From Gemmatimonadaceae bacterium (GTDB lineage Bacteria; Gemmatimonadota; Gemmatimonadetes; Gemmatimonadales; Gemmatimonadaceae): a stretch of DNA of 64,000 nt. A model generated the notes under the pieces. The model was not told the origin of the DNA. It saw only the letters and a list, made by a program, of their open reading frames with translations, and ran no database searches. The first letter of the stretch is position 1. Every line of letters begins with the position of its first letter. The position numbers and the translations under genes are program-made. This document shows positions 1 to 64,000 of the stretch, one piece after another. The stretch lies in NCBI GenBank assembly GCA_019637355.1, contig JAHBVT010000001.1:496001-560000 (forward strand), read 5' to 3'.

Positions 1-1121
1 AGAGCAAGCTGGAGATTGCCTTCGCGCACCGGACCTTCGCGTGGGGCAGCGATGCGCGGGGGAAGGCGCACGTGCACGTGGTGATTATCGGGCTCGCGCG
101 CGCCGAGCACGCGCCGCCGGCGCGCCGGCTGTACTCGTATGAGGACATCAACGGGGAGCCGTTTGAGAGCGTGCATTCGGTGTTGAGTCCATATCTGTTC
201 GATGCGTCGCAGTTGGCGAATCCGCACGTGGTGGTGGCGGAGGTTTCGCGGCCAGTCAACGGCTTGCCGCGTCTGCTGAGCGGATCGCAGCCCATTGATG
301 GCGGTCACTACGTCTTCACTCCCGATGAGCGCAGGGCATTCCTGAGGCTTGAACCCGAGGCTCGGCCGCTCTTCCGGCCGTTCGTGGGCGCGGAAGAGTT
401 CCTGAACGGAGGCGAGCGCTATCTCCTGTTCGCGCGCGATGCTTCGCCCGAGACGCTGAAGCGGCTTCCGATGGTCAGGGAACGCGTTGCGGCGGTACGG
501 ACGTTTCGTCGAACCAGTAAGCGAGAGGGCACGCAGCAGCTGGCGGACACGCCGACCCTATTCCAGGTCAACGTGATTCCAGACTCGACGTTCCTGGTCG
601 TGCCCGAGGTGAGCTCGGAGCGTCGCGAGTATATCCCCATTGGCTGGCTCGAGCCGCCGGTGATACCGAGCAACCTTGTGCGCGTGATGGAACAGGCCAC
701 CCTGGGCCAGTTCGGGCTCCTCACGTCAGCGATGCATATGAGCTGGATGCGTCACATCGGTGGCCGGCTCAAGAGCGATTATCGCTACGCCATCGGGCTC
801 GTGTACAACACGTTCCCGCTACCGGCCGGTGGTACCGCCGTGCTCGCCCAGATTGAACCGATGGCGCAGGCCGTGCTCGATGCCCGCGCCGAGCACCGGG
901 AGGCCACCCTCGCCGACCTCTACGACCCCGACACGATGCCGTCCGCGCTCCGCAGGGCGCACCAGGCCCTCGACCGCGCGGTCGAGCGGCTCTACCGCAA
1001 GGCACCGTTCAAGACCGACCGCGAACGCGCGGAGTACCTGCTGGGCTTCTACGAGAAGATGGTGAGCCCGCTCGGCGTCGGCGCAGCCCCGCGGCGCGGG
1101 ACGCGCAAACCGAGAGGCTAG
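1..1121 (+). CDS. C-terminal part of MmeI/YeeA-type DNA methyltransferase (5' end outside window)
   Basis: The frame is open from base 3 to the TAG at 1119-1121, so at least 372 residues are visible and the start lies upstream of the window. The first visible residues (FAHRTFAWGSDARG, then a VHVVIIG strand) look like the end of the adenine methyltransferase fold in YeeA/MmeI proteins. Further on, SWMRHIGGRLKSDYRYA and LVYNTFPLP are typical of the target-recognition part of that family, and the last 100 residues (leading to AEYLLGFYEKM) fit its helical C-terminal domain. MmeI-type proteins combine N6-adenine methylation and cleavage in one chain, but the nuclease part would be N-terminal and is not visible, so activity cannot be judged. 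The next two genes form a possible toxin-antitoxin pair, a common neighbour of restriction-modification genes. Confidence 0.8.
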   Translation, partial: SKLEIAFAHRTFAWGSDARGKAHVHVVIIGLARAEHAPPARRLYSYEDINGEPFESVHSVLSPYLFDASQLANPHVVVAEVSRPVNGLPRLLSGSQPIDGGHYVFTPDERRAFLRLEPEARPLFRPFVGAEEFLNGGERYLLFARDASPETLKRLPMVRERVAAVRTFRRTSKREGTQQLADTPTLFQVNVIPDSTFLVVPEVSSERREYIPIGWLEPPVIPSNLVRVMEQATLGQFGLLTSAMHMSWMRHIGGRLKSDYRYAIGLVYNTFPLPAGGTAVLAQIEPMAQAVLDARAEHREATLADLYDPDTMPSALRRAHQALDRAVERLYRKAPFKTDRERAEYLLGFYEKMVSPLGVGAAPRRGTRKPRG

Positions 1122-1157
1122 CGGGACGGGGAAGAACTCGCCGTCGAAAGGTGGGGC

Positions 1158-1185
1158 TTGATGAAATATGACTATGGGTTATATT
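1158..1185 (+). promoter_or_regulatory. Probable sigma70-type promoter of the XRE gene
   Basis: TTGATG at 1158-1163 and TATATT at 1180-1185 are separated by 16 bases, in a locally AT-rich stretch. Transcription would start only a few bases before the ATG at 1196, so the message would be nearly leaderless. AATAT (1165-1169) and ATATT (1181-1185) form a small inverted repeat around the spacer that could be an operator for the XRE protein itself; that part is inference. Confidence 0.5.
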
Positions 1186-1195
1186 CCAATCAGTT

Positions 1196-1594
1196 ATGTC
1201 GCTCAAGCCACTTCAATTGCTCCGTGAAGCGCGCGCCGTGACACAGGCCAGCGTAGCCGCTGCGATGCGGTTGACCCAGCCCGCCGTGTCAAAGCTCGAG
1301 CGCCGCGCGGACGTGTCGGTGCGAGCGTTGCGCGACTATATCGCGGCGCTCGGCGGGACGCTCGAGGTGACTGCGAAATTCACGGACGGTGCGGTTCCGC
1401 TGCTCGATGCTGACGAGACGTACGTGTCGCGAGTTCCGCTGCGAAAGGTCGCGGAGCGCCGGCCCGCGTGGGGCAATACACTGCCCCCTGACTGGATCGC
1501 CGAGATCGAACGCGTGCGTCGCCTCACGCCAGAGGACCGCCTCGAAGAGGCCGCTGAGCTCTCGGCGTTCTTGGCGGAGACGCGACGTGTTTGA
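1196..1594 (+). CDS. XRE-family HTH regulator, possible antitoxin
   Basis: This 132-residue protein has an N-terminal helix-turn-helix of the Cro/C1 type at about residues 5-55, with LTQPAVSKLE as the recognition-helix region. A second part (about residues 75-132) is acidic and helical and is not a domain I recognise. It begins at ATG 1196, just downstream of a good promoter. The gene overlaps the following nucleotidyltransferase by 8 bases, so the two are very probably co-translated. HTH protein plus nucleotidyltransferase is a known toxin-antitoxin arrangement (MNT/HEPN-like and AbiE-like systems). An antitoxin/autorepressor role is therefore reasonable but inferred from context. Confidence 0.75.
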   Translation: MSLKPLQLLREARAVTQASVAAAMRLTQPAVSKLERRADVSVRALRDYIAALGGTLEVTAKFTDGAVPLLDADETYVSRVPLRKVAERRPAWGNTLPPDWIAEIERVRRLTPEDRLEEAAELSAFLAETRRV

Positions 1595-2102
1595 GCCGCC
1601 GGTCTTCCGTCGGTTCAGGCCAGGGGTGTTGGCCGAGGCGCTGACTCGCCATCAAGTGGACTATGTCTTGGTTGGGGCCCTGGCGGGTCGCTTGGCTGGA
1701 CTGCCACGACTCACGGCGGATGCAGATATCACCCCCGCGCTGGATCGTCCCAACCTAGAGCGCCTCGCCGCCGCCCTCCGCGAGCTCAATGCGAAGGTGT
1801 ACACGCAGGACCTGCCAGAGGGGCTTCCCTTCGATTGCTCCGCGCCGATGCTCGCGCGGGCTGAGGTGTGGAACCTGACCACAGACGCCGGTCGCGTGGA
1901 TGTGCTGTTCAAGCCTGTCGGGAGCTCCGGCTACGCCGGCCTGATGGAGGATGCCATCGAGTATCCGGCCTACGGCACCACGCTCTGGGCGGCATCGCTG
2001 CCTGCACTGCTCAAGATGAAGGAAGCGGCGAACCGTCCCAAGGATCAGGACGATGCGGCCGTTATCCGCGCGATGATCGAACGCGACGCCCGGCAGGGCT
2101 GA
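1587..2102 (+). CDS. Nucleotidyltransferase-fold protein, possible toxin
   Basis: The GTG at 1587 overlaps the end of the XRE gene and gives 171 residues. The frame is open further upstream, but only as a shadow of the XRE gene. The pattern of a hydrophobic strand, Gly-rich turn (VGALAGRLAGL, residues 29-39) and an acidic pair in TADADI (Asp45, Asp47) matches the minimal nucleotidyltransferase fold, in which the DxD residues bind metal and nucleotide. The C-terminal PALLKMKEAANRPKDQDD segment is typical of small nucleotidyltransferases paired with HTH proteins. Its likely role is the nucleotidylating partner of a toxin-antitoxin pair. It could instead be a resistance-type nucleotidyltransferase, but no such context is visible. 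Confidence 0.65.
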   Translation: MFEPPVFRRFRPGVLAEALTRHQVDYVLVGALAGRLAGLPRLTADADITPALDRPNLERLAAALRELNAKVYTQDLPEGLPFDCSAPMLARAEVWNLTTDAGRVDVLFKPVGSSGYAGLMEDAIEYPAYGTTLWAASLPALLKMKEAANRPKDQDDAAVIRAMIERDARQG

Positions 2103-2178
2103 CGGGTCGGGTTCCCCTCGACCTCCGTCGGTACCAGATTCACCGGGTCAGGACCCCACCGAAATCTCCGGAGCGCAC

Positions 2179-3564
2179 GTGACCGACGCGATGGATCGCC
2201 GCGACCTGCTGAAGCAGGCGCTGGCTGCAGGCGCAGGACTCGCCGCCGCATCCGCCCTCACTCCGCTCCCGGCGATCGCCGAGTCGATTGACGCGGTCCG
2301 CGCCCCGCAGTCCGCGCCGCCGCGGGCGCGTGGCGTGGCGACGATGAAAGGCGTGCCCTTCGAGCCGCGCGCCACGGTGCGCTTCGCGATCGTGGGCACG
2401 GGGCTGCGCGGGCGCTCGATCCTCTCCGAACTACTGGCGATCGACGGCGTGCAGGTCGTTGCTCTCGCCGATATCGTGCCCGAGAAGGCCGCACGCGCCG
2501 TGAAGATGTGTACCGACGCCGGACGTCCGGAGCCAGCGATGTACACGAATGGCGAGCGCGATTACGAACGCCTCGTGCAGCGCGACGACATCGACTTCGT
2601 CTACACGGCCACGCCCTGGGAATGGCACACGCCGGTGATGCTGGCCGCGATGCGCGCCGGCAAGCACTGCGGGACCGAGTGCCCCACCGGAATCACGCTG
2701 CAGGACCTGTGGTCGCTGGTGGACGAGAGCGAGCGCTCGCGGCGCCACTGCCTGCAGTTGGAGAACTGCAACTACGGCTACAACGAGATGCTGGTGAACC
2801 GCCTCGTGCACGACGGCGTGTTCGGCGAGATCCAGCACGGCGCGGCGGCCTACATCCACGACCTGCGCACGATCCTCTTCGAGACCCGCGACGAGGGCCT
2901 CTGGCGCCGCGACTGGCACACGAAGATCGACGGCAACCTCTACCCGACGCACGGGCTGGGGCCGGTGGCCTGGTATATGGACATCCATCGCGGCGATGCC
3001 TTCGACTACCTGGTCTCGATGAGCACGGAGGAGCGCGGCCTCACGCTGCACCGCGAGGCGACGGTCAGCGACCGTAGCGATCCCAAGTGGCGCGAGCGCT
3101 ACGTTACGGGCGACCTCAACACCTCGCTGATCCGCACCAAGCGCGGCCGCACGATCCTGCTGCAGCACGATGTCTCCAGCCCGCGGCCCTATTCGCGGCT
3201 CAACCACGTGGCCGGCACCAAGGGCTGCTTCGAGGACTACCCGGCGCGCATCTATATAGAAGGGCGCGGCCAGTCCCATCGCTGGGCGGCGATCGACGAA
3301 TACAAGCGCACGCACGAAGACCCGTTGTGGACGAACATCGGCGAGATGGCTCGCAACAAGGGCGGCCACGGCGGGATGGACTTCGTGATGATGTGGCGGC
3401 TCGTCCAATGCTTGCGCGAGGGCCTGGTGCCGGACTTCGATGTGTATGACGCGGCCGCCTGGAGCGCGCCGCTGCCGCTCTCGCAGATGAGCGTGGCGCA
3501 GGGCTCCCAGCCGATGAAGTTCCCGGACTTCACGCGTGGCGAATGGGAGAAGGGCAGGGCGTAG
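2179..3564 (+). CDS. Gfo/Idh/MocA oxidoreductase, GH109 (alpha-N-acetylgalactosaminidase) type
   Basis: This 461-residue protein starts at GTG 2179, which has GGAG just upstream; an ATG lies four codons later. It opens with a Tat-like signal (RRDLLK, then an Ala-rich hydrophobic stretch to about residue 34), so export to the periplasm is likely. A Rossmann NAD-binding motif (GTGLRG, residues 73-78) follows. The middle segment NLYPTHGLGPVAWYM and the C-terminal segments HGGMDFVMMWRL and FPDFTRGEW match GH109 enzymes, which use tightly bound NAD+ to cleave alpha-GalNAc by an oxidation-elimination mechanism. It is followed by a solute symporter, a sugar nucleotidyltransferase and a GHMP kinase, which supports amino-sugar use. 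Substrate identity is inferred from family and context. Confidence 0.8.
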   Translation: MTDAMDRRDLLKQALAAGAGLAAASALTPLPAIAESIDAVRAPQSAPPRARGVATMKGVPFEPRATVRFAIVGTGLRGRSILSELLAIDGVQVVALADIVPEKAARAVKMCTDAGRPEPAMYTNGERDYERLVQRDDIDFVYTATPWEWHTPVMLAAMRAGKHCGTECPTGITLQDLWSLVDESERSRRHCLQLENCNYGYNEMLVNRLVHDGVFGEIQHGAAAYIHDLRTILFETRDEGLWRRDWHTKIDGNLYPTHGLGPVAWYMDIHRGDAFDYLVSMSTEERGLTLHREATVSDRSDPKWRERYVTGDLNTSLIRTKRGRTILLQHDVSSPRPYSRLNHVAGTKGCFEDYPARIYIEGRGQSHRWAAIDEYKRTHEDPLWTNIGEMARNKGGHGGMDFVMMWRLVQCLREGLVPDFDVYDAAAWSAPLPLSQMSVAQGSQPMKFPDFTRGEWEKGRA

Positions 3565-3604
3565 TCCACGAGGCATCCGTCATCCGTCATCCGTCCCTTC
3601 ACAA

Positions 3605-5368
3605 ATGCGCCTGACTTCCCTGGACTGGACGATCGTCGCCCTTTCCCTGACCGTCGCCTTCGTGCCGGCGCTGCTGTTGGCCCGCCGCGCCGGGAGCAGC
3701 ACCAGCGAGTTCTTCACCAGCGGGCGCGCGGCGCCGTGGTGGCTGATCGGCGTCTCGATGGTCGCGACGACATTCTCGACCGACACACCGAACCTGGTCA
3801 CAGACCTCGTCCGTGGCGGTGGCGTCGCCGGCAACTGGGTGTGGTGGGCCTTCCTGCTCACCGGAATGGCCACGGTGTTCTTCTACGCGCGGATGTGGCG
3901 GCGCTCGGGCGTGCTGACGGACCTCGAGTTCTATGAGATCCGCTACTCGGGCCGCGCCGCGAGCTTCGTGCGCGGATTCCGCGCCGTCTACCTCGGCCTG
4001 ATCTTCAACGTGGTCATTATGGCCACGGTGAACCTCGCGGCGGCCAAGATCGCGTCCATCCTCCTCGGTTGGCCGATGTGGCAGACCCTGGCGGTCTGCG
4101 CCCTGCTCAACGTGGCCTTCGCGGTGGTCAGCGGACTCTGGGGCGTGCTCGTCGCGGACTTCATCCAGTTCGGCATCGCGATGGCCGGCTCGGTGGCGGC
4201 GGCGTACTTCGCGCTGCAGCGGCCAGAGGTCGGCGGTCTCGCCGGACTCTTCGCACAGCTGCCCGCCCAGACGGTGCAGTTCCTGCCGGACTTCTCCGAC
4301 TGGACGGTCGCGCTCACGGTGTTCATCCTGCCGCTGACGGTGCAGTGGTGGTCGGTGTGGTACCCGGGCGCCGAGCCGGGCGGCGGCAGCTACATCGCGC
4401 AGCGGATGCTCGCGGCGCGCAGCGAGCAGGATGCGCTCTTCGGCACGCTGTTCTTCAACGTGGCGCATTACGGGATGCGCACCTGGCCCTGGATCATCGT
4501 CGCGCTGAGCTCGCTGCTGGTGTTCCCGTCCCTGGACGACATCGCGCGCGCCTTCCCGGACGTACCCCGCGGGATGATCGGCAACGACATCGCCTACCCG
4601 GCGATGCTGACCTTCCTGCCGGTGGGCTGGCTGGGCCTGATGGTGGCCGGCCTGCTCTCGGCCTACGTCTCGACCATCGTCACGCACCTCAACTGGGGCA
4701 CGAGCTACCTCGTGCACGACCTCTACCGCCGCTTCGTGCAGCCCGACGCCAGCGAGACGCATTACGTGTTAGTCGGGCGCCTGGTCACGGCGGCGCTGAT
4801 GCTGCTGGCGGCGGCGCTGACGTTCTATCTGGAGACGGCGCGGGCGGGCTTCACGCTGCTGCTCTCGATCGGCGCGGGCACGGGCCTGCTGTACCTGCTG
4901 CGCTGGTACTGGTGGCGCGTGAACGCGGCGGCGGAAGTCGCGGCGATGGCGGGGTCGTTCAGCATCGCGGTGGGCTTCGAGGTGGCACGGCGCCTCGGCT
5001 TCGAGGTGCCGACGCACATCGTGCTGCTCATCACGGTGGCCGCGACGACGGTGATCTGGACGGGCGCGGCGTTCTTCGGGCCGCGCACGGACGCCGGGGT
5101 GCTCGACCGCTTCTACCTGCTGGTGCGGCCGGCGGGCCCGGGCTGGCGCGAGGTGCGCGAGCGCGTCGGCGTGGCGGCGTCGCCGGATTCCTTCGCGCAG
5201 GCACTCGGCGGCTGGGTCTGCGGCGTCCTCTTCGTGTACGCCGCGCTGTTCGGCGTCGGGGCCTTCCTGGCGGGCAACACGACGCTGGCGGCGCTGTGGG
5301 CGGCGGTGTTCGTCGTCTGCGGCAGCTGTGCGTGGCGGATCGTGATGGGGTTCCGGCGCAGCGGCTGA
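3605..5368 (+). CDS. Sodium:solute symporter (SSS family)
   Basis: The ATG at 3605 gives 587 residues; the frame is open further upstream, but that stretch (across three CATCCGT direct repeats in the gap) has no membrane character. About 13 hydrophobic segments run along the chain. SSS hallmarks include ARRAGSSTSEFFTSGR near residue 25, the unwound first helix around VATTFSTDTPNLVTDLV, and GSYIAQRMLAA in the middle. The family imports sugars, amino acids or organic acids with Na+. It lies between a GH109-type enzyme and two sugar-activating enzymes, so uptake of the released amino sugar is the simplest reading. Its stop codon overlaps the next start (TGATG). Confidence 0.88.
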   Translation: MRLTSLDWTIVALSLTVAFVPALLLARRAGSSTSEFFTSGRAAPWWLIGVSMVATTFSTDTPNLVTDLVRGGGVAGNWVWWAFLLTGMATVFFYARMWRRSGVLTDLEFYEIRYSGRAASFVRGFRAVYLGLIFNVVIMATVNLAAAKIASILLGWPMWQTLAVCALLNVAFAVVSGLWGVLVADFIQFGIAMAGSVAAAYFALQRPEVGGLAGLFAQLPAQTVQFLPDFSDWTVALTVFILPLTVQWWSVWYPGAEPGGGSYIAQRMLAARSEQDALFGTLFFNVAHYGMRTWPWIIVALSSLLVFPSLDDIARAFPDVPRGMIGNDIAYPAMLTFLPVGWLGLMVAGLLSAYVSTIVTHLNWGTSYLVHDLYRRFVQPDASETHYVLVGRLVTAALMLLAAALTFYLETARAGFTLLLSIGAGTGLLYLLRWYWWRVNAAAEVAAMAGSFSIAVGFEVARRLGFEVPTHIVLLITVAATTVIWTGAAFFGPRTDAGVLDRFYLLVRPAGPGWREVRERVGVAASPDSFAQALGGWVCGVLFVYAALFGVGAFLAGNTTLAALWAAVFVVCGSCAWRIVMGFRRSG

Positions 5369-6213
5369 TGCACGCGACGTTGGCGGTCATTCTGGCCCGC
5401 GGGCTCGGTACACGGCTGCGCCGCGATGATGGCGCGACGATGAGTACCGAGCAGGCGCAGGCGGCGGAGGCTGGCCATAAGGCGCTGATGCCGCTGGGCG
5501 GACGCCCGTTATTGGACTATCTGCTGCACAACTTGACCGAGTCCGGAGTGCGCGACATCGTACTCGTCGTGCCGCCCGGCGACTCGCCGTTGCGGCAGCG
5601 CTATGATGTGGACCTGCCGCCCACGCGCCTGCGTGTGCGCTTCGCGGTGCAGAACGAGCCGCTGGGTACGGCCCACGCGCTGCTTGCCGCACGCGATGCC
5701 GTCTGCGCGCCGCTGGGCGCCCCGGCCGACGCCGACGGCCGGCGACACTTCCTGATGTGCAACGGCGACAACCTCTACTCCGCGGACGCGCTGCGCGCGC
5801 TGGTGAACGCTGACGGGCCGGCGCTGGTGGCCTATGACGCCGAGGCCCTGGTGCGCGAGAGCGGCATCGAGGCGGAACGCGTGCGACGCTTCGCGCTCGT
5901 GGACAGCGATGCCGCGGGGTTGCTGCGGGAGATCGTCGAGAAGCCGGACGCTGGACATCCGCTGCTTGCCGCCGCCTCGCCGCGCGTATCGATGAATCTC
6001 TGGCGCTTCACGGACCGCATCTTCGACGCCTGCCGCGGCCTCGAGCAGTCGCCGCGTGGCGAGTTCGAGTTGGCGGACGCAGTGCGGGCGTCGATGCAGG
6101 CGGGCGAACGCTACGCCGCGATTGAACGGGCCGAGGCGGTGCTGGACCTCACGCAGCGTCGCGACGTCGCCACGTTGGAGGCGCGCCTCGCCGGCGTGCA
6201 TCCGCGCCCGTGA
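5368..6213 (+). CDS. Sugar-1-phosphate nucleotidyltransferase-like protein
   Basis: This 281-residue protein starts at ATG 5368 inside the stop codon of the symporter gene. Its N-terminal Rossmann-like fold carries ILARGLGTRLR (about residues 8-18), a variant of the AGGxGTRL nucleotide-binding loop with Arg at the second Gly position. KALMPLGGRPLLDYLL, a metal-binding Asp in CNGDN and REIVEKPD follow in the usual order for NTP_transferase enzymes such as GlmU, GalU or HddC. It would couple a sugar phosphate to a nucleotide. It overlaps the GHMP kinase downstream, so kinase plus nucleotidyltransferase may form a salvage route to a UDP- or GDP-sugar. The specific sugar is not readable from sequence. 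Confidence 0.8.
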   Translation: MHATLAVILARGLGTRLRRDDGATMSTEQAQAAEAGHKALMPLGGRPLLDYLLHNLTESGVRDIVLVVPPGDSPLRQRYDVDLPPTRLRVRFAVQNEPLGTAHALLAARDAVCAPLGAPADADGRRHFLMCNGDNLYSADALRALVNADGPALVAYDAEALVRESGIEAERVRRFALVDSDAAGLLREIVEKPDAGHPLLAAASPRVSMNLWRFTDRIFDACRGLEQSPRGEFELADAVRASMQAGERYAAIERAEAVLDLTQRRDVATLEARLAGVHPRP

Positions 6214-7421
6214 TGCGCCGGCTCTTCGTGCCGGGGCGCATCGAGCTCTTCGGCAAGCACGTGGACTACGGCGGCGGCGTGTCGATGACCTGCGCCATCG
6301 ACGAGGGCATCACGGCGGAGGTCGAGCCGGTGGACGTGCCGGTGATCGACCTCGAGGACCAGAAGACCGGCCGCCGCGCCCGCGTGCCCTTGCGACGCGA
6401 CGCACGGCCCGGCGGTGCACACGGGGGCACCTACATCGCCGCGGTGGCGCGGCGGCTGGCGCGCGACTTCGGGCCGCTGCATCGCGGTGTGCGCGTGGTT
6501 TCGCAGAGCAGCCTCCCGCGCTCGGCGGGTCTGTCGAGTTCCAGCGCCTTCGTCACGATGCTCACGCTCGCCGTGGCTGAGGCGAACGGGCTCACCGAAC
6601 GCGCGGAGTGGGTGGAGCATCTCTCGGACCGCCTCGCCTTGGCGGAGTACTGCGGGGCGGTGGAGACCGGCGGCGCGTTTGGGCCGTGGGCGGGGGAGCG
6701 CGGCGTGGGCACGCGCGGCGGCGCGCAGGACCACGTGGCGATCCTCTGCAACCGCGCGGGGCGCGTCGGTGCGTTCGGGTATCTCCCCGCCACGCTCATC
6801 GGCGAGGCGACGTTTCCGCCGTCGTGGGCGCTGCTCGTGGCGGTGAGCGGCGTGCGGGCGACCAAGACCGGCGCGGCGCAAGCGGACTACAACCGCGCGG
6901 CCGACCTCATCCACGGCTTGCTCAAGGCCTGGAACGGCGCCACCGGCCGCAGCGACCGCTCGCTGGCGGCGGCGCTGGCGTCGTCGCCGACGGCGGCCGA
7001 GGCGCTGGAGCGTCTGGCCAACCGCAGCGGCGACGCTCCGTTGCTGCTGGCGCGCCTCGCACAGTTCCGCCGCGAGAGCGAGCACGTGGTGCCGGGTGCA
7101 CTGGCTGCGCTGAGTGCCGCCGATGGTCTGGCGCTGGGCCGCTGGGCGGTGGAGTCGATGCAGGGTGCGGAGTCGGCGCTGCGCAACCAGGTGCCGGAGA
7201 CGTCGTTCCTGGCGCGCGCCGCGATGGCCAGCGGCGCGCACGCGTCGTCGGGGTTCGGCGCGGGCTTCGGCGGTGCGGTGTGGGCGATCTGCGATGCGCG
7301 CAAGGCCGACGACGTGCGCGCGCGTTGGCGCGAGGCGTACACGCGGGCGTTCCCTGCGCGCGCGGCCAAGAGCGACTGGCTGCAACTGTCTCCGGCGGAC
7401 GGCGTCCGCTGGCTGAGCTAA
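6213..7421 (+). CDS. Galactokinase-like GHMP kinase
   Basis: This 402-residue protein starts at ATG 6213 inside the preceding stop codon. The three GHMP motifs are present: GRIELFGKHVDYGGG (residues 8-22, the galactokinase signature), LPRSAGLSSSSAF (about 101-113, ATP phosphate loop) and SGFGAGFGGAVWAI near the C-terminus. The catalytic-Asp region reads GGAQDH. In galactokinases the first motif is normally GEHxDYN, with Glu and Asp contacting the sugar. Here Lys15 replaces Glu and Gly replaces Asn, which suggests a different sugar. With the GH109-type enzyme in the same operon, GalNAc is a good candidate, though other hexoses are possible. Confidence 0.82.
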   Translation: MRRLFVPGRIELFGKHVDYGGGVSMTCAIDEGITAEVEPVDVPVIDLEDQKTGRRARVPLRRDARPGGAHGGTYIAAVARRLARDFGPLHRGVRVVSQSSLPRSAGLSSSSAFVTMLTLAVAEANGLTERAEWVEHLSDRLALAEYCGAVETGGAFGPWAGERGVGTRGGAQDHVAILCNRAGRVGAFGYLPATLIGEATFPPSWALLVAVSGVRATKTGAAQADYNRAADLIHGLLKAWNGATGRSDRSLAAALASSPTAAEALERLANRSGDAPLLLARLAQFRRESEHVVPGALAALSAADGLALGRWAVESMQGAESALRNQVPETSFLARAAMASGAHASSGFGAGFGGAVWAICDARKADDVRARWREAYTRAFPARAAKSDWLQLSPADGVRWLS

Positions 7422-7428
7422 GACGCGC

Positions 7429-7650
7429 CTAGCAGCAGCGCGCGCCGGGCTTCTCGTACCTGGCGTTGAGCCGTTCGCTGAGGAAGTCCCGCTCGCAGAG
7501 CGGCTCCCGCCCCGGGTGATGCGCGCGGACGTGCGCGACGTAGGCCGCGTAGTCCGGCGCACCGATGATCCGACGCAACAACGCCGCGGCGCGCTGGATC
7601 CACGTGGACCCAGCGCCCTGCGGCGTCGACGGGTGGGACGGGGCCGTCAC
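7429..7650 (-). CDS. YbdD/YjiX family small protein (CstA partner)
   Basis: This 73-residue protein starts at a GTG (7650) that overlaps the stop of the S9 peptidase gene (GTGA), so translation is probably coupled. Residues about 22-73 (IGAPDYAAYVAHVRAHHPG, then a Cys-containing C-terminus ending RCC) match the YbdD/YjiX family. That family is normally encoded directly beside cstA or btsT-type transporters and is thought to be required for their function. In this window the partner transporter lies on the same strand, but a peptidase gene separates the two. Confidence 0.85.
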   Translation of the reverse strand: MTAPSHPSTPQGAGSTWIQRAAALLRRIIGAPDYAAYVAHVRAHHPGREPLCERDFLSERLNARYEKPGARCC

Positions 7651-9986
7651 GGCCGCGCCTTGCTCCCGTTCGGGCCGATCGTGCGCTCGAAGAGCTCAAG
7701 GATGCGACGGTACTCGTCCGTCCACGAACTCGGGCGCACGAAGCCGTGGTTCTCCACCGGATACACGGCCATCTCCCAGCCTTCTTTGCCCAGCTCGATA
7801 AGTCGCTGCGCGAGCTGCACCACGTCCTGGAACTGCACGTTGGTGTCGACCATTCCGTGCGCGATCAGCAGCGGGTCATTGAGGCCTTCGGCGAAGAAGA
7901 TCGGCGACGAGCGGCGGTAGGAGAGCGTGTCGTCCTGCGGGAGGTTGAGGATGCGCCCGGTGTAGCCGTGGTTGTAGTGCGCCCAGTCGGTGACCGAACG
8001 CAGCGCGGCGCCGGCACCGAAGTACTCGCCCTTGTTGAACAGGGCCATCAGCGTGATGAAGCCGCCATACGAACCGCCGTAGATGCCGATGCGCTCGGGG
8101 TTGATCCCGAAGTTGGCGGTGAGGTACTTGGACCCACTCACGTGGTCGTTCAGGTCCCACCCACCCATATGGCGATAGATCGCGGTACGCCAGTCGCGGC
8201 CGTAGCCCGCCGAGCCGCGGTAATCGATGTCCAGCACCGTGTAGCCGCGCGAGGCGAGCAGGTGGTGGAACATATATTCGCGGGAATACGTGCTCCACCA
8301 ATTGTGCACGTTGTGCAGGTAGCCCGCGCCGTGGACGAAGATCACGCCGGCGCCGTTGGCCTGCGCGCCGACGTCGCTCGGGCGGTAGATGCGCGCCGGC
8401 ACTGGCGTGCCGTCCTCGCCGGGGACCATCACGATCTCGGGCTTGATCCAGGCGTGGCGACGGAACTCCTCGGTGGTGCTGGTGGTCAGGCGCGTCGTCG
8501 CGGCCTGGCCGACGCGGCCGAGGTAGAGCTCGGGCGGGGTGTTGGCATCGGAGTACACGGTCACGTAGCGCTGGCCGTCCGGTGCGTAGACGACGCTGTG
8601 GCCGCCGTCGCCGGCGGTGACGCGCGTGCGCGCGCCGCCGTTGATGCTGACGCGGTAAGCCTGCCGCGTGAACGGCGACGGCTCGCTGGTGCTGAGTTCG
8701 AAGCTGCGGCCGTCGGCGGAGATGTCCACGCTGAGCACTTCCCAGCGGCCGCTGGTGATGGCGGACTTGTCGCTGGCGTCGGGCCGCACGGTGTAGAGGT
8801 GCGCGTAACCCGTGCGCTCGGAGACGAACCAGATGCGGCCGTCGGGCGTGAAGCCGTTGCAGTTGAAGCAGGGGCCGTTGACCCAGGCCTCGTCGCGCAG
8901 GTTGTCGACCATCACCAGCGCGCCGCCGGCGGAGGCGACGCTGTACAGCCAGCGGTGCTTGAAGTCGGCACTGGTGACGGCCACGACGGCGAAGCGGCCG
9001 TCGGCGCTCCAATCGCCGACGTTCACGCCGCCGACTTTGGCGCTGGTGTCCGGCGCGAGCTTGAGCCAGGTCATCGTGCCGGAAGCGAGGTCGAGGTGAC
9101 CCACCTTCTGCGTGCCCTGCGCGTCGCCGACCTTGCTGCGGCCGGGAATCATTCGCGGATACCCGTCCACGGTGATGTAGTCGGGGACGTCCGAGCCCTT
9201 GGTGCCCTGCGCCGGCGTGATGGTCGAGACCAACGCGCTGCGGCCGTCCGGCGACACCGACAGACCCGTGATGCGGTCGCCCTGCGGAATCCACACCACC
9301 GGCAGCGCACGGCCCTCGGCCTCGCGCTGTGCGGCGCGGCGCAGCGAGTCCGCGCGCAGCTCGTCGCGTACATACTCGAGCAACACCTTCTGCTGCTCGG
9401 CCACCGCCGCCCGCTGCCCGCGCGGGGCCTCGGGGTCGCGCGGCGCGTTGCCGACGCGCAGGTCGGTGAGCTGGCGCGTCAGGCCGGTGCCGACGTCGAA
9501 GGCGTAGGCGTTGTTCTCGCGCACGAAGTACAGCGTGCGGCCATCCGGCGCGATGCGCGGGGCGCTCTCGTTGGCCGCCGTCTGCGTGACGCGGCGCAGC
9601 GTGACGCGCTGCTGCACGCGCTCGCGCAGCCAGATGTCGCCGTTGGCGGCGAGGGCCTCGAGGCGGCCGTCGCGCGAGCGCGGGCCGGTCACGAGCTGCG
9701 GCAGCACGGAGTCCATATGCGCATCGGTCACGAGTTCGGGCGTGGCGCCGGCGCGCGGTGCGATGCGGTAGGGCTTCAGCGACTCGTGCCAGGCGGCGCC
9801 GGGCTCCAGCCAGCGGAAGTACACCCACTGCCCGTCGGCCGTCCATCGCACCTGCGCCGGTTCGCGGCCGTACAGCTCCGGCCCGCGCATAATGTTCGCG
9901 ACCGAGAGGTCGAAGGCGGACTGCTGCTGCGCGGCAAGCGGCGCGGCGAGGACAAGGGCAAGTGCAAGGGCGAGAGCACGACGCAT
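7647..9986 (-). CDS. Secreted S9 (prolyl oligopeptidase-type) peptidase
   Basis: The start is set at 9986, where MRRALALALALVLAAPLAAQ forms a clear signal peptide; the frame is open 16 codons further but that part is not signal-like. The 779-residue chain has an N-terminal beta-propeller with WD-like repeats (for example PDGRTLYFV, SPDGRSALVS, ADGRFAVVAV) and a C-terminal alpha/beta-hydrolase domain. The catalytic Ser is in GGSYGG (about residue 639), Asp in HGMVD (about 712) and His in PVENHGF (about 745). The family cleaves dipeptides or short peptides from oligopeptides, here in the periplasm. It sits between cstA and ybdD, which suggests it feeds peptides or peptide-derived carbon to the transporter. 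Confidence 0.9.
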   Translation of the reverse strand: MRRALALALALVLAAPLAAQQQSAFDLSVANIMRGPELYGREPAQVRWTADGQWVYFRWLEPGAAWHESLKPYRIAPRAGATPELVTDAHMDSVLPQLVTGPRSRDGRLEALAANGDIWLRERVQQRVTLRRVTQTAANESAPRIAPDGRTLYFVRENNAYAFDVGTGLTRQLTDLRVGNAPRDPEAPRGQRAAVAEQQKVLLEYVRDELRADSLRRAAQREAEGRALPVVWIPQGDRITGLSVSPDGRSALVSTITPAQGTKGSDVPDYITVDGYPRMIPGRSKVGDAQGTQKVGHLDLASGTMTWLKLAPDTSAKVGGVNVGDWSADGRFAVVAVTSADFKHRWLYSVASAGGALVMVDNLRDEAWVNGPCFNCNGFTPDGRIWFVSERTGYAHLYTVRPDASDKSAITSGRWEVLSVDISADGRSFELSTSEPSPFTRQAYRVSINGGARTRVTAGDGGHSVVYAPDGQRYVTVYSDANTPPELYLGRVGQAATTRLTTSTTEEFRRHAWIKPEIVMVPGEDGTPVPARIYRPSDVGAQANGAGVIFVHGAGYLHNVHNWWSTYSREYMFHHLLASRGYTVLDIDYRGSAGYGRDWRTAIYRHMGGWDLNDHVSGSKYLTANFGINPERIGIYGGSYGGFITLMALFNKGEYFGAGAALRSVTDWAHYNHGYTGRILNLPQDDTLSYRRSSPIFFAEGLNDPLLIAHGMVDTNVQFQDVVQLAQRLIELGKEGWEMAVYPVENHGFVRPSSWTDEYRRILELFERTIGPNGSKARP

Positions 9987-10074
9987 TTCGGGTATCCGAT
10001 TCAGGGATTGAACTGCGGTTCGCTGCGACTCCACGCCGTCACGCGGCGTGCATTCGCGGCGAGGTCATCAGGGC

Positions 10075-12147
10075 TTACGCACCGGCCACCACGCGTGCTG
10101 AGCGCACGTATGGCGTCTCCGTCGACCCGGCGGGCCGGCGTCCGCTGAGCACGCCATACCAAGTGCGCACGGAGTCGGCGATGATCACGAAGGTCGCGAG
10201 GAGGAAGAACGCCGCCACCGCGGTGTTGACGTTGTCGTTGAGGATCAGCCGTGCCGCACCGGCGGCGTCAGCCACCCCGGGCACCACGGCGCCCGCCGCC
10301 ACCTGGTCGCGCACCCACTGGGCGTGGCTCAGGAAGCCGATGCGCGGATTGGGATCGAAGATCTTCGTCAGGCTGGCGGTGCCGGTCACGATCACCAACC
10401 ACACCATCGGGATGAGCGTCACGAACACGTAGCGCACCTTGCCCATCCGGATGATGATCGTCGTGCCCACGCAGAGCGCGACGGTCGCCAACAGCTGGTT
10501 GCTGATGCCGAACAGCGGCCACAGCGAGTTGATGCCGCCGAGCGGATCGGTGACGCCCTGATACAGGAACCAGCCCCACATCCCGCAGACCATCGCCGAG
10601 GCGAGCACCACCGCGGGATACCAGCTCACGCGACCGAACGGCTCCCACAGGTGCTTGCCGAGGTCCTGCAGCATAAAGCGGCCCACGCGCGTGCCGGCGT
10701 CCACCGTGGTGAGGATGAACAGCGCCTCGAACATCAGCGCGAAGTGGTACCACAGCGCCATTGACGTGTCGCCGCCGAGCACGGAAGCGAAGATCTTCGC
10801 CATTCCCACCGCCAGCGACGGCGCGCCGCCGGTGCGGGAGAGCAGAGAACTTTCTTCCACCTGCGCGGCGAGCATCGTCAACTCGGCTTGGTCGAGCACG
10901 AAGCCCCAGGTGCGGATCACTTCAGCCGCGCCCTCGACCGTCGTCCCGATGATGCCGGCCGGCGCGTTGATCGCGAAGTACACGCCCGGCGTCAGCACGC
11001 AGGCGGCGATCAGCGCCATCACCGCGACCAGCGATTCGGTGAGCATCCCGCCGTAGCCCACCATCCGCGCGTCGGCCTCGTTCTCCAGGAGCTTGGGCGT
11101 CGTGCCGCTGGCGATCAGCGCGTGGAAGCCGGAGATCGCACCGCAGGCGATGGTGATGAACACGAAGGGGAAGAGCTTGCCGGCGAACACCGGACCGGTG
11201 CCGTCGATGAACTGCGTCACGGCCGGCATCTGCAGCGGCGGCAGCACGAGCAGGATGCCCACCGCGAGCGCGAGCACGACGCCGATCTTCACGAAGGCCG
11301 AGAGATAGTCGCGCGGGGCGAGGAGCAGCCACACCGGCATCACCGACGCGGCGAAGCCATAGACCATCACCGCCCAGGCCAGCGTGCGCGCATCGAGCGT
11401 GAACAACGGGCCCAGGGTTGGGTGCGCGGCCGCCCACTGCCCGGCGTACAGCGCCACCGCGAGCAGCACGAGGCCGATGATGCTGGTCTCCAGCACGGCA
11501 CCGGGACGCAGGTAGCGCATATACACGCCCATCAGCATTGCGATGGGAATCGTGAGCCCCACCGTCACTGTGGCCCACGCGGAGTCGCGCAGCGCGTTGA
11601 CCACCACCAGCGCCAGCACGGAGATGAGGATGATCATGATCCCCATCACCGCCACCAAGGCCGTGTAGCCGGCAATCGGGCCGATCTCTTCCTTGGCCAT
11701 CTGCCCCAGCGACTTGCCGTCGCGGCGCACCGACGCGCAGAGGATCACGAAGTCCTGCACCGCGCCGCCGATGGCCACGCCGACGATGATCCACAGCGCG
11801 CCGGGCAGGAAGCCGAACTGCGCGGCCAGCGTGGGCCCCACCAGCGGCCCCGGTCCCGAGATGGCCGCGAAGTGATGCCCGAACACGATCCAGCGGTTGG
11901 TCGGCACATAGTCGCGGCCGTCCGCCAGACGCTCGGCCGGCGTGGCGCGCGTAGCGTCCAACGCGAAGATGTTCGCGGCGATGATCTTCGAGTAGAAGCG
12001 GTAGCCCACCGCGTAGGTGCAGATCGCGGCGGTGAGCAGCCAGGCGGCGGAGATGGTCTCGCCGCGGCGCAGGCCGAGGTAGGCGAAGGCGGCGGCGCCG
12101 ACGAGCGAGACGGTGGCCCAGACGAGTGCGGAAAGCCAGCGGGGCAT
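10075..12147 (-). CDS. cstA: CstA family carbon-starvation/peptide or pyruvate transporter
   Basis: This 690-residue polytopic membrane protein has about 16 hydrophobic segments. CstA hallmarks are clear: VGYRFYSKIIAANIF near residue 50, YVPTNRWIVFGHHFAAISGPG (about 80-100) and FHALIASGTTPKLL in the middle. The family imports peptides or pyruvate, generally during carbon limitation, and works with a small YbdD protein. Here the order on the minus strand is cstA, S9 peptidase, ybdD. The gene contains one of only three CATG tetramers noted in the backbone (11635-11638). Confidence 0.92.
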   Translation of the reverse strand: MPRWLSALVWATVSLVGAAAFAYLGLRRGETISAAWLLTAAICTYAVGYRFYSKIIAANIFALDATRATPAERLADGRDYVPTNRWIVFGHHFAAISGPGPLVGPTLAAQFGFLPGALWIIVGVAIGGAVQDFVILCASVRRDGKSLGQMAKEEIGPIAGYTALVAVMGIMIILISVLALVVVNALRDSAWATVTVGLTIPIAMLMGVYMRYLRPGAVLETSIIGLVLLAVALYAGQWAAAHPTLGPLFTLDARTLAWAVMVYGFAASVMPVWLLLAPRDYLSAFVKIGVVLALAVGILLVLPPLQMPAVTQFIDGTGPVFAGKLFPFVFITIACGAISGFHALIASGTTPKLLENEADARMVGYGGMLTESLVAVMALIAACVLTPGVYFAINAPAGIIGTTVEGAAEVIRTWGFVLDQAELTMLAAQVEESSLLSRTGGAPSLAVGMAKIFASVLGGDTSMALWYHFALMFEALFILTTVDAGTRVGRFMLQDLGKHLWEPFGRVSWYPAVVLASAMVCGMWGWFLYQGVTDPLGGINSLWPLFGISNQLLATVALCVGTTIIIRMGKVRYVFVTLIPMVWLVIVTGTASLTKIFDPNPRIGFLSHAQWVRDQVAAGAVVPGVADAAGAARLILNDNVNTAVAAFFLLATFVIIADSVRTWYGVLSGRRPAGSTETPYVRSARVVAGA

Positions 12148-12271
12148 CGGGAGGGACGGAAGGGGGAAGGCCCGAGCGAGTCGCGAGGTCCGCCAATCCT
12201 ACCGGATTTCACCGCCCACGGGGAGGCCTGAGCGTTGGGGAGCAGGTGCGCTTCCGTTAGATTGACGGTCT

Positions 12272-12862
12272 ATGCGGCTCGCCCTCCCCGTCGCCTCACT
12301 GCTGCTCCCGGTCCTGCTGGGGGCCCAGACGCCTGCGCCGCGCGCGCGGCCGCTGGAGGCCTTCGCGGCCGAGCGGGTGGCGGTGACGCCGGTGCAGTTC
12401 TGGCGCGCCGATAGCATCGGCTGGAGCGTCGCCGCCGTTGGCGACGCGCAGCGCGCGGCGGTGGATTCGGCCATCGCCCGCGTGTTCGCGGAGCGTGGGA
12501 TGGGCAATCGATGGGCCTTCGCCGCGGACGTGGTGCGCAGCGCGCGGCGAAACCCGACCATTCGCAGCGATCCTTCTTCCCTGGGCGCGGGACGCTGGCG
12601 TGGCGCGCCACCGGCCGCCGGCGAGGCCGTCCCGCCGCTGGTGGCCGACAATCTTCGCATCGTCTCGGCGCTGGGCGATACGCGCTATGCGCTGATTCCC
12701 ATCGAGCTGCGTGGCGAGGGCGACTTCGCCGTGCTGCGGCTCGTGCTCGTGGACACGCGGATGCGCGTCGCCGTGTGGACCGCTGACCTTCTCACCGACG
12801 CCTCGCGCGACGTCGCGGCCGGACTGGCCGCGTCGCTGGCCGACCTCGTCGTCGATCCGTAA
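12272..12862 (+). CDS. Hypothetical secreted protein
   Basis: This 196-residue protein has an N-terminal signal (MRLALPVASLLLPVLLGAQ) ending in the LGAQ pattern common in this genome. The rest is a mixed alpha/beta chain with alternating hydrophobic residues toward the C-terminus (RYALIPIELRGEGDFAVL, RLVLVDTRMRVAVW). No family is recognised. It begins just after a TTAGAT stretch that could be a -10 element and lies 15 bases upstream of the isocitrate dehydrogenase-like gene. The divergent neighbour is cstA, so the 124-base gap must hold both promoters. Confidence 0.6.
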   Translation: MRLALPVASLLLPVLLGAQTPAPRARPLEAFAAERVAVTPVQFWRADSIGWSVAAVGDAQRAAVDSAIARVFAERGMGNRWAFAADVVRSARRNPTIRSDPSSLGAGRWRGAPPAAGEAVPPLVADNLRIVSALGDTRYALIPIELRGEGDFAVLRLVLVDTRMRVAVWTADLLTDASRDVAAGLAASLADLVVDP

Positions 12863-12877
12863 ACCTCCCCCCTCGCA

Positions 12878-13906
12878 ATGTCCAAGTCCCTGAACGTCAC
12901 GCTCATTCCCGGCGACGGCATCGGTCCCGCCATCACCGACGCCACCGTTCGCCTGCTCGCCGCCGCTGGCGCCGACATCACCTGGGACCGGCAACTCGCC
13001 GGGATGGCCGCCGTGAAGGAACACGGCGATCCGATCCCCGAGGCCACGCTGGAGTCGATCAAGCGCAGCAAGCTCGCGCTCAAGGGTCCGCTCGAGACGC
13101 CGGTGGGCAAGGGCTTCCGCTCGATCAACGTCGCGCTGCGCAAGGAGTTCGACCTCTACGCCAACCTGCGGCCGGCCAAGACGGTGCTGCCCGGCGGGCG
13201 CTTCGACAACGTGGACGTGATCCTCGTGCGCGAGAACACCGAAGGGCTGTACGTCGGCGTCGAGAACTACGTGAAGATCGGCAGCGACCCGCACGCGGTG
13301 GCGCAGTCGGTGGCCATCATCTCGCGCGTCGGCGCCGAGCGCATCGTGCGCTACGCCTTCGAGTACGCGCTGAAGCACGGGCGCAAGAAGGTCACCATCG
13401 TGCACAAGGCCAACATCCTCAAGTACTCGCAGGGCCTGTTCCTCGAGGTGGGCCGCGAGGTGGCCAAGGAGTACGAGGGCCGCGTGGCCTGCGACGACAA
13501 GATCGTCGACGCCTGCGCGATGGAGCTGGTGATGCGCCCCGAGAAGTTCGACGTGATCGTCACGACGAACCTCTTCGGCGACATTCTCTCGGATCTCACC
13601 AGCGGCCTCGTCGGCGGCCTCGGGCTCACGCCCGGCGCCAACATCGGCTACGACTGCGGCATCTTCGAGGCCGTGCACGGTACCGCGCCGGACATCGCGG
13701 GGCAGGGCATCGCCAACCCGACGGCGGTGATGCTCGCCGCCTGCCAGTTGCTCGACCACGTCGGCGACGGGGCACGCGCCAACCGCATCCGCGCGGCCAT
13801 CGAGGCCGTGCTGCGCGAACGCAAGACGGTCACGCGCGACGTCGGCGGCTTGGCCAGCACCGACGAGTACACCGACGCTGTGATCGCGCGCCTCGCCAAG
13901 GCCTGA
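12878..13906 (+). CDS. NAD-type isocitrate/isopropylmalate dehydrogenase family enzyme
   Basis: This 342-residue protein is the full length of the short NAD-dependent beta-decarboxylating dehydrogenases. It opens with LIPGDGIGP and has SINVALRKEFDLYANLRPAK (about residues 88-107) with the Ser and Arg residues that bind isocitrate, RENTEGLYVG, KANILK, and an Asp-rich metal site in NLFGDILSDL. The Ser-Ile-Asn-Val segment and the ENTEG motif favour isocitrate dehydrogenase over isopropylmalate dehydrogenase, giving a TCA-cycle role (isocitrate to 2-oxoglutarate). Homoisocitrate or tartrate dehydrogenase cannot be ruled out by eye. No leu genes are nearby. Confidence 0.85.
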   Translation: MSKSLNVTLIPGDGIGPAITDATVRLLAAAGADITWDRQLAGMAAVKEHGDPIPEATLESIKRSKLALKGPLETPVGKGFRSINVALRKEFDLYANLRPAKTVLPGGRFDNVDVILVRENTEGLYVGVENYVKIGSDPHAVAQSVAIISRVGAERIVRYAFEYALKHGRKKVTIVHKANILKYSQGLFLEVGREVAKEYEGRVACDDKIVDACAMELVMRPEKFDVIVTTNLFGDILSDLTSGLVGGLGLTPGANIGYDCGIFEAVHGTAPDIAGQGIANPTAVMLAACQLLDHVGDGARANRIRAAIEAVLRERKTVTRDVGGLASTDEYTDAVIARLAKA

Positions 13907-13913
13907 GCGCGCG

Positions 13914-14732
13914 GTGCGACTGCTCCAAGTCTCCGACGTCCATTTCGGGCGCCACGCCGTCGAGGCGTACACGGACGCCGTGCAGCGGCGCGTGGCCGGG
14001 CGGCGCTACGACGCCGTCGTCGTCGCCGGAGACCTGACGCAGCGCAACTTCCGCGGCCAGTTCCGCGCCGCCAAGCAGTGGCTGGACGCGATGCGCGCCG
14101 AAGTGCCGGTGCTGACGGTGCCCGGCAACCACGACGTGGCCTGGTGGTGGAAGCCGGTGGGCGTGGGCGTCGAGGCTCCGCTGCTGGCGGGATATCGCAA
14201 GTGGATCGATCCGGAGCTCGAACCCACGCTGCATCTGCCCGGCGTGACCATCGTCGGGCTCAACTCCTGCCACGGCGTGCGCACCTACACGCTCACGGCG
14301 CGCGCGCGCGACCTCTCCGTCGTCGGTGCCATCCGTCCGGCGCAGTGGGCCAAGGCCAAGGCTGCGTTCGACGCCGCGCCCGCCGGCGACCTCAAGGTGC
14401 TGGTGTTCCACCACAACCTCCTGCGCGGTGACCTCTCGCGACGCTGGGGCCTGGTCAACAAGGCCGACGGCATCGGCGAGGCGCTGGAGACCGGCGCCGA
14501 CCTCGTGCTCAACGGCCACGACCACCAGACGCGCATCGAGGCCATCGAGCTGATGGGCCGCAAGATGGTCGTCTCGCACAGCACCAGCTTCTGCGAGCGC
14601 ACCCGCGGCGGCCTGCCGGCGGCCTTCCAGGAAATCGAGGTCGAGCCCAAGCGCCTCGTCGTGCGCGCCTGCGTCTGGAGCGACGAGATGCGTGAGTTCA
14701 CGCCACGCAACGACCGGGTCTTCCCGCGGTGA
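13914..14732 (+). CDS. Calcineurin-like metallophosphoesterase
   Basis: The GTG at 13914 gives 272 residues that begin directly with the first motif (LLQVSDVHFGRH). The five metal-binding motifs of the family are present in order: DVH, VAGDLTQ, GNHD (about residues 68-71), FHHN and GHDH (about 203-206). These dinuclear enzymes hydrolyse phosphomonoesters or phosphodiesters such as cyclic nucleotides or UDP-sugars, and the substrate cannot be assigned. It is cytoplasmic (no signal). It overlaps the downstream SprT-like gene by 4 bases (GTGA). Confidence 0.85.
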   Translation: MRLLQVSDVHFGRHAVEAYTDAVQRRVAGRRYDAVVVAGDLTQRNFRGQFRAAKQWLDAMRAEVPVLTVPGNHDVAWWWKPVGVGVEAPLLAGYRKWIDPELEPTLHLPGVTIVGLNSCHGVRTYTLTARARDLSVVGAIRPAQWAKAKAAFDAAPAGDLKVLVFHHNLLRGDLSRRWGLVNKADGIGEALETGADLVLNGHDHQTRIEAIELMGRKMVVSHSTSFCERTRGGLPAAFQEIEVEPKRLVVRACVWSDEMREFTPRNDRVFPR

Positions 14733-15493
14733 GCGAACAGCTCGGCTTCTTGCTCGACGCCGTGGCGGCGCCTGCGGCGCCGGATGCGACGGACACGCCG
14801 CGGTCCGTCCCGGATCCCGACGAGCGCGACGAACGCGACGAGCAGGACGCCGAGGACGCCGAAGCGGCGGCGCAAGCCGCTGACGCCCTGCTCGGCCGCC
14901 TGCGCGGACTGGGCCTGGCCCACGTGAAGTCGCTGGTGCTCACGCGCAATCGCAGCGTCGTCGTGTCGCTGAAGGGCTACGAGCTGCGCCTGCACGAGGG
15001 CTTCTGCGCGGCGCCCACGGAACTGCACGCGCAGATCGTGCGCTTCGTGATGGCCAAGAAGCCTTGGGAGCGCCAGACCGCGCGACAGGCCATTCTCGCG
15101 CATCCGCTGCCGCTGCACACCAAGCCGCCTCGCGCGCCGGAGCGCACGCACCCCGAGGACGAGCCGACGGCCGAGCGCTTGGCCGAGTGGCACACGCGGC
15201 TCAACGGCGAACGCTTCGGCGCCAAGCTCCAGAGCATTCCGATCCGCGTGTCGCGGCGGATGCTGCGGCGGCTCGGGCATTACGCGCCGAGCGTGCAGGG
15301 CGGGGGGCCGGAGATCGCGATCAGCGCGCGGCACCTCCGGCGCGATGGCTTCGCCAGCGCCGTGGAGACGTTGCTGCACGAGATGGTACATCAGTGGCAG
15401 CACGAGAATGGAATGCCCATCGACCACGGGCTGGACTTTCGGCGCAAGTGCCGCGAGGTCGGGGCGCTGCCGAGGGCCAGGCGGGCCGTCTGA
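14729..15493 (+). CDS. SprT-like zinc metalloprotease domain protein
   Basis: This 254-residue protein starts at GTG 14729, overlapping the metallophosphoesterase stop. The first 55 residues are low-complexity and very acidic. The C-terminal third carries ETLLHEMVHQWQHENG (the HExxH zinc site at about residues 216-220) and then GLDFRRKCREVG, as in SprT/Spartan-like domains. Family members include DNA-protein crosslink proteases, but bacterial members are mostly uncharacterised. It lacks a signal peptide, so it should act in the cytoplasm. The stop overlaps the next start (TGATG). Confidence 0.8.
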   Translation: MSEQLGFLLDAVAAPAAPDATDTPRSVPDPDERDERDEQDAEDAEAAAQAADALLGRLRGLGLAHVKSLVLTRNRSVVVSLKGYELRLHEGFCAAPTELHAQIVRFVMAKKPWERQTARQAILAHPLPLHTKPPRAPERTHPEDEPTAERLAEWHTRLNGERFGAKLQSIPIRVSRRMLRRLGHYAPSVQGGGPEIAISARHLRRDGFASAVETLLHEMVHQWQHENGMPIDHGLDFRRKCREVGALPRARRAV

Positions 15494-16569
15494 TGCCGAC
15501 CGCGCTGCGACGCGCGTTGGTGCTGCTGGTGAGCCTCACCCTGCCGCTGCCGCTCACTGCACAGCGCGTGCTCGGTACGGTGCTGAGGCCAGACTCGACG
15601 ACGCCGGCACCGCAGGTGCTCGTGGAGTGGCGCGTGGGTCGCGGGGCGCCGCAGCGCGTCCTCACGGACAGTCGCGGGCGCTTTGCGATCGTCCTGAGCG
15701 CGCCGGACAGCGTGACGCTGCGCGTGCTGCGGCCGGGCTTTCGTGCGCAGCAATGGCCTGCGCTGTTCGTGGGGGCCACGGCCACGCTTGAGCCGCGCCT
15801 CGTGCTGCAGGACCAGACCGTCGTGCTCGCGACGGTGCGCGTGGACGCCCGTGGGGCCTGCACCGGTCGCGCGGACGGTGCGGGGGTGACGCTCTTTGAA
15901 CAGGTGCGCGTCGCGATTCAGTCGGCCAGTCTCGCCGAGCGCGACCCAATGCTGCGCATCGAGGCGGTGGAGTACGAGGGGGAGGCGACAGCGTCGGGCG
16001 CGCTGGTCGTCCGCGATTCGAGCCTGCGCCTCAGTCCGGGCAGCGTGCAGCGGAGGCCGGCGGCGCTGGATTCGATCTTCCGTTTCGGCTACGTGCGCCG
16101 CACCCGCGACACCTCGTACTACGAGGCGCCCACGCCGGACGTCCTCGCCGACGCGCGCTTCGCGAACGGCTACTGCTTCGCGATGGTGCCGGCGGATTCC
16201 GCGCCCGAGGGCCTGCACGGCGTGCGCTTCGTGCCGCAGCGACGGCCCGGCCCGGGCATCGCCGACATCACCGGCACCTTCTGGGTGGACCGCGACCAGC
16301 TCTTGCTGCGCACGGTCGAGTACAGCTACCTCAACGTGCCCGCGCACCATCGGGCGAACGGGCTCGGTGGGCATCTGGAGTATGCCGTGCTGCCAAGCGG
16401 GCACTGGCTGCTGCGTGAGTGGGTCGTCCGGATGCCGAACCTGCGCGGTGGAATCAACCTCTTCGCCCAGGGCCTGACCGTGTTCGGGGTCTACGAGGAC
16501 GGCGTCACGCTCTTCGCTGACTCCGCCGGCGCGGCGCTCGCGGCCCGCCGGCCTGTGCCCGGGCGTTAG
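15493..16569 (+). CDS. Secreted protein with carboxypeptidase-regulatory-like domain
   Basis: The start is set at ATG 15493, where MPTALRRALVLLVSLTLPLP begins a signal peptide ending TAQ; this gives 358 residues. Residues about 25-110 (GTVLRPDSTTPAPQVLVEW, then LTDSRGRFAIVLSAPDSVTL and RVLRPGFRAQQW) have the beta-sandwich pattern of CarboxypepD_reg domains, common at the N-terminus of surface and TonB-linked proteins. The rest, including GTFWVDRDQLLLRTVEYSY, resembles outer-membrane-associated proteins of unknown function. No TonB plug or barrel follows, so it is not a receptor. Function is unknown. Confidence 0.7.
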   Translation: MPTALRRALVLLVSLTLPLPLTAQRVLGTVLRPDSTTPAPQVLVEWRVGRGAPQRVLTDSRGRFAIVLSAPDSVTLRVLRPGFRAQQWPALFVGATATLEPRLVLQDQTVVLATVRVDARGACTGRADGAGVTLFEQVRVAIQSASLAERDPMLRIEAVEYEGEATASGALVVRDSSLRLSPGSVQRRPAALDSIFRFGYVRRTRDTSYYEAPTPDVLADARFANGYCFAMVPADSAPEGLHGVRFVPQRRPGPGIADITGTFWVDRDQLLLRTVEYSYLNVPAHHRANGLGGHLEYAVLPSGHWLLREWVVRMPNLRGGINLFAQGLTVFGVYEDGVTLFADSAGAALAARRPVPGR

Positions 16570-16597
16570 ATTTCGGAGTCCTTCATCCCGACCGCCG

Positions 16598-17833
16598 ATG
16601 GCCTCCGATCTCGATACCCAGTCCTTCCTCGCCTCGCCCCAGCTCAAGCCCCGCGACGGCGACCTGTTCAACATCGATGCCGCGCTGACCGAAGAAGAGC
16701 GCGCCATCCGCGACTCCGTCCGCGCCTTCGTGGACGAGAAGGTCCTGCCGATCATCGGGCAGTGCTACGTGGACGGCCGCTTCCCGAAGGAGCTCATCGC
16801 CGAGATGGGCGAGAACGGCTACCTCGGTGCCAACCTGCCGGAGCAGTACGGCTGCGCCGGACTCAACAACGTCGCCTACGGCCTCATCAACCAGGAGCTC
16901 GAGCGCGGCGATTCCGGCATCCGGTCCTTCGCGTCGGTGCAGAGCTCGCTGGTGATGTACCCCATCTATGCCTTCGGCTCCGAGGCGCAGAAGACGCACT
17001 GGCTGCCCCAACTGGCCAAGGGCACGAAGATCGGCTGCTTCGGCCTCACCGAGCCCGATTACGGATCGAATCCCGCCGGGATGATCACGCGCGCCAAGGA
17101 GCAGAAGGACGGTTCGTGGATCCTCAACGGCGCCAAGATGTGGATCACCAACGGCTCCACGGCGCACGTGGCGATCGTGTGGGCCAAGACCGAGGATGGC
17201 GACGAGGCCGGCAAGAGCATCCGCGGCTTCGTCGTCCCCACCGACAGCAAGGGCTTCAAGGCCAACGGTCAGAAGGGCAAGCTCTCGCTGCGCGCCTCCG
17301 ACACCAGCGAGTTGGTGTTCGACAACCTGCACCTGCCGTCCGACGCCATCCTGCCGAAGAGCGGCGGCCTCAAGAGCCCGCTGATGTGTCTGACGCAAGC
17401 GCGCTTCGGCATCAGCTGGGGCGCGATCGGTGCGGCCATCGCCTGCTACGAGGAGGCGCTCAGCTACTCCAAGGAGCGCGTGATGTTCGGCCGGCCGATC
17501 GGCGGCTTCCAGATCCAGCAGGTGCGCCTGGCCGATATGCTCACCGAGATCGTGAAGGCGCAACTCGTCTCGCTGCACCTCGGCCGGATGAAGGACGCCG
17601 GGACGTTCACGCCGCAGCAGGTCTCACTGGCCAAGCGCAACAACGTGAACATCGCGACCGACATCGCCCGCGAGGCGCGCCGTCTGCTCGGCGGCAACGG
17701 CATCGTCGCCGAGTACGCGTCGATGCGCCATATGGCCAACCTCGAGAGCGTCTACACGTACGAGGGCACGCACGACATCCACTCGCTCATCCTGGGTCAG
17801 GCGGTGACGGGGATGAACGCGTTCGGGGGCTGA
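16598..17833 (+). CDS. gcdH: Acyl-CoA dehydrogenase, glutaryl-CoA dehydrogenase type
   Basis: This 411-residue flavoprotein matches the acyl-CoA dehydrogenase fold throughout. The FAD/substrate segments GCFGLTEPDYGSNP and WITNGS are present, as is the R-x-x-FG-x-P region (RVMFGRPIGGFQIQQ). The catalytic base Glu lies in YTYEGTHDIHSLILG near residue 392. The phrase SFASVQSSLVMYPIYAFGS and the YEGTHD context are characteristic of glutaryl-CoA dehydrogenase, which oxidises and decarboxylates glutaryl-CoA to crotonyl-CoA in lysine and tryptophan breakdown. Electrons would pass to EtfAB, encoded here at 38.5 kb together with an Etf:quinone oxidoreductase. Confidence 0.85.
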   Translation: MASDLDTQSFLASPQLKPRDGDLFNIDAALTEEERAIRDSVRAFVDEKVLPIIGQCYVDGRFPKELIAEMGENGYLGANLPEQYGCAGLNNVAYGLINQELERGDSGIRSFASVQSSLVMYPIYAFGSEAQKTHWLPQLAKGTKIGCFGLTEPDYGSNPAGMITRAKEQKDGSWILNGAKMWITNGSTAHVAIVWAKTEDGDEAGKSIRGFVVPTDSKGFKANGQKGKLSLRASDTSELVFDNLHLPSDAILPKSGGLKSPLMCLTQARFGISWGAIGAAIACYEEALSYSKERVMFGRPIGGFQIQQVRLADMLTEIVKAQLVSLHLGRMKDAGTFTPQQVSLAKRNNVNIATDIAREARRLLGGNGIVAEYASMRHMANLESVYTYEGTHDIHSLILGQAVTGMNAFGG

Positions 17834-18206
17834 GGCCCCAGACCAGCGGCGTGGCGGCCAGCGTGAGCAGCACGAAAGGCCACAGCCGCCCGCGCCAGAA
17901 CGCGTAGTTCGTGAGCAGCTGTTCCCACGACTTGCCTTCGAGACGACCGATCGTCGTCTCGAAGGCAATCGTCATTGCAGCAAGCAGCGCGCCCATTCCC
18001 AACAAGCGGCGCAGCCGCGTGCCTGGCGCGATGCGGAAGATCGTTCGGGTGACGATAAGGATGATGAGCACGCCGAGGATGGCGCTCAGGACGTCGGCGA
18101 GGCCGTGGTCGAGGAGGCGCTTGAGGCCCAGTTCCCGCGCGATGCCGTTGAGGGGCATCAGCACGGCGAGGAGGAGCCAGGCGGCGAGGAGGCGGCGGTA
18201 GGACAC
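17787..18206 (-). CDS. Hypothetical membrane protein
   Basis: Start set at GTG 18206 (MSYRRLLAAWLLLAVL); the frame is open to 18251 but the extra residues are polar. The 139-residue chain has four hydrophobic segments, with a charged loop (TIGRLEGKSWEQLL) before the last. No family is recognised. Its 3' end overlaps the tail of the acyl-CoA dehydrogenase gene by 47 bases in convergent orientation. That overlap is longer than usual here and slightly weakens the case for the last codons. Confidence 0.6.
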   Translation of the reverse strand: MSYRRLLAAWLLLAVLMPLNGIARELGLKRLLDHGLADVLSAILGVLIILIVTRTIFRIAPGTRLRRLLGMGALLAAMTIAFETTIGRLEGKSWEQLLTNYAFWRGRLWPFVLLTLAATPLVWGLSPRTRSSPSPPDPG

Positions 18207-18355
18207 GGGGCTCTCGGGGCAGTGGTACGGACACGATGGGGACGTCGCCACGCCGATGCTGTCGGGTGGGACGCCAGCGTGACGTGAGGGAACCCCCTCC
18301 CTTGCCGAAAGCCAGGTGGTTGCGTAGTGTACCAGAACACCAACACACTAGAAAT

Positions 18356-19435
18356 ATGCGCCCCCACGTCCGAATCCCGTCCGCGCCAGCGCTGTTGATT
18401 GTCACGCTGCTCGCCCTCGCCGCCTGCAGCGTCAGCGACCGTGCTCCCGGCGGCCCACCGGAGTGGGCGTTGGCGCAGGCGCCCCTCCTCGCCGTCGGCG
18501 ACACGGAGGACAGCGACTCGGCGGTGTTCAGCCGCATCACCGACGTGCGACTGCTCCCCAGCGGCACGCTCGCCGTGGCCGACGCGGGCGCGTCGGCGGT
18601 GCTGCTCTTCGATGCGCAGGGAGTGCGGACGGCGAAGCTCGGACGCCGCGGTCGCGGGCCGGGGGAGTTCGCCGGACAGATCTCCCTGGCGCGCCGCAGC
18701 GACGATGCCGTCGCCGTGTGGGATCCCTCGCAGCGGCGCTGGTCGGAGGTGCGGGTCGGTCGCGCGAGCGTGGAGTCGCTGCCGGATTCGCTCGGCGATG
18801 CCGCGTGGGCGCACGCCGGAGTCGTCGTGCTCGGTGAGGGCCACGTGCCCGAGTGGGCGCCATCGTTGCTCCGCACGCTCGCCGATTCGCTGCCGGCGAT
18901 GCGCCTCGCGTTCCTGGACGAGACCTCGCTGCTGTGGGTGAACACGGATGCCGGACGCCGTGCTTGGCGGGCTTACGATGGCATCACGGCCGTCGGCGCG
19001 CTCAACCTGCCTGCGGGCTTCCGCCCGACGCAGTTCCGCGCCGATCGCGTGGTCGGCATCCAAGCCGATTCGATCGGCCTCGAGCGCGTGATGGTGTACG
19101 GCTTTGCGCGGCCTGCGGGCATCGTGCCTGTGCGCGGCGCTGTGGCCACGCCGCCGGCGGACTCAGGCCAGCGCGCGACGCTGACGGCTGCGATGCGCAA
19201 CGCGGTGGTCGCGCAGGAAGTGCACTATGCGCAGCACGCGCGGTATACGATGCGGACGGACTCCCTGATGCTGGAGATGCCGCCGGGCGCGACGCTGCGC
19301 ATCATCGAGGCGGACGCGCGCTCGTGGCGGGGCGTGGGGACGGTGGCAGCCACGGGGTACAGCTGCGGGCTGTACATCGGGATCGCGCCGCCGCGCGGCT
19401 GGGGGGAAGGCGCGCCACAGTGCGCTTGGCGCTGA
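18356..19435 (+). CDS. Lipoprotein with propeller-like region and pseudopilin-like C-terminus
   Basis: The start is ATG 18356, giving 359 residues. LLIVTLLALAAC is a signal with a lipobox, so the mature protein should be lipid-anchored at the Cys near residue 24. The middle part (VRLLPSGTLAVADAGASAVLLFDAQG, then KLGRRGRGPGEFAG) has the pattern of 6-bladed propeller lipoproteins that carry GxGPGEF motifs. The last 100 residues read AMRNAVVAQEVHYAQHARYTM, then GATLRIIEADARSW and VAATGYSCGLYIG. That pattern resembles the globular domain of type IV major pseudopilins, although the pilin N-terminal helix is absent. This domain combination is unusual; function unknown. Confidence 0.7.
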   Translation: MRPHVRIPSAPALLIVTLLALAACSVSDRAPGGPPEWALAQAPLLAVGDTEDSDSAVFSRITDVRLLPSGTLAVADAGASAVLLFDAQGVRTAKLGRRGRGPGEFAGQISLARRSDDAVAVWDPSQRRWSEVRVGRASVESLPDSLGDAAWAHAGVVVLGEGHVPEWAPSLLRTLADSLPAMRLAFLDETSLLWVNTDAGRRAWRAYDGITAVGALNLPAGFRPTQFRADRVVGIQADSIGLERVMVYGFARPAGIVPVRGAVATPPADSGQRATLTAAMRNAVVAQEVHYAQHARYTMRTDSLMLEMPPGATLRIIEADARSWRGVGTVAATGYSCGLYIGIAPPRGWGEGAPQCAWR

Positions 19436-19450
19436 CGCTGCCGAGCGGAC

Positions 19451-20257
19451 CTACACCCGCGCCCGCCCGTAGCGCTCCTGCATCAGCCCGCGCAGCCACA
19501 TCGGCATATGGCGCAGCGCGAACACCACGGTGCGGTAGCGCTTGCCAGGAATCACCACCGTCGGCCCGCCACCAAAGGCCTGCTCCAGCGACTCACGCAC
19601 GACGCGATCCGCGTTCAGCCACGCCCAGCTGGGGATGCCCTTGGTCTTATCGATCTGCATCCGGTCGTGGAACTCGGTGTGCGTGAAGCCCGGGCACAGC
19701 GCCTGCACGCGCACGCCGGTGCCCGCGAGTTCCTGGGCGAGGCCCTCCATAAACACGCGCTGATACGCCTTGGTGGCGCAGTAGTTCACGTTGCCCTGGC
19801 TGGCGGTGAACGACGCCACCGACGCCACGGTGATGACGAAGCCCTCGCGGCGTTCGATCATCTTGGGGATGACGGCGCGCGTCAGCAGCATCGGCGCCAT
19901 CACGTGCAGCTCGAGCATCGTCGCCTGCTCGCCCACCGGGCGCGTCGCGAGCTTGCCCTTGGTGCCGAAGCCGGCGTTGTTCACCAGCACCATCAGCCGC
20001 TCTTCCTTGCTGAGCTTCTCGGCCAGCGTGCGCATCGGCTCGTCGCGCGAGAGGTCGGCTTGGTGCGCCGTGGCCGTGATGCCGTGCTGCTGCGAGAGTT
20101 CCTCGGCCAGCGCCGTGAGGCGGTCGAGGTCGCGCGCGACGAGGAGCAGGTCGAAGCCGCGCTGCGCGAGCTGCAGGGCGAACTCGCGGCCAAGTCCGGC
20201 GGAGGCGCCGGTGACGCAGGCGAGGGGGCGGGAGAAAGCCTGATTGGTATTGGTCAC
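19451..20257 (-). CDS. Short-chain dehydrogenase/reductase
   Basis: This 268-residue protein begins at GTG 20257. The NAD(P)-binding loop TGASAGLG lies at residues 17-24, LVNNAG in the middle, and the catalytic Ser plus the YxxxK pair (YCATKAYQ) at about residues 150-165. The sequence resembles bacterial SDRs of the DltE/YqjQ type acting on unknown ketones or acyl groups. The start codon lies only 25 bases from the start of the divergent fatty acid hydroxylase gene, which suggests shared regulation, perhaps in lipid modification. Confidence 0.88.
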   Translation of the reverse strand: MTNTNQAFSRPLACVTGASAGLGREFALQLAQRGFDLLLVARDLDRLTALAEELSQQHGITATAHQADLSRDEPMRTLAEKLSKEERLMVLVNNAGFGTKGKLATRPVGEQATMLELHVMAPMLLTRAVIPKMIERREGFVITVASVASFTASQGNVNYCATKAYQRVFMEGLAQELAGTGVRVQALCPGFTHTEFHDRMQIDKTKGIPSWAWLNADRVVRESLEQAFGGGPTVVIPGKRYRTVVFALRHMPMWLRGLMQERYGRARV

Positions 20258-20282
20258 GGGCCTAATCTATCATTCTCGGGCG
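20258..20282. promoter_or_regulatory. Very short divergent promoter region
   Basis: Only 25 bases separate the start codons of the SDR gene (minus) and the hydroxylase gene (plus). TATCAT at 20268-20273 could be a -10 for the plus gene, and the complement of AATCTA (20264-20269), TAGATT, could be a -10 for the minus gene. If so, both messages would be almost leaderless and each -35 region would lie inside the other gene. The -10 assignments are by eye. Confidence 0.35.
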
Positions 20283-21593
20283 ATGGGCATCATCAAGGCG
20301 TCAATCCCCCTGTTCTTCCTGCTGATCGCCGCCGAGCTCCTGTGGAGCCGGGCGTCGGGCCGGCGCGTGATGCGCCTGAACGACTCCCTCAGTGACCTCA
20401 GCTGCGGGATCCTGAGTCAACTCTCGGGCATCTTCACCAAGCTGTTCACGATCGGAATCTTCATCTGGGTCGCCGATCGCTGGGCGGTGCAGCGCTGGCT
20501 GCCGGCGATCCCCGAATGGCCAGAACGCGCGCCGATCACGGCCGCCGAGGCATTTCCCTGGTTCGGCGTGGACGCCGCAGCGCTGCTCAGCTGGGCCGCG
20601 GTGTTCGTGCTGGTGGACTTCTGCTACTACTGGAGTCATCGCTTCGCCCACGAGATCAACATCCTCTGGGCCGGCCACGTCGTGCACCACTCCAGCGAGG
20701 AGTACAACCTGCCGGTGGCGCTGCGGCAGAGCGCGCTGCACGGCCTAATGAACTGGGTGTTCTATATGCCGCTGGCCTTCGCCGGCGTGCCGTGGCGGAT
20801 GTTCGTCGCCTGCAATGCGCTCAATCTCATCTACCAGTTCTGGATCCACACCCGCGCCGTCGGGCGCCTGTCGCCGCTGGGCGAGTACGTCCTGAACACG
20901 CCCTCGCACCACCGCGTGCACCACGGCGTGAACCCGAAGTACCAAGACAAGAACTACGCTGGCGTCTTCATCACCTTCGACCGCTGGTTCGGGACCTTCC
21001 AGGTGGAGGAAGAGGAACCAGTCTACGGCATCACGAAGCCGCTGCGCAGTTGGAACCCGCTCTGGGCCAACGTCCACGTCTTCGTGCAGATCGCCAAGGA
21101 CGCGTGGAGGGCGTCGCGCTGGCGCGACAAGCTGCGGATCGTGTTCGGGCGGCCCGGCTGGCGCCCGCCCGAGCTGGGCGAGATCGAGCGTCCAAGGGAG
21201 GTCAGCACAGAGACCTTCGTGAAATACGACCCGCCGGTGCCCGCGCCGCTGGCGTGGTACGCCTTTGCGCAGTTCGTGGTCGGGCTGCTGGGCGCCATCC
21301 TGGTATTGCGCCACGCGGAGCTCGTGCCGCTCGGTATCCTGGCGGTCGCGGCGTTCTTCGTGGCGGTGACGCTGACCGGTGTCGGCGGCGTGTTCGAGCG
21401 GGCACGATGGGCGGGGACCCTGGAGACGGCGCGGCTGCTGACGATGCTGGCCGCGTCGGTCGCGGTGCTCGTGCTGGGCATCGGGCCACTCTGGCCGGCG
21501 TACTTGGGAGTGGTGTTTGCCGTTGCCTCGCTGGCCGTGTTGCGGCGGTACCGCGGGGAGATGACCAGGCTGGAGTTGGCGCCGTTGATGTGA
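20283..21593 (+). CDS. Sterol desaturase/fatty acid hydroxylase family membrane protein
   Basis: ATG 20283 gives 436 residues. The di-iron histidine clusters of the family are intact: HRFAHE (about residues 120-125), HVVHHS (about 133-138) and HHRVHHG (about 210-216). They sit between hydrophobic helices in the first 250 residues. Members insert hydroxyl groups or double bonds in sterols, carotenoids or fatty acyl chains using O2. An extra C-terminal portion of about 110 residues contains three or four more hydrophobic segments. Its divergent SDR neighbour could act on the same lipid. Confidence 0.88.
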   Translation: MGIIKASIPLFFLLIAAELLWSRASGRRVMRLNDSLSDLSCGILSQLSGIFTKLFTIGIFIWVADRWAVQRWLPAIPEWPERAPITAAEAFPWFGVDAAALLSWAAVFVLVDFCYYWSHRFAHEINILWAGHVVHHSSEEYNLPVALRQSALHGLMNWVFYMPLAFAGVPWRMFVACNALNLIYQFWIHTRAVGRLSPLGEYVLNTPSHHRVHHGVNPKYQDKNYAGVFITFDRWFGTFQVEEEEPVYGITKPLRSWNPLWANVHVFVQIAKDAWRASRWRDKLRIVFGRPGWRPPELGEIERPREVSTETFVKYDPPVPAPLAWYAFAQFVVGLLGAILVLRHAELVPLGILAVAAFFVAVTLTGVGGVFERARWAGTLETARLLTMLAASVAVLVLGIGPLWPAYLGVVFAVASLAVLRRYRGEMTRLELAPLM

Positions 21594-21604
21594 GGCAGGG
21601 TGTT

Positions 21605-22126
21605 TTACGGACCTTTCCCGTCCAGCAGTTCACGGAAACTGGCGAATGCCATCGGGAAGTGATGTGCTTCGAGGATCGCCTTGGCTTGGTCAGCTTCCTC
21701 AATGCTCAAGACACCACACCTGACTATCTGGAGGATAATCCCCGGGGTAGTCACGATCCGGCTCGTGCCGATCTTCTGGATGGCGACCCGCCGGAAATGC
21801 CGGCGCTGATCGGAGCCGAGCAGCCATTCCGCGTCGTTTGCGGCAAGCGCCAGGCACTCGGCTTCACCCTTCCCCATCTCGTCCTTGAGCTCTGCATAGG
21901 TGGCGAAGGCATCCGGCTGCTCGACCCGCACGAGCCGCAAGCTGCCATCCGCAATGGCGCCTTCGATGGCCACACAGTGGCTGCGATCGCGAATCGTATG
22001 GAGCACCGCTTCCGGAAGTACGAACTTCAGCTCGGTCACGAGCGGGGATGCCGCGTAAAGCCCCGTGCGCACGAGGTTCGTGAGGACGTCCGTGTAGAGG
22101 ACGACGGTGCGGGGCACGCGACTCAC
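21605..22126 (-). CDS. PIN-domain-like protein paired with HTH-ImmA/IrrE protein
   Basis: The 173-residue protein overlaps the end of the upstream HTH-ImmA/IrrE gene by 4 bases. The segment GKGEAECLALAANDAEWLLGSDQRR (read here in two parts, GKGEAECLALA and EWLLGSDQRR) has the spacing of the central acidic residues of PIN-fold nucleases. The N-terminus VVLYTDVLTNLV carries the first acidic residue in an atypical context. PIN proteins are usually RNases. Paired with an HTH/metalloprotease protein it resembles a toxin-antitoxin arrangement, but an enzymatically weakened PIN protein is also possible. Confidence 0.65.
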   Translation of the reverse strand: MSRVPRTVVLYTDVLTNLVRTGLYAASPLVTELKFVLPEAVLHTIRDRSHCVAIEGAIADGSLRLVRVEQPDAFATYAELKDEMGKGEAECLALAANDAEWLLGSDQRRHFRRVAIQKIGTSRIVTTPGIILQIVRCGVLSIEEADQAKAILEAHHFPMAFASFRELLDGKGP

Positions 22127-23379
22127 ACGCCGTGCGGAGCGTCGTCTTCCACCCCAGCGGTAGCGATTACGCGGTCTATGTCCTGTTCCCTGACACCTGC
22201 CATCCCCAGCAACTCGACGAGCTTTGGGCGGGTGATTTTCTCGCGGCGATACACCTCAAGCGCGAGGCCGACGAAGCGTGGGTTCGGCGGGGGCGGGGCA
22301 TTGGCGGGTTGCTCTCCCTGATCCTCCAGCTTGAGCAGGATGCGTAGGTCCTCGATGCGGCGTTCCTCGTCCTCCTGCCGCAGGCGCTGCATCTCCGGTT
22401 CGGAGATCAGGCGCAGGTGCTTCAGCCGGAAGATCATCGCGAGCGGGCTCACGCCGAAGCGCTCGGCGAGCTGCATCACGTCGTAGAGCTGGATGTCTTG
22501 CGAGCCGGGTTCGGAGCGACTCTCCGCGACCAGCGCGTCCGATGCATCGGAGCCGTCGAAGATCGCCGCCGAGAGGCGGGAGGGCTGGCCCTTGCCGAGC
22601 TCGGCGACCGATTCGCGCACGCCTTCTTCCGGTAACAAGAACGCACCCGCGAAGGCGTTCGCGCGCATCTCGCGCAGGTTGTCGCGTTCGGAGTGTCGGC
22701 TGACCTGTCCGGGCGTGTCGTGGTCGAGCAGGATGTGCGCGTACTCGTGGGCGAAGGAGAATCGCTGGCGGTTGGCGTGATGTGCTCGGTTGACGGCGAC
22801 GAGCGGGAGGATGGCATTTCCGATCAGCGTGAAGCCCGAAATGTCATCGTCGAGTTCGACCAGCGCCGTGGGCACGCCCTGCGATTCGATCAACTGCGCG
22901 ATGTCGGGCACCGGTACGCGACCTAGGCCGAGCCGTTGGCGCTCTTCCTCCGCGATGCGGTCGCCTTGGCTGATTGCGTCCCAGCGGGTGCCCGGTTGCC
23001 CTAAGTCGTAGTTTGCCACGCCGCGCCGCGTCCGTTCGATTCCTGCCAGCCGCTCGAGGTTCCGGCGTTCTCGGGCGATTGCCAGGCAATCGCGAACCTG
23101 CGGCGGCACGCCGCTGCCCAAGGGTGCGGTCGCGCGGAAGAGTACGCTGAGGGCTTCGTCCTCGTCGAAGGTGGGCTGGAGGAAATCGCGCAGGTCGCGG
23201 CCGACGAGGCGGGCGATGCGTTCGAGTTCGAGGCTGGAGACCTTGCGGTTGCCGGCTTCGATCTGGACAATGGCGGAGCGGGGGATGCCGAGCTCCTCCG
23301 CGAGGTCCGCCTGGGTGAGGTTGGCGGATTCGCGGGCGGTGCGGATGCGGGAGGCGAGCAGGGATTCTGGGGAGGGCAT
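22123..23379 (-). CDS. XRE-family HTH protein with ImmA/IrrE metallopeptidase domain
   Basis: The 418-residue protein has an N-terminal helix-turn-helix (TQADLAEELGIPRSAIVQIE, about residues 22-41) and an ImmA/IrrE zinc-protease domain with FAHEYAHILLDHD (HExxH) at about residues 210-222, followed by RANAFAGAFLLP. I start it at ATG 23379 rather than 23394, because a strong promoter has its -10 immediately before 23394, so transcription would begin between the two. In phages and mobile elements ImmA cleaves the repressor and derepresses the element; fused HTH-ImmA proteins may act as self-contained sensors. It is divergent from cas3 and coupled to a PIN gene. Confidence 0.85.
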   Translation of the reverse strand: MPSPESLLASRIRTARESANLTQADLAEELGIPRSAIVQIEAGNRKVSSLELERIARLVGRDLRDFLQPTFDEDEALSVLFRATAPLGSGVPPQVRDCLAIARERRNLERLAGIERTRRGVANYDLGQPGTRWDAISQGDRIAEEERQRLGLGRVPVPDIAQLIESQGVPTALVELDDDISGFTLIGNAILPLVAVNRAHHANRQRFSFAHEYAHILLDHDTPGQVSRHSERDNLREMRANAFAGAFLLPEEGVRESVAELGKGQPSRLSAAIFDGSDASDALVAESRSEPGSQDIQLYDVMQLAERFGVSPLAMIFRLKHLRLISEPEMQRLRQEDEERRIEDLRILLKLEDQGEQPANAPPPPNPRFVGLALEVYRREKITRPKLVELLGMAGVREQDIDRVIATAGVEDDAPHGV

Positions 23380-23394
23380 ATATCGTTGCAGCAT

Positions 23395-23444
23395 ATGATA
23401 ATAAAATCAGACTCTTGTTGTCAATATACGGATTGATAGTTGAC
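23395..23444. promoter_or_regulatory. Promoter of HTH-ImmA gene with inverted repeat shared with cas3
   Basis: On the minus strand TTGACA (23424 down to 23419) and TATCAT (23400 down to 23395) are spaced by 18 bases, a near-ideal sigma70 promoter reading into the HTH-ImmA gene. GTCAA (23420-23424) and TTGAC (23440-23444) form an inverted repeat overlapping that -35. The right arm begins TTGACT (23440-23445), which could be a weak -35 for rightward transcription toward cas3 at 23560. A repressor bound here could control both directions; that is inference. Confidence 0.5.
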
Positions 23445-23559
23445 TTTTGTCGCATCGTGCAGCTATTTGGTGTGTGATTTCTTTCGCGAGCACCTCCAGG
23501 ATGTTGCGCAGGTCACAGTCGATGGTTGCATTCACGTTGGGTTTTCCGACAGGACTCAA

Positions 23560-26139
23560 ATGAACAGTGGCGTAGGGTTGTCCACTTTCGACGAAGACTT
23601 CAGGCTGCTCACAGGGAATCAGCCCTTCCCTTGGCAGCGCGCACTGTATACGCGCTTTGTCTCCGGTGACTTTCCGAAAGCTTGCGACCTGCCGACCGGT
23701 CTCGGGAAGACGAGCGTCATCGCACTGTGGCTGCTGGCGCTTGTAAAAACCCCCAAGCTGCCCCGCCGCCTCGTCTACGTTGTCAACCGGCGCACAGTGG
23801 TTGACCAGGCCACCGCCGAGGCCGAACGAATCCGGGAACAGCTCGTCGCGGCGGGTGCACAGCACCTGCGTGACGCACTTAGCGCACTGGCTGCCGTGAA
23901 TACGGAGTATCCGCTCGCGATCAGCACGTTGCGTGGTGAATTCGCTGACAATGCGGAGTGGCGGCGCGATCCATCACGCCCCGCCGTCATTGTTGGCACC
24001 GTCGATATGGTGGGCAGTCGCCTGTTGTTTAGTGGTTACGGCTGTGGTTTCCGCAGCAAGCCATTGCACGCGGGTTTCCTCGGGCAAGATGCGCTGCTTG
24101 TGCACGACGAAGCGCATCTCGAACCCGCTTTCCAGTCGCTTCTCACTGCCATCGCCAACGAGCAACAGCGCGGCCGAGACCCCCGTCCGATCAAGGTGCT
24201 CGCGCTCTCGGCTACGAGTCGCACGGAGTCGGACTTCACGCTCGACGAGGCGGATCTCCGCAACGCAGTGGTGAATCAACGGATCCACGCAAAGAAAGGT
24301 CTGCAACTCCATTCTATCGACGATCGAAAGGATCTGCCGGATACTGTCGCCGCAAAGGCTGGGTCGCTCGAAGGAAAGGTCATAGTCTTTCTCTCGTCAG
24401 TGGAGCATGTCGAAAAGTGCGCGCGAGCCCTGCGAAAGGCGAAGAGAAACGTCGCCACGTTGACTGGCACTATGCGCGGCGCGGAGCGGGACGAACTCGT
24501 GAAGCATCCGGTGTTCGCACGTTTCCTTCCGCGACTTGATGCAAGCGTGCAGTTACAGGAAGGCACCGTGTTCCTCGTCGCGACGTCGGCGGGCGAGGTG
24601 GGCATCGACCTGTCGGCTGACCATCTCGTCACCGACCTCCCGCCGTTCGATGCACTCGCGCAGCGGCTGGGTCGTGTCAACCGCTACGGAGAAGGTGACG
24701 CCGAGGTGCACGTGTTCTGCGAGCCGTTGGAGGCGCCTCCGGAGGTGAAGGCCGACGGTGAAGGGGACGACGAAGACGAAGAGAAGCTCGGCAATCGTAA
24801 GGATGACTACGGGCGTGCACGGTACTTCACGAGGGCGCTCTTGGAAGAATTGCCTGTGCGCGGTGATGGGCACTATGACTCATCTCCCGCTGCGCTGCGC
24901 GCGCTCTCTCGTGACAAGCGTCTCAATGCCGCAACGCCCCAGCCCGACATCCACCACGTCGACGCACTGCTGTTCGACCGTTGGTCGTACACCACCATTT
25001 CTGGCCCGCTACCGGGCCGTCCTCCAGTCGCGGAGTACCTTCGCGGTAAAGCCGAATGGGAAGCGCCTCGTACCACTGTCGCGTGGCGCCGCGAGGTAGC
25101 GTGGCTCGGGGCTGAGCACCTCAATGGCGACTCACTCGACGACTTCCTCGCCGACTACCCGTTGCGGAGTCGCGAGACGTTGAGTGACGCCACCAGACGC
25201 GTGGTGAGTCATCTCGAGAAGTTGGCCGTGCGAGACAAGGACGATTCGCGTCTCGCTTGGCTCGTCCGCTATGACCGACCGGCCGAGATCGTGAAGCTCG
25301 GCGAGCTCGTTGATCGCTACGACTCAAAGAAGAACCCGACGCTCGACAACGCGACGGTCGTACTGGCGCCGGAGGTCGGTGGCCTCGACGGGGGATTGCT
25401 CGATGGCGCTGCGGAGTTCGACCAGGCCACCAACTACGATCTCGGCTCCAAGACTGACGAGCGCATCGTCCGTGAGCGGGAGGCCGCCAGCGACCCGCCA
25501 GAGGGTATGCGCCTGGTGCGCGCGGTCAAGCGCACGACCGACGATGATGACGACGTGGAGTGGTGGCATCTCTACACGGCATCACGGCGTGCTGACGATG
25601 AAGGCTCACGTACCAGCTCGAAGGAGTTGCTGCTCGACACCCACCTGCAGCGCACTGGGAAGTGGGCTGCGCGCATCGCCCAACGCCTTGGCCTGCCAGA
25701 AATGCAGTGTATGGCGCTGGCGCAGGCGGGACGCGCGCACGACCTCGGAAAAGGCCGCCGCGTGTGGCAACGTTCCATCCAACGCTTCAAAGAGCCGCCG
25801 CTCGCTAAGGGTCGTATGCAACCGTTGTTGCTCGCTCACTTTCGTCACGAACTGGGTTCGTTGCACGATGCTGATTTCAGCAGCCTGAGCGAAGACGCCA
25901 CGGACCTCGCTATGCATATCGTCGCCACGCACCACGGTCGTGCGCGGCCACACTTCCCCGTTATCGAAAGCTACGATCCGGAGGTCAGCGACACGGATAC
26001 GGCTGGACTAGTGCGCGAGGTGCCGTTGCGATTTGACCGGCTGCAACGCCACTACGGTCGCTGGGGGCTGGCGTGGCTCGAATCGATTCTGCGGGCCGCT
26101 GATGTGCTGGGTTCGGAAGACGACGAGGTGGCCGAATGA
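23560..26139 (+). CDS. cas3: Cas3 helicase-nuclease, subtype I-U/I-G (C-terminal HD)
   Basis: ATG 23560 has AGGA just upstream and gives 859 residues. The superfamily 2 helicase comes first: Walker A in LPTGLGKTS (about residues 44-52), DEAH box in LLVHDEAHLEP (about 182-185), SATSRTES, and motif VI QRLGRVNRYG (about 366-375). The HD nuclease is C-terminal: AHDLGKGRRVWQ (about 725-736), HFRHELGS and ATHHGRARP (about 787-795). The helicase-then-HD order is the reverse of most type I Cas3 proteins and is known for subtype I-U. It unwinds and degrades target DNA after Cascade binding. It overlaps the next gene by 4 bases. It contains one CATG, unlike most backbone genes. Confidence 0.95.
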   Translation: MNSGVGLSTFDEDFRLLTGNQPFPWQRALYTRFVSGDFPKACDLPTGLGKTSVIALWLLALVKTPKLPRRLVYVVNRRTVVDQATAEAERIREQLVAAGAQHLRDALSALAAVNTEYPLAISTLRGEFADNAEWRRDPSRPAVIVGTVDMVGSRLLFSGYGCGFRSKPLHAGFLGQDALLVHDEAHLEPAFQSLLTAIANEQQRGRDPRPIKVLALSATSRTESDFTLDEADLRNAVVNQRIHAKKGLQLHSIDDRKDLPDTVAAKAGSLEGKVIVFLSSVEHVEKCARALRKAKRNVATLTGTMRGAERDELVKHPVFARFLPRLDASVQLQEGTVFLVATSAGEVGIDLSADHLVTDLPPFDALAQRLGRVNRYGEGDAEVHVFCEPLEAPPEVKADGEGDDEDEEKLGNRKDDYGRARYFTRALLEELPVRGDGHYDSSPAALRALSRDKRLNAATPQPDIHHVDALLFDRWSYTTISGPLPGRPPVAEYLRGKAEWEAPRTTVAWRREVAWLGAEHLNGDSLDDFLADYPLRSRETLSDATRRVVSHLEKLAVRDKDDSRLAWLVRYDRPAEIVKLGELVDRYDSKKNPTLDNATVVLAPEVGGLDGGLLDGAAEFDQATNYDLGSKTDERIVREREAASDPPEGMRLVRAVKRTTDDDDDVEWWHLYTASRRADDEGSRTSSKELLLDTHLQRTGKWAARIAQRLGLPEMQCMALAQAGRAHDLGKGRRVWQRSIQRFKEPPLAKGRMQPLLLAHFRHELGSLHDADFSSLSEDATDLAMHIVATHHGRARPHFPVIESYDPEVSDTDTAGLVREVPLRFDRLQRHYGRWGLAWLESILRAADVLGSEDDEVAE

Positions 26140-26879
26140 TCCGCATCAAGGTCGACCTCACTAACCCAGGCCAGTTCTTCGGTTGTTGTGGTGTATTTGA
26201 GCTGGCGCAGCGGCTTTGGCCGGGAGCGACGGCGCACTTTGATGATACGCACTTCGTGGTGTCTCACGGTGACTTGAAGGATCTTGTTGAGGAAACGGCC
26301 AAGGCGTCGATCGAAGCGTTGGAGCCCGCCAATCAGACCTCGTCAGCATTACGACTGGCTGAGCCATTCGACCTGCGACTCGATTGGTGGAAAGTCGAAC
26401 GCGGCCTGAAGACTTGGGCCGGGCGTATGTCGGTCGACCGCATCGCGATGAGCCTTCAGCGAGATCTCCCGAACACGCTGGGCAACGGTTTTTTCGATGA
26501 TGGTCACGTCGTCTTGGGTGCCGACGGCAAGAAGGTTGAACCGTACTATTTCGACGGAAGACGAGGAGCGACCGCGCTGCCGCTCGACGTCGGATTCTCG
26601 TCGGACGCGCTCTCGATGGAAACGGTGGCCTTCAGCGCCACGGAGTTCTTCACATTGGTCGGACTCCAACGTTTCCGTCCTGTTGATGTGAAACTGCGCG
26701 TCTACCAGTATCGTGCATGGCGCGCGTCGTTCCCCGTCACGCTTGCGGCGCTGGCGGCGGCGAACGCACTGCCCGACGGTGGGTCGTTGTTCCAGTTCGA
26801 GAGCGCATTCCGCACTGATCAGCGTAAGCACAAGGCATTCTCACCCGCGATTCCCGTACATGGAGACGGATATGAGTGA
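26136..26879 (+). CDS. cas8u2: Small Cas8-type subunit of the I-U/I-G effector
   Basis: This 247-residue protein lies between cas3 and csb1, the position of the small Cas8 (Cas8u2, also called Cas8g2 or Csb3-like) in compact I-U systems such as that of Geobacter sulfurreducens. The start MIRIKVDLTNPGQFFGCCGV and the segment DLRLDWWKVERGLKTWAGRM are typical of that family, which is too divergent for clear catalytic motifs. Cas8 subunits recognise the PAM and recruit Cas3. The gene overlaps cas3 (ATGA) and csb1 (8 bases), so all four effector genes should be translated from one message. Exact family name should be confirmed by profile search. Confidence 0.8.
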   Translation: MIRIKVDLTNPGQFFGCCGVFELAQRLWPGATAHFDDTHFVVSHGDLKDLVEETAKASIEALEPANQTSSALRLAEPFDLRLDWWKVERGLKTWAGRMSVDRIAMSLQRDLPNTLGNGFFDDGHVVLGADGKKVEPYYFDGRRGATALPLDVGFSSDALSMETVAFSATEFFTLVGLQRFRPVDVKLRVYQYRAWRASFPVTLAALAAANALPDGGSLFQFESAFRTDQRKHKAFSPAIPVHGDGYE

Positions 26880-27957
26880 AACGAAGATTGAGACGTGGCT
26901 CGAAGACTCTGCTGACGCGCCTGCGGCCATCGTGCTGCGCGAGTACCTGACGCCGGTAGAGGGCAAGGACGGCGTCTTCTTTCCGCCGACGTTCGCGGCA
27001 GCCGAGAACTCCAAGGAGTTTCCCGGCGGGTACAATATCAACGAACTGGCCAACGGCGAGAATGTCTGCCTCGTCGATACGGTCGGCTCGCAAGCCAACC
27101 GTATCGAGCCGATGTTCGCGACTGGCGACTACGCGGCGCTTGTGCCGCAACTCGTCGTCGAGGCTGGAGAGAAGCAGGTCAGCATCCTCGATGCAGGTCA
27201 CCGTGCAGGGGACGCGATCGTGCGCTGCACCGAGCTGCAAGACGCGCTGCAGAAGGCGTTCCAATCGCTGAAGAGAGGCGACGCCGTGCCGTTGGCGAAG
27301 CTCGCCCCCACTTCGCTCGTCTTCGGTGTGTGGGATTCGCGCGATACGCAGGCAAAGGCCCCTCGCTTGCTCGCCGCCACTATCCGTGCCTTCAACGTCG
27401 GGAAGCTGACTCGCTCGGCGCAGTACAACCCTGCCGTCGAGTACGTCGAAGAAGGGTTGCTCGACGAGACGGAGAACAAGGAAGCGCTCAAGGCCTACTC
27501 GGAGCGTGGCTTCCGTCACGTGCCGGCGTCAAACACGCACGGGGGTGTCATCGCGAGGGGCGACATCCGACGCGAAGTAACACTTCAGATTGCGGCGCTG
27601 CGGCTCCTCCGCGGTACGACTGACGATGAGACGAAGAAGCTGCGCGCCTACCTGCTGGGGTTGGCGCTGGTTGCCTTCACGAAGCCAGCGGTGGGGTTCT
27701 TGCGCCAGGGCTGCAACTTGGTGCTGGACGGAGACAGGGTGCCGGAATCAACGGTGGTTTTCGCCGACGGTCGACGCGAGAGCTCGGGGCTTACACACCA
27801 TGCGGCACTGGCATTTGCAAAGAAAGCGGCTGCAGCTTTCGGTGTGGGCGAAAGCAAGATGGTCAAGTTCGATACGAAGCTCGCGAAAGACGAGACGACC
27901 GGCGAAGGCAAGAGGGGAAAGAAGGGTAAGAAGATCGAGAAGGCGAAGGCCGGATGA
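26872..27957 (+). CDS. csb1: Csb1, the Cas7 backbone subunit (GSU0053 family)
   Basis: The ATG at 26872 is chosen because GGAG lies 7 bases upstream and the gene overlaps the Cas8 gene by only 8 bases; an upstream in-frame ATG at 26860 is possible. The 361 residues match the GSU0053/Csb1 family: LREYLTPVEGKDGVFFPPTF at the start, SQANRIEP, and KLTRSAQYNPAVEY in the middle. Csb1 is the Cas7 protein that polymerises along the crRNA. The C-terminus is a Lys/Gly-rich tail (about 20 residues) that may contact nucleic acid. It overlaps csb2 by 4 bases. Confidence 0.9.
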   Translation: MSETKIETWLEDSADAPAAIVLREYLTPVEGKDGVFFPPTFAAAENSKEFPGGYNINELANGENVCLVDTVGSQANRIEPMFATGDYAALVPQLVVEAGEKQVSILDAGHRAGDAIVRCTELQDALQKAFQSLKRGDAVPLAKLAPTSLVFGVWDSRDTQAKAPRLLAATIRAFNVGKLTRSAQYNPAVEYVEEGLLDETENKEALKAYSERGFRHVPASNTHGGVIARGDIRREVTLQIAALRLLRGTTDDETKKLRAYLLGLALVAFTKPAVGFLRQGCNLVLDGDRVPESTVVFADGRRESSGLTHHAALAFAKKAAAAFGVGESKMVKFDTKLAKDETTGEGKRGKKGKKIEKAKAG

Positions 27958-29480
27958 GTCGTCACCTCGTGCTGTCTTTCCGTTTCCTCTCGCCGTGGTT
28001 CCACGGGCGGGGAGATGAAGGCGCACCCGAGTGGCCACCTTCCCCGCTGCGCGCGTTTCAGGCAGTGGTAGCGGCTGCGGCGCGCGCTGGCACCTTAGAG
28101 TCGACCCGCGGTGCGCTGGCTTGGTTGGAGCAGCGTACGGCGCCGCTCATTCTTGCTCCCGAAGCCGTTGAGAGTGCTGTGGGCTATCGGCTCTCGGTGC
28201 CGCACAACGCGATGGACATCGTGGGCAAGCAGTGGAACAGGGGCGACGAAGGCAACGCGGCCGAGCACCGGGCAATGAAGAACGTGCGACCGCACAGCCT
28301 GCCGGACGAAGCCGTCGTGCATTTTACGTGGCAGCTTGGGGACGACGTGACCGCCGTACCTGCCCTGATTGCTGCCATTCGCGGCGTTGTGGCGCTCGGA
28401 TGGGGCGTCGACCTTGTCGCGGGCGATGGAGCCGTCGTCGATGATACGCGGCTTGTCGCGATGTCTGCGTCGTTGAAGGTCTGGGAGCCACGCCGCGACG
28501 GACGCCACAATCTGCGCGTACCGGTGAAAGGAACCCTCGACGATCTCGAGAAGCGGCATATGGCGTTTCTGTCTCGTACCAGCCTTACGGACTCGACGCT
28601 GCGTCCGCCGCCAGCGCTGTCCGTATTCGCCATCACGCGTTACGCGCGGAGTGACCACAGGTCGTTGGCAGACGTCGCGGTCTTCTCGTTGATGCGTCCC
28701 GAGTCGGATACCTTCCGTGCCTTCGACACTGTTCGTCGGGGTAAGGTCGTGGCTGGACTGCTGCGCCACGCGGTGCGGAGGGCTGCCGAGCGCGCCGGCT
28801 GGGATGAAGCACGCGTGCATAAATCCGTGCTGGGCCACGGAGATGGCGATGAGGCTCGCCTAGTGCTTGTGCCTGTCCCGAGTATTGAACCGCGAGGCGC
28901 CAACGCTGAGACGCTGGGAGCCGTGAGGCGCGTGATGGTGTTTTCCACCGACACGGACAGCTCAGACACAATGTGGTCCGAGCGAGCACTGGGTGGTATG
29001 GATCTCATCGACGAGGAAACCGGTGAGGTACTGGCCGTACTCGCGGCGACGTCGCCAAATGATCGCGTGCTAAGGCGTTACGTGGCTGAAGCCACGACTT
29101 GGACTACCGTGACCCCCGTCGTGCTGCCCGGACACGACGACCCAGGAGGGCTGCGAGACAAGTTGCGCAAGACAAGGGACAGCGAAGAGCAGCGCGCGTT
29201 GCTCGAACGCCTCAGGAAGCGGCGTGAGGCGTTGGTGCGCAAGGCTCTCCTTCACGCCGGTCTTGGAGATGAACTGGCCTTCTCGGCGAGCATCGAGACA
29301 AGAGAAACGGGTTTTCTCGCGGGTGTTGAGAAGGCTTCGCGTTACGCCGTACCGAGCCATCTCACGGCATCGCCACGGCTCCACGTCAAGCTGACTTGGC
29401 CTGTGAAGGTGGCGGGTCCGCTCTGTATCGGGCGAGGCCGGTTCTCGGGATTGGGTTTGTTCGCGACGGTGGCTACGTGA
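27954..29480 (+). CDS. csb2: Csb2, fused Cas5-Cas6 subunit (GSU0054 family)
   Basis: This 508-residue protein opens with a ferredoxin-like strand containing SRHLVLSFRFLSPWFHGRG and WPPSPLRAFQAVVAAA, typical of Csb2. The C-terminus ends in a Gly-rich loop, GPLCIGRGRFSGLGLF (about residues 486-501), as in Cas6-type RAMP proteins. Csb2 is considered a Cas5-Cas6 fusion: the Cas5 part caps the crRNA 5' handle and the Cas6 part cuts the repeat RNA. The repeats here carry an 8-bp palindrome suitable for Cas6 recognition. It is the last effector gene; vapC converges on it 6 bases downstream. Confidence 0.9.
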   Translation: MSRHLVLSFRFLSPWFHGRGDEGAPEWPPSPLRAFQAVVAAAARAGTLESTRGALAWLEQRTAPLILAPEAVESAVGYRLSVPHNAMDIVGKQWNRGDEGNAAEHRAMKNVRPHSLPDEAVVHFTWQLGDDVTAVPALIAAIRGVVALGWGVDLVAGDGAVVDDTRLVAMSASLKVWEPRRDGRHNLRVPVKGTLDDLEKRHMAFLSRTSLTDSTLRPPPALSVFAITRYARSDHRSLADVAVFSLMRPESDTFRAFDTVRRGKVVAGLLRHAVRRAAERAGWDEARVHKSVLGHGDGDEARLVLVPVPSIEPRGANAETLGAVRRVMVFSTDTDSSDTMWSERALGGMDLIDEETGEVLAVLAATSPNDRVLRRYVAEATTWTTVTPVVLPGHDDPGGLRDKLRKTRDSEEQRALLERLRKRREALVRKALLHAGLGDELAFSASIETRETGFLAGVEKASRYAVPSHLTASPRLHVKLTWPVKVAGPLCIGRGRFSGLGLFATVAT

Positions 29481-29486
29481 CTCCTC

Positions 29487-29882
29487 TCACCCCCACCCCT
29501 CCACCCCCAACCCCGGCACCCGCCGGAACTCCCTCACGTTCCCCGTCGCCACCACCAGCCCGTGCGCCAACGCCGTTGCCGCGATGACGAGATCCCGCTC
29601 ACCGATCGGCGTACCGACGTGCGCCAGCGCGAGTCGTGCGTGCGCGTGATGTTCGGCAGCCTGCTCGTCGAATGGCAGGATTTCGCAGGCGGCAAGGAAT
29701 GTCGCGAGTCGTGCGCGTGCGACCGCTGGGGTATGCCCCCTGATCTCGCCATACCGGAGTTCGGCCAGTGTCATCGAGGCCAGCGTGACGGTGTCTGGTC
29801 CGAGGTCTGCGAAGCGACGCACCGTCGGAAGGTGACCGCGCAGGATATGCACGCAGACGCTCGTGTCGAGGAGATACCTCAT
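29487..29882 (-). CDS. vapC: VapC-type PIN-domain toxin
   Basis: The 131-residue protein has the complete PIN signature: [16 protein letters not shown] with Asp6, TLAELRYGE with Glu, and the C-terminal acidic pair in [16 protein letters not shown] and [10 protein letters not shown]. VapC proteins are Mg2+-dependent RNases, often specific for tRNA or rRNA sites. It overlaps vapB by 4 bases. The module lies on the opposite strand between the effector genes (cas3 to csb2) and the adaptation genes (cas4-cas1, cas2), so loss of either CRISPR half by deletion could also remove the antitoxin source. Confidence 0.93.
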
Positions 29883-30157
29883 TCGTCCTCGAAGTTCACA
29901 TCCGTCCCGCCAGGTGGGAGGGGAGGCGGCACTTCAAAGTCGGCAAACAGGTGTGCATCGGTGAGTAGCCCTTCAATGAAGCCCTCGGGCCACTTGCGCC
30001 GCTGGACCGGCTCAAGAATCACGGCGTTCCCTTCTCGGCGAATCTCCACCTCGTCCCCCTCGAATCGGAATTCCTTGGGTAACCGCACGGCCTGCGACCG
30101 TCCGTTCCAGAAGAGCTTGGCTCGAGCGAGTTTGCTTCGCTGCTCGGAGTCGACCAT
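29879..30157 (-). CDS. vapB: VapB-type antitoxin (AbrB/MazE-fold DNA-binding domain)
   Basis: ATG 30157 has GAGG upstream and gives 92 residues; the open frame continues to 30208 across the operator, which is not coding-like. The segment [20 protein letters not shown] and the following [16 protein letters not shown] are the classic swapped-hairpin AbrB/VagC fold. The C-terminal half is acidic and Pro-rich ([16 protein letters not shown]) and would wrap around the VapC active site. An ideal TATAAT and an inverted repeat lie directly upstream. Confidence 0.92.
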
Positions 30158-30169
30158 CAAAAACCTCGA

Positions 30170-30208
30170 ATTATAGTACGTGATATATACCAGTATATAC
30201 CGTATCAC
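30170..30208. promoter_or_regulatory. vapBC promoter and operator, shared with cas4-cas1
   Basis: On the minus strand a perfect TATAAT (30175 down to 30170) lies before vapB. Just upstream, TATATAC (30184-30190) and GTATATA (30193-30199) form a 7-bp inverted repeat around CA, in the -10 to -35 spacer, as expected for VapBC autoregulation. An outer pair, GTGATA (30180-30185) and TATCAC (30203-30208), overlaps it. The cas4-cas1 start codon is at 30222, so a VapBC complex on this site would also cover any promoter for the adaptation genes. Confidence 0.6.
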
Positions 30209-30221
30209 TGGAATGCGCTAG

Positions 30222-31904
30222 ATGGCAGAATCTCCCGCAACCCTGTCACCCGACCTCGTCCCCGCCCGGATGGTCAACGAGTTCGTCTATTGCCCGCGAC
30301 TCGCATACCTCGAATGGGTGCAGGGCGAGTGGGACGACAACCTTGACACCATCCAAGGCCGGTTCGTGCATCGGCGCGTGGATGACGAGCCCGCCACCGA
30401 TGTCCCGGCACCGGAGGAAGCGGATCCGGAATGTCCGCAGGCGGCGCGCTCGGTGATGCTCTCGTCGCCCGAGCTTGGCGCAATCGCCAGAATGGATCTG
30501 ATGGAAGTCGCGGGCAAGCGCGCGACGCCCGTGGACTACAAGCGCGGTGTGGCGCCGGACCTACCGCAGGGCGCCTATGATCCCGAGCGCGTCCAGCTCT
30601 GCCTGCAAGGCTTAATCCTGCGGGACAACGGTTACGAATGCGACAGTGGCGTGCTCTACTTCGCCGCGTCTAAGACGCGCGTCGAGATTCCGTTCGACGA
30701 CGAGCTGGTCCGCCTGACGCGCGAGTCCGTGGAAGGGCTGCGGAAACTCGGCGAAGGCGGACGGATGCCTCCGCCGCTCGTGGACAGCGCGAAGTGCGTG
30801 CGCTGTTCCTTGGCGGGCATCTGCCTGCCCGACGAGGTGAATCGGCTGGCGCACCCCGAACTCCCGGCCGAGACGCGGCGCTTGGTCCCGGCACGCGATG
30901 ACCGGATCCCGCTCTACGTGCAGGCGCAGGGCGGCACCATCGGCAAGCGCGACGAGCGGTTGAACATCTATGTGAAGGGCCAGCCCACGGAGGAAGTGCG
31001 GCTGATGGAACTCTCGCACGTGGCGGTGTTTGGCAATGTGCAGGTGACGACCCAGGCCTTACGCGCTCTCTGCGACCAGGACACGGCCATTGCCTATCTG
31101 AGCTATGGCGGTTGGTTCTATGGAATGACCACGGGGCTCGGGCATAAGAACGTGGAGCTACGGATCGCGCAACACAGGACCGTCGAGTCAGGTGAGAACT
31201 TGGCGATTGCGCGGGCCTTCGTGTCGGGAAAGATCCTGAACCAGCGTACGCTGCTGCGGCGCAACCTGCCCGAGCGTGACGTCAAGCTCGTCGGCCGCCT
31301 CGCCGTCTATGCTCGGCAGGCGCGGCATATCCCGGAAGTCGCAAGCCTGCTGGGCGTCGAAGGGATGGCTGCGAAACTCTATTTCGAAGGGTTCTCCCGG
31401 TTATTCCGTGGGGCAGGGGCGTGGGCGGGCTCCGTGTTCGCGGCCGCAGGGCGAAACCGCCGTCCACCGCGCGACGAGGTGAATGCCGTGCTGTCGTTCC
31501 TCTACGCGATGCTGACGAAGGACTGTACGCTTGCGGTGCACTTGGTGGGGTTCGATGGGTACCGCGGATTCTATCACGCGCCGAAGTACGGTCGGCCGGC
31601 GCTTGCCCTCGATCTGTGCGAGGAGTTTCGCTCGTTGGTTGCGGATTCGACCTGCATCACGCTCTTCAATCAAGGTGAGGTGACGGCGAAAGATTTCGTG
31701 AAGCGGGCGCGGGGAGTTGCCCTGACCCCCGCTGGTCGCCGCGCCGTGATTGCTGGGTACGAGCGCCGGATGAACCAGTTGGTTACGCATCCCGTCTTCG
31801 GTTACACGATCAGCTATCGGCGGGTGGTCGAAGTTCAGGCGCGCTTGCTGAGGGCGACGGTGCTCGGTGAGGTTCCCGCGTACCGTCCTTTCACCACCCG
31901 GTGA
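30222..31904 (+). CDS. cas4-cas1: Cas4-Cas1 fusion protein
   Basis: The 560-residue chain joins two adaptation enzymes. Residues 1 to about 215 are Cas4: Cys24 in FVYCPR, the RecB-type nuclease residues in RMDLME and PVDYKRG, QLCLQGLILRDNGY, and Cys192, Cys195 and Cys201 completing a four-Cys Fe-S site. Residues about 225-560 are Cas1: VFGNVQVTTQAL, GKILNQRTLLRRN, Glu380 in GVEGMA, His452 in YHAPKYGRP and the acidic DLCEEF (464-469). The fusion is characteristic of subtype I-U, where Cas4 selects the PAM and trims prespacers while Cas1 integrates them. No Shine-Dalgarno is obvious at ATG 30222. All key residues are present, so it should be active. Confidence 0.95.
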   Translation: MAESPATLSPDLVPARMVNEFVYCPRLAYLEWVQGEWDDNLDTIQGRFVHRRVDDEPATDVPAPEEADPECPQAARSVMLSSPELGAIARMDLMEVAGKRATPVDYKRGVAPDLPQGAYDPERVQLCLQGLILRDNGYECDSGVLYFAASKTRVEIPFDDELVRLTRESVEGLRKLGEGGRMPPPLVDSAKCVRCSLAGICLPDEVNRLAHPELPAETRRLVPARDDRIPLYVQAQGGTIGKRDERLNIYVKGQPTEEVRLMELSHVAVFGNVQVTTQALRALCDQDTAIAYLSYGGWFYGMTTGLGHKNVELRIAQHRTVESGENLAIARAFVSGKILNQRTLLRRNLPERDVKLVGRLAVYARQARHIPEVASLLGVEGMAAKLYFEGFSRLFRGAGAWAGSVFAAAGRNRRPPRDEVNAVLSFLYAMLTKDCTLAVHLVGFDGYRGFYHAPKYGRPALALDLCEEFRSLVADSTCITLFNQGEVTAKDFVKRARGVALTPAGRRAVIAGYERRMNQLVTHPVFGYTISYRRVVEVQARLLRATVLGEVPAYRPFTTR

Positions 31905-31908
31905 TCCG

Positions 31909-32202
31909 ATGCGGCACATCTATTTGGTGGCATACGATGTCAGCGAGGACAAGCGCCTGCGTCGCACCTATCGGAAGATGCGCGGTTTCGGCGATGCCCT
32001 GCAGTACTCCGTGTTCCAGTGCAACCTGTCGGATGTGGAGCGGATGAAGATGGTCGAGGCTTTGAGCGGAATCATCAAGCACGACGAGGACCGCGTGATG
32101 ATCGTGGATGTCGGGCCCGTGGACGGCCGCGCCCGTATGGCGTTCGATTATCTCGGGGTACAGCCGGAGGGGGAAGCGGAGCGCGATGCGGTCATTGTCT
32201 GA
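31909..32202 (+). CDS. cas2: Cas2
   Basis: This 97-residue protein starts 4 bases after the cas4-cas1 stop. MRHIYLVAYDVSEDKRLRRT contains the Asp at the end of the first strand, and GDALQYSVFQCNLSD and RVMIVDVG complete the ferredoxin-like fold. It forms the dimer bridging Cas1 dimers in the integrase. Its stop is 181 bases before the first repeat, and that gap is the leader. Confidence 0.95.
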   Translation: MRHIYLVAYDVSEDKRLRRTYRKMRGFGDALQYSVFQCNLSDVERMKMVEALSGIIKHDEDRVMIVDVGPVDGRARMAFDYLGVQPEGEAERDAVIV

Positions 32203-32383
32203 GGCTACGCGAGCGGTGAAGTGGCGTGATGCCGCGCATACCTGCTCGCGTGCGCTAAGTGACGCTCCGGTAGGCACTTGTAATGTGACGTTGCGATCTG
32301 TATGCTTTTTGACAATTGAAAGACCGACCCGCTCGCGGTGTGGGTTGGAAAGTGTTGCCCGCCAAGGGGTTGGGACCCGGGCG
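32203..32383 (+). promoter_or_regulatory. CRISPR leader
   Basis: This 181-base noncoding stretch separates cas2 from the first repeat and would hold the array promoter and the integration signals. It has an AT-rich centre (about 32280-32325). TTGACA occurs at 32309-32314, but no convincing -10 lies 16-18 bases downstream, so the promoter is not assigned. New spacers would be added at 32383/32384. Confidence 0.75.
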
Positions 32384-35300
32384 GTTTCCGTGCTCTGATG
32401 AGCACGGCTCCATTGAAGCCCGTCCTGTGGAACATCGGCGCCACCCGTGGCGTGCTGTGTTTCCGTGCTCTGATGAGCACGGCTCCATTGAAGCAAGGAC
32501 ATCCCGGTCATCGGCGGCGCGCTCGCCGGCGTTTCCGTGCTCTGATGAGCACGGCTCCATTGAAGCTCCTCCGTCCTGATGCCCGGGCTTTCGGAGGCAT
32601 CTATCGTTTCCGTGCTCTGATGAGCACGGCTCCATTGAAGCCGCGTCACCGTGACGTCGCCCAGCGTCAGCGTCACCGTGGTTTCCGTGCTCTGATGAGC
32701 ACGGCTCCATTGAAGCCGCCGACCCTTCGTCGCTGTCGTCATGCCGCCACCGTTTCCGTGCTCTGATGAGCACGGCTCCATTGAAGCTGGCGCGAGTGCT
32801 GAGGACAAGGCGCGACGTGCAGAGTTTCCGTGCTCTGATGAGCACGGCTCCATTGAAGCCGTGACGGATCACGGCTACGGCAAGGCCCAAGGCTCGGTTT
32901 CCGTGCTCTGATGAGCACGGCTCCATTGAAGCGCCGACAAGCTGTTGCGCGAGGTGGACCGCCGCATCGTCGTTTCCGTGCTCTGATGAGCACGGCTCCA
33001 TTGAAGCAGGCGTTCGCGCGTGAGGATTTTACTGGTTCTGCGCGAGTTTCCGTGCTCTGATGAGCACGGCTCCATTGAAGCAGCTGAGTTCTGGCGAGAT
33101 TATCCGGGCGCTGATGGCGTTTCCGTGCTCTGATGAGCACGGCTCCATTGAAGCGGACGCTGGGACGCCGGACGATGGCGCGCAGCCGGAGAGTTTCCGT
33201 GCTCTGATGAGCACGGCTCCATTGAAGCCTGACGCCATCCTTGCTGCGGTGCATCACGACACCGGCGTTTCCGTGCTCTGATGAGCACGGCTCCATTGAA
33301 GCATCGTGCCCCCCGCCCGAAGCGGCGCCGCCTAGGCTCGGTTTCCGTGCTCTGATGAGCACGGCTCCATTGAAGCAACAATATGCGGCGCTTCCGCGTG
33401 GCAGAGATCTCGGGTTTCCGTGCTCTGATGAGCACGGCTCCATTGAAGCGTACCCCTCGACATCAAGCCCGCTTCCGACTCTTTGGTTTCCGTGCTCTGA
33501 TGAGCACGGCTCCATTGAAGCCTGCCCGTCCCCCCGGGGGTCCTCGAGGATGAACGGGTGGTTTCCGTGCTCTGATGAGCACGGCTCCATTGAAGCACCA
33601 ACATCCACAGCGCCCACCACGGGATGTCGATGAGGGTTTCCGTGCTCTGATGAGCACGGCTCCATTGAAGCCAGGTTGTGCCGGAAGCATTCGCCTGCCT
33701 CCCCATTGTTTCCGTGCTCTGATGAGCACGGCTCCATTGAAGCCCTTCGGGGCAGCGGGCAGCCGCGAGCGTACGCTTGGTTTCCGTGCTCTGATGAGCA
33801 CGGCTCCATTGAAGCGACGCCTGCCGCACCTACGTCCGCGCCGCGCTGGCAGAGTTTCCGTGCTCTGATGAGCACGGCTCCATTGAAGCTGTCTCGCTAT
33901 GTGTCGCTGACTCAGACGTGCTCGGTTTCCGTGCTCTGATGAGCACGGCTCCATTGAAGCGGCGCACTGCGGACACGTCGGCAGCGGCGAGGAGCTGTTT
34001 CCGTGCTCTGATGAGCACGGCTCCATTGAAGCACGTACTTCACCTGGCGCGGCGCGCCGGCCGGGTTGCCGTTTCCGTGCTCTGATGAGCACGGCTCCAT
34101 TGAAGCAGGCCGCAGGCCGTGCGCAGCCCGCGCGACCACGTGAGCGTTTCCGTGCTCTGATGAGCACGGCTCCATTGAAGCTCGACGCGGTAGCCTGCAG
34201 CCGACCACGCCACGCCCGTTTCCGTGCTCTGATGAGCACGGCTCCATTGAAGCCGCCTGAGTGTCCACCCCATCGGCGTGCGCCTAGACCTGTTTCCGTG
34301 CTCTGATGAGCACGGCTCCATTGAAGCACCTCCATACCGTCGATGCCTTCGATGATGGCACCGGGTTTCCGTGCTCTGATGAGCACGGCTCCATTGAAGC
34401 CCGATCCCCCGTCAGGCGGTGGACGCAACGCTCTACGTTTCCGTGCTCTGATGAGCACGGCTCCATTGAAGCCTTGCGTGTCCTCCTGCCGCGTGAGCGG
34501 CTTGTCGTTGTTTCCGTGCTCTGATGAGCACGGCTCCATTGAAGCCCTCAGGAAGATTTCGTCGATGCTGCTTCGGTACGCGAGTTTCCGTGCTCTGATG
34601 AGCACGGCTCCATTGAAGCCTGGACCTGAACCTGATGGAGGCGTGGTTCGAGGACCGTTTCCGTGCTCTGATGAGCACGGCTCCATTGAAGCCCTGCCGG
34701 ACATCGCGGACTGGCGGGCGGGGAAGGCGTTTCCGTGCTCTGATGAGCACGGCTCCATTGAAGCTATGCAGGCGGGGTAAGCAGCCCAAACTTCTACGCG
34801 GTTTCCGTGCTCTGATGAGCACGGCTCCATTGAAGCTTGGCCCGCTGCAACAGGTCGTCGCGGACCAGCTCCTGTTTCCGTGCTCTGATGAGCACGGCTC
34901 CATTGAAGCCGACGCGCCCCCGCCACCTGCGAACGAATCGACTACAATGTTTCCGTGCTCTGATGAGCACGGCTCCATTGAAGCGTGAGCGCCGTGGTCA
35001 CGTTGTCCGCCAGCGTCGCGGTTTCCGTGCTCTGATGAGCACGGCTCCATTGAAGCGCTGTTCACGCGCGACGACGACCTCGACCTGCTGCAGGGTTTCC
35101 GTGCTCTGATGAGCACGGCTCCATTGAAGCACGTGGTCCATCACCATGCTGTCGCTGCGCCGCACCAGTTTCCGTGCTCTGATGAGCACGGCTCCATTGA
35201 AGCACGTCGGTATCCGACCCGCTGTTGGTGTACCGCAGGCGTGTTTCCGTGCTCTGATGAGCACGGCTCCATTGAAGCCGCGCGGGCGCTTTCTTCGATG

Positions 35301-37306
35301 CTGCCGACTTCCGAGTTTCCGTGCTCTGATGAGCACGGCTCCATTGAAGCGCAGGACTGCTACAAACCCCCCCCCCTAAATGGCGAGGGTTTCCGTGCTC
35401 TGATGAGCACGGCTCCATTGAAGCAAAGGGGCTGAAACCGGCTTCGGCGCGGTAAGCCAGGTTTCCGTGCTCTGATGAGCACGGCTCCATTGAAGCCCGA
35501 GCATCGCCTTTGCGTAGGCGACCTGACGCGGCGTTTCCGTGCTCTGATGAGCACGGCTCCATTGAAGCCACGTTCGCCCGCACGATGGCAGCCGCGAGCG
35601 GCGGGTTTCCGTGCTCTGATGAGCACGGCTCCATTGAAGCCTTCTGGATGGCGGTGCTGGTCATCGTTACGCGGCCTCGTTTCCGTGCTCTGATGAGCAC
35701 GGCTCCATTGAAGCGCTGCTCGACGCGCAACTCCAGCGGCTCCAGCCTCGTTTCCGTGCTCTGATGAGCACGGCTCCATTGAAGCAACGAAGCAACGTTG
35801 ATCGTTCAGCGTCTCATCTTGTTTCCGTGCTCTGATGAGCACGGCTCCATTGAAGCCGTAAAACACAACGAGAAATGTCGCAACGTGGTCAGGTTTCCGT
35901 GCTCTGATGAGCACGGCTCCATTGAAGCCCACGGCCATCGCGGTGCTTCCGTCGGCGACGACGTTGTTTCCGTGCTCTGATGAGCACGGCTCCATTGAAG
36001 CGTCGCGGGAATCAAAAGCGAAGTTCGGGATGTGACGTTTCCGTGCTCTGATGAGCACGGCTCCATTGAAGCGCGGTGCGCTTGACGCTACCCATCACGC
36101 GCCCGACATCGTTTCCGTGCTCTGATGAGCACGGCTCCATTGAAGCCGCGCCGCTCGCGGGGAGGGGGGGACGTGACGCGACGTTTCCGTGCTCTGATGA
36201 GCACGGCTCCATTGAAGCGCACCTCGACCACCTCGAACCCCTCGCCGTAGGTGATGTTTCCGTGCTCTGATGAGCACGGCTCCATTGAAGCGATGAGGAG
36301 GACCGCACGATTTACGTGAGCGATGTCGTTTCCGTGCTCTGATGAGCACGGCTCCATTGAAGCCCGATGCCTAGGCTTCCGCTGTCGGCCCGTGAGGCGG
36401 TTTCCGTGCTCTGATGAGCACGGCTCCATTGAAGCGCCGCGAAAACACACCTCGGTCGTGCCGGGGGTCGCGTTTCCGTGCTCTGATGAGCACGGCTCCA
36501 TTGAAGCTTGCGCGTCCGCACCACAGGTCTAGGCCCACCGCCCGTTTCCGTGCTCTGATGAGCACGGCTCCATTGAAGCGTGCACATCTTCCGCCCCCTG
36601 CGCCGCGAGCCGCGACCGTTTCCGTGCTCTGATGAGCACGGCTCCATTGAAGCCGCGCCTATGCGAAGTCCGTGGAAGCGGAAAACCCGGTTTCCGTGCT
36701 CTGATGAGCACGGCTCCATTGAAGCCACGAGAAGAAGGCCGGGGATATGGCGCCCAACCCTCGTTTCCGTGCTCTGATGAGCACGGCTCCATTGAAGCTC
36801 GCCCTTATAGACGAGGCGCGACTCGATCTTCGCCGTTTCCGTGCTCTGATGAGCACGGCTCCATTGAAGCCTTGTCGGGTTGGTTATATTGCTCGATAAT
36901 CGCCACGTTTCCGTGCTCTGATGAGCACGGCTCCATTGAAGCATTGAACCCGTGCGCACGTGCCACGCGATGCCCACGGTTTCCGTGCTCTGATGAGCAC
37001 GGCTCCATTGAAGCGACCATCGTGAGGTCCGCCGTCGCCACGAAGTTGAGGGTTTCCGTGCTCTGATGAGCACGGCTCCATTGAAGCGGTCGGCTGCCGT
37101 ACACGATCGTCCCGGAACGGGAGTTTCCGTGCTCTGATGAGCACGGCTCCATTGAAGCGGCGTTGAATAGCGCGCGCGGAACGCATCGGCATATCCAGTT
37201 TCCGTGCTCTGATGAGCACGGCTCCATTGAAGCCCAAGGCGTCGAGTCGCCAGTTGTCACCGCCGGTGTAGTTTCCGTGCTCTGATGAGCACGGCTCCAT
37301 TGAAGC
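32384..37306 (+). CRISPR. CRISPR array: 68 repeats of 36 nt, 67 spacers of 35-39 nt
   Basis: The repeat reads GTTT, CCGTGCTC, TGAT, GAGCACGG, then CTCCATTGAAGC. The two 8-base arms are perfect complements around a 4-base loop, giving a Cas6-type hairpin. I located 68 copies by eye, the first at 32384-32419 and the last at 37271-37306, and saw no variant, including at the distal end. The unit length is 71-75 bases. The orientation (leader beside cas2, repeat ending GAAGC) matches I-U arrays. One spacer contains ten consecutive C (35367-35376). Long open frames on both strands across the array arise because the GC-rich repeats lack stops in most frames; they are not genes. Confidence 0.98.
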
Positions 37307-38520
37307 CGCCGCAGCGGAGCGTCCGGCGCTGGAGGCCTCGTCGACGGTCGAGGAGGCCAGCGTGCGCCTGGAGGAGGCGTTCCCCGGCGCGATGCGCGTC
37401 CTCGGGGACGAGGGGGAGAACCGCCAGAACCTGACGGCGCTGCTGGCGGGGATGCGGCGCGCGGCGGACCGGCTGGAGCGCGGGGTGGCGCGGATGGGGC
37501 GGGAGCTGGAGAAGCGCGGCATCGCCAACCCCGACGCCTATGCGGACGAGCGCGACCTGCTGGGGGACGCCTCCTTCGATTTCGGGGCCAACGTCGCCGT
37601 GGACGACCTGGCGTTCCAGGCGGCGTTCCGCGGGAGCCCGCACACGTTCGACCGACTGAGCACGGCGAATGTCGGTACGGGTGCCGGCAGAATGCGCGGG
37701 TGGGGCATCTACCTGTCGCTGTCAGCGGACAGAACGGCACAGGCAACAGAGATTCTGGGCACCGTGGTTTCGGTGAAAGCGAAGCGACCGCCGGCCTTCT
37801 GGAGAAGTGGGAGGCCAATGGCGCGTGGCCTCAGGTGACGGGGCAGGCCATCTACAAGGCCGTGGGGCACGGTGACGAGGCAGTGCTCACATCTGGCGAG
37901 AGGCGGGGATTCCGGGCCTGATCTATGCAGACCGGGACGGCACGCGCAACCTCAGTGATGTTCGACGCGGACCTGGTGACGATTTCGCACGTCAACGGCG
38001 AGCCCGTGACGGCGCAGGAGCGGACCGACTCCTCGAACGGGCGCAGGGGGGGGGCGGGCAGGACGCCAGCGCCGCGCGGCTGCTGCAGCGCATCGAGGCG
38101 ACCCCGAAATCCCGACCTACGCCGGGCGGATTACGGTGGGCGAGCGCCGGTTCTACGACCACGAACTGTCGTCGCTGGAAAGCGAGAGGCCCGCTGGTAT
38201 CTCCGGGGAATCGGATGCCTCGTTCGGCGCCCGTCAGTCTGAACCCCAGCCCGCAGCGAGCCTCGGAAAGAAGATGGTGGACGCGGCGCTGACTGTCAGT
38301 CCTCTGGCGCAGCGCGATACACGCACCTTCCGCTCGTCGCGCCCCAACGCCTTCTACCAGCGCGGGGTCGGCGCGCGCACCATCGCCCTGATGCGCACCG
38401 CCGACCGCTCCTCCTTCGTGCACGAGGCCGCCTTGGACCTGATGCGGGATCTGTCCCAGCGCCCCGGAGCCAGCGCACGGCCTCCGCCCACGCCCGCTCC
38501 CCCGATTATCTTTCCCGCTG
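37307..38520 (+). pseudogene. Frameshifted remnant of a phage polyvalent protein with ADP-ribosyltransferase-like domain
   Basis: Coding-like sequence starts immediately after the last CRISPR repeat, with no start codon of its own. One frame (to about 37770) reads LEEAFPGAMRVLGDEGENRQ, a charged helical region and then FRGSPHTFDRLSTANVGTG and GWGIYLS. That is the N-terminal motif of ART-PolyVal domains in phage/mobile-element polyvalent proteins. A second frame gives LLEKWEANGAWPQVTG, a third GIPGLIYADRDGTRN, a fourth VMFDADLVTISHVNGEP, matching the rest of that domain in order. After 38136 another frame ends with ARTIALMRTADRSSFVHEAA, which resembles the start of a zincin HExxH motif but lacks the second His. 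At least four frame changes imply decay. A run of nine G lies at 38046-38054. Confidence 0.7.
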
Positions 38521-38541
38521 CACTCTCAGCCGAGATTCCCA

Positions 38542-39294
38542 GTGAAGATTGCCGTCTGCCTCAAGCGCGTCCCCGATATGGACGTCCGCTTCAAGATCGC
38601 CCCCTCCGGCAAGGCCGTAGATGAGACGGGGCTGAAGTTCGATATGTCCGACTTTGACGGCTACGCCGTGGAAGCCGCCATCCAGATCACTGAGAAGGCC
38701 GGCGCTGGTGAAGTGACCGTAATTTCGCTGGGTGGCGACGTCGTGCAGGAGACCCTGCGCAAGGCGATGTCGATGGGGGCGCACCGCGCGGTGCAGCTCA
38801 AGCACGACGGAGCGTCCGTCGATTCCTTCGCCGTCGCGACGGCGCTGGCGGCCGAACTCAAGGACGGCGGCTACGACCTCATTATGTTCGGCCGGATGAG
38901 CATCGACACGGCGCACGGCGCTGTGGGTGCGATCGCCGCCGAGCTGCTCGGCCTGCCCTGCGTGACGGCGATTTCCAAGCTGGAGCTCGAGGGCACGACC
39001 GCGAAGATGCGCCGCGAGCTCGAAGGCGCCTACGAACTGGTCGAGTGCGCACTGCCGGCCGTGGTGACCATCGACGAAGGCATCGCGCGGCCGCGCTACC
39101 CGTCGCTCAAGGGGATTATGGCCGCCAAGAAGAAGCCGCTGGACGTGAAGCCCGCGCAGTTGCCCGCCGAGCGCCTCGCGCTCGACGCGATGGCGCTGCC
39201 GCCGGAGCGCGCGGCCGGCAAGATCATCGGCGAGGGCCCGGATGCGGTGCCTGAGCTCGTCCGTCTCCTCAAGGAAGAGGCGAAGGTTCTCTAA
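38542..39294 (+). CDS. etfB: Electron transfer flavoprotein beta subunit
   Basis: GTG 38542 opens MKIAVCLKRVPDMD, the standard EtfB N-terminus; 250 residues is the usual length. The AMP-binding region is seen in GAHRAVQL and MFGRMSIDTAHGAVG, and the conserved PRYPSLKGIMAAKKK segment, the EtfB signature, lies near residue 190. With EtfA it carries electrons from acyl-CoA dehydrogenases (such as the glutaryl-CoA type at 16.6 kb) to the quinone pool. Its stop overlaps the etfA start (TAATG). TTATCT at 38506-38511 could be the -10 element, at the edge of the phage remnant. Confidence 0.95.
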   Translation: MKIAVCLKRVPDMDVRFKIAPSGKAVDETGLKFDMSDFDGYAVEAAIQITEKAGAGEVTVISLGGDVVQETLRKAMSMGAHRAVQLKHDGASVDSFAVATALAAELKDGGYDLIMFGRMSIDTAHGAVGAIAAELLGLPCVTAISKLELEGTTAKMRRELEGAYELVECALPAVVTIDEGIARPRYPSLKGIMAAKKKPLDVKPAQLPAERLALDAMALPPERAAGKIIGEGPDAVPELVRLLKEEAKVL

Positions 39295-40271
39295 TGTCGA
39301 ACATCCTCGCATTCGCCGAGACGCGCGGCGGAGAGCTGCGTCGCGCCGGCCTCGAGGCCGTGGCCGCGGCTCGTGTCATCGCTGACGCCAAGGGCGGCCA
39401 AGTGCACGCCGTGCTCTTCGGAGCGGCTGGCATCGCTAAGCACGCCGCCGCGCTGGGCGCACACGGCGCCGACGTCGTGCTCGTCGTCGAGCACGCCGGC
39501 TTCACGCACAACAACCCCGAAGCGGTGAGCGCCACGCTCGCCGACAAGGCGAAGGGCGGCTACGCCGGTGTGGTGTTGCCGGCCTCCGCGACCGGCAAAG
39601 ACGTCGCGCCGCGCGTCGCCGCCAAGCTCGGCGTGCCGATGGCCTCCGATGTCACGACGCTCGCCGTCGGTGGCAATGGCATCACGGTCACGCACCCGGG
39701 CTACACGGGCAAGGTGATCCAGACGCTGACGCTCACGGCCACGCCGGCCGTGGTCAGCGTACGGCCGGGCGCATTCCTCCCCAAGGAGAACGCCAAGGCC
39801 GGAACCGTCGAGACGCTCGCGCCCTCCGGCGACCCCAGCGCCACGCGCGTGAAGGTCACCGAGACGGCAGCCGGCAACGCCGCCAAACTCGACCTCGGAG
39901 AGGCGCCGGTGATCATCTCCGGCGGCCGCGGACTCAAGGAAGCGGCGAACTTCAAGCTCGTCGAGGACCTCGCGGCGGCGTTCGGCAACGCGGCGGTCGG
40001 TGCCACGCGCGCCGTCACTGACGACGGCTGGCGTCCGCACTCGGACCAGATCGGCCAGACGGGTCGGTTGGTGTCGCCCGATCTGTACGTGGCCTGCGGC
40101 ATCTCGGGCGCGATCCAGCACCTCGCGGGGATGCGCACGTCCAAGACCATCGTCGCGATCAACAAGGACAAGGACGCGCCGATCTTCAAGATCGCCGACT
40201 ATGGCATCGTGGGAGATGTACTGACGATCCTGCCGGTGCTGACGGAGGCGGTGAAGAAGGCGAAGGCCTGA
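39294..40271 (+). CDS. etfA: Electron transfer flavoprotein alpha subunit
   Basis: This 325-residue protein has the EtfA layout: an N-terminal domain ([19 protein letters not shown]) and a C-terminal FAD domain with [27 protein letters not shown], the [22 protein letters not shown] loop (about residues 250-268, conserved Gln-Thr-Gly), and [12 protein letters not shown] at the end. It holds the FAD that is reduced by dehydrogenases. It is followed by a hairpin and then the Etf:quinone oxidoreductase gene, completing an electron route from acyl-CoA to menaquinone. Confidence 0.95.
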
Positions 40272-40297
40272 GTCAGCCACGGAAGGTGAACGAGTCC

Positions 40298-40323
40298 GAA
40301 GGGGACCCTCAGGGGTCCCCTTC
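40298..40323 (+). terminator. Hairpin terminator after etfA
   Basis: GAAGGGGACCC (40298-40308) and GGGTCCCCTTC (40313-40323) form a perfect 11-bp stem with a 4-base loop. It follows the etfA stop by 26 bases. The T-tract after it is poor (GTCATTCTC), so it may attenuate rather than fully stop transcription into the oxidoreductase gene. Confidence 0.7.
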
Positions 40324-40386
40324 GTCATTCTCCGACGAAGTCGTTCCCATTGGTGCGCGTCCGTCGCGCGCAGTAGCTTTTTCGCT

Positions 40387-42447
40387 ATGCCCCCCGTCAA
40401 CGGACTCTTCCTCGCGATCATCGCCCTCGCGCTGGGCTTCTTCGCCTACAACGCCCAGCGTCTGGTCGGCTACCTGCGCCTCGGACGCCTCGACGACATC
40501 CGTTGGAATGCCATCCCTACGCGCGTCGGCAACTTCCTGCGCATCGGCATTTTCCAGGAGAAGATCTTCCGCGACTCGATCGCGGGCCCGATGCACGCCC
40601 TCATCTTCTGGGGCTTCTGCGTGCTCGGCGCCAGCACCACCGAGTTCCTCATCGCGGGGGTCCTCCCGAGCTTCAGCTACGCCAACTTCCTGCCTGAAGC
40701 GGCGTACCGGCTCTACGTGCTCAGCCAGGAGGGCTTCGCCGCCATCGTGCTGGCGATGGTCTCCTTCGCGCTCTGGCGCCGCCTGACGCGCCGCGTGCCG
40801 CGCCTCGAGGGCGCCGAGACGCATCCGAACGACCCGCTGCTGATCCTCAGTTGGATCGCGGCGCTGATGATCACGATGTTCTTGGCCGAGGCCTTCCACT
40901 TCATTGCCTCGCCGGACGAGATGGCCAGCGCCTTCCCGGTCAGCTATCCGATCGCCAAGACGCTGCTCCTCGTCGGATTCCGCGAGGGGATGCCCGCGCC
41001 GCAACTGATGCACGCGCTGTTCTGGTGGGCACACGCGCTGCTCGTGCTCGGCTTCCTGAACTACCTGCCGTACTCCAAGCACCTGCACGTCGTCGCCTCG
41101 CTGCCGAACACCTTCCTCTCGAACACCAGCGGGCCGGGTGCCGTCGGCACGATGCGCCCGCTGGACTTCGAAGGCGCCGACGCCGAGCAGTTCGGCGCGT
41201 CGGACGTGGAGCACCTGAGCTGGAAGTCGCTGCTCGACGGCTTTGCCTGCACCGAGTGCGGGCGCTGCACCAGCGTCTGCCCGGCCAACACCACGGGCAA
41301 GCTGCTCTCGCCGCGCAAGATCATGATCAACGTGCGCGAGCGGCTCGAGGCCAAGCTGCCGTGGATGGAGCAGGGCGCCGGCGGCGTCGCCACCCTGCGC
41401 GCCGACGCGCCGGCCGGGCTCGCCGACAAGCCGCTGCTCGGCGGGTACATCACCGACGAGGAGCTCTGGGCCTGCACCTCCTGCCGCGCCTGCGTCTACG
41501 AATGTCCGGTGAGCATCGACCAACTCAGCGTCATCAACGAGCTGCGCCGCAATCTCGTCCTCGCCGAGTCGCGCTTCCCCGAAGAGATGATGCCGGCCTT
41601 CGAGTCGCTGGAGACCAGCGGCTCGCCTTGGGCGTTCGATCCCGGCGACCGCGCCAAGTGGGCGGAGGGGATGCACATCCCGACGATGGCCGAGATGGCC
41701 GCGCGCGGCGAGTCGCCCGAGGTGCTGTACTGGGTGGGCTGTATGGGCTCCTTCGACGACCGCGCCAAGAAGACCACCGTCGCCTTCGCGCAGATCCTGC
41801 AGGCCGCGGGCGTGAAGTTCGCGATCCTCGGGCAGGAGGAGAAGTGCAACGGCGACCCGGCGCGCCGGATGGGCAACGAGTACCTCTACCAGATGCTCGC
41901 CAAGGACAACGTCGAGACGCTGGGCAAGTACGGCGTGAAGACGGTGGTCACGGCCTGCCCACACTGCTTCCACCAGCTGGGCAACGAGTATCCGCAGTTC
42001 GGCGGTGAGTACGACGTCATCCACCACTCCACGTACATCGAGCACTTGATGGCCGAAGGCCGCGTGCCGATCCGCGAGGAGCTGCACGGCCCGGTGCGCT
42101 CGTTCACCTACCACGACTCCTGCTACCTCGGCCGCTATAACGACGTGTACGATGCGCCGCGCGAGACGCTCAAGCGCGCCCTGCCGGTGATGAACCTCGT
42201 CGAGATGCCGCGCAGCAAGGACAAGGGCCTCTGCTGCGGCGCCGGCGGCGGCCGGATGTGGATGGAGGAGACCGTCGGCAAGCGCATCAACGTGGAGCGC
42301 GCCGAGGAAGCGCTGGCGACGAAGGCCGACGCGGTCGCGGTGGCCTGTCCGTTCTGTATGACGATGATGGCCGATGGCGTGAAGGCCAAGGGCGCCGAGG
42401 TGCCCGTGTACGACATCGCCGAAGTCGTGGCGCAGCAACTGCGCTGA
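40387..42447 (+). CDS. Membrane Fe-S Etf:quinone oxidoreductase (EMO/EtfD type)
   Basis: The 686-residue protein starts with about six hydrophobic segments (residues 1-245, NarI-like, probable haem b binding). It continues with two ferredoxin clusters, [12 protein letters not shown] (about residue 288) and [12 protein letters not shown] (about 362), then two CCG domains as in heterodisulfide reductase subunit D (YWVGCMGS near 450, [12 protein letters not shown] near 615). This architecture, beside etfBA, is that of the membrane Etf:(mena)quinone oxidoreductases known in Mycobacterium (EtfD) and syntrophic bacteria. It would pass electrons from EtfAB to menaquinone. It contains one of the rare backbone CATG sites (41322-41325). 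Confidence 0.87.
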
Positions 42448-42938
42448 TGTCCGACTCTGGGACGCCCTCGCTCGTCGAACTGCCGCCGGACCACCCGAAC
42501 CTGCCGGTGAAGCCGCCGGTGGTGTTCATCGTGGCGATGCTCATCGGCTTCGGTGTGCACTGGCTCAAGCCGATGTCGGCGCGCCCGGAACGCTGGGGCG
42601 GGCTCGGCATCATCTTCACCGGCATTGCCGTCGCGCTCGGCGCCTGGGCGTGGTTGGCCCTCAAGCGCCACCACACGGATGTGCGTCCGTGGAAGCCCAC
42701 CACGGCCATCGTCACCGACGGGCCCTACGCGCTCACGCGAAACCCGATATACCTCGCCTTTGCGCTGCTGCAGGTGGGTATCGGTCTGTGGACGGACACG
42801 CTGGCGGTGGTGCTGATGGCGGTGCCTGCCGTCGCCGCGACCAACAACTGGGTGATCGCGCGGGAGGAAGCCTACCTGTCACGCAAGTTCGGTGCGCCCT
42901 ACGAGCGCTACCTCACGCAGGTGCGACGCTGGATGTGA
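42447..42938 (+). CDS. Isoprenylcysteine carboxyl methyltransferase-like membrane protein
   Basis: ATG 42447 lies inside the oxidoreductase stop codon (TGATG) and gives 163 residues with three or four hydrophobic segments. DGPYALTRNPIYLAFALLQ (about residues 91-109) is the conserved motif of ICMT/PEMT-type integral membrane methyltransferases, followed by REEAYLSRKFGAPYERY near the C-terminus. The bacterial substrates are mostly unknown (phospholipids or other lipids). It is the last backbone gene before the AT-richer restriction-modification island. Confidence 0.85.
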   Translation: MSDSGTPSLVELPPDHPNLPVKPPVVFIVAMLIGFGVHWLKPMSARPERWGGLGIIFTGIAVALGAWAWLALKRHHTDVRPWKPTTAIVTDGPYALTRNPIYLAFALLQVGIGLWTDTLAVVLMAVPAVAATNNWVIAREEAYLSRKFGAPYERYLTQVRRWM

Positions 42939-42966
42939 CTTCCAATTAACAGGGTTGAGGATCGCA

Positions 42967-44043
42967 ATGCTAACGATGCAAAGTCCAGTTACGCCAGAGA
43001 TCCCGACACTCCTTGAGCAGCTCCTCGACGCTTCCGCGGGCCGAACTGCAGGAGCAGCAGCGTTTGCTTGGGCAACTCCTCAGGGCGTTCGCTTGCTCCT
43101 GCAGGACAAGGAGTTCAAGTCTTTCCTCGACTCCAGTTCTTTCGAGATGGTGGTCGGTGTCGATGCAATTACCACGCCGAAGGCGATCTCGCTTCTTGCG
43201 GAGTTGATGAAGGTTCACGCGGGCCTTCGAGTCAAGGCATTTGTGCACGAGCGCAAAGGCTCGATATTTCACCCGAAGGTTAGCTGGTTTGCCGGCAGTT
43301 CAGGAGGGGCTCTCCTGGCAGGATCCGGAAACCTGACTGTAGCGGGCCTTCGCGCGAACTGGGAAGCCTTTGCGCAGGTACGACTCGACAAGTCACAGCT
43401 AAAGTCAGTTCGCAAGAGCTGGGATTCTTGGGTCCTTGCTCACAAGAGCTTCCTGCGAGATCTCACGGACCCTCTGGTGGCTGCGGCCGTCGCGTCGAAC
43501 AAGTCGTCATTTGCAGCCAAGCCCATTCTCGAGGCTGAGTCAGGTCACCTTGACTCGTCGACGCATCTTGGCGACGAGGTGGACTCGGTACTGTTGGCCG
43601 AAATTCCGAAGGGTTCAACGCGGTGGAACCAGGCGAACTTCAGCCGAGACGTCTACACAGGCTACTTTGGCGCGAAGGTCGGGTCACGACGAAGGATTGT
43701 GCTTCAGCACGTGAATGCTGACGGAAGCGTTGACGCAGTCGAGAGCCGGCCGAGCGTCGACGTCGCAAGTCACAACTTCCGATTCGAGCTTGGTGCCGCG
43801 TCGGGATTGAACTATCCGGCTGTTGGTCGGCCGACTGCAGTGTTCATCAAGACTCAGTTCGGAACCATCTTGTACTCGCTTGTCATGCCTGACGATGCGC
43901 GCTACGACGACCTTCAGGAGCTCCTCAATAGCCTTGCGGGTGTGACACCCGGAAGAATGCGCCGGGTGACCATTGGATTGGCGCAACTCCAAGTGGCAGT
44001 GCCAAGTCTGCCAATCCTCTCCGTATCCAGTGTCGAGGACTAG
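42967..44043 (+). CDS. PLD-type restriction endonuclease-like protein
   Basis: ATG 42967 gives 358 residues; the open frame starts earlier but overlaps the preceding gene. IFHPKVSWFAG followed by ALLAGSGNLTVAGLRANWE (about residues 98-130) is a single HxK(x)nN-type phospholipase D active site, as in restriction enzymes of the NgoFVII/BfiI class, which dimerise to form one catalytic centre and need no metal. The C-terminal 180 residues, probably DNA recognition, are not recognisable. Two DNA methyltransferases follow, which strongly supports a restriction role. Base composition is visibly more AT-rich than the backbone, and CATG is present (43884). Confidence 0.72.
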   Translation: MLTMQSPVTPEIPTLLEQLLDASAGRTAGAAAFAWATPQGVRLLLQDKEFKSFLDSSSFEMVVGVDAITTPKAISLLAELMKVHAGLRVKAFVHERKGSIFHPKVSWFAGSSGGALLAGSGNLTVAGLRANWEAFAQVRLDKSQLKSVRKSWDSWVLAHKSFLRDLTDPLVAAAVASNKSSFAAKPILEAESGHLDSSTHLGDEVDSVLLAEIPKGSTRWNQANFSRDVYTGYFGAKVGSRRRIVLQHVNADGSVDAVESRPSVDVASHNFRFELGAASGLNYPAVGRPTAVFIKTQFGTILYSLVMPDDARYDDLQELLNSLAGVTPGRMRRVTIGLAQLQVAVPSLPILSVSSVED

Positions 44044-44044
44044 C

Positions 44045-45388
44045 CTACGGCGAGCAGATGAATATCTGTTCTGCCTCACTGGATGCTCTTAGGGCGCGCG
44101 ATCGCGAATTCAGCTTGCTGTGGCGGAAAGCCCCGGCCGACACAATTCGCACGCTCGCGAATTGCCCGTGCGCGAGATCGGCAAGCGTGGAGAGGTCGAT
44201 AGTGCGTGGATGCGACCCCGCGGCCTTGTCAAACGGAGAGTACGACAGCACAAGCGGACAGTCGTGGCGGCGAGCGAGAGCAAACAGTTGCCTAAACGCG
44301 TCGGGTGCCTGCGAGCGAATCGAAAACGGTGACTGGTGTCGATTCGCACGGTAGACTCCGCGGCTCGGACGCGCGTCGCCTAAGTTCGATTGCGTAATCA
44401 TCGGTTCGTCTCTCAATGCGAGCGTCTCCAGGACGTGGTAGTATCGACTGTAGTGGTCTCGAGTATACGGAGGGTCCGCATAGATGACCGAGTACTCCTC
44501 GTCGCGTCGTGCTAGAAACTCCCGGTAGTCCGCTCGTTCCGCTCGGCTAGTCGGACGCCCCTCACTTGCATTGAACCGTTCAACCGCGGCCGCGAAGTGT
44601 GCGTGTACGCTTTTGTTGCGTTCCTGCAGAAGCTTTTCAACGACGTGGGGCTTGTATTGGCCAGCTCTTGTCCGGAGGCTGATCGGCTGCGCGAACTGCT
44701 TGCCAATCGAGCTGACTGCGTGGCTAGCTGACGACAGCACTGCACCCACCGCCACGTCCCTGGCAGATCCGGACTTGCGGTGGGCGAAGTTCAACAAGAG
44801 GTCAATCTCAAACGCTTGCGCGAAGGAGAAGTACACACCACCAAAATGCCGTAGCGCGAGCGTTTGAGGTGCGCCCCAAAGGTCCGCCTCCCTCAAACGG
44901 CGAACGGTGTCATGAAGCACCTCGACGGAGGCGGGCGTGCGCACCCCCTGGGCAGGCAGTGTCAGCAGGGGGCATTCGGCTAGGAAGTCCGCCAAGCGTT
45001 CGAACGATCCTGTAGCGGCGGCTTGCTCGAGCGATGCTTCGTACTTGATTAGCGGCTTGATGCAGTCCAGTACGACCTGCAACTCGGGACTCGAGCGCAG
45101 TAGCTGATCCCGACTTGGTGTGGTCAGGCCGGCCGCTCCGCCGATAAACAGAGCGTTGGCTAGTACCCTGGCGTACTCCTGGATGTCTACGGCTATCACT
45201 GGACGTTCGCGAGACAAGGAATGCGCGACGGTTCCTGATCCTGAGAAGAGATCGACCGCGCGACCTTTGGGTGCGGCATCTCGAATGCTGCCGATCACCG
45301 CGTCCAGGATCCGAAGCTTTGATCCGAGGTAGTGTATCGGCCGGAAGGGCAGGTGCTCCGACGGCGAGAGTGCGTATTTCCGGTCCAT
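44045..45388 (-). CDS. D12-class (Dam-like) N6-adenine DNA methyltransferase
   Basis: This 447-residue protein has PIHYLGSKLRILDAV at the N-terminus (SAM/AdoMet region of D12 enzymes), AVDLFSGSGTVAHSL (motif I, about residues 44-58), VIAVDIQEYA, and VIYADPPYTRDHYSRYYH (motif IV DPPY near residue 305). The chain is longer than Dam, with a 200-residue insertion that may read DNA. It converges on the PLD gene with a 1-base gap and diverges from the second methyltransferase. It would protect one strand or one site of the cognate restriction target. Confidence 0.85.
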   Translation of the reverse strand: MDRKYALSPSEHLPFRPIHYLGSKLRILDAVIGSIRDAAPKGRAVDLFSGSGTVAHSLSRERPVIAVDIQEYARVLANALFIGGAAGLTTPSRDQLLRSSPELQVVLDCIKPLIKYEASLEQAAATGSFERLADFLAECPLLTLPAQGVRTPASVEVLHDTVRRLREADLWGAPQTLALRHFGGVYFSFAQAFEIDLLLNFAHRKSGSARDVAVGAVLSSASHAVSSIGKQFAQPISLRTRAGQYKPHVVEKLLQERNKSVHAHFAAAVERFNASEGRPTSRAERADYREFLARRDEEYSVIYADPPYTRDHYSRYYHVLETLALRDEPMITQSNLGDARPSRGVYRANRHQSPFSIRSQAPDAFRQLFALARRHDCPLVLSYSPFDKAAGSHPRTIDLSTLADLAHGQFASVRIVSAGAFRHSKLNSRSRALRASSEAEQIFICSP

Positions 45389-45470
45389 GCGGGAGTATTG
45401 AGGTACAGGTGCCGTACCAGGGAGCGTCCAGTGTTCGCTTGTGGAGCAACTTCAATTTACATTATCGGAC

Positions 45471-46682
45471 ATGACGAGGACTGGGCTTGGCAAGGTTGAG
45501 GCACTTGGCCGTGGCGACCTTTCGAATCGCACGCCGTTCTTAGAGGTGCGCAAGCATTCATTCGGCGAGCGCGAGACTCGGTCTTGGGTGGTGCAGGGTG
45601 AGAATAGCGAAGTCCTTCGTGCGCTAGTGGAGAGTCAGCCACGAAGTGTGCGCTGTGCATATCTGGACCCGCCGTACAACAACGGTGAGAACTACCTGCA
45701 CTATTCTGATGATGTCTCGCACGTTACGTGGCTGCGAGACATGCGCACGCGATTGGCTCTTGTGCGAGAGCTTCTTTCAGAGGACGGCAGTCTGTGGATA
45801 TCAATTGATGACAATGAGCTCCACTACTTGAAGGTAGAGGCTGATGCAGTGTTCGGACGGCAAAACTTCATATCTACCGTGGTTTGGGAGCACCGAACGA
45901 CTAGGGAGAATCGGCGCGCATTTTCACCCAATCATGAGTACGTGCTTGTGTATGCGAAGGATGCACGTGCCTTCGCGCGCACGAGAAATCTGTTGCCATT
46001 GACCCCCGAGGTCTTCCGCCGGTATTCAAATCCGGACGGCGATCCTCGAGGCCCATGGCAGTCGGTTTCCGCGAATGTGCAGGCGGGGCACGCAACCAAG
46101 TCGCAGTTCTATGCCTTGCGTGCGCCGAACGGCCGACTTCATCGACCTCCGAAGGGAAGGTGTTGGGTATATTCAGAGGACAGGATGCGGGAACTGATCG
46201 ACTCAAAACAGGTATGGTTTGGCTACGACGGCAATGCTGTGCCACGAATCAAGAGATTCCTTCGAGACAAGGTGCGTGGGTTAGTCCCTCAGACTCTATG
46301 GCGGGCTGCGGAGGTGAGCACGACCTCGCAGGCGAAGCGCCATCAGATGGCATTGCTGCCCTCGATTGAAGCGTTTGATACACCAAAGCCTGAGGGGCTT
46401 CTGCGGCGAATTGTGGAGATCGCCACGGACCCAGGCGACTTGGTTCTTGATCCGTACCTCGGTTCTGGCACGACCGCAGCGGTGGCGCTCAAGACCAATC
46501 GACAGTTCATTGGCATCGAGAGAGGTGAGCATGTCGTATCACACGCGGTGAAGAGACTGCGGGAGGTGATTCGCGGTGAATCGGGAGGAATCTCAGTCGA
46601 TGTCGGTTGGAACGGCGGAGGAGGCTTCCGTTTCGGGCGACTCGGTAGCCGACGGGATTCAAGGGCAACGCTCGGCGGTTAG
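45471..46682 (+). CDS. Beta-class (type III Mod-like) adenine DNA methyltransferase
   Basis: ATG 45471 gives 403 residues; an upstream in-frame ATG at 45441 adds ten. CAYLDPPYNNGENYLHYSDD carries motif IV (DPPY, about residues 64-67) near the N-terminus, and VLDPYLGSGTTAAVALKTNRQF is motif I toward the C-terminus (about 325-346). That IV-before-I order marks the beta class. LDEDG-like SEDGSLWISIDDNE and WEHRTTRENRRAFSPNHEY are typical of Mod/site-specific methylases. It ends with a Gly-rich GGGGFRFGRLG tail. It is divergent from the D12 methylase. No Res helicase follows, so this is not a type III system. Confidence 0.85.
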   Translation: MTRTGLGKVEALGRGDLSNRTPFLEVRKHSFGERETRSWVVQGENSEVLRALVESQPRSVRCAYLDPPYNNGENYLHYSDDVSHVTWLRDMRTRLALVRELLSEDGSLWISIDDNELHYLKVEADAVFGRQNFISTVVWEHRTTRENRRAFSPNHEYVLVYAKDARAFARTRNLLPLTPEVFRRYSNPDGDPRGPWQSVSANVQAGHATKSQFYALRAPNGRLHRPPKGRCWVYSEDRMRELIDSKQVWFGYDGNAVPRIKRFLRDKVRGLVPQTLWRAAEVSTTSQAKRHQMALLPSIEAFDTPKPEGLLRRIVEIATDPGDLVLDPYLGSGTTAAVALKTNRQFIGIERGEHVVSHAVKRLREVIRGESGGISVDVGWNGGGGFRFGRLGSRRDSRATLGG

Positions 46683-46809
46683 CCAACGCAGTTCGTGATT
46701 ATCGTCGAGTTGTACTGCGACATTTGCCTGTTCGTCGCGAAGCGTAGTGTCACGCGCGTCAAAGTCCGCTGAGCACTTTGGTTGTCGTGGGAGGCTCCGC
46801 CCACTTAAC

Positions 46810-47532
46810 TCAAAGGCGTTTGTGCCGCAGCTCGTAGATCGTAATGCTCGGCTTCTTCTCGTGCGGCTGCGGGTCTACGCGCAGCGTCGCGCGCCAATCG
46901 AAGCCACGCGCCGTGGCCAGCTCAAGAAACGACGACAGTGCCACGCGTCCTTGGTCCGCCAGCACAAACAGACCGCCGGGCGCCAGCGTCCGCGTCACCG
47001 CATCGAGCAGCAGCGGCGCATAGCGCAGCTCGTAGAGCACATCGGCGGCGAACACCAACGCGAACTGCCCGAGGTCCGCCGGCATCGCGTTCCAGTCCAC
47101 CATCCGCGTGCGGACCGCGCGTCCCAACGTGCGCTCAGCGTTGTGTGCCGCGAACAGCAGCGCGTCCTCGTAGTAATCGGTCGCGAGCACGTCGAAGCCC
47201 ACGTGGCTCGCGGCGATGCTCGGTACGCCGAGCCCGCAGCCAAGTTCGATTGCCGCCGGCGCCGCGCCGCGCGAGACGGACTCCTGCACCGCCGGCATCG
47301 CCCACAGCGCCTCACGATTGGTCAGCAGGTACGCCGCGAGCACGTCCGACGACGCCCACAGGTCGGCCCAGTACGGCAGCCGCTCGTCGCGCACGTAGTC
47401 GGCCTCGGAGATGAGGTCGTCCGAGTTGCGTGGCTTGAGCACCTGCACGTCCAGGCCTGGCAGCGACACGACCTGCTCCGCCAGCACGAACCGTCGATGA
47501 ATCGCCTCGGGAACGTCGCGCGGCGCACTCAC
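46810..47532 (-). CDS. Class I SAM methyltransferase, METTL21/NNMT-like
   Basis: Start set at GTG 47532, which overlaps the moeA stop (GTGA) and gives 240 residues. LPYWADLWASSDVLAAYL and IELGCGLGVPSIAAS (motif I, about residues 93-107) followed by DVLATDYYEDALLFA and VFAADVLYELRYAPLLLD are the pattern of the lysine/nicotinamide methyltransferase-like family. The protein target is not inferable. It is the last gene of the nine-gene minus-strand operon. Confidence 0.8.
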   Translation of the reverse strand: MSAPRDVPEAIHRRFVLAEQVVSLPGLDVQVLKPRNSDDLISEADYVRDERLPYWADLWASSDVLAAYLLTNREALWAMPAVQESVSRGAAPAAIELGCGLGVPSIAASHVGFDVLATDYYEDALLFAAHNAERTLGRAVRTRMVDWNAMPADLGQFALVFAADVLYELRYAPLLLDAVTRTLAPGGLFVLADQGRVALSSFLELATARGFDWRATLRVDPQPHEKKPSITIYELRHKRL

Positions 47533-48785
47533 AGCGTGCACTGCTCGCCGAGCCCGGCATCGTCGCCGAGGAGGAAGGCGTGCAGCGTTTCGCCTGCGGC
47601 GACGGTCGTGGCGTCTTCAGGGACGATGAGCAGCGCGTTGGCGAGGGACATCGACGTGAGGATACCGGAACCCTGCGGTCCCGTCAGCCGCGCACCGAGC
47701 CGGCCGTCCGCCCGCGGCGCGACGATGGCGCGGTAGAAATGCGTGAGCTTGGCGCCGATGCTCACAGGCTCCTCCAGCGTCACCGGCACCGGGCGGCGAT
47801 GCACGCGAGTGTGCCCGAGCATCCGGCGCAGCGCCGGGCGCACGAAGAGTTCGAAGGTCACCATCGCGCTCACCGGATTGCCCGGCAGCCCCACCCACGG
47901 GATGCCGGCGACGCGACCGAAGCCCAGCGGCGCGCCGGGACGCATCCGTACGCGCCAGAAGTCCAGTGCCGTTCCCATCGACTCGATTGCCGTGCGCGTG
48001 TGGTCGTGCTCGCCCACCGACACGCCGGCGGAGGTCACGATCAAGTCCGGCGCGGCATCCACGGCGCGCTGCAGCAGCGCACGCACGGCCTCGAGCGAGT
48101 CCGGCGCGTGCCCAAGCGCGATCGGCTCGCCGCCGTTGAGCCGCACCAGCGATTCCAGCGTGTACCGGTTGCTGCTGACGATGCGACGTCCCGCCAACAC
48201 CTCGGCGAAACCATCGAGTTCCACGAGCTCGTCACCGGAGCCGAGGATGGCCACGCGCGGGCGGCGATGCACCGGCACGGCGGCGAAGCCGATGCTCGCC
48301 AACACGCCCACCTGCGCCGCGCCGATCGGCGTGCCGGCCGGAATGGCGACCTGACCGCTGCGCACGTCTTCACCAGCGCGGCGGATGTTCTTGCCGATGT
48401 CGCGGTCCTTGCGGACCTGCACCGTGGCCGTGCCGGCGTCGGTGTCCTCGACGCGCACGACCGAGTCGGCACCGGGCGGCATCGGCGCGCCGGTCATTAT
48501 CTGCATCGCCTCGCCGCGCGCCAGCGCCCGCGGGACGGCGGCGCCGGCCGCGATGCTGCCCACCACCGGCAGCGTCCGCGGCGACTGCTCGCTGGCGCCG
48601 GCGACGTCGGCGCCGTGGACGGCATAGCCGTCCATCGCCGAGTTGTCCCAGTGTGGGAGCGTGATCGGCGAGACGGCGTCGGCGGCGAGGACGCAGCCCA
48701 CCGCCTCGGCCAGCGGCACTGAGACGGACGGCAACGGCTGGACCGACGCGACAATGCGCGTCGCGGCCTCGGGGACGGTGAGCAT
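47529..48785 (-). CDS. moeA: Molybdopterin molybdenumtransferase MoeA
   Basis: ATG 48785 overlaps the upstream stop (TGATG) and gives 418 residues; the frame is open far upstream, but only as a shadow of the peptidase gene. LPHWDNSAMDGYAV (about residues 42-55), MTGAPMPPGADSVVRVED, SSNRYTLESLV, TSAGVSVGEHD and GLPGNPVSAMVTF are the MoeA motifs in order. It inserts molybdate into molybdopterin-AMP. mobA, mobB and fdhD in the same operon point to molybdenum enzyme maturation. Confidence 0.93.
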   Translation of the reverse strand: MLTVPEAATRIVASVQPLPSVSVPLAEAVGCVLAADAVSPITLPHWDNSAMDGYAVHGADVAGASEQSPRTLPVVGSIAAGAAVPRALARGEAMQIMTGAPMPPGADSVVRVEDTDAGTATVQVRKDRDIGKNIRRAGEDVRSGQVAIPAGTPIGAAQVGVLASIGFAAVPVHRRPRVAILGSGDELVELDGFAEVLAGRRIVSSNRYTLESLVRLNGGEPIALGHAPDSLEAVRALLQRAVDAAPDLIVTSAGVSVGEHDHTRTAIESMGTALDFWRVRMRPGAPLGFGRVAGIPWVGLPGNPVSAMVTFELFVRPALRRMLGHTRVHRRPVPVTLEEPVSIGAKLTHFYRAIVAPRADGRLGARLTGPQGSGILTSMSLANALLIVPEDATTVAAGETLHAFLLGDDAGLGEQCTL

Positions 48786-50410
48786 CAGCGGTAGAGCAGG
48801 GTCATCTGCGAGAGCCAGTCGAGCAGTGCGTCTTGCACGCGCTCGACCTCCCGCGTCGGGACGGTGTGGTTGTTCGCCAGCATCGAGAAGAGCAGCACGC
48901 GTCCGTCGGCGGTGGTGACGTACCCGGAGAGCGAACGCACGCGGTCGAGCGTGCCGGTCTTGGCGCGCACGTTGGCGGCGGCCAGGGTGCCGCGGGTGCG
49001 CTCGCGGATGGTGCCGTCCACGCCGCCGACGGGCAGCGACTGGAACCAGCCGTCGAAGTCCTCGCGCTGCCGCATTCGGTCGAGCAGGCGCACGATGGCC
49101 TCGGGCGAGAGGAAGTTGTGTCGCGAGAGCCCGCTGCCGTCGCGCAGCACGGCCATCGACGAGTCGATGCCCCAGTCCGCGAGCTGCCGGCGCACCACCG
49201 CAAGCCCGCTGTCGGCGGTGCCGACCCCGCTGCGCTCGAGGCCGAGAGTGCGCAGCAGAATCTCGCCGATTTGGTTCTGCGAGGGCTTCTGGAACGCCGC
49301 AAGGATCGCAGGCAGGGGCGGCGAGCGGTGCGTGGCCAGCGTGGCGAGGCCTGTCGTATCGGCGATGGTGTCGCTCACCACGCCGCCGGCGACCGTGATC
49401 CCGCGTTCGCGCAGCGCCTCGGCGAACGCCTCGAGGAATGCGGCGTTCGGGTTCCGCAGGGCCACGTTCACCACGACCGAGTCGTTGGCCCGCACCGTGC
49501 CGTCGAGCTGCAGCAGCGGATGCGCGCCGCGCAAGTCGTAGCTTGTCACCACGCGCGAGCGCTGCATACAGCAGTTCTGCACCGTCTGGACGCTGACGCG
49601 GCCGAGCCGAGGCAGCGTCGTAGTGGGCGCGGTGAGCACACGCACCGGCGTGCCGGGCCGCGCCCCGCCGTACACGGTCACTCGCGCGAATCCCTCGTTG
49701 AAGAGCAGTTCGTCCACCGGGGCGGCGTAGCCGGCGTTGAGATCGTCCCAAGCCCAACCACGGCCCAGCGTGTCGCCGGGGAAGGTGTTGGCGCCGGAGA
49801 TGAGTCGGCCCGTCACCCGCGTGATGCCCCGCGCGCGGAGCGAATCGGCCAGCGCGCGCAGCGGTGCCATCGCGTCGCCGCTGAGCGAGTCACTCACGGA
49901 CGGGTCGCCGCGGCCCACGACGACGAGGTCGCCGCTCAGGACGCCCTGTCGCGGCGTGCGGCCGAGCACGCGCGTGCTATAGCGGTAGTCCGCGCCAAGC
50001 TGCGCCAACGCCACCGCGCCGGTGACGAGCTTGGTGTTCGATGCTGGTACGAAGAGCTTGCCCGCGTTCCGCGAGTACAGCGTGTCGCCGCGCTCAGGGT
50101 CCACGATCAGCACGCCCCAGTGCGCCGAACGGAACATCGGATCGTCGATGAGCGAGTCGGCATACGCCACCAGCCCAAGTCGCGTCGCCCGCCGCGGCGG
50201 CCGCGTCATCTCCGTGGTCTCGGTGATGATGATGCCGCCCGGCACCGCCGTGTCCACCGGCGGCAGCGACTCCGTCAAGATCCGCGGCCGCAGCACGGCC
50301 GTGTCCGCCGGCGCCGGATCGCTCGCTGGCGCCGAGCGCGACGCCTGGCATCCCGCCGCGACGAATGCCGCCAGCGATGCGAGCAACAGGGCGCGCTGTC
50401 CTTGCGTCAT
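48785..50410 (-). CDS. dacB: PBP4-type D-Ala-D-Ala carboxypeptidase/endopeptidase lipoprotein
   Basis: The 541-residue protein has a lipoprotein signal (LAAFVAAGC, Cys21). The S13 active-site motifs are intact: SNTK (about residue 122, nucleophile Ser), SGLSRHN (SxN, about 426-432) and AKTGTLDRVRSLSG (KTG, about 482-484). The inserted domain between the first two motifs is typical of DacB. It trims peptidoglycan peptides and crosslinks in the periplasm. It sits between mobB and moeA with overlapping codons, an unusual place for a cell wall gene. Confidence 0.92.
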   Translation of the reverse strand: MTQGQRALLLASLAAFVAAGCQASRSAPASDPAPADTAVLRPRILTESLPPVDTAVPGGIIITETTEMTRPPRRATRLGLVAYADSLIDDPMFRSAHWGVLIVDPERGDTLYSRNAGKLFVPASNTKLVTGAVALAQLGADYRYSTRVLGRTPRQGVLSGDLVVVGRGDPSVSDSLSGDAMAPLRALADSLRARGITRVTGRLISGANTFPGDTLGRGWAWDDLNAGYAAPVDELLFNEGFARVTVYGGARPGTPVRVLTAPTTTLPRLGRVSVQTVQNCCMQRSRVVTSYDLRGAHPLLQLDGTVRANDSVVVNVALRNPNAAFLEAFAEALRERGITVAGGVVSDTIADTTGLATLATHRSPPLPAILAAFQKPSQNQIGEILLRTLGLERSGVGTADSGLAVVRRQLADWGIDSSMAVLRDGSGLSRHNFLSPEAIVRLLDRMRQREDFDGWFQSLPVGGVDGTIRERTRGTLAAANVRAKTGTLDRVRSLSGYVTTADGRVLLFSMLANNHTVPTREVERVQDALLDWLSQMTLLYR

Positions 50411-50937
50411 TGCATCACCTCAGTCTCGATCCAGGTTGCCAGCGCCGCCAGCCAGTGCGAATCATCCAGGTGAAAGATCGTACCCGGGAACCCGTCCGGC
50501 GGCGCATCGGTGAGCATTGCGCGCCACGCGTCCGGAACGGCGGCTTCCGCCGGCCACAGCGGCGCCGGATGCGCCGCGCGTCGGTGCACTTCCACCTTCG
50601 GCATCGGCGAGCGCTTGAAGCCCTCGCAGAGCACGAGGTCCGCGTCGGCGAGATGCCGCCGCACGATCTCCTCCGGTGCGAGTTCCTCCGCCCACCGCTC
50701 CACCACGGCGAACTTGTCCGGCGACGCCATCGCCACGCGCGCGGCCCCGCCCTCGTGATAGTGCCGGTACGTATCCGTGGTGGCCGGATCGATGTTGAAC
50801 GTGTGCGAACCGTGCTTGAGCGTCATCACGCGGTGCCCGCGCCGCGTGAGCTCGGCGCAGAGGCGCACGACCAGCGTCGTCTTGCCCGCGTGCTTGCGGC
50901 CGACGATGCCAAGCATCGGCGGAAGGCGCTCAGTCAC
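50407..50937 (-). CDS. mobB: Molybdopterin-guanine dinucleotide biosynthesis adapter MobB
   Basis: The 176-residue protein begins with GIVGRKHAGKTTLVVRL, the MobB P-loop (about residues 10-26), followed by HRVMTLKHGSHTFNIDP and DLVLCEGFKRSPMPKVEVHR. It binds GTP and assists MobA. It overlaps mobA by 8 bases and the peptidase gene by 4. Confidence 0.93.
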   Translation of the reverse strand: MTERLPPMLGIVGRKHAGKTTLVVRLCAELTRRGHRVMTLKHGSHTFNIDPATTDTYRHYHEGGAARVAMASPDKFAVVERWAEELAPEEIVRRHLADADLVLCEGFKRSPMPKVEVHRRAAHPAPLWPAEAAVPDAWRAMLTDAPPDGFPGTIFHLDDSHWLAALATWIETEVMQ

Positions 50938-51550
50938 GGGCCTGCCCCGCGAGCGCGGAAAGGTCGTCCGGCGTGTTCACGTTGCTGAACAGACGCAGCG
51001 GATCGCCGAAGTCCCTCACCCGCGTCACCGGCAATCGCCGCACGCGCACCTGCTCGTGGAAGCCGATCACGCGCAGGTCGCCGGCGTCCAGCGTCTGCGA
51101 GACGGCATTCAAGCAGCGCTGAGAATACCAGGCGCAGAGCGGCTCCACGCCGCGTCGCGAGCCATCGCTTTCGGGAATCACCACGTCCACTGCTTCATCA
51201 CCATCCTCGCCGAGTCGCCGCATCTCGCCCAACAGCGCGGCTGAGACGAAGGGCATATCCCAAGCCACGAGCAGGATGTCGTCGTCGGCCTGCGCCAACG
51301 CCGCGTGCAACCCGCCCAGCGCGCCGAGCCCCTGGCGCAGATCCGCCACCGTGCGCAGGCCCGGAATCCACTCCGCGGCCCCGTCGGCGTTCGCCACGAG
51401 CAGGAGCTCGTCCGTGACCTCACGCAGCGCCGACGCCACGCGGTCGATGATGCGGCGGCCCTCCACGCGCTCGAGGCCCTTGGGCGCCCCGCCGAATCGC
51501 GATGCCGCGCCGCCCGCAAGGATCACCCCCGTGCAGCTCACGGGCGCCAC
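50930..51550 (-). CDS. mobA: Molybdenum cofactor guanylyltransferase MobA
   Basis: This 206-residue protein has GVILAGGAASRFGGAPKGLE (about residues 8-27, GTP-binding loop), GLGALGGLHAAL and WDMPFVSAALL, where the Asp binds Mg2+. It transfers GMP to molybdopterin to make the MGD form of the cofactor. GTG 51550 is the likely start and overlaps the end of fdhD by 13 bases. Confidence 0.92.
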   Translation of the reverse strand: MAPVSCTGVILAGGAASRFGGAPKGLERVEGRRIIDRVASALREVTDELLLVANADGAAEWIPGLRTVADLRQGLGALGGLHAALAQADDDILLVAWDMPFVSAALLGEMRRLGEDGDEAVDVVIPESDGSRRGVEPLCAWYSQRCLNAVSQTLDAGDLRVIGFHEQVRVRRLPVTRVRDFGDPLRLFSNVNTPDDLSALAGQARD

Positions 51551-52269
51551 ACCTGCGGCTGGCCACTCACGGCGCGTCCGAGCAACACCATCCCCGCCGC
51601 CTTCGCGATTTCCACGGCCATCGAGCTCGGCACGCTGGGCGTCGCCACCACCGCGATGCGCGCGCGCGCTGCTTTGAAGGCCAGCTCGCCGGAGATGCGT
51701 CCGGTCACCAGCAGCATCAGGTCGTCGGGCCGCGCGCCCGCGAGGATGTGTGCGCCGAGGGCTTTGTCCACCGCGTTGTGGCGGCCGATGTCCTCGGCGT
51801 GCGTGAGCAGCGTCTGGCCGTCCGTGAGCGCGGCGGCGTGGATGCCGCCCGTGTCCTTGTAGCGCTCGCCGCGCGCGAACAGCTCCTTGAACAGCGCCCG
51901 CGTCTGCGCGAGGTCAGGAATCGCAGGCAGGCTGCTGCGCCGCGGCACGTTGGAGAGCGAGCCCAGGATCGTCGTGACCGCGCCGCAGCCCGAGGCCAAC
52001 ACGCGGCGGCGCTCCTGCCCCTCCACCGTCCGGTACCGGTCTTCTGGCACGGTCACCCAGAACCCGGGCTCCTTGGCGCAGGGGCGCATCGAGAGCAGGT
52101 CGGCCTTGGCGTCGATGTAGCCCTCGCCGAAGCACCAGCCCACGACGAGTTCCGGCAGCTGCTCTGGCGTGCACATCCACGTGACGGCCGGCTCGCCATT
52201 GACCTCGAGCCAGACGGGAGTCTCGTCCACCGCATCGAGGCGGGGCGCGCCGTCCGGCAGCGCCGTCAT
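51538..52269 (-). CDS. fdhD: FdhD sulfurtransferase for formate dehydrogenase maturation
   Basis: Start at ATG 52269 gives 243 residues; the frame is open upstream only as a shadow of the QueD-like gene. WLEVNGEPAVTWMCTPEQL, VVGWCFGEGYI, the catalytic ASGCGAVT loop, HAAALTDGQTLLTHAEDIGRHNAVDK (read as two overlapping motifs ALTDGQ and EDIGRHNAVDK) and TGRISGELAFKAA are all typical. FdhD passes sulfur from a cysteine desulfurase to the Mo-bisMGD cofactor before insertion in formate dehydrogenase. No formate dehydrogenase gene lies in the window. Confidence 0.93.
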   Translation of the reverse strand: MTALPDGAPRLDAVDETPVWLEVNGEPAVTWMCTPEQLPELVVGWCFGEGYIDAKADLLSMRPCAKEPGFWVTVPEDRYRTVEGQERRRVLASGCGAVTTILGSLSNVPRRSSLPAIPDLAQTRALFKELFARGERYKDTGGIHAAALTDGQTLLTHAEDIGRHNAVDKALGAHILAGARPDDLMLLVTGRISGELAFKAARARIAVVATPSVPSSMAVEIAKAAGMVLLGRAVSGQPQVWRP

Positions 52270-52685
52270 CCCGGTTCGACCTCGGCCCAGAGGTTGGGCT
52301 CCTCGGATATCCGCACACGCAGCACCCGCGTCGCGTCGCCCAGCGCCGCCTGCACCTTGCGCGCGATCCACCAGGCCACGTTCTCGCTGGACGGAATCTC
52401 CCTGCCTTCCGCGAACTCAGGCACATCGAGCACGAGGTTCTTGTGGTCGAGGGCCTGGAACACTTCACGCTGCATCGCGCGGTCGAAGGCCATCAGGTCG
52501 GCGCAAAACCCCGTCAGCGGGTCGATCTCACCGCCGATGGTGACGTCCACCGTGTAGGTGTGGCCGTGCCAGTTGGGATGCGCGCAGACGCCGAAGACCT
52601 CGGCGTTCTTCGCTTCGTCCCATTCCGGGCGGCGGTAGCGGTGCGCCGCAGAGAAGACGACGCGGCGCGTCAGCGTAGCGCGCAT
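52266..52685 (-). CDS. queD: 6-pyruvoyltetrahydropterin synthase/QueD family enzyme
   Basis: The 139-residue protein carries the zinc site (FSAAHRY, His15; NWHGHTYTVDV, two His near residues 40-42), a catalytic Cys in GVCAHPNW, and LDHKNL and SSENVAWWIARK near the C-terminus. The HGH and LDH-N-L motifs fit both 6-carboxytetrahydropterin synthase (queuosine) and PTPS-type enzymes. No other que gene is visible, so the product is uncertain. It overlaps fdhD by 4 bases. Confidence 0.85.
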   Translation of the reverse strand: MRATLTRRVVFSAAHRYRRPEWDEAKNAEVFGVCAHPNWHGHTYTVDVTIGGEIDPLTGFCADLMAFDRAMQREVFQALDHKNLVLDVPEFAEGREIPSSENVAWWIARKVQAALGDATRVLRVRISEEPNLWAEVEPG

Positions 52686-52689
52686 CGGC

Positions 52690-53394
52690 TCAGCGGCCCC
52701 ACACCCGCGCGATGCCCAGCATCAACGTCGTCTGGCCCACCCAGGGATTCTTGCGGTTGGAGCCCAGGATCGATTCGTCGATCGTCGAGCCATCCTCGGT
52801 GAAGCTGTTCGGGTAGTTCATCCGGTAGAGCATCCGCGTGAGCTCGGCGCGCCACTCCCAGTCGCGGCCGGTGACGCCACGGAGGTTGAGTCCGTACGAG
52901 ACGTGCAGCTTGGGGCCGAAGCGGTACTCGCCGATGTCGTAGCTGTCGTTCCACGAGCCGATGAACCCCGTGTTCAGGAACAGCCGCGGGGCGATCCCGT
53001 TCCAGGCCTTCTCGCCGGTGAGTGACGCCGCGAGGCCCATATCGAAGAACATCAGCGGGTCGCGCCGCGTCCCCACGTAGCTCTGCGGCCCGCTGAAGAG
53101 CGGGTCGCGGATGTTGCGCTCCGCCGTCGGCGCGAGTCCGGCGCGCATCGTCAGGAAGAACGCGCTGGGAAAGTCATAGTCGTACGCCGCCGCCAGGACG
53201 AGGCTGCCCTTGGGCCCCACGTCCGCCGGCTCGCTCACGCTCGCGAGGTAGCCGAGGTACGTGGTCAGGATATGCCGCCCCGGCGCGTCCACGTAGGGAC
53301 TCTTCTCGGGCAGGTGACCCACGACCTGCGCGGACGCAGGCGTGGCGGCGAAGGAAACCAGGAGCGCGGCGAACGCGCGAATACGGTAGGTCAC
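52690..53394 (-). CDS. Secreted outer-membrane-like protein of unknown function
   Basis: The 234-residue protein has a signal peptide (FAALLVSFAATPASAQ, cleavage near residue 22). The mature part shows alternating aromatic and hydrophobic residues in strands such as GSLVLAAAYDYDFPSAFFL, PRLFLNTGFIGSW and WVGQTTLMLGIARVW, with a C-terminal aromatic segment, as in small beta-barrel proteins. No named family is recognised. GTG 53394 overlaps the gpmI stop (GTGA). Confidence 0.65.
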   Translation of the reverse strand: MTYRIRAFAALLVSFAATPASAQVVGHLPEKSPYVDAPGRHILTTYLGYLASVSEPADVGPKGSLVLAAAYDYDFPSAFFLTMRAGLAPTAERNIRDPLFSGPQSYVGTRRDPLMFFDMGLAASLTGEKAWNGIAPRLFLNTGFIGSWNDSYDIGEYRFGPKLHVSYGLNLRGVTGRDWEWRAELTRMLYRMNYPNSFTEDGSTIDESILGSNRKNPWVGQTTLMLGIARVWGR

Positions 53395-54941
53395 GCAGGG
53401 ACTCCAATCAGTCGCAGGTCGCGGCCCGTCATCTCCGACGGCCGGTCGACGCCGAGCAGCGAGAGCACGGTGGGGCCGACGTCGCAGAGCGCACCGCCGC
53501 TCCGCAGGGGCACCGCCTCGCCATCCTCGACGATGAGGAAGGGAACAGGATTCGTGGTGTGGGCCGTGTGCGGCCCACCGGTTGCAGGGTCCAGCATCAT
53601 CTCGCAGTTGCCGTGGTCGGCCGTGATCAACAACCGCGCGCCGCTCTTGCCAACCGACGCGACGATGCGCGCCAACTGCTCATCCACCACCTCGCAGGCA
53701 CGCACCGTTGCCGCAAAGTTGCCGCTATGCCCGACCATATCGCCGTTGGCATAGTTGCACAAAGTGAACTCGTGGGACTTCGACTCGATCGCCTTGCAGA
53801 GCACATCGGTGATACCCGGCGCGCTCATTTCCGGCATCAGGTCGTAGGTCGCCACCTGCTGGCTCGGCACGAGGATGCGCTCCTCGCCCCGGTACGGCAC
53901 TTCGTTGCCGCCGTTGAAGAAGTATGTCACGTGCGGGTACTTCTCCGTTTCCGCCGTGCGCAGCGTGCTCATCCCGGCGTCTTCCAGCACCTCGGCCACG
54001 ATCTTGGCCATCGAGAACGGTTCGAAGGCCACCGGAAGCCCGAAGGTCTGGTCGTACTGGGTCATCGTCGCCACGTGCAGGCGCGGGCGGTCGTCCACGT
54101 CGAAGCCGTCGAACTCCCGGTCGGTGAGCGCCCGCACGATCTGCCGCATCCGGTCGGAGCGGAAGTTCCACGTGATCACCGCGTCACCGTCGCGCATCGG
54201 GGCCAGCGGCGCGCCGTCGCGGACGATCACCGCCGGCTCCATAAACTCGTCGGTGACGTCGCGCTCGTAGTTGCCCGTGATGAATGCAAGCGGATCGCGG
54301 GCGGTGGGCCCGCTGCCGCGCACCGCCGCATCGTAGCACTTCTGCGTGCGCGCCCAGCGCCGGTCGCGGTCCATCCCGAAGTAGCGCCCGCCGATGCTCG
54401 CCACCTCGGCGCGGCCCTGTACGCGCGTGAGGAGTTCGCGGACGTAGCCGAGGCCGGAGCGGGGCAGGGTGTCACGGCCGTCGAGCAGCAGGTGCAGCGC
54501 CACGCGTGGCACGCGCTCGCGCGCGGCCAATTCCACGAGCGCCAGCAGGTGGTCGTCGTGGCCGTGCACGCCACCGTCGCCCACCAGGCCCAGCAGATGC
54601 AGGGTGCCGCCGGACTTCCGCACCTGCGCGCAGGCCGCCCGCAGGGCGTCGATCTCGAAGAACGTCCGCTGGCGGATGCTCTCGCCGATGCGCACCAAGT
54701 CCTGCATCACCACGCGGCCGGCGCCGAGGTTGAGGTGGCCGACCTCCGAGTTACCCATCTGGCTCTCGGGCAGGCCCACCGCGAGACCGCTGGCGTCGAG
54801 CAGCGTGCGCGGCGCGCGCGCCCACAGGCGGTCCCAAGTCGGGGTGTGCGCCGCGTGGATGGCGTTGCCTTCGGACGAGTCGCGGAAGCCCCAGCCGTCG
54901 AGAACGACGAGCACGACGGGGCGGTCCACCCGGGATGCCAT
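53391..54941 (-). CDS. gpmI: 2,3-bisphosphoglycerate-independent phosphoglycerate mutase
   Basis: ATG 54941 gives 516 residues, the usual iPGM length; the open frame upstream is a shadow of the divergent gene. VLVVLDGWGFRD (metal Asp near residue 15), MGNSEVGHLNLGAGR (Ser nucleophile near residue 65), LHLLLDGRDTLP, RYFGMDRDRRW and the second metal site TADHGNCEMM are in order. It interconverts 3- and 2-phosphoglycerate in glycolysis with two Mn2+. It is the first gene of the long minus-strand operon. Confidence 0.95.
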   Translation of the reverse strand: MASRVDRPVVLVVLDGWGFRDSSEGNAIHAAHTPTWDRLWARAPRTLLDASGLAVGLPESQMGNSEVGHLNLGAGRVVMQDLVRIGESIRQRTFFEIDALRAACAQVRKSGGTLHLLGLVGDGGVHGHDDHLLALVELAARERVPRVALHLLLDGRDTLPRSGLGYVRELLTRVQGRAEVASIGGRYFGMDRDRRWARTQKCYDAAVRGSGPTARDPLAFITGNYERDVTDEFMEPAVIVRDGAPLAPMRDGDAVITWNFRSDRMRQIVRALTDREFDGFDVDDRPRLHVATMTQYDQTFGLPVAFEPFSMAKIVAEVLEDAGMSTLRTAETEKYPHVTYFFNGGNEVPYRGEERILVPSQQVATYDLMPEMSAPGITDVLCKAIESKSHEFTLCNYANGDMVGHSGNFAATVRACEVVDEQLARIVASVGKSGARLLITADHGNCEMMLDPATGGPHTAHTTNPVPFLIVEDGEAVPLRSGGALCDVGPTVLSLLGVDRPSEMTGRDLRLIGVPA

Positions 54942-55044
54942 AGTTGGCCAGTGCCAGTAAGGGGGTATAACTTCGCATAGCGTCGCGCGACGAGTGGCAC
55001 GACCACCCGCGCAATCTATTCTCGCCCACGCCCCCCTACCAGCG

Positions 55045-56211
55045 ATGCACCTGCTGCGCCGCCAACTTGCCGTTGCCCTGCTCCTCGCTTCGCCGCTCTC
55101 GGCGCAGCAGGGACGCCTCACCGCCGACGTGGACGTCTCGTCGTCGCCCGGTGGTGGCATCGTCGCCACACTGCGCAGCGGCACCACCTGGCCCACCGGA
55201 GCCACGCGCAACGGCTTCACGTCGGTGACGATCGAGGCCTGGATCGACGCTTCGCGCTTCGCCGGACCCCGCGACTCCTTCCCGGTGACCATCGGCGGGA
55301 CGGCCAACCTCCGGATTCGGCAGCAGCCATCGCTCCAAGGGGCCATCCTCGGGAGCTTCCGGGCCGGGGCCGGAGTCCGCATCCTCGAACGCCGCGAGAC
55401 CTGGGCTCGGATCCGCCGCGAGGTCTGGGTGCCGTCGGGGTCGATTGTGGTGCAGGCTGCGTCCGCCCCGAGCGGCGCCACCACGACCCCAAACCGGCCG
55501 CCGACGCCGCCGCCGATCACCGGCGCCCCAGCTCCCACCGCTCGGCCGGGAGCCCAGCCAGCCGCACCGAGCGCGGGTGCTGGCGCCAATCCGCCTGCTA
55601 CCACAGGCCAGACGACCACAGGGGGCCAGCCGGGAGCGGCCAGCCAGTCGACGACCCCTGCCTCTGCCGCGCCAGCCGCTGGAGCGGCGCCGAGAGCCAC
55701 CGGACCCGCCGGATCGCTCCGGTCCGAACGGTCAGCTCAGCTTCGTCAGGGGCCCAATGGTCCACTACTTGGGCAACTGGAAGCGGGTGCCGTTGTGACC
55801 CCGCAGACCCGCGACCGCGGTTGGGTCAAGATTCAGCTTGAGGCTTGGGTGCCGGAGTCGCTGTTCGTCCCCGCGGACACGGCATTCGGTTCCGCGCTCA
55901 CCGCCGCGGACCTGCGAGCCAACCCCGACGGTCATCGGGGCAAGATTGTCCGTTGGGAGGTCCAGGTGGTGGGGATGCAGACCGCCGATCCCCTCCGACG
56001 CGATATGGAACGGGATGAACCCTTCCTCCTCGCGATGGGCCCCACCGGCGAGGACGCGATCCTCTACATCACGGTGCCCGCGCGGATGCTCGACGAGGCA
56101 CGGGCGCTCCAGCCCCTGGCCAACGTGCTGCTGACCGCACGCGTGCGCACGGGGCGTTCAAACCCCACCGGTGCGCCCATCCTGGAACTCATCTCCATCG
56201 TACGAAAGTAA
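55045..56211 (+). CDS. Secreted protein with two bacterial SH3 domains
   Basis: ATG 55045 (388 residues) begins a signal peptide ending SAQQ. An SH3b domain at about residues 88-135 (ANLRIRQQPSLQGAILGSF, then WARIRREVWVPSG) and a second at about 230-278 (AQLRQGPNGPLLGQLEAG, then RGWVKIQLEAWVPES) flank a Pro/Ala/Thr-rich linker of about 90 residues. The last 100 residues (KIVRWEVQVVGMQTADPLRR to ILELISIVRK) form a separate beta-rich domain. SH3b domains often bind peptidoglycan, so a periplasmic wall-linked role is likely. Confidence 0.75.
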   Translation: MHLLRRQLAVALLLASPLSAQQGRLTADVDVSSSPGGGIVATLRSGTTWPTGATRNGFTSVTIEAWIDASRFAGPRDSFPVTIGGTANLRIRQQPSLQGAILGSFRAGAGVRILERRETWARIRREVWVPSGSIVVQAASAPSGATTTPNRPPTPPPITGAPAPTARPGAQPAAPSAGAGANPPATTGQTTTGGQPGAASQSTTPASAAPAAGAAPRATGPAGSLRSERSAQLRQGPNGPLLGQLEAGAVVTPQTRDRGWVKIQLEAWVPESLFVPADTAFGSALTAADLRANPDGHRGKIVRWEVQVVGMQTADPLRRDMERDEPFLLAMGPTGEDAILYITVPARMLDEARALQPLANVLLTARVRTGRSNPTGAPILELISIVRK

Positions 56212-56223
56212 TCCTGTTCATTC

Positions 56224-56244
56224 GGTCAGTGACCCGAGCTGACC
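56224..56244. repeat. Small inverted repeat between SH3 and M15 genes
   Basis: GGTCAG (56224-56229) and CTGACC (56239-56244) are complementary around a 9-base loop. It follows the SH3 gene stop by 12 bases, so it could be a weak terminator or an operator for the M15-like gene starting at 56301. No T-tract follows. Confidence 0.35.
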
Positions 56245-56300
56245 ATTTAGACAGTTTTGACGGGTATTCCCCGTGTGTCCGAGCAAGTGTACGATTTGCT

Positions 56301-57218
56301 ATGCTCGACCGACGACGACGATCCGTTCCTATCGCCCTGTTGTTCGCTGCCGCCCTCTCGGGCTCCGCAGCCGGCCAGGCCGCCGCATCCCCGCAGCATC
56401 AGGCCCGAGACGCCGCACCAGCGATCCCAGAATCCCTCCGCGGCCATAGCGGGCAGCTCCGCGCCTACGTCGCCGCCCCCGCGGCAGACACCGCCCGCAC
56501 CATCGCCGCCGGGCCCTCCGAGCCCCCCACACTCATCCCGCCGGTCTACACCTTCCGCGACTCTGCCGGGGGTGGCGTCTTTCACTTCATCACGCTGCTC
56601 CCCTTCGACCGCAAGCGGGACGGCCGCGTCGGCGCCTATCGCGTCGGCCGCTGGCCCGCCGAGCGCCGCCCGGCCCGATCGCCGCAGGACGCACTCCCGG
56701 CGGGCTTCATCGCCGTGACGCCGGAGATGCAGTCCCTGATGATTTCCACGCACTTCACGCTCGGCGACTTCCTCCCCGAACGCGATGCGCAGGCCGAAGT
56801 TTGGCCCAAGCCCTTGGTCTTGGAACTTCGGTTGGTCGACAAGCTCGAGCTCATTCTGACCGCGCTCCGGGACTCAGGCATCGCCGCACCGCGCCTCCGG
56901 ATGATGTCGGCGTTCCGCACCCCGAACGTGACGCTGGGCGGCGCCCGCACGGCCTTGTCGCCCGATTCCCGCCACCAGTACGGGGACGCGGCAGACTTCA
57001 TCGTGGACGCTGACGGCGACGGCCGCCTCGACGACCTCGACCGCGACGGTCGCCGCGACCTCGGCGATGCCCGCTGGCTGGTCCGGGTCATCCGCGCCAT
57101 CGAGGCGGAGCACCCCGACCTGGTCGGCGGCATCGGTGTCTACCGCCGGGACGGTGGCAACGGACACTTCCTCCACGTGGACACCCGGGGGGAGCGCGCG
57201 CGCTGGGGATTGCAGTAG
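56301..57218 (+). CDS. M15-like (YcbK/DUF882) peptidase, secreted
   Basis: Start at ATG 56301 gives 305 residues with a signal segment (VPIALLFAAALSGSAAGQ). The C-terminal half has RMMSAFRTP (about residues 208-216), then SRHQYGDAADFIVDADGDG with the zinc-binding His and Asp, and GNGHFLHVDTRG with the third ligand His, as in Peptidase_M15_3 proteins. These cleave peptidoglycan peptides. The inserted DADGDGRLDDLDRDGRRD stretch is Asp-rich and resembles a calcium-binding dockerin-like loop, unusual in this family. Confidence 0.8.
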   Translation: MLDRRRRSVPIALLFAAALSGSAAGQAAASPQHQARDAAPAIPESLRGHSGQLRAYVAAPAADTARTIAAGPSEPPTLIPPVYTFRDSAGGGVFHFITLLPFDRKRDGRVGAYRVGRWPAERRPARSPQDALPAGFIAVTPEMQSLMISTHFTLGDFLPERDAQAEVWPKPLVLELRLVDKLELILTALRDSGIAAPRLRMMSAFRTPNVTLGGARTALSPDSRHQYGDAADFIVDADGDGRLDDLDRDGRRDLGDARWLVRVIRAIEAEHPDLVGGIGVYRRDGGNGHFLHVDTRGERARWGLQ

Positions 57219-57226
57219 CTTCAGGA

Positions 57227-57625
57227 ATGCACGAGATCCTGCGCGACCGCATCCTGCGCCGCCTCGAGGCCCTGCCCGAGGATCGACTCTACCAGGTGCT
57301 CGATTACGTCGAGTTCCTCGAGTCCAAGTACGCCCAGCGCCAGGCCCCGGCGCCCAACGTGCTGCAGCGCTTCGCCGAGGGCGTCGAGGACACCCTCCGC
57401 GCCGGCAATCTTTCGGCCTCGACGGTGGCCGAGGCGATGGGCTTTATGAGCAAGGCAATGGGGGTGCTCAGCGGCGTGGCCGCCGCCGGCGCGTCGATGG
57501 CCGGTGACATCGTCGGCACTGCGCAGGCCAAGCCGGGCGCGCCGCCGGCCGCGGCGCCGCCGAAGCCGACCTCACCAGAGGCCCCTCCCTCGCTAGATGA
57601 GAAGGACCGCTCCGGTTTATCTTGA
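57227..57625 (+). CDS. Small hypothetical protein with DUF2281-like N-terminus
   Basis: The 132-residue protein begins MHEILRDRILRRLEALPED and RLYQVLDYVEFLESKYAQR, a helical segment similar to DUF2281-type proteins. A hydrophobic Ala/Gly-rich middle (AMGVLSGVAAAGASMAGD) and a Pro-rich tail follow. It ends 3 bases before guaB, so it is probably co-transcribed with it. Function unknown. Confidence 0.65.
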   Translation: MHEILRDRILRRLEALPEDRLYQVLDYVEFLESKYAQRQAPAPNVLQRFAEGVEDTLRAGNLSASTVAEAMGFMSKAMGVLSGVAAAGASMAGDIVGTAQAKPGAPPAAAPPKPTSPEAPPSLDEKDRSGLS

Positions 57626-57628
57626 TAG

Positions 57629-59098
<1,470 letters not shown>

Positions 59099-59109
59099 AG
59101 GTCGCACGC

Positions 59110-60126
59110 GTGCACGACCTGCTGACTGTTTCCCTCGTCCGTCGCGAGGCCATTGCCCGCTTGGCGGGGGAGTTGCATCCCGGGATGACCGTGGCGCTGT
59201 CTACGCATATCAACGCCGACGGCGACGGCTGCGGGTCGCAGACGGCTTTCGCCCGACTCCTCGGCCAGATGGGCATCCGCGCCATCATCGTGAACCCGAC
59301 GCCCTACCCGGAGCTGTTCCGCTGGCTGCTTGGCGAGGACGTGGAGGATCGAACGGCCGAAGGCGTCGAGGCGATTGCTCGCGTGGATCGCGTGGTCGTA
59401 CTCGACATCTCCGACTTGGGGCGTCTCGGCGGTTTGGCTGACGCCGTGCGCTCGAAACCGCAAGACGCGCTGGTCATTGACCATCACCTGCCGGGCGCCG
59501 AGCCGCCGGGTGCTGTGATGCTGAGCGACACTGCCGCTTGCGCGACGGCGGAGCTCGTCTACGACTTCGCGCGCGAACGCGGCCTCAGCATCACCACGCC
59601 CATCGCCAAGTCGCTCTACACGGCCTTGGTCACCGATACCGGCGGTTTCCGTTTTGGCAACACCTCACCCCGCTGCCTCGCTGTAGCCGCCGACCTGCTC
59701 ACTCACGGCGTGGACCCCGAGCAGATGTACGCAAGCATCTATGGCAGCGTTCCGCTCGGGCGCCTGCTGCTGTTACGGGATGCGCTCGATACGCTGGAGG
59801 TCGATCTCGTGAACGGATTGGCGTGGGTTTCGATACGGGCGGGTGCGCTTGAGACGTATCGCATCGGTACCGAAGACCTTGATGGCATCTCCGAGTATCC
59901 GCGCAGTATCGCTGGCGTGCGCCTGGCGATGCTGTTCCGCGATCTCGGTCACGGCCGGGTGAAGGTGTCGTTTCGCAGCACGGCGGGCGTGGACGTTCAC
60001 CAACTCGCGCAGTCGCTGGGCGGCGGCGGGCACGCCCGCGCCTCAGGTGCGTTGATTGCGGGCACCTTGGAGGAGGTGACGGCGCGGGTCCTCGCCGCTG
60101 CTCGCCGTCAGACCTCAGGCGCCTGA
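59110..60126 (+). CDS. nrnA: DHH-family phosphoesterase, NrnA type
   Basis: GTG 59110 gives 338 residues. STHINADGDGCGSQ (about residues 31-44), LDISDLGRLG, VIDHHLPG (DHH motif near residue 125) and TALVTDTGGFRFGN form the Mn2+ site; the DHHA1 domain ends with LGGGGHARASGA (GGGH motif, about 303-314). NrnA enzymes degrade nanoRNA and convert pAp to AMP. It converges on the pilin cluster with a 12-base gap. Confidence 0.92.
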   Translation: MHDLLTVSLVRREAIARLAGELHPGMTVALSTHINADGDGCGSQTAFARLLGQMGIRAIIVNPTPYPELFRWLLGEDVEDRTAEGVEAIARVDRVVVLDISDLGRLGGLADAVRSKPQDALVIDHHLPGAEPPGAVMLSDTAACATAELVYDFARERGLSITTPIAKSLYTALVTDTGGFRFGNTSPRCLAVAADLLTHGVDPEQMYASIYGSVPLGRLLLLRDALDTLEVDLVNGLAWVSIRAGALETYRIGTEDLDGISEYPRSIAGVRLAMLFRDLGHGRVKVSFRSTAGVDVHQLAQSLGGGGHARASGALIAGTLEEVTARVLAAARRQTSGA

Positions 60127-60138
60127 TGTGTCGCAGCA

Positions 60139-62031
60139 CTACGGGCTGGGGATCAGACCCTGCCAGTAGGTATTGATGTTGAAGTTGATGGGGTCGACTT
60201 CGTAGTAGTGCCCCTTGATGAAGTGCCCGGTCGTGGGGAAGTACGGAGGCGGATTCACGCCGGCGCAGGCGTCATACTGGTAGCGCTTGATGTACCCGCG
60301 ACCGTCGGTGATGCCGACCGGGCCGCGCGATTGCTGGATGATGCCGCCGGTCAGGAACAGGCATCCACGCTCGTTGTTCGCACCTTGGCAATCCTCCACG
60401 TCCGTCGGGCCCCGGTCGTACTGATTCGCGGTGAATTGGTTCAGGGCGATGACGACGGCGTGCACGACCTCGTCGCCGCCGCGGTTGTTCCAGGTCCGGT
60501 ACGACCCGGTGGTCCCTGGTCCTGGTCGCCACGGAGAGTTGAGTAGGTTGTGTGCCATCACCACGTTCTGGCCGCTGATGAGTCCCAGGAGGTCGCGGGC
60601 GGGCGAGTTGCACGGCACGCCGCTGCCGGGATTCGTGACGTAGGTGATGTTGTCGGCGATGATGATGTTGCCGGTCGCGGCGAGCGTGACCGAGCCGCGG
60701 AGCTTTCCGCTGATGGCGACCTTGCCCGTGACGTGGATGACGCCCTTGAAGTTCGGGTTCAGGGCGCGCGAAAGCGGCCAGAGGAACGCGGCGTCGCGCG
60801 GGCGGGCCGCCGTGACACGGGAATCGACCGCCCCCGTCCACTGCACCCACTCGCCCATCCCCCAATCATCGCGTCCGGCGATGATGCCGCCATTCGCGAC
60901 ACGGAACGTCCCGTAGGGGTTGGCCCCCGTGTTCACGTTGTCGTTCAGGCGGTCGTCGCCCCCGAGGAAGCAGAAGCGATTCTGCCCGTTGTTCGGTGCC
61001 CACGGCCGCTGGTCAGACGAGTTGCTGGTGCCGGTATGGCGCCCGAAGGTCTTGAAGTGGGAGTGCGACCCCGTACCGCTCGCGAGCGTGTGCCCGCAGT
61101 TGCGCGAGCTGCGCAAGCCGTTGGTGCCCCAGTTGCCCGTGGTATCGGCCACCACGAACCACGCGTCCGAATTGTTGAACACGCGATACACCTTGAAGAA
61201 GCCCTCGTCGACGCCGGTCGAGTCGCCGTCGCCATTGAGGTCGACGGCGACGAACTCGATGCGCATCGTCGCCTGGCCCGCCCCGCCGGCCGTCGAGCTC
61301 GTGAAGGCGGTCCCGCCGGCGGCGGCCTGCGTTTGTAGTCGCGCCAGTTCCGCCGTCTCCGGGAACGGGATCTCCGCAGCGTTCTCTTCGTAGCCGGCCA
61401 TATAGTTGCCGCGGTTTCGGTTCGTAATCGTACCGGCGGTCTTGAGCGGGCCCCAGAAGGTCGCGCCAGGGGCCACGTTCTGCAGAATGATGTTGTCGTT
61501 CGAGTGCACGGGGCCGTACAACACGTCGTTCGCGCCGAACACGATGACGCCTTCGAAGTCCGTGAAGTACGAGTACTTCGCGAAGCTTTCCTGCCGCACC
61601 TCGAGGCGGCGCACGACGCGGTTGCCGTGCGCATCCTGCGCGATCGCCACGATGCTCCCGAACACGCCGTACTGGCCTGTCGAGATGCCGCTGGGGCCGA
61701 TGTACGTGGTCCGCGTGACGCCCGGAATGGTGCTGCCGGCCGCGTCGGTGACGGTCACGCCGTTCTCGTACACGACGAATCCGCTATCAGGGTAGAGGGC
61801 CTTGTTGCCGTTCACCGCCGAGCGGGCCTGCTCGAGCCCGGCGTCCGCGACGCTCTCCAGTAGCGATAGCCGGTCGTGATACTTCGACACGAGCGCGGTG
61901 TTGAGGCCGAGGAACGAGGCGCCGGCCGCGATGGCAGCCACCGCCATAAAGACCATCATCACGATAGCGAGCGCGATGCCCGGACGCGCCCGCAGGCGTC
62001 GGCGAATCGCGTGGATACGGGTCTTCGTCAT
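60139..62031 (-). CDS. PilX-like minor pilin-associated protein
   Basis: Start set at ATG 62031 (630 residues), overlapping the upstream gene by 4 bases. RPGIALAIVMMVFMAVAAIA near residue 16 is a single N-terminal membrane helix as in PilX-type proteins, followed by LESVADAGLEQARSAVNG. The large C-terminal domain has a repetitive beta-rich character (GVIVFGANDVLYGPVHSND, GVIHVTGKVAISGKL, GSVTLAATGNIIIADN), resembling a right-handed beta-helix. It would sit at the pilus tip or in the periplasm. The start codon contains a rare CATG (62029-62032). Confidence 0.72.
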   Translation of the reverse strand: MTKTRIHAIRRRLRARPGIALAIVMMVFMAVAAIAAGASFLGLNTALVSKYHDRLSLLESVADAGLEQARSAVNGNKALYPDSGFVVYENGVTVTDAAGSTIPGVTRTTYIGPSGISTGQYGVFGSIVAIAQDAHGNRVVRRLEVRQESFAKYSYFTDFEGVIVFGANDVLYGPVHSNDNIILQNVAPGATFWGPLKTAGTITNRNRGNYMAGYEENAAEIPFPETAELARLQTQAAAGGTAFTSSTAGGAGQATMRIEFVAVDLNGDGDSTGVDEGFFKVYRVFNNSDAWFVVADTTGNWGTNGLRSSRNCGHTLASGTGSHSHFKTFGRHTGTSNSSDQRPWAPNNGQNRFCFLGGDDRLNDNVNTGANPYGTFRVANGGIIAGRDDWGMGEWVQWTGAVDSRVTAARPRDAAFLWPLSRALNPNFKGVIHVTGKVAISGKLRGSVTLAATGNIIIADNITYVTNPGSGVPCNSPARDLLGLISGQNVVMAHNLLNSPWRPGPGTTGSYRTWNNRGGDEVVHAVVIALNQFTANQYDRGPTDVEDCQGANNERGCLFLTGGIIQQSRGPVGITDGRGYIKRYQYDACAGVNPPPYFPTTGHFIKGHYYEVDPINFNINTYWQGLIPSP

Positions 62032-63203
62032 GGGATCGTCACCTGATTGCTGATGCGTTGCTGCGAGAGTGTCGGCGTGCAATCCTGCGCCGCGACCGCG
62101 TAGCGGTACGTGCTGTCCGGAATGACGTTCGGGTCGTTGAAGATCAGCAGGGTGTCGCCACCAGGGAGCGCGAAGATCGGCTCGCCCCAGTCAGCGATGC
62201 TGCCGAAGCGGCGCCAAATCAGATAACGCTCGACGTCGCGTTCACCGGAGTTCTCGTCGACGGAAGGGGCGAACGTGAGGCGGGCGTAGCGAGTGCTGTC
62301 GGGGCTGATGCCGGCCACCGCGGTGATCGCCGACGTGAAGAGGGGCTCGTCACCGCAGGTGCGCGTGGAGGACAGCCCCACATTCGGGAGCCGAATCAGG
62401 CGGGTCAGAGCCCGGGTCTGTTCCCCCGCGGCCGTGCCAGCGCGGCCATTCGTCACCGTGAAGCTGACCCGGATCGCGCGCACGCTGTCGATCCGCGCGA
62501 AGGAGCCCGTATCGCTGTTGGACAGGTGAATGGGGCGCTGGTGTCGCCACGGGAGCGACGCCCGGGGCACGGTGTCGATCCACGTACTGGCTGCCGTGGC
62601 GAACGCACGGAAATACCGGAAGAACGGCTCTCCGGGCGTACGCAGGATGTTCGTCGACACCACCTCCGGCGCGAGGTTGTTGATGCGCCGCCAGAGGATG
62701 TAGTCGTCTGTGCGCGCCGTCGATGAATCGCGGCCGAAGTAGAAGGTGATGGTCTCTGCCGCCGAGTTCACGCCGCCGACGGTGTAGTTCGTATCCGGAT
62801 ACTGCACGCCGCCCGAGAACGGGATGGTGATCTTCGACGTGGTGCGCATCGCCGAGACCGCGCTGTCCGGCGCATCCGCGGAGAAGTACACCGCCTCCAC
62901 GTCGCCCGGGGTGTTGGTCCAATAGTTGGCGTTGAAGACCAGCACGCTGTCAGCGATGTACACCAACTGCGGCTGGATGTCCGGCGCCCCTGCGCCCGAC
63001 GTGCGCAGGTCCTTCTCCATCTCGTTGAGCGCGAAGCGACCGTTCTGGTACATCGCCGCCCGTTCGCCGCCGAGCCGGAACCGCCGGCTCTCGCTGCGCA
63101 GCATCGAAAGTGCACCGGCCATCATAAAGCTGAAGATCATAATGGCGATCATCATCTCGACGAGCGTCATTCCGCGCCGCGCGCGCGCCCCACGGGCCCT
63201 CAC
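62028..63203 (-). CDS. PilW-like prepilin with type III cleavage motif
   Basis: This 391-residue protein starts at GTG 63203. RRGMTLVEMMIAIMIFSFMM is a classic prepilin peptidase site (cleavage after Gly, N-methylated Met, Glu at +5) followed by the hydrophobic helix. NGRFALNEMEKDLRTSG is typical of PilW. The C-terminal part includes a fibronectin-like segment (PDSTYRYAVAAQDC). It is a minor pilin priming assembly of the fibre. Confidence 0.85.
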   Translation of the reverse strand: MRARGARARRGMTLVEMMIAIMIFSFMMAGALSMLRSESRRFRLGGERAAMYQNGRFALNEMEKDLRTSGAGAPDIQPQLVYIADSVLVFNANYWTNTPGDVEAVYFSADAPDSAVSAMRTTSKITIPFSGGVQYPDTNYTVGGVNSAAETITFYFGRDSSTARTDDYILWRRINNLAPEVVSTNILRTPGEPFFRYFRAFATAASTWIDTVPRASLPWRHQRPIHLSNSDTGSFARIDSVRAIRVSFTVTNGRAGTAAGEQTRALTRLIRLPNVGLSSTRTCGDEPLFTSAITAVAGISPDSTRYARLTFAPSVDENSGERDVERYLIWRRFGSIADWGEPIFALPGGDTLLIFNDPNVIPDSTYRYAVAAQDCTPTLSQQRISNQVTIP

Positions 63204-63571
63204 GGTGCCGCCACCGTGATGGTCCGCGCGATCGGGGCACGGAGCACCGCGCCCGTGACCGTCACCGTGACCTTCTTGTAGTTCTGCACCGAGTCCTGGA
63301 TGTGCAGGATGGCCGTCGTGCGCGTCAGGTCCAGCATCGTTGCGAAGTCCGTCTCCGTCCCCGCGTAAAGGGAGTCCAACGCACCGTAGCGTGGGTCCGA
63401 CAGGATCTCGTCCGTCCGGTCGGTCACGAGCTGCAGCGCGGCCTGCTCAAGGTCCGCCCGCGCGGCCGTATGCATCGTCCGACCCGTCAGTGTGATCAGT
63501 GACAGAAGCACGACTGTCAAGATGGTCAGCGCGACCACGACCTCGACCAAGGAGAATCCGGATCGGCGCAT
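63200..63571 (-). CDS. PilV-like minor prepilin
   Basis: The 123-residue protein begins RRSGFSLVEVVVALTILTVV, a perfect prepilin site (G/FSLVE) with hydrophobic helix. QAALQLVTDRTDEILSDPRYG is typical of PilV/GspI-like minor pilins. It overlaps pilW by 4 bases and the FimT gene by 1 base (TGATG). Confidence 0.85.
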   Translation of the reverse strand: MRRSGFSLVEVVVALTILTVVLLSLITLTGRTMHTAARADLEQAALQLVTDRTDEILSDPRYGALDSLYAGTETDFATMLDLTRTTAILHIQDSVQNYKKVTVTVTGAVLRAPIARTITVAAP

Positions 63572-64000
63572 CAGAAGATCTTGTTCCAGGAGCCAATCGC
63601 GTACGAGTAGGCAGATGCCCGCCCGGTGGAACGCTCGACGACCACGAGTCGTGAATGCTGCGGAAAATTCCCGCCCGGCGTCATCGCCCGCGAGGAGGTG
63701 AGGTACACGCCCCCGGCTTCGCTGGCCGAGCCGTCGCGCCGAAACACCACCGCCGCGCTGCCGTTCACCACCCGCGTGAACGTGATTGCGCTGGTGAGAC
63801 TGCCGCGAGGTGGCGCGTTGCCAATCCCGAACACCACCGACTCGCCCAGCGGTACCACCCGCGTGTGCTCGCCCACGTCGATGCTGCCGTTATTGTTGCG
63901 GTCCTCGTGCACGCGGACGTGGCGCGCCGTCGTGTCAAACGTCACGATCACATCGTGCTGCTGCGTCAGGGCCTGACGCTGGGCGGTCAACACCGTCGTG
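63571..64000 (-). CDS. FimT/GspH-like pseudopilin (5' end outside window)
   Basis: The frame stays open past the window edge (TTVLTAQRQALTQQHDVIV is readable), so the prepilin N-terminus is missing. The globular part VTFDTTARHVRVHEDRNNNG and SAITFTRVVNGSAAVVFRRDGSAS matches FimT/GspH (Pfam GspH type) beta-sheet domains. It is the first visible gene of a fimT-pilV-pilW-pilX order on the minus strand. Confidence 0.82.
   Translation of the reverse strand, partial: TTVLTAQRQALTQQHDVIVTFDTTARHVRVHEDRNNNGSIDVGEHTRVVPLGESVVFGIGNAPPRGSLTSAITFTRVVNGSAAVVFRRDGSASEAGGVYLTSSRAMTPGGNFPQHSRLVVVERSTGRASAYSYAIGSWNKIF

Follow-up and report, generated by a model that had tools for sequence, protein, structure and literature searches.

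A vapBC toxin-antitoxin module at the effector/adaptation boundary of a type I-G CRISPR-Cas locus, a recurrent site for unrelated toxin-antitoxin cassettes

Toxin-antitoxin (TA) modules are known in the neighborhood of CRISPR-Cas genes in several forms. CreTA modules lie inside cas operons and guard them, as described in the relevant parts of PMC9458426 and PMC10097628. In the type I-G locus of Thioalkalivibrio sulfidiphilus two TA systems are among the five genes between Csb2 and Cas4-1, according to the legend of Fig. 1A in PMC9638904. PIN, HicB and AbrB/MazE genes have been noted near cas genes, and passages of PMC1462988 call toxin genes 'loosely associated' with CRISPR. A hypothesis of immunity-suicide coupling has also been put forward, with stress laid on type III loci in the sections of PMC3506569 that concern it. 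The exchange of CRISPR modules in place, near the adaptation genes, is already known (PMC6452270).

The locus described here belongs to a Gemmatimonadaceae bacterium and lies in a stretch of 64,000 nucleotides, which is called the window below. It is a type I-G (formerly I-U) CRISPR-Cas locus in which cas3g, cas8g, csb1, csb2, a cas4-cas1 fusion, cas2 and an array are all present. The effector operon cas3g-cas8g-csb1(cas7g)-csb2 occupies 23440-29480 on the plus strand, with every gene above the cut-off of its NCBIfam model. The cas4-cas1 fusion (cas4g_cas1g, or cas4-1) is found at 30222-31904 on the same strand (NF049935, 752 bits, cut-off 560) and is adjoined by cas2 (31912-32202, plus strand), recognized by domain and family model matches. 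The array extends over 32384-37306 (plus strand) and comprises 68 repeats of GTTTCCGTGCTCTGATGAGCACGGCTCCATTGAAGC and 67 spacers. A second TA-like pair, divergent and directly upstream of cas3, is located at 21605-23394 on the minus strand. It consists of an XRE/ImmA-IrrE protein that resembles the RmrA models of PADLOC and a PIN-like protein lacking a Pfam match; an XRE/ImmA gene upstream of cas3 is also present in the related locus L052. Both cas transcription units of the window may thus begin beside a divergent TA-like module, the other being vapBC.

Between the end of csb2 at 29480 and the start of cas4-1 at 30222 lies a complete vapBC on the minus strand; here coordinates and family models bear out the original prediction. 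The toxin gene vapC (29487-29882) encodes a PIN-domain protein of 131 amino acids (Pfam PIN, 1.4e-16) whose alignment with the Salmonella/Shigella VapC structures 6ifc and 3tnd runs over the full length and in which the acidic PIN residues D6, E41 and D97 are kept. The closest NCBIfam VapC models, those of tRNA(fMet)-specific VapC, match it below their cut-offs. The antitoxin gene vapB (29879-30157, minus strand) is upstream of vapC, overlaps it by 4 bp (29879-29882) and encodes a SpoVT/AbrB (MazE-fold) protein of 92 amino acids (Pfam MazE_antitoxin, 5.7e-13; NF040493 VapB over cut-off). Among solved structures, the best relative of VapB is the antitoxin of 3zvk. The marks of a type II VapBC, a PIN toxin with its acidic residues and an overlapping upstream AbrB/SpoVT antitoxin, are all present, and a palindromic operator at the vapB promoter is seen at the level of sequence. 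The feature is probably an ordinary and functional vapBC module, from which a toxic VapC and a DNA-binding VapBC complex would be expected. A guard of the CreTA kind, an RNA toxin-antitoxin under the control of the CRISPR effector, has a precedent inside cas operons; at this locus it is so improbable that the identification was rejected, since both vapBC components are proteins, no ectopic or degenerate CRISPR repeat rises above the shuffled background in 22000-32300 (best 20/36, shuffles 20-22) and none of the array spacers matches the vapBC region.

vapB and cas4-1 diverge from a common region of exactly 64 bp, start to start (30158-30221). It contains the palindromic operator TATATAC-CA-GTATATA (30184-30199) with perfect 7-bp arms; this repeat and the length of the gap had both been predicted, and direct reading confirms them. 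The palindrome is absent from all shuffled windows, even at 2 mismatches, and its exact form is a single copy in the 3.15-Mb genome. The TATAAT that had been placed at 30170 is present as well, but it reads on the minus strand (30175-30170) and is therefore the candidate -10 element of vapB and not of cas4-1, a consensus match only with a weak -35 within the palindrome. A vapB message from this element would have almost no leader, since transcription would probably begin at the GAGG ribosome-binding sequence or within it; a transcript start within the palindrome is an alternative possibility. On the plus strand a consensus scan (9/12) gives a candidate cas4-1 promoter, TCGACC-16-TATAGT (30150-30177), with TCGACC at 30150-30155 and a weaker -10-like TATAGT at 30172-30177. 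As this weak site overlaps the vapB -10, transcription in both directions could start from one AT-rich core.

Such a geometry would suit an explanation in which a single bidirectional promoter/operator is common to vapBC and cas4-1 and free VapBC represses both. Degradation of VapB during stress or phage infection would then derepress both, and spacer uptake would rise together with toxin release. The narrow divergent gap, the overlap of the two -10 elements at 30170-30177 and the palindrome only 7 bp further on all fit this explanation, as does the separation of cas4-1 from its usual upstream partners, after which it may need a local promoter. On the other side, the plus-strand promoter is a consensus match only, and the stop codons of csb2 and vapC converge across 6 bp that hold no convincing terminator, so that read-through into cas4-1 is possible. 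Both the sharing of the promoter and the stress-driven step are considered unlikely. The original prediction had a bound VapBC complex covering the region needed to start cas4-1. Since a promoter of cas4-1 placed anywhere in these 64 bp would overlap with the operator, control of cas4-1 by it is possible in the window itself; an origin of the operator for this purpose is not supported, given the VapB homologues found elsewhere.

Most VapB homologues from plasmids and other genomes (L297, L299, L302, L304-L309) are preceded by operator-like half-sites of the form ATATAC/GTATAT or ATATGC/GCATAT. Many of the nearest homologues are plasmid-borne, and their neighbors, where annotated, are ordinary plasmid genes or IS elements. 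Because most of these unlinked homologues carry similar sites, the operator is the module's own and travels with vapB even when no CRISPR genes are near; it therefore did not originate to control cas4-1, which counts against a shared promoter/operator. VapB homologues occur in 6 of the 99 genomes searched, the module's own genome included. None was found in the 16 other genomes of the same genus that were searched, and vapBC was therefore probably acquired horizontally from outside the genus. Only relatives below 60% identity were obtained in a plasmid search with cas4-1, and few carry an annotation as Cas4/Cas1 fusion.

The site of insertion is also a breakpoint between modules. The effector genes of the window match those of the relative G101 at 73% nucleotide identity over 23587-29467, with only patchy similarity beyond. 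cas4-1 and cas2 match another relative, G336, at 74% nucleotide identity over 30249-32202, a match that leaves the effector genes uncovered. vapBC matches neither relative. The two halves of the operon therefore have different closest relatives among the sampled genomes, and vapBC marks the seam between them. In G336 the start of cas4-1 lies only a few bases from the effector gene before it, and in many other loci too cas4-1 abuts the effectors, so the insertion in the window separates genes that are contiguous elsewhere.

The same boundary was surveyed in about 130 further type I-G loci from four sources: the phylum of the window, the GTDB contig collection, the Gammaproteobacteria (the class of genome G397, Thioalkalivibrio locus L122) and the phylum of the Nitrospira genome G403 (locus L077). 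Three loci first taken as I-G (L176, L178, L179) are I-C or uncertain and were left out. The effectors run directly into cas4-1 in about half of the I-G loci, and inserts occupy the junction in the rest. At the effector/adaptation junctions, 49 of 97 gaps measure at least 300 bp, versus 13 of 321 within modules (Fisher p ~7e-25), in a sample whose related loci are not independent and whose GTDB part was limited to the best 80 among at least 577 loci ranked by similarity to the Cas4-Cas1 of the window, and thus biased to cas4-1 sequences that resemble it. The long gaps within modules comprise 11 of 227 effector/effector junctions, several of which hold an unrecognized cas gene, and 2 of 94 between cas4-1 and cas2.

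What fills the junction is largely TA genes. Matches to TA families were obtained for 57 of 116 junction ORFs versus about 6 of 82 ORFs in the upstream flank (p ~7e-11, with the same best 80 of at least 577 loci as GTDB part), the 57 coming from Pfam family tallies on ORFs chosen by codon score and the 6 from reading the flank sequences by eye. The junction families are PIN (12), nucleotidyltransferase (10), Phd/YefM (9), HicB (6), RHH (5), HEPN (4), PemK (3), Rv0078B-type antitoxin (3), MazE (2), ParE (2) and HepT (1). The 12 PIN ORFs at junctions, in roughly 100 kb, are far above the density of PIN genes in 13 of the surveyed genomes, about 4 per Mb. In the upstream flank Fic is the sole TA family with two or more members. 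WYL/WCX-domain regulators dominate there and are the commonest genes upstream of I-G effector operons (11 of the 82 ORFs). The effector/adaptation boundary is a real hot spot for unrelated TA cassettes. Pure insertional tolerance might account for it, small mobile TA cassettes piling up without benefit to CRISPR at the only site in the operon where an insert leaves translational coupling unbroken. In accord with this, the median spacing is -4 bp (an overlap) among effector genes and 4 bp between cas4-1 and cas2, the junction being loose, and some inserts are of non-TA type (Uma2, SLFN/AlbA_2, Fic-like). Tolerance alone would, however, lead one to expect IS elements and random genes in greater number than at a junction where about half of the 116 ORFs match TA families and a single one is a transposase. 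It is a serious contender, though the balance leans away from it.

Pfam-confirmed examples of junction modules are PIN genes with an RHH, Phd or AbrB antitoxin (L048, L078, L085, L093, L096, L128, L129), PemK/MazF (L107, L117 and L122, with RHH in the last), HicB and ParE (L077), Phd-ParE (L085), Phd (L087), HEPN/MNT (L105, L110) and MNT (L118). The original prediction called for vapBC to recur at this position in related loci, and the lack of recurrence that would have counted against it was not seen: TA modules, other types of vapBC among them, do recur at many I-G junctions. An orthologous vapBC was not found in the 19 I-G-type cas4-1 loci examined from the phylum, where a Phd-PIN pair in L048 is the one exception at this place. 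L078 and L171 have the layout of the window, csb2 followed by vapC-vapB on the minus strand and cas4-1, but their antitoxin is RHH-like and not AbrB, so that this layout arose there independently.

A single RHH-MazF family is found at CRISPR junctions in several gammaproteobacterial loci (L107, L111, L117, L122, L265), and the copy in L111 (Lamprocystis) seems decayed. In the phylum of G403 (L077, L081, L212-L233) the junctions hold several TA modules in tandem, with MNT-HEPN, HicB, ParE and a small Rv0078B-type antitoxin together with an AbiEii-like protein. In L077, L081, L220 and L223 a common sequence near TTCTTTGACAACTGAATATTTCCA is located just upstream of cas4-1, a possible promoter or recombination site.

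Type I-C and I-E loci of the same Gammaproteobacteria genomes (L237-L266 and L267-L295, respectively) served as controls, and they exclude a pattern restricted to I-G. A TA module is found upstream of cas1 or cas4 in at least 7 of 30 I-C loci, with the Pfam families ParE, MNT/HepT, Phd/PIN, PemK, HicA and DUF5615; a HicB-like ORF in L241 has no Pfam confirmation. In I-E such a module lies upstream of cas1 in 10 of 29 loci, with PIN, Gp49/HigB, DUF3368, ParE, MNT and DUF5615 as Pfam families. All 10 are confirmed on the strand of cas1, and in most cases the module ends no more than a few tens of bases from that gene. This co-directional arrangement argues against coupling through a divergent operator, as do the I-G loci themselves, where roughly one junction TA module in two is directed towards cas4-1 (e.g., L048, L085, L093, L096, L128, L230, L232) and so has no divergent operator in common with it. 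Independent divergent TA/cas4-1 pairs with short gaps do exist (L078, L171, L107, L122, L168, L077, L220, L223), and L168 has a palindrome with 11-bp arms, which speaks for coupling. Because orientation is mixed across loci, the shared operator of the original prediction does not serve as a general cause.

The favored explanation, held to be likely, is that a self-regulated vapBC was acquired horizontally at a junction of module exchange, where it is tolerated and probably stabilizing. vapBC would have inserted at the effector/adaptation boundary of the I-G operon after horizontal acquisition, and VapBC would bind its own palindrome and repress vapB. The insertion would have cut cas4-1 off from the effector operon, leaving its expression to read-through antisense to vapCB or to a promoter within the 64-bp gap; in the latter case VapBC binding would affect cas4-1 too. 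Persistence would follow from a boundary that tolerates inserts, from its being a site of CRISPR module recombination and from a self-contained TA cassette that penalizes loss of the surrounding DNA. Guarding of the locus by vapBC is plausible. Stabilization so understood includes tolerance and goes further, the main sign of something more being the single transposase among the 116 ORFs. TA modules are also common in defense islands. This habit, seen in the TA modules of some upstream flanks (L062, L067, L076, L138), weighs against the favored explanation, and so do the bias and relatedness of the I-G sample, the unequal ways in which the 57 and the 6 were counted and the chance that the junction is simply the spot where inserts do least harm. 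More tentatively, TA modules may be recruited to the boundary in types I-C, I-E and I-G to hold the modules together or to set the expression of the adaptation genes; recruitment of so many unrelated families would, with the same reserve, be a protein-based counterpart of CreTA. If true, recruitment to the CRISPR seam would help to explain why modular loci hold together although loss and module exchange are frequent, and TA autoregulation could make spacer uptake respond to stress or infection. With this pattern, the speculative connection of TA systems with CRISPR can be put to a direct test in ordinary laboratory strains that have type I-C, I-E or I-G loci.

A general hot spot across families and subtypes seems undescribed beyond the remark on T. 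sulfidiphilus, a provisional statement drawn mostly from non-subscription literature. That remark, in the part of PMC9638904 where it stands, concerns one species and claims no pattern, and discusses neither families nor operators. The relevant sections of PMC1462988 and PMC3506569 likewise describe no boundary-specific hot spot, and those of PMC3506569 describe immunity systems as being without typical antitoxins, whereas the junction modules carry their own. Like CreTA, as presented in the parts of PMC9458426 and PMC10097628 on its components, the TA module of the window lies within a cas locus whose loss it could penalize; CreTA pairs an RNA toxin with a crRNA-like antitoxin acting via Cascade, whereas the window has two proteins and no ectopic repeat. 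With the VapBC of Salmonella/Shigella and VapBC2 of R. felis it shares the gene order, the 4-bp overlap, the PIN toxin, the AbrB-type antitoxin and a palindromic AT-rich operator over the promoter. Unlike them, it lies inside a CRISPR-Cas operon, divergent from cas4-1.
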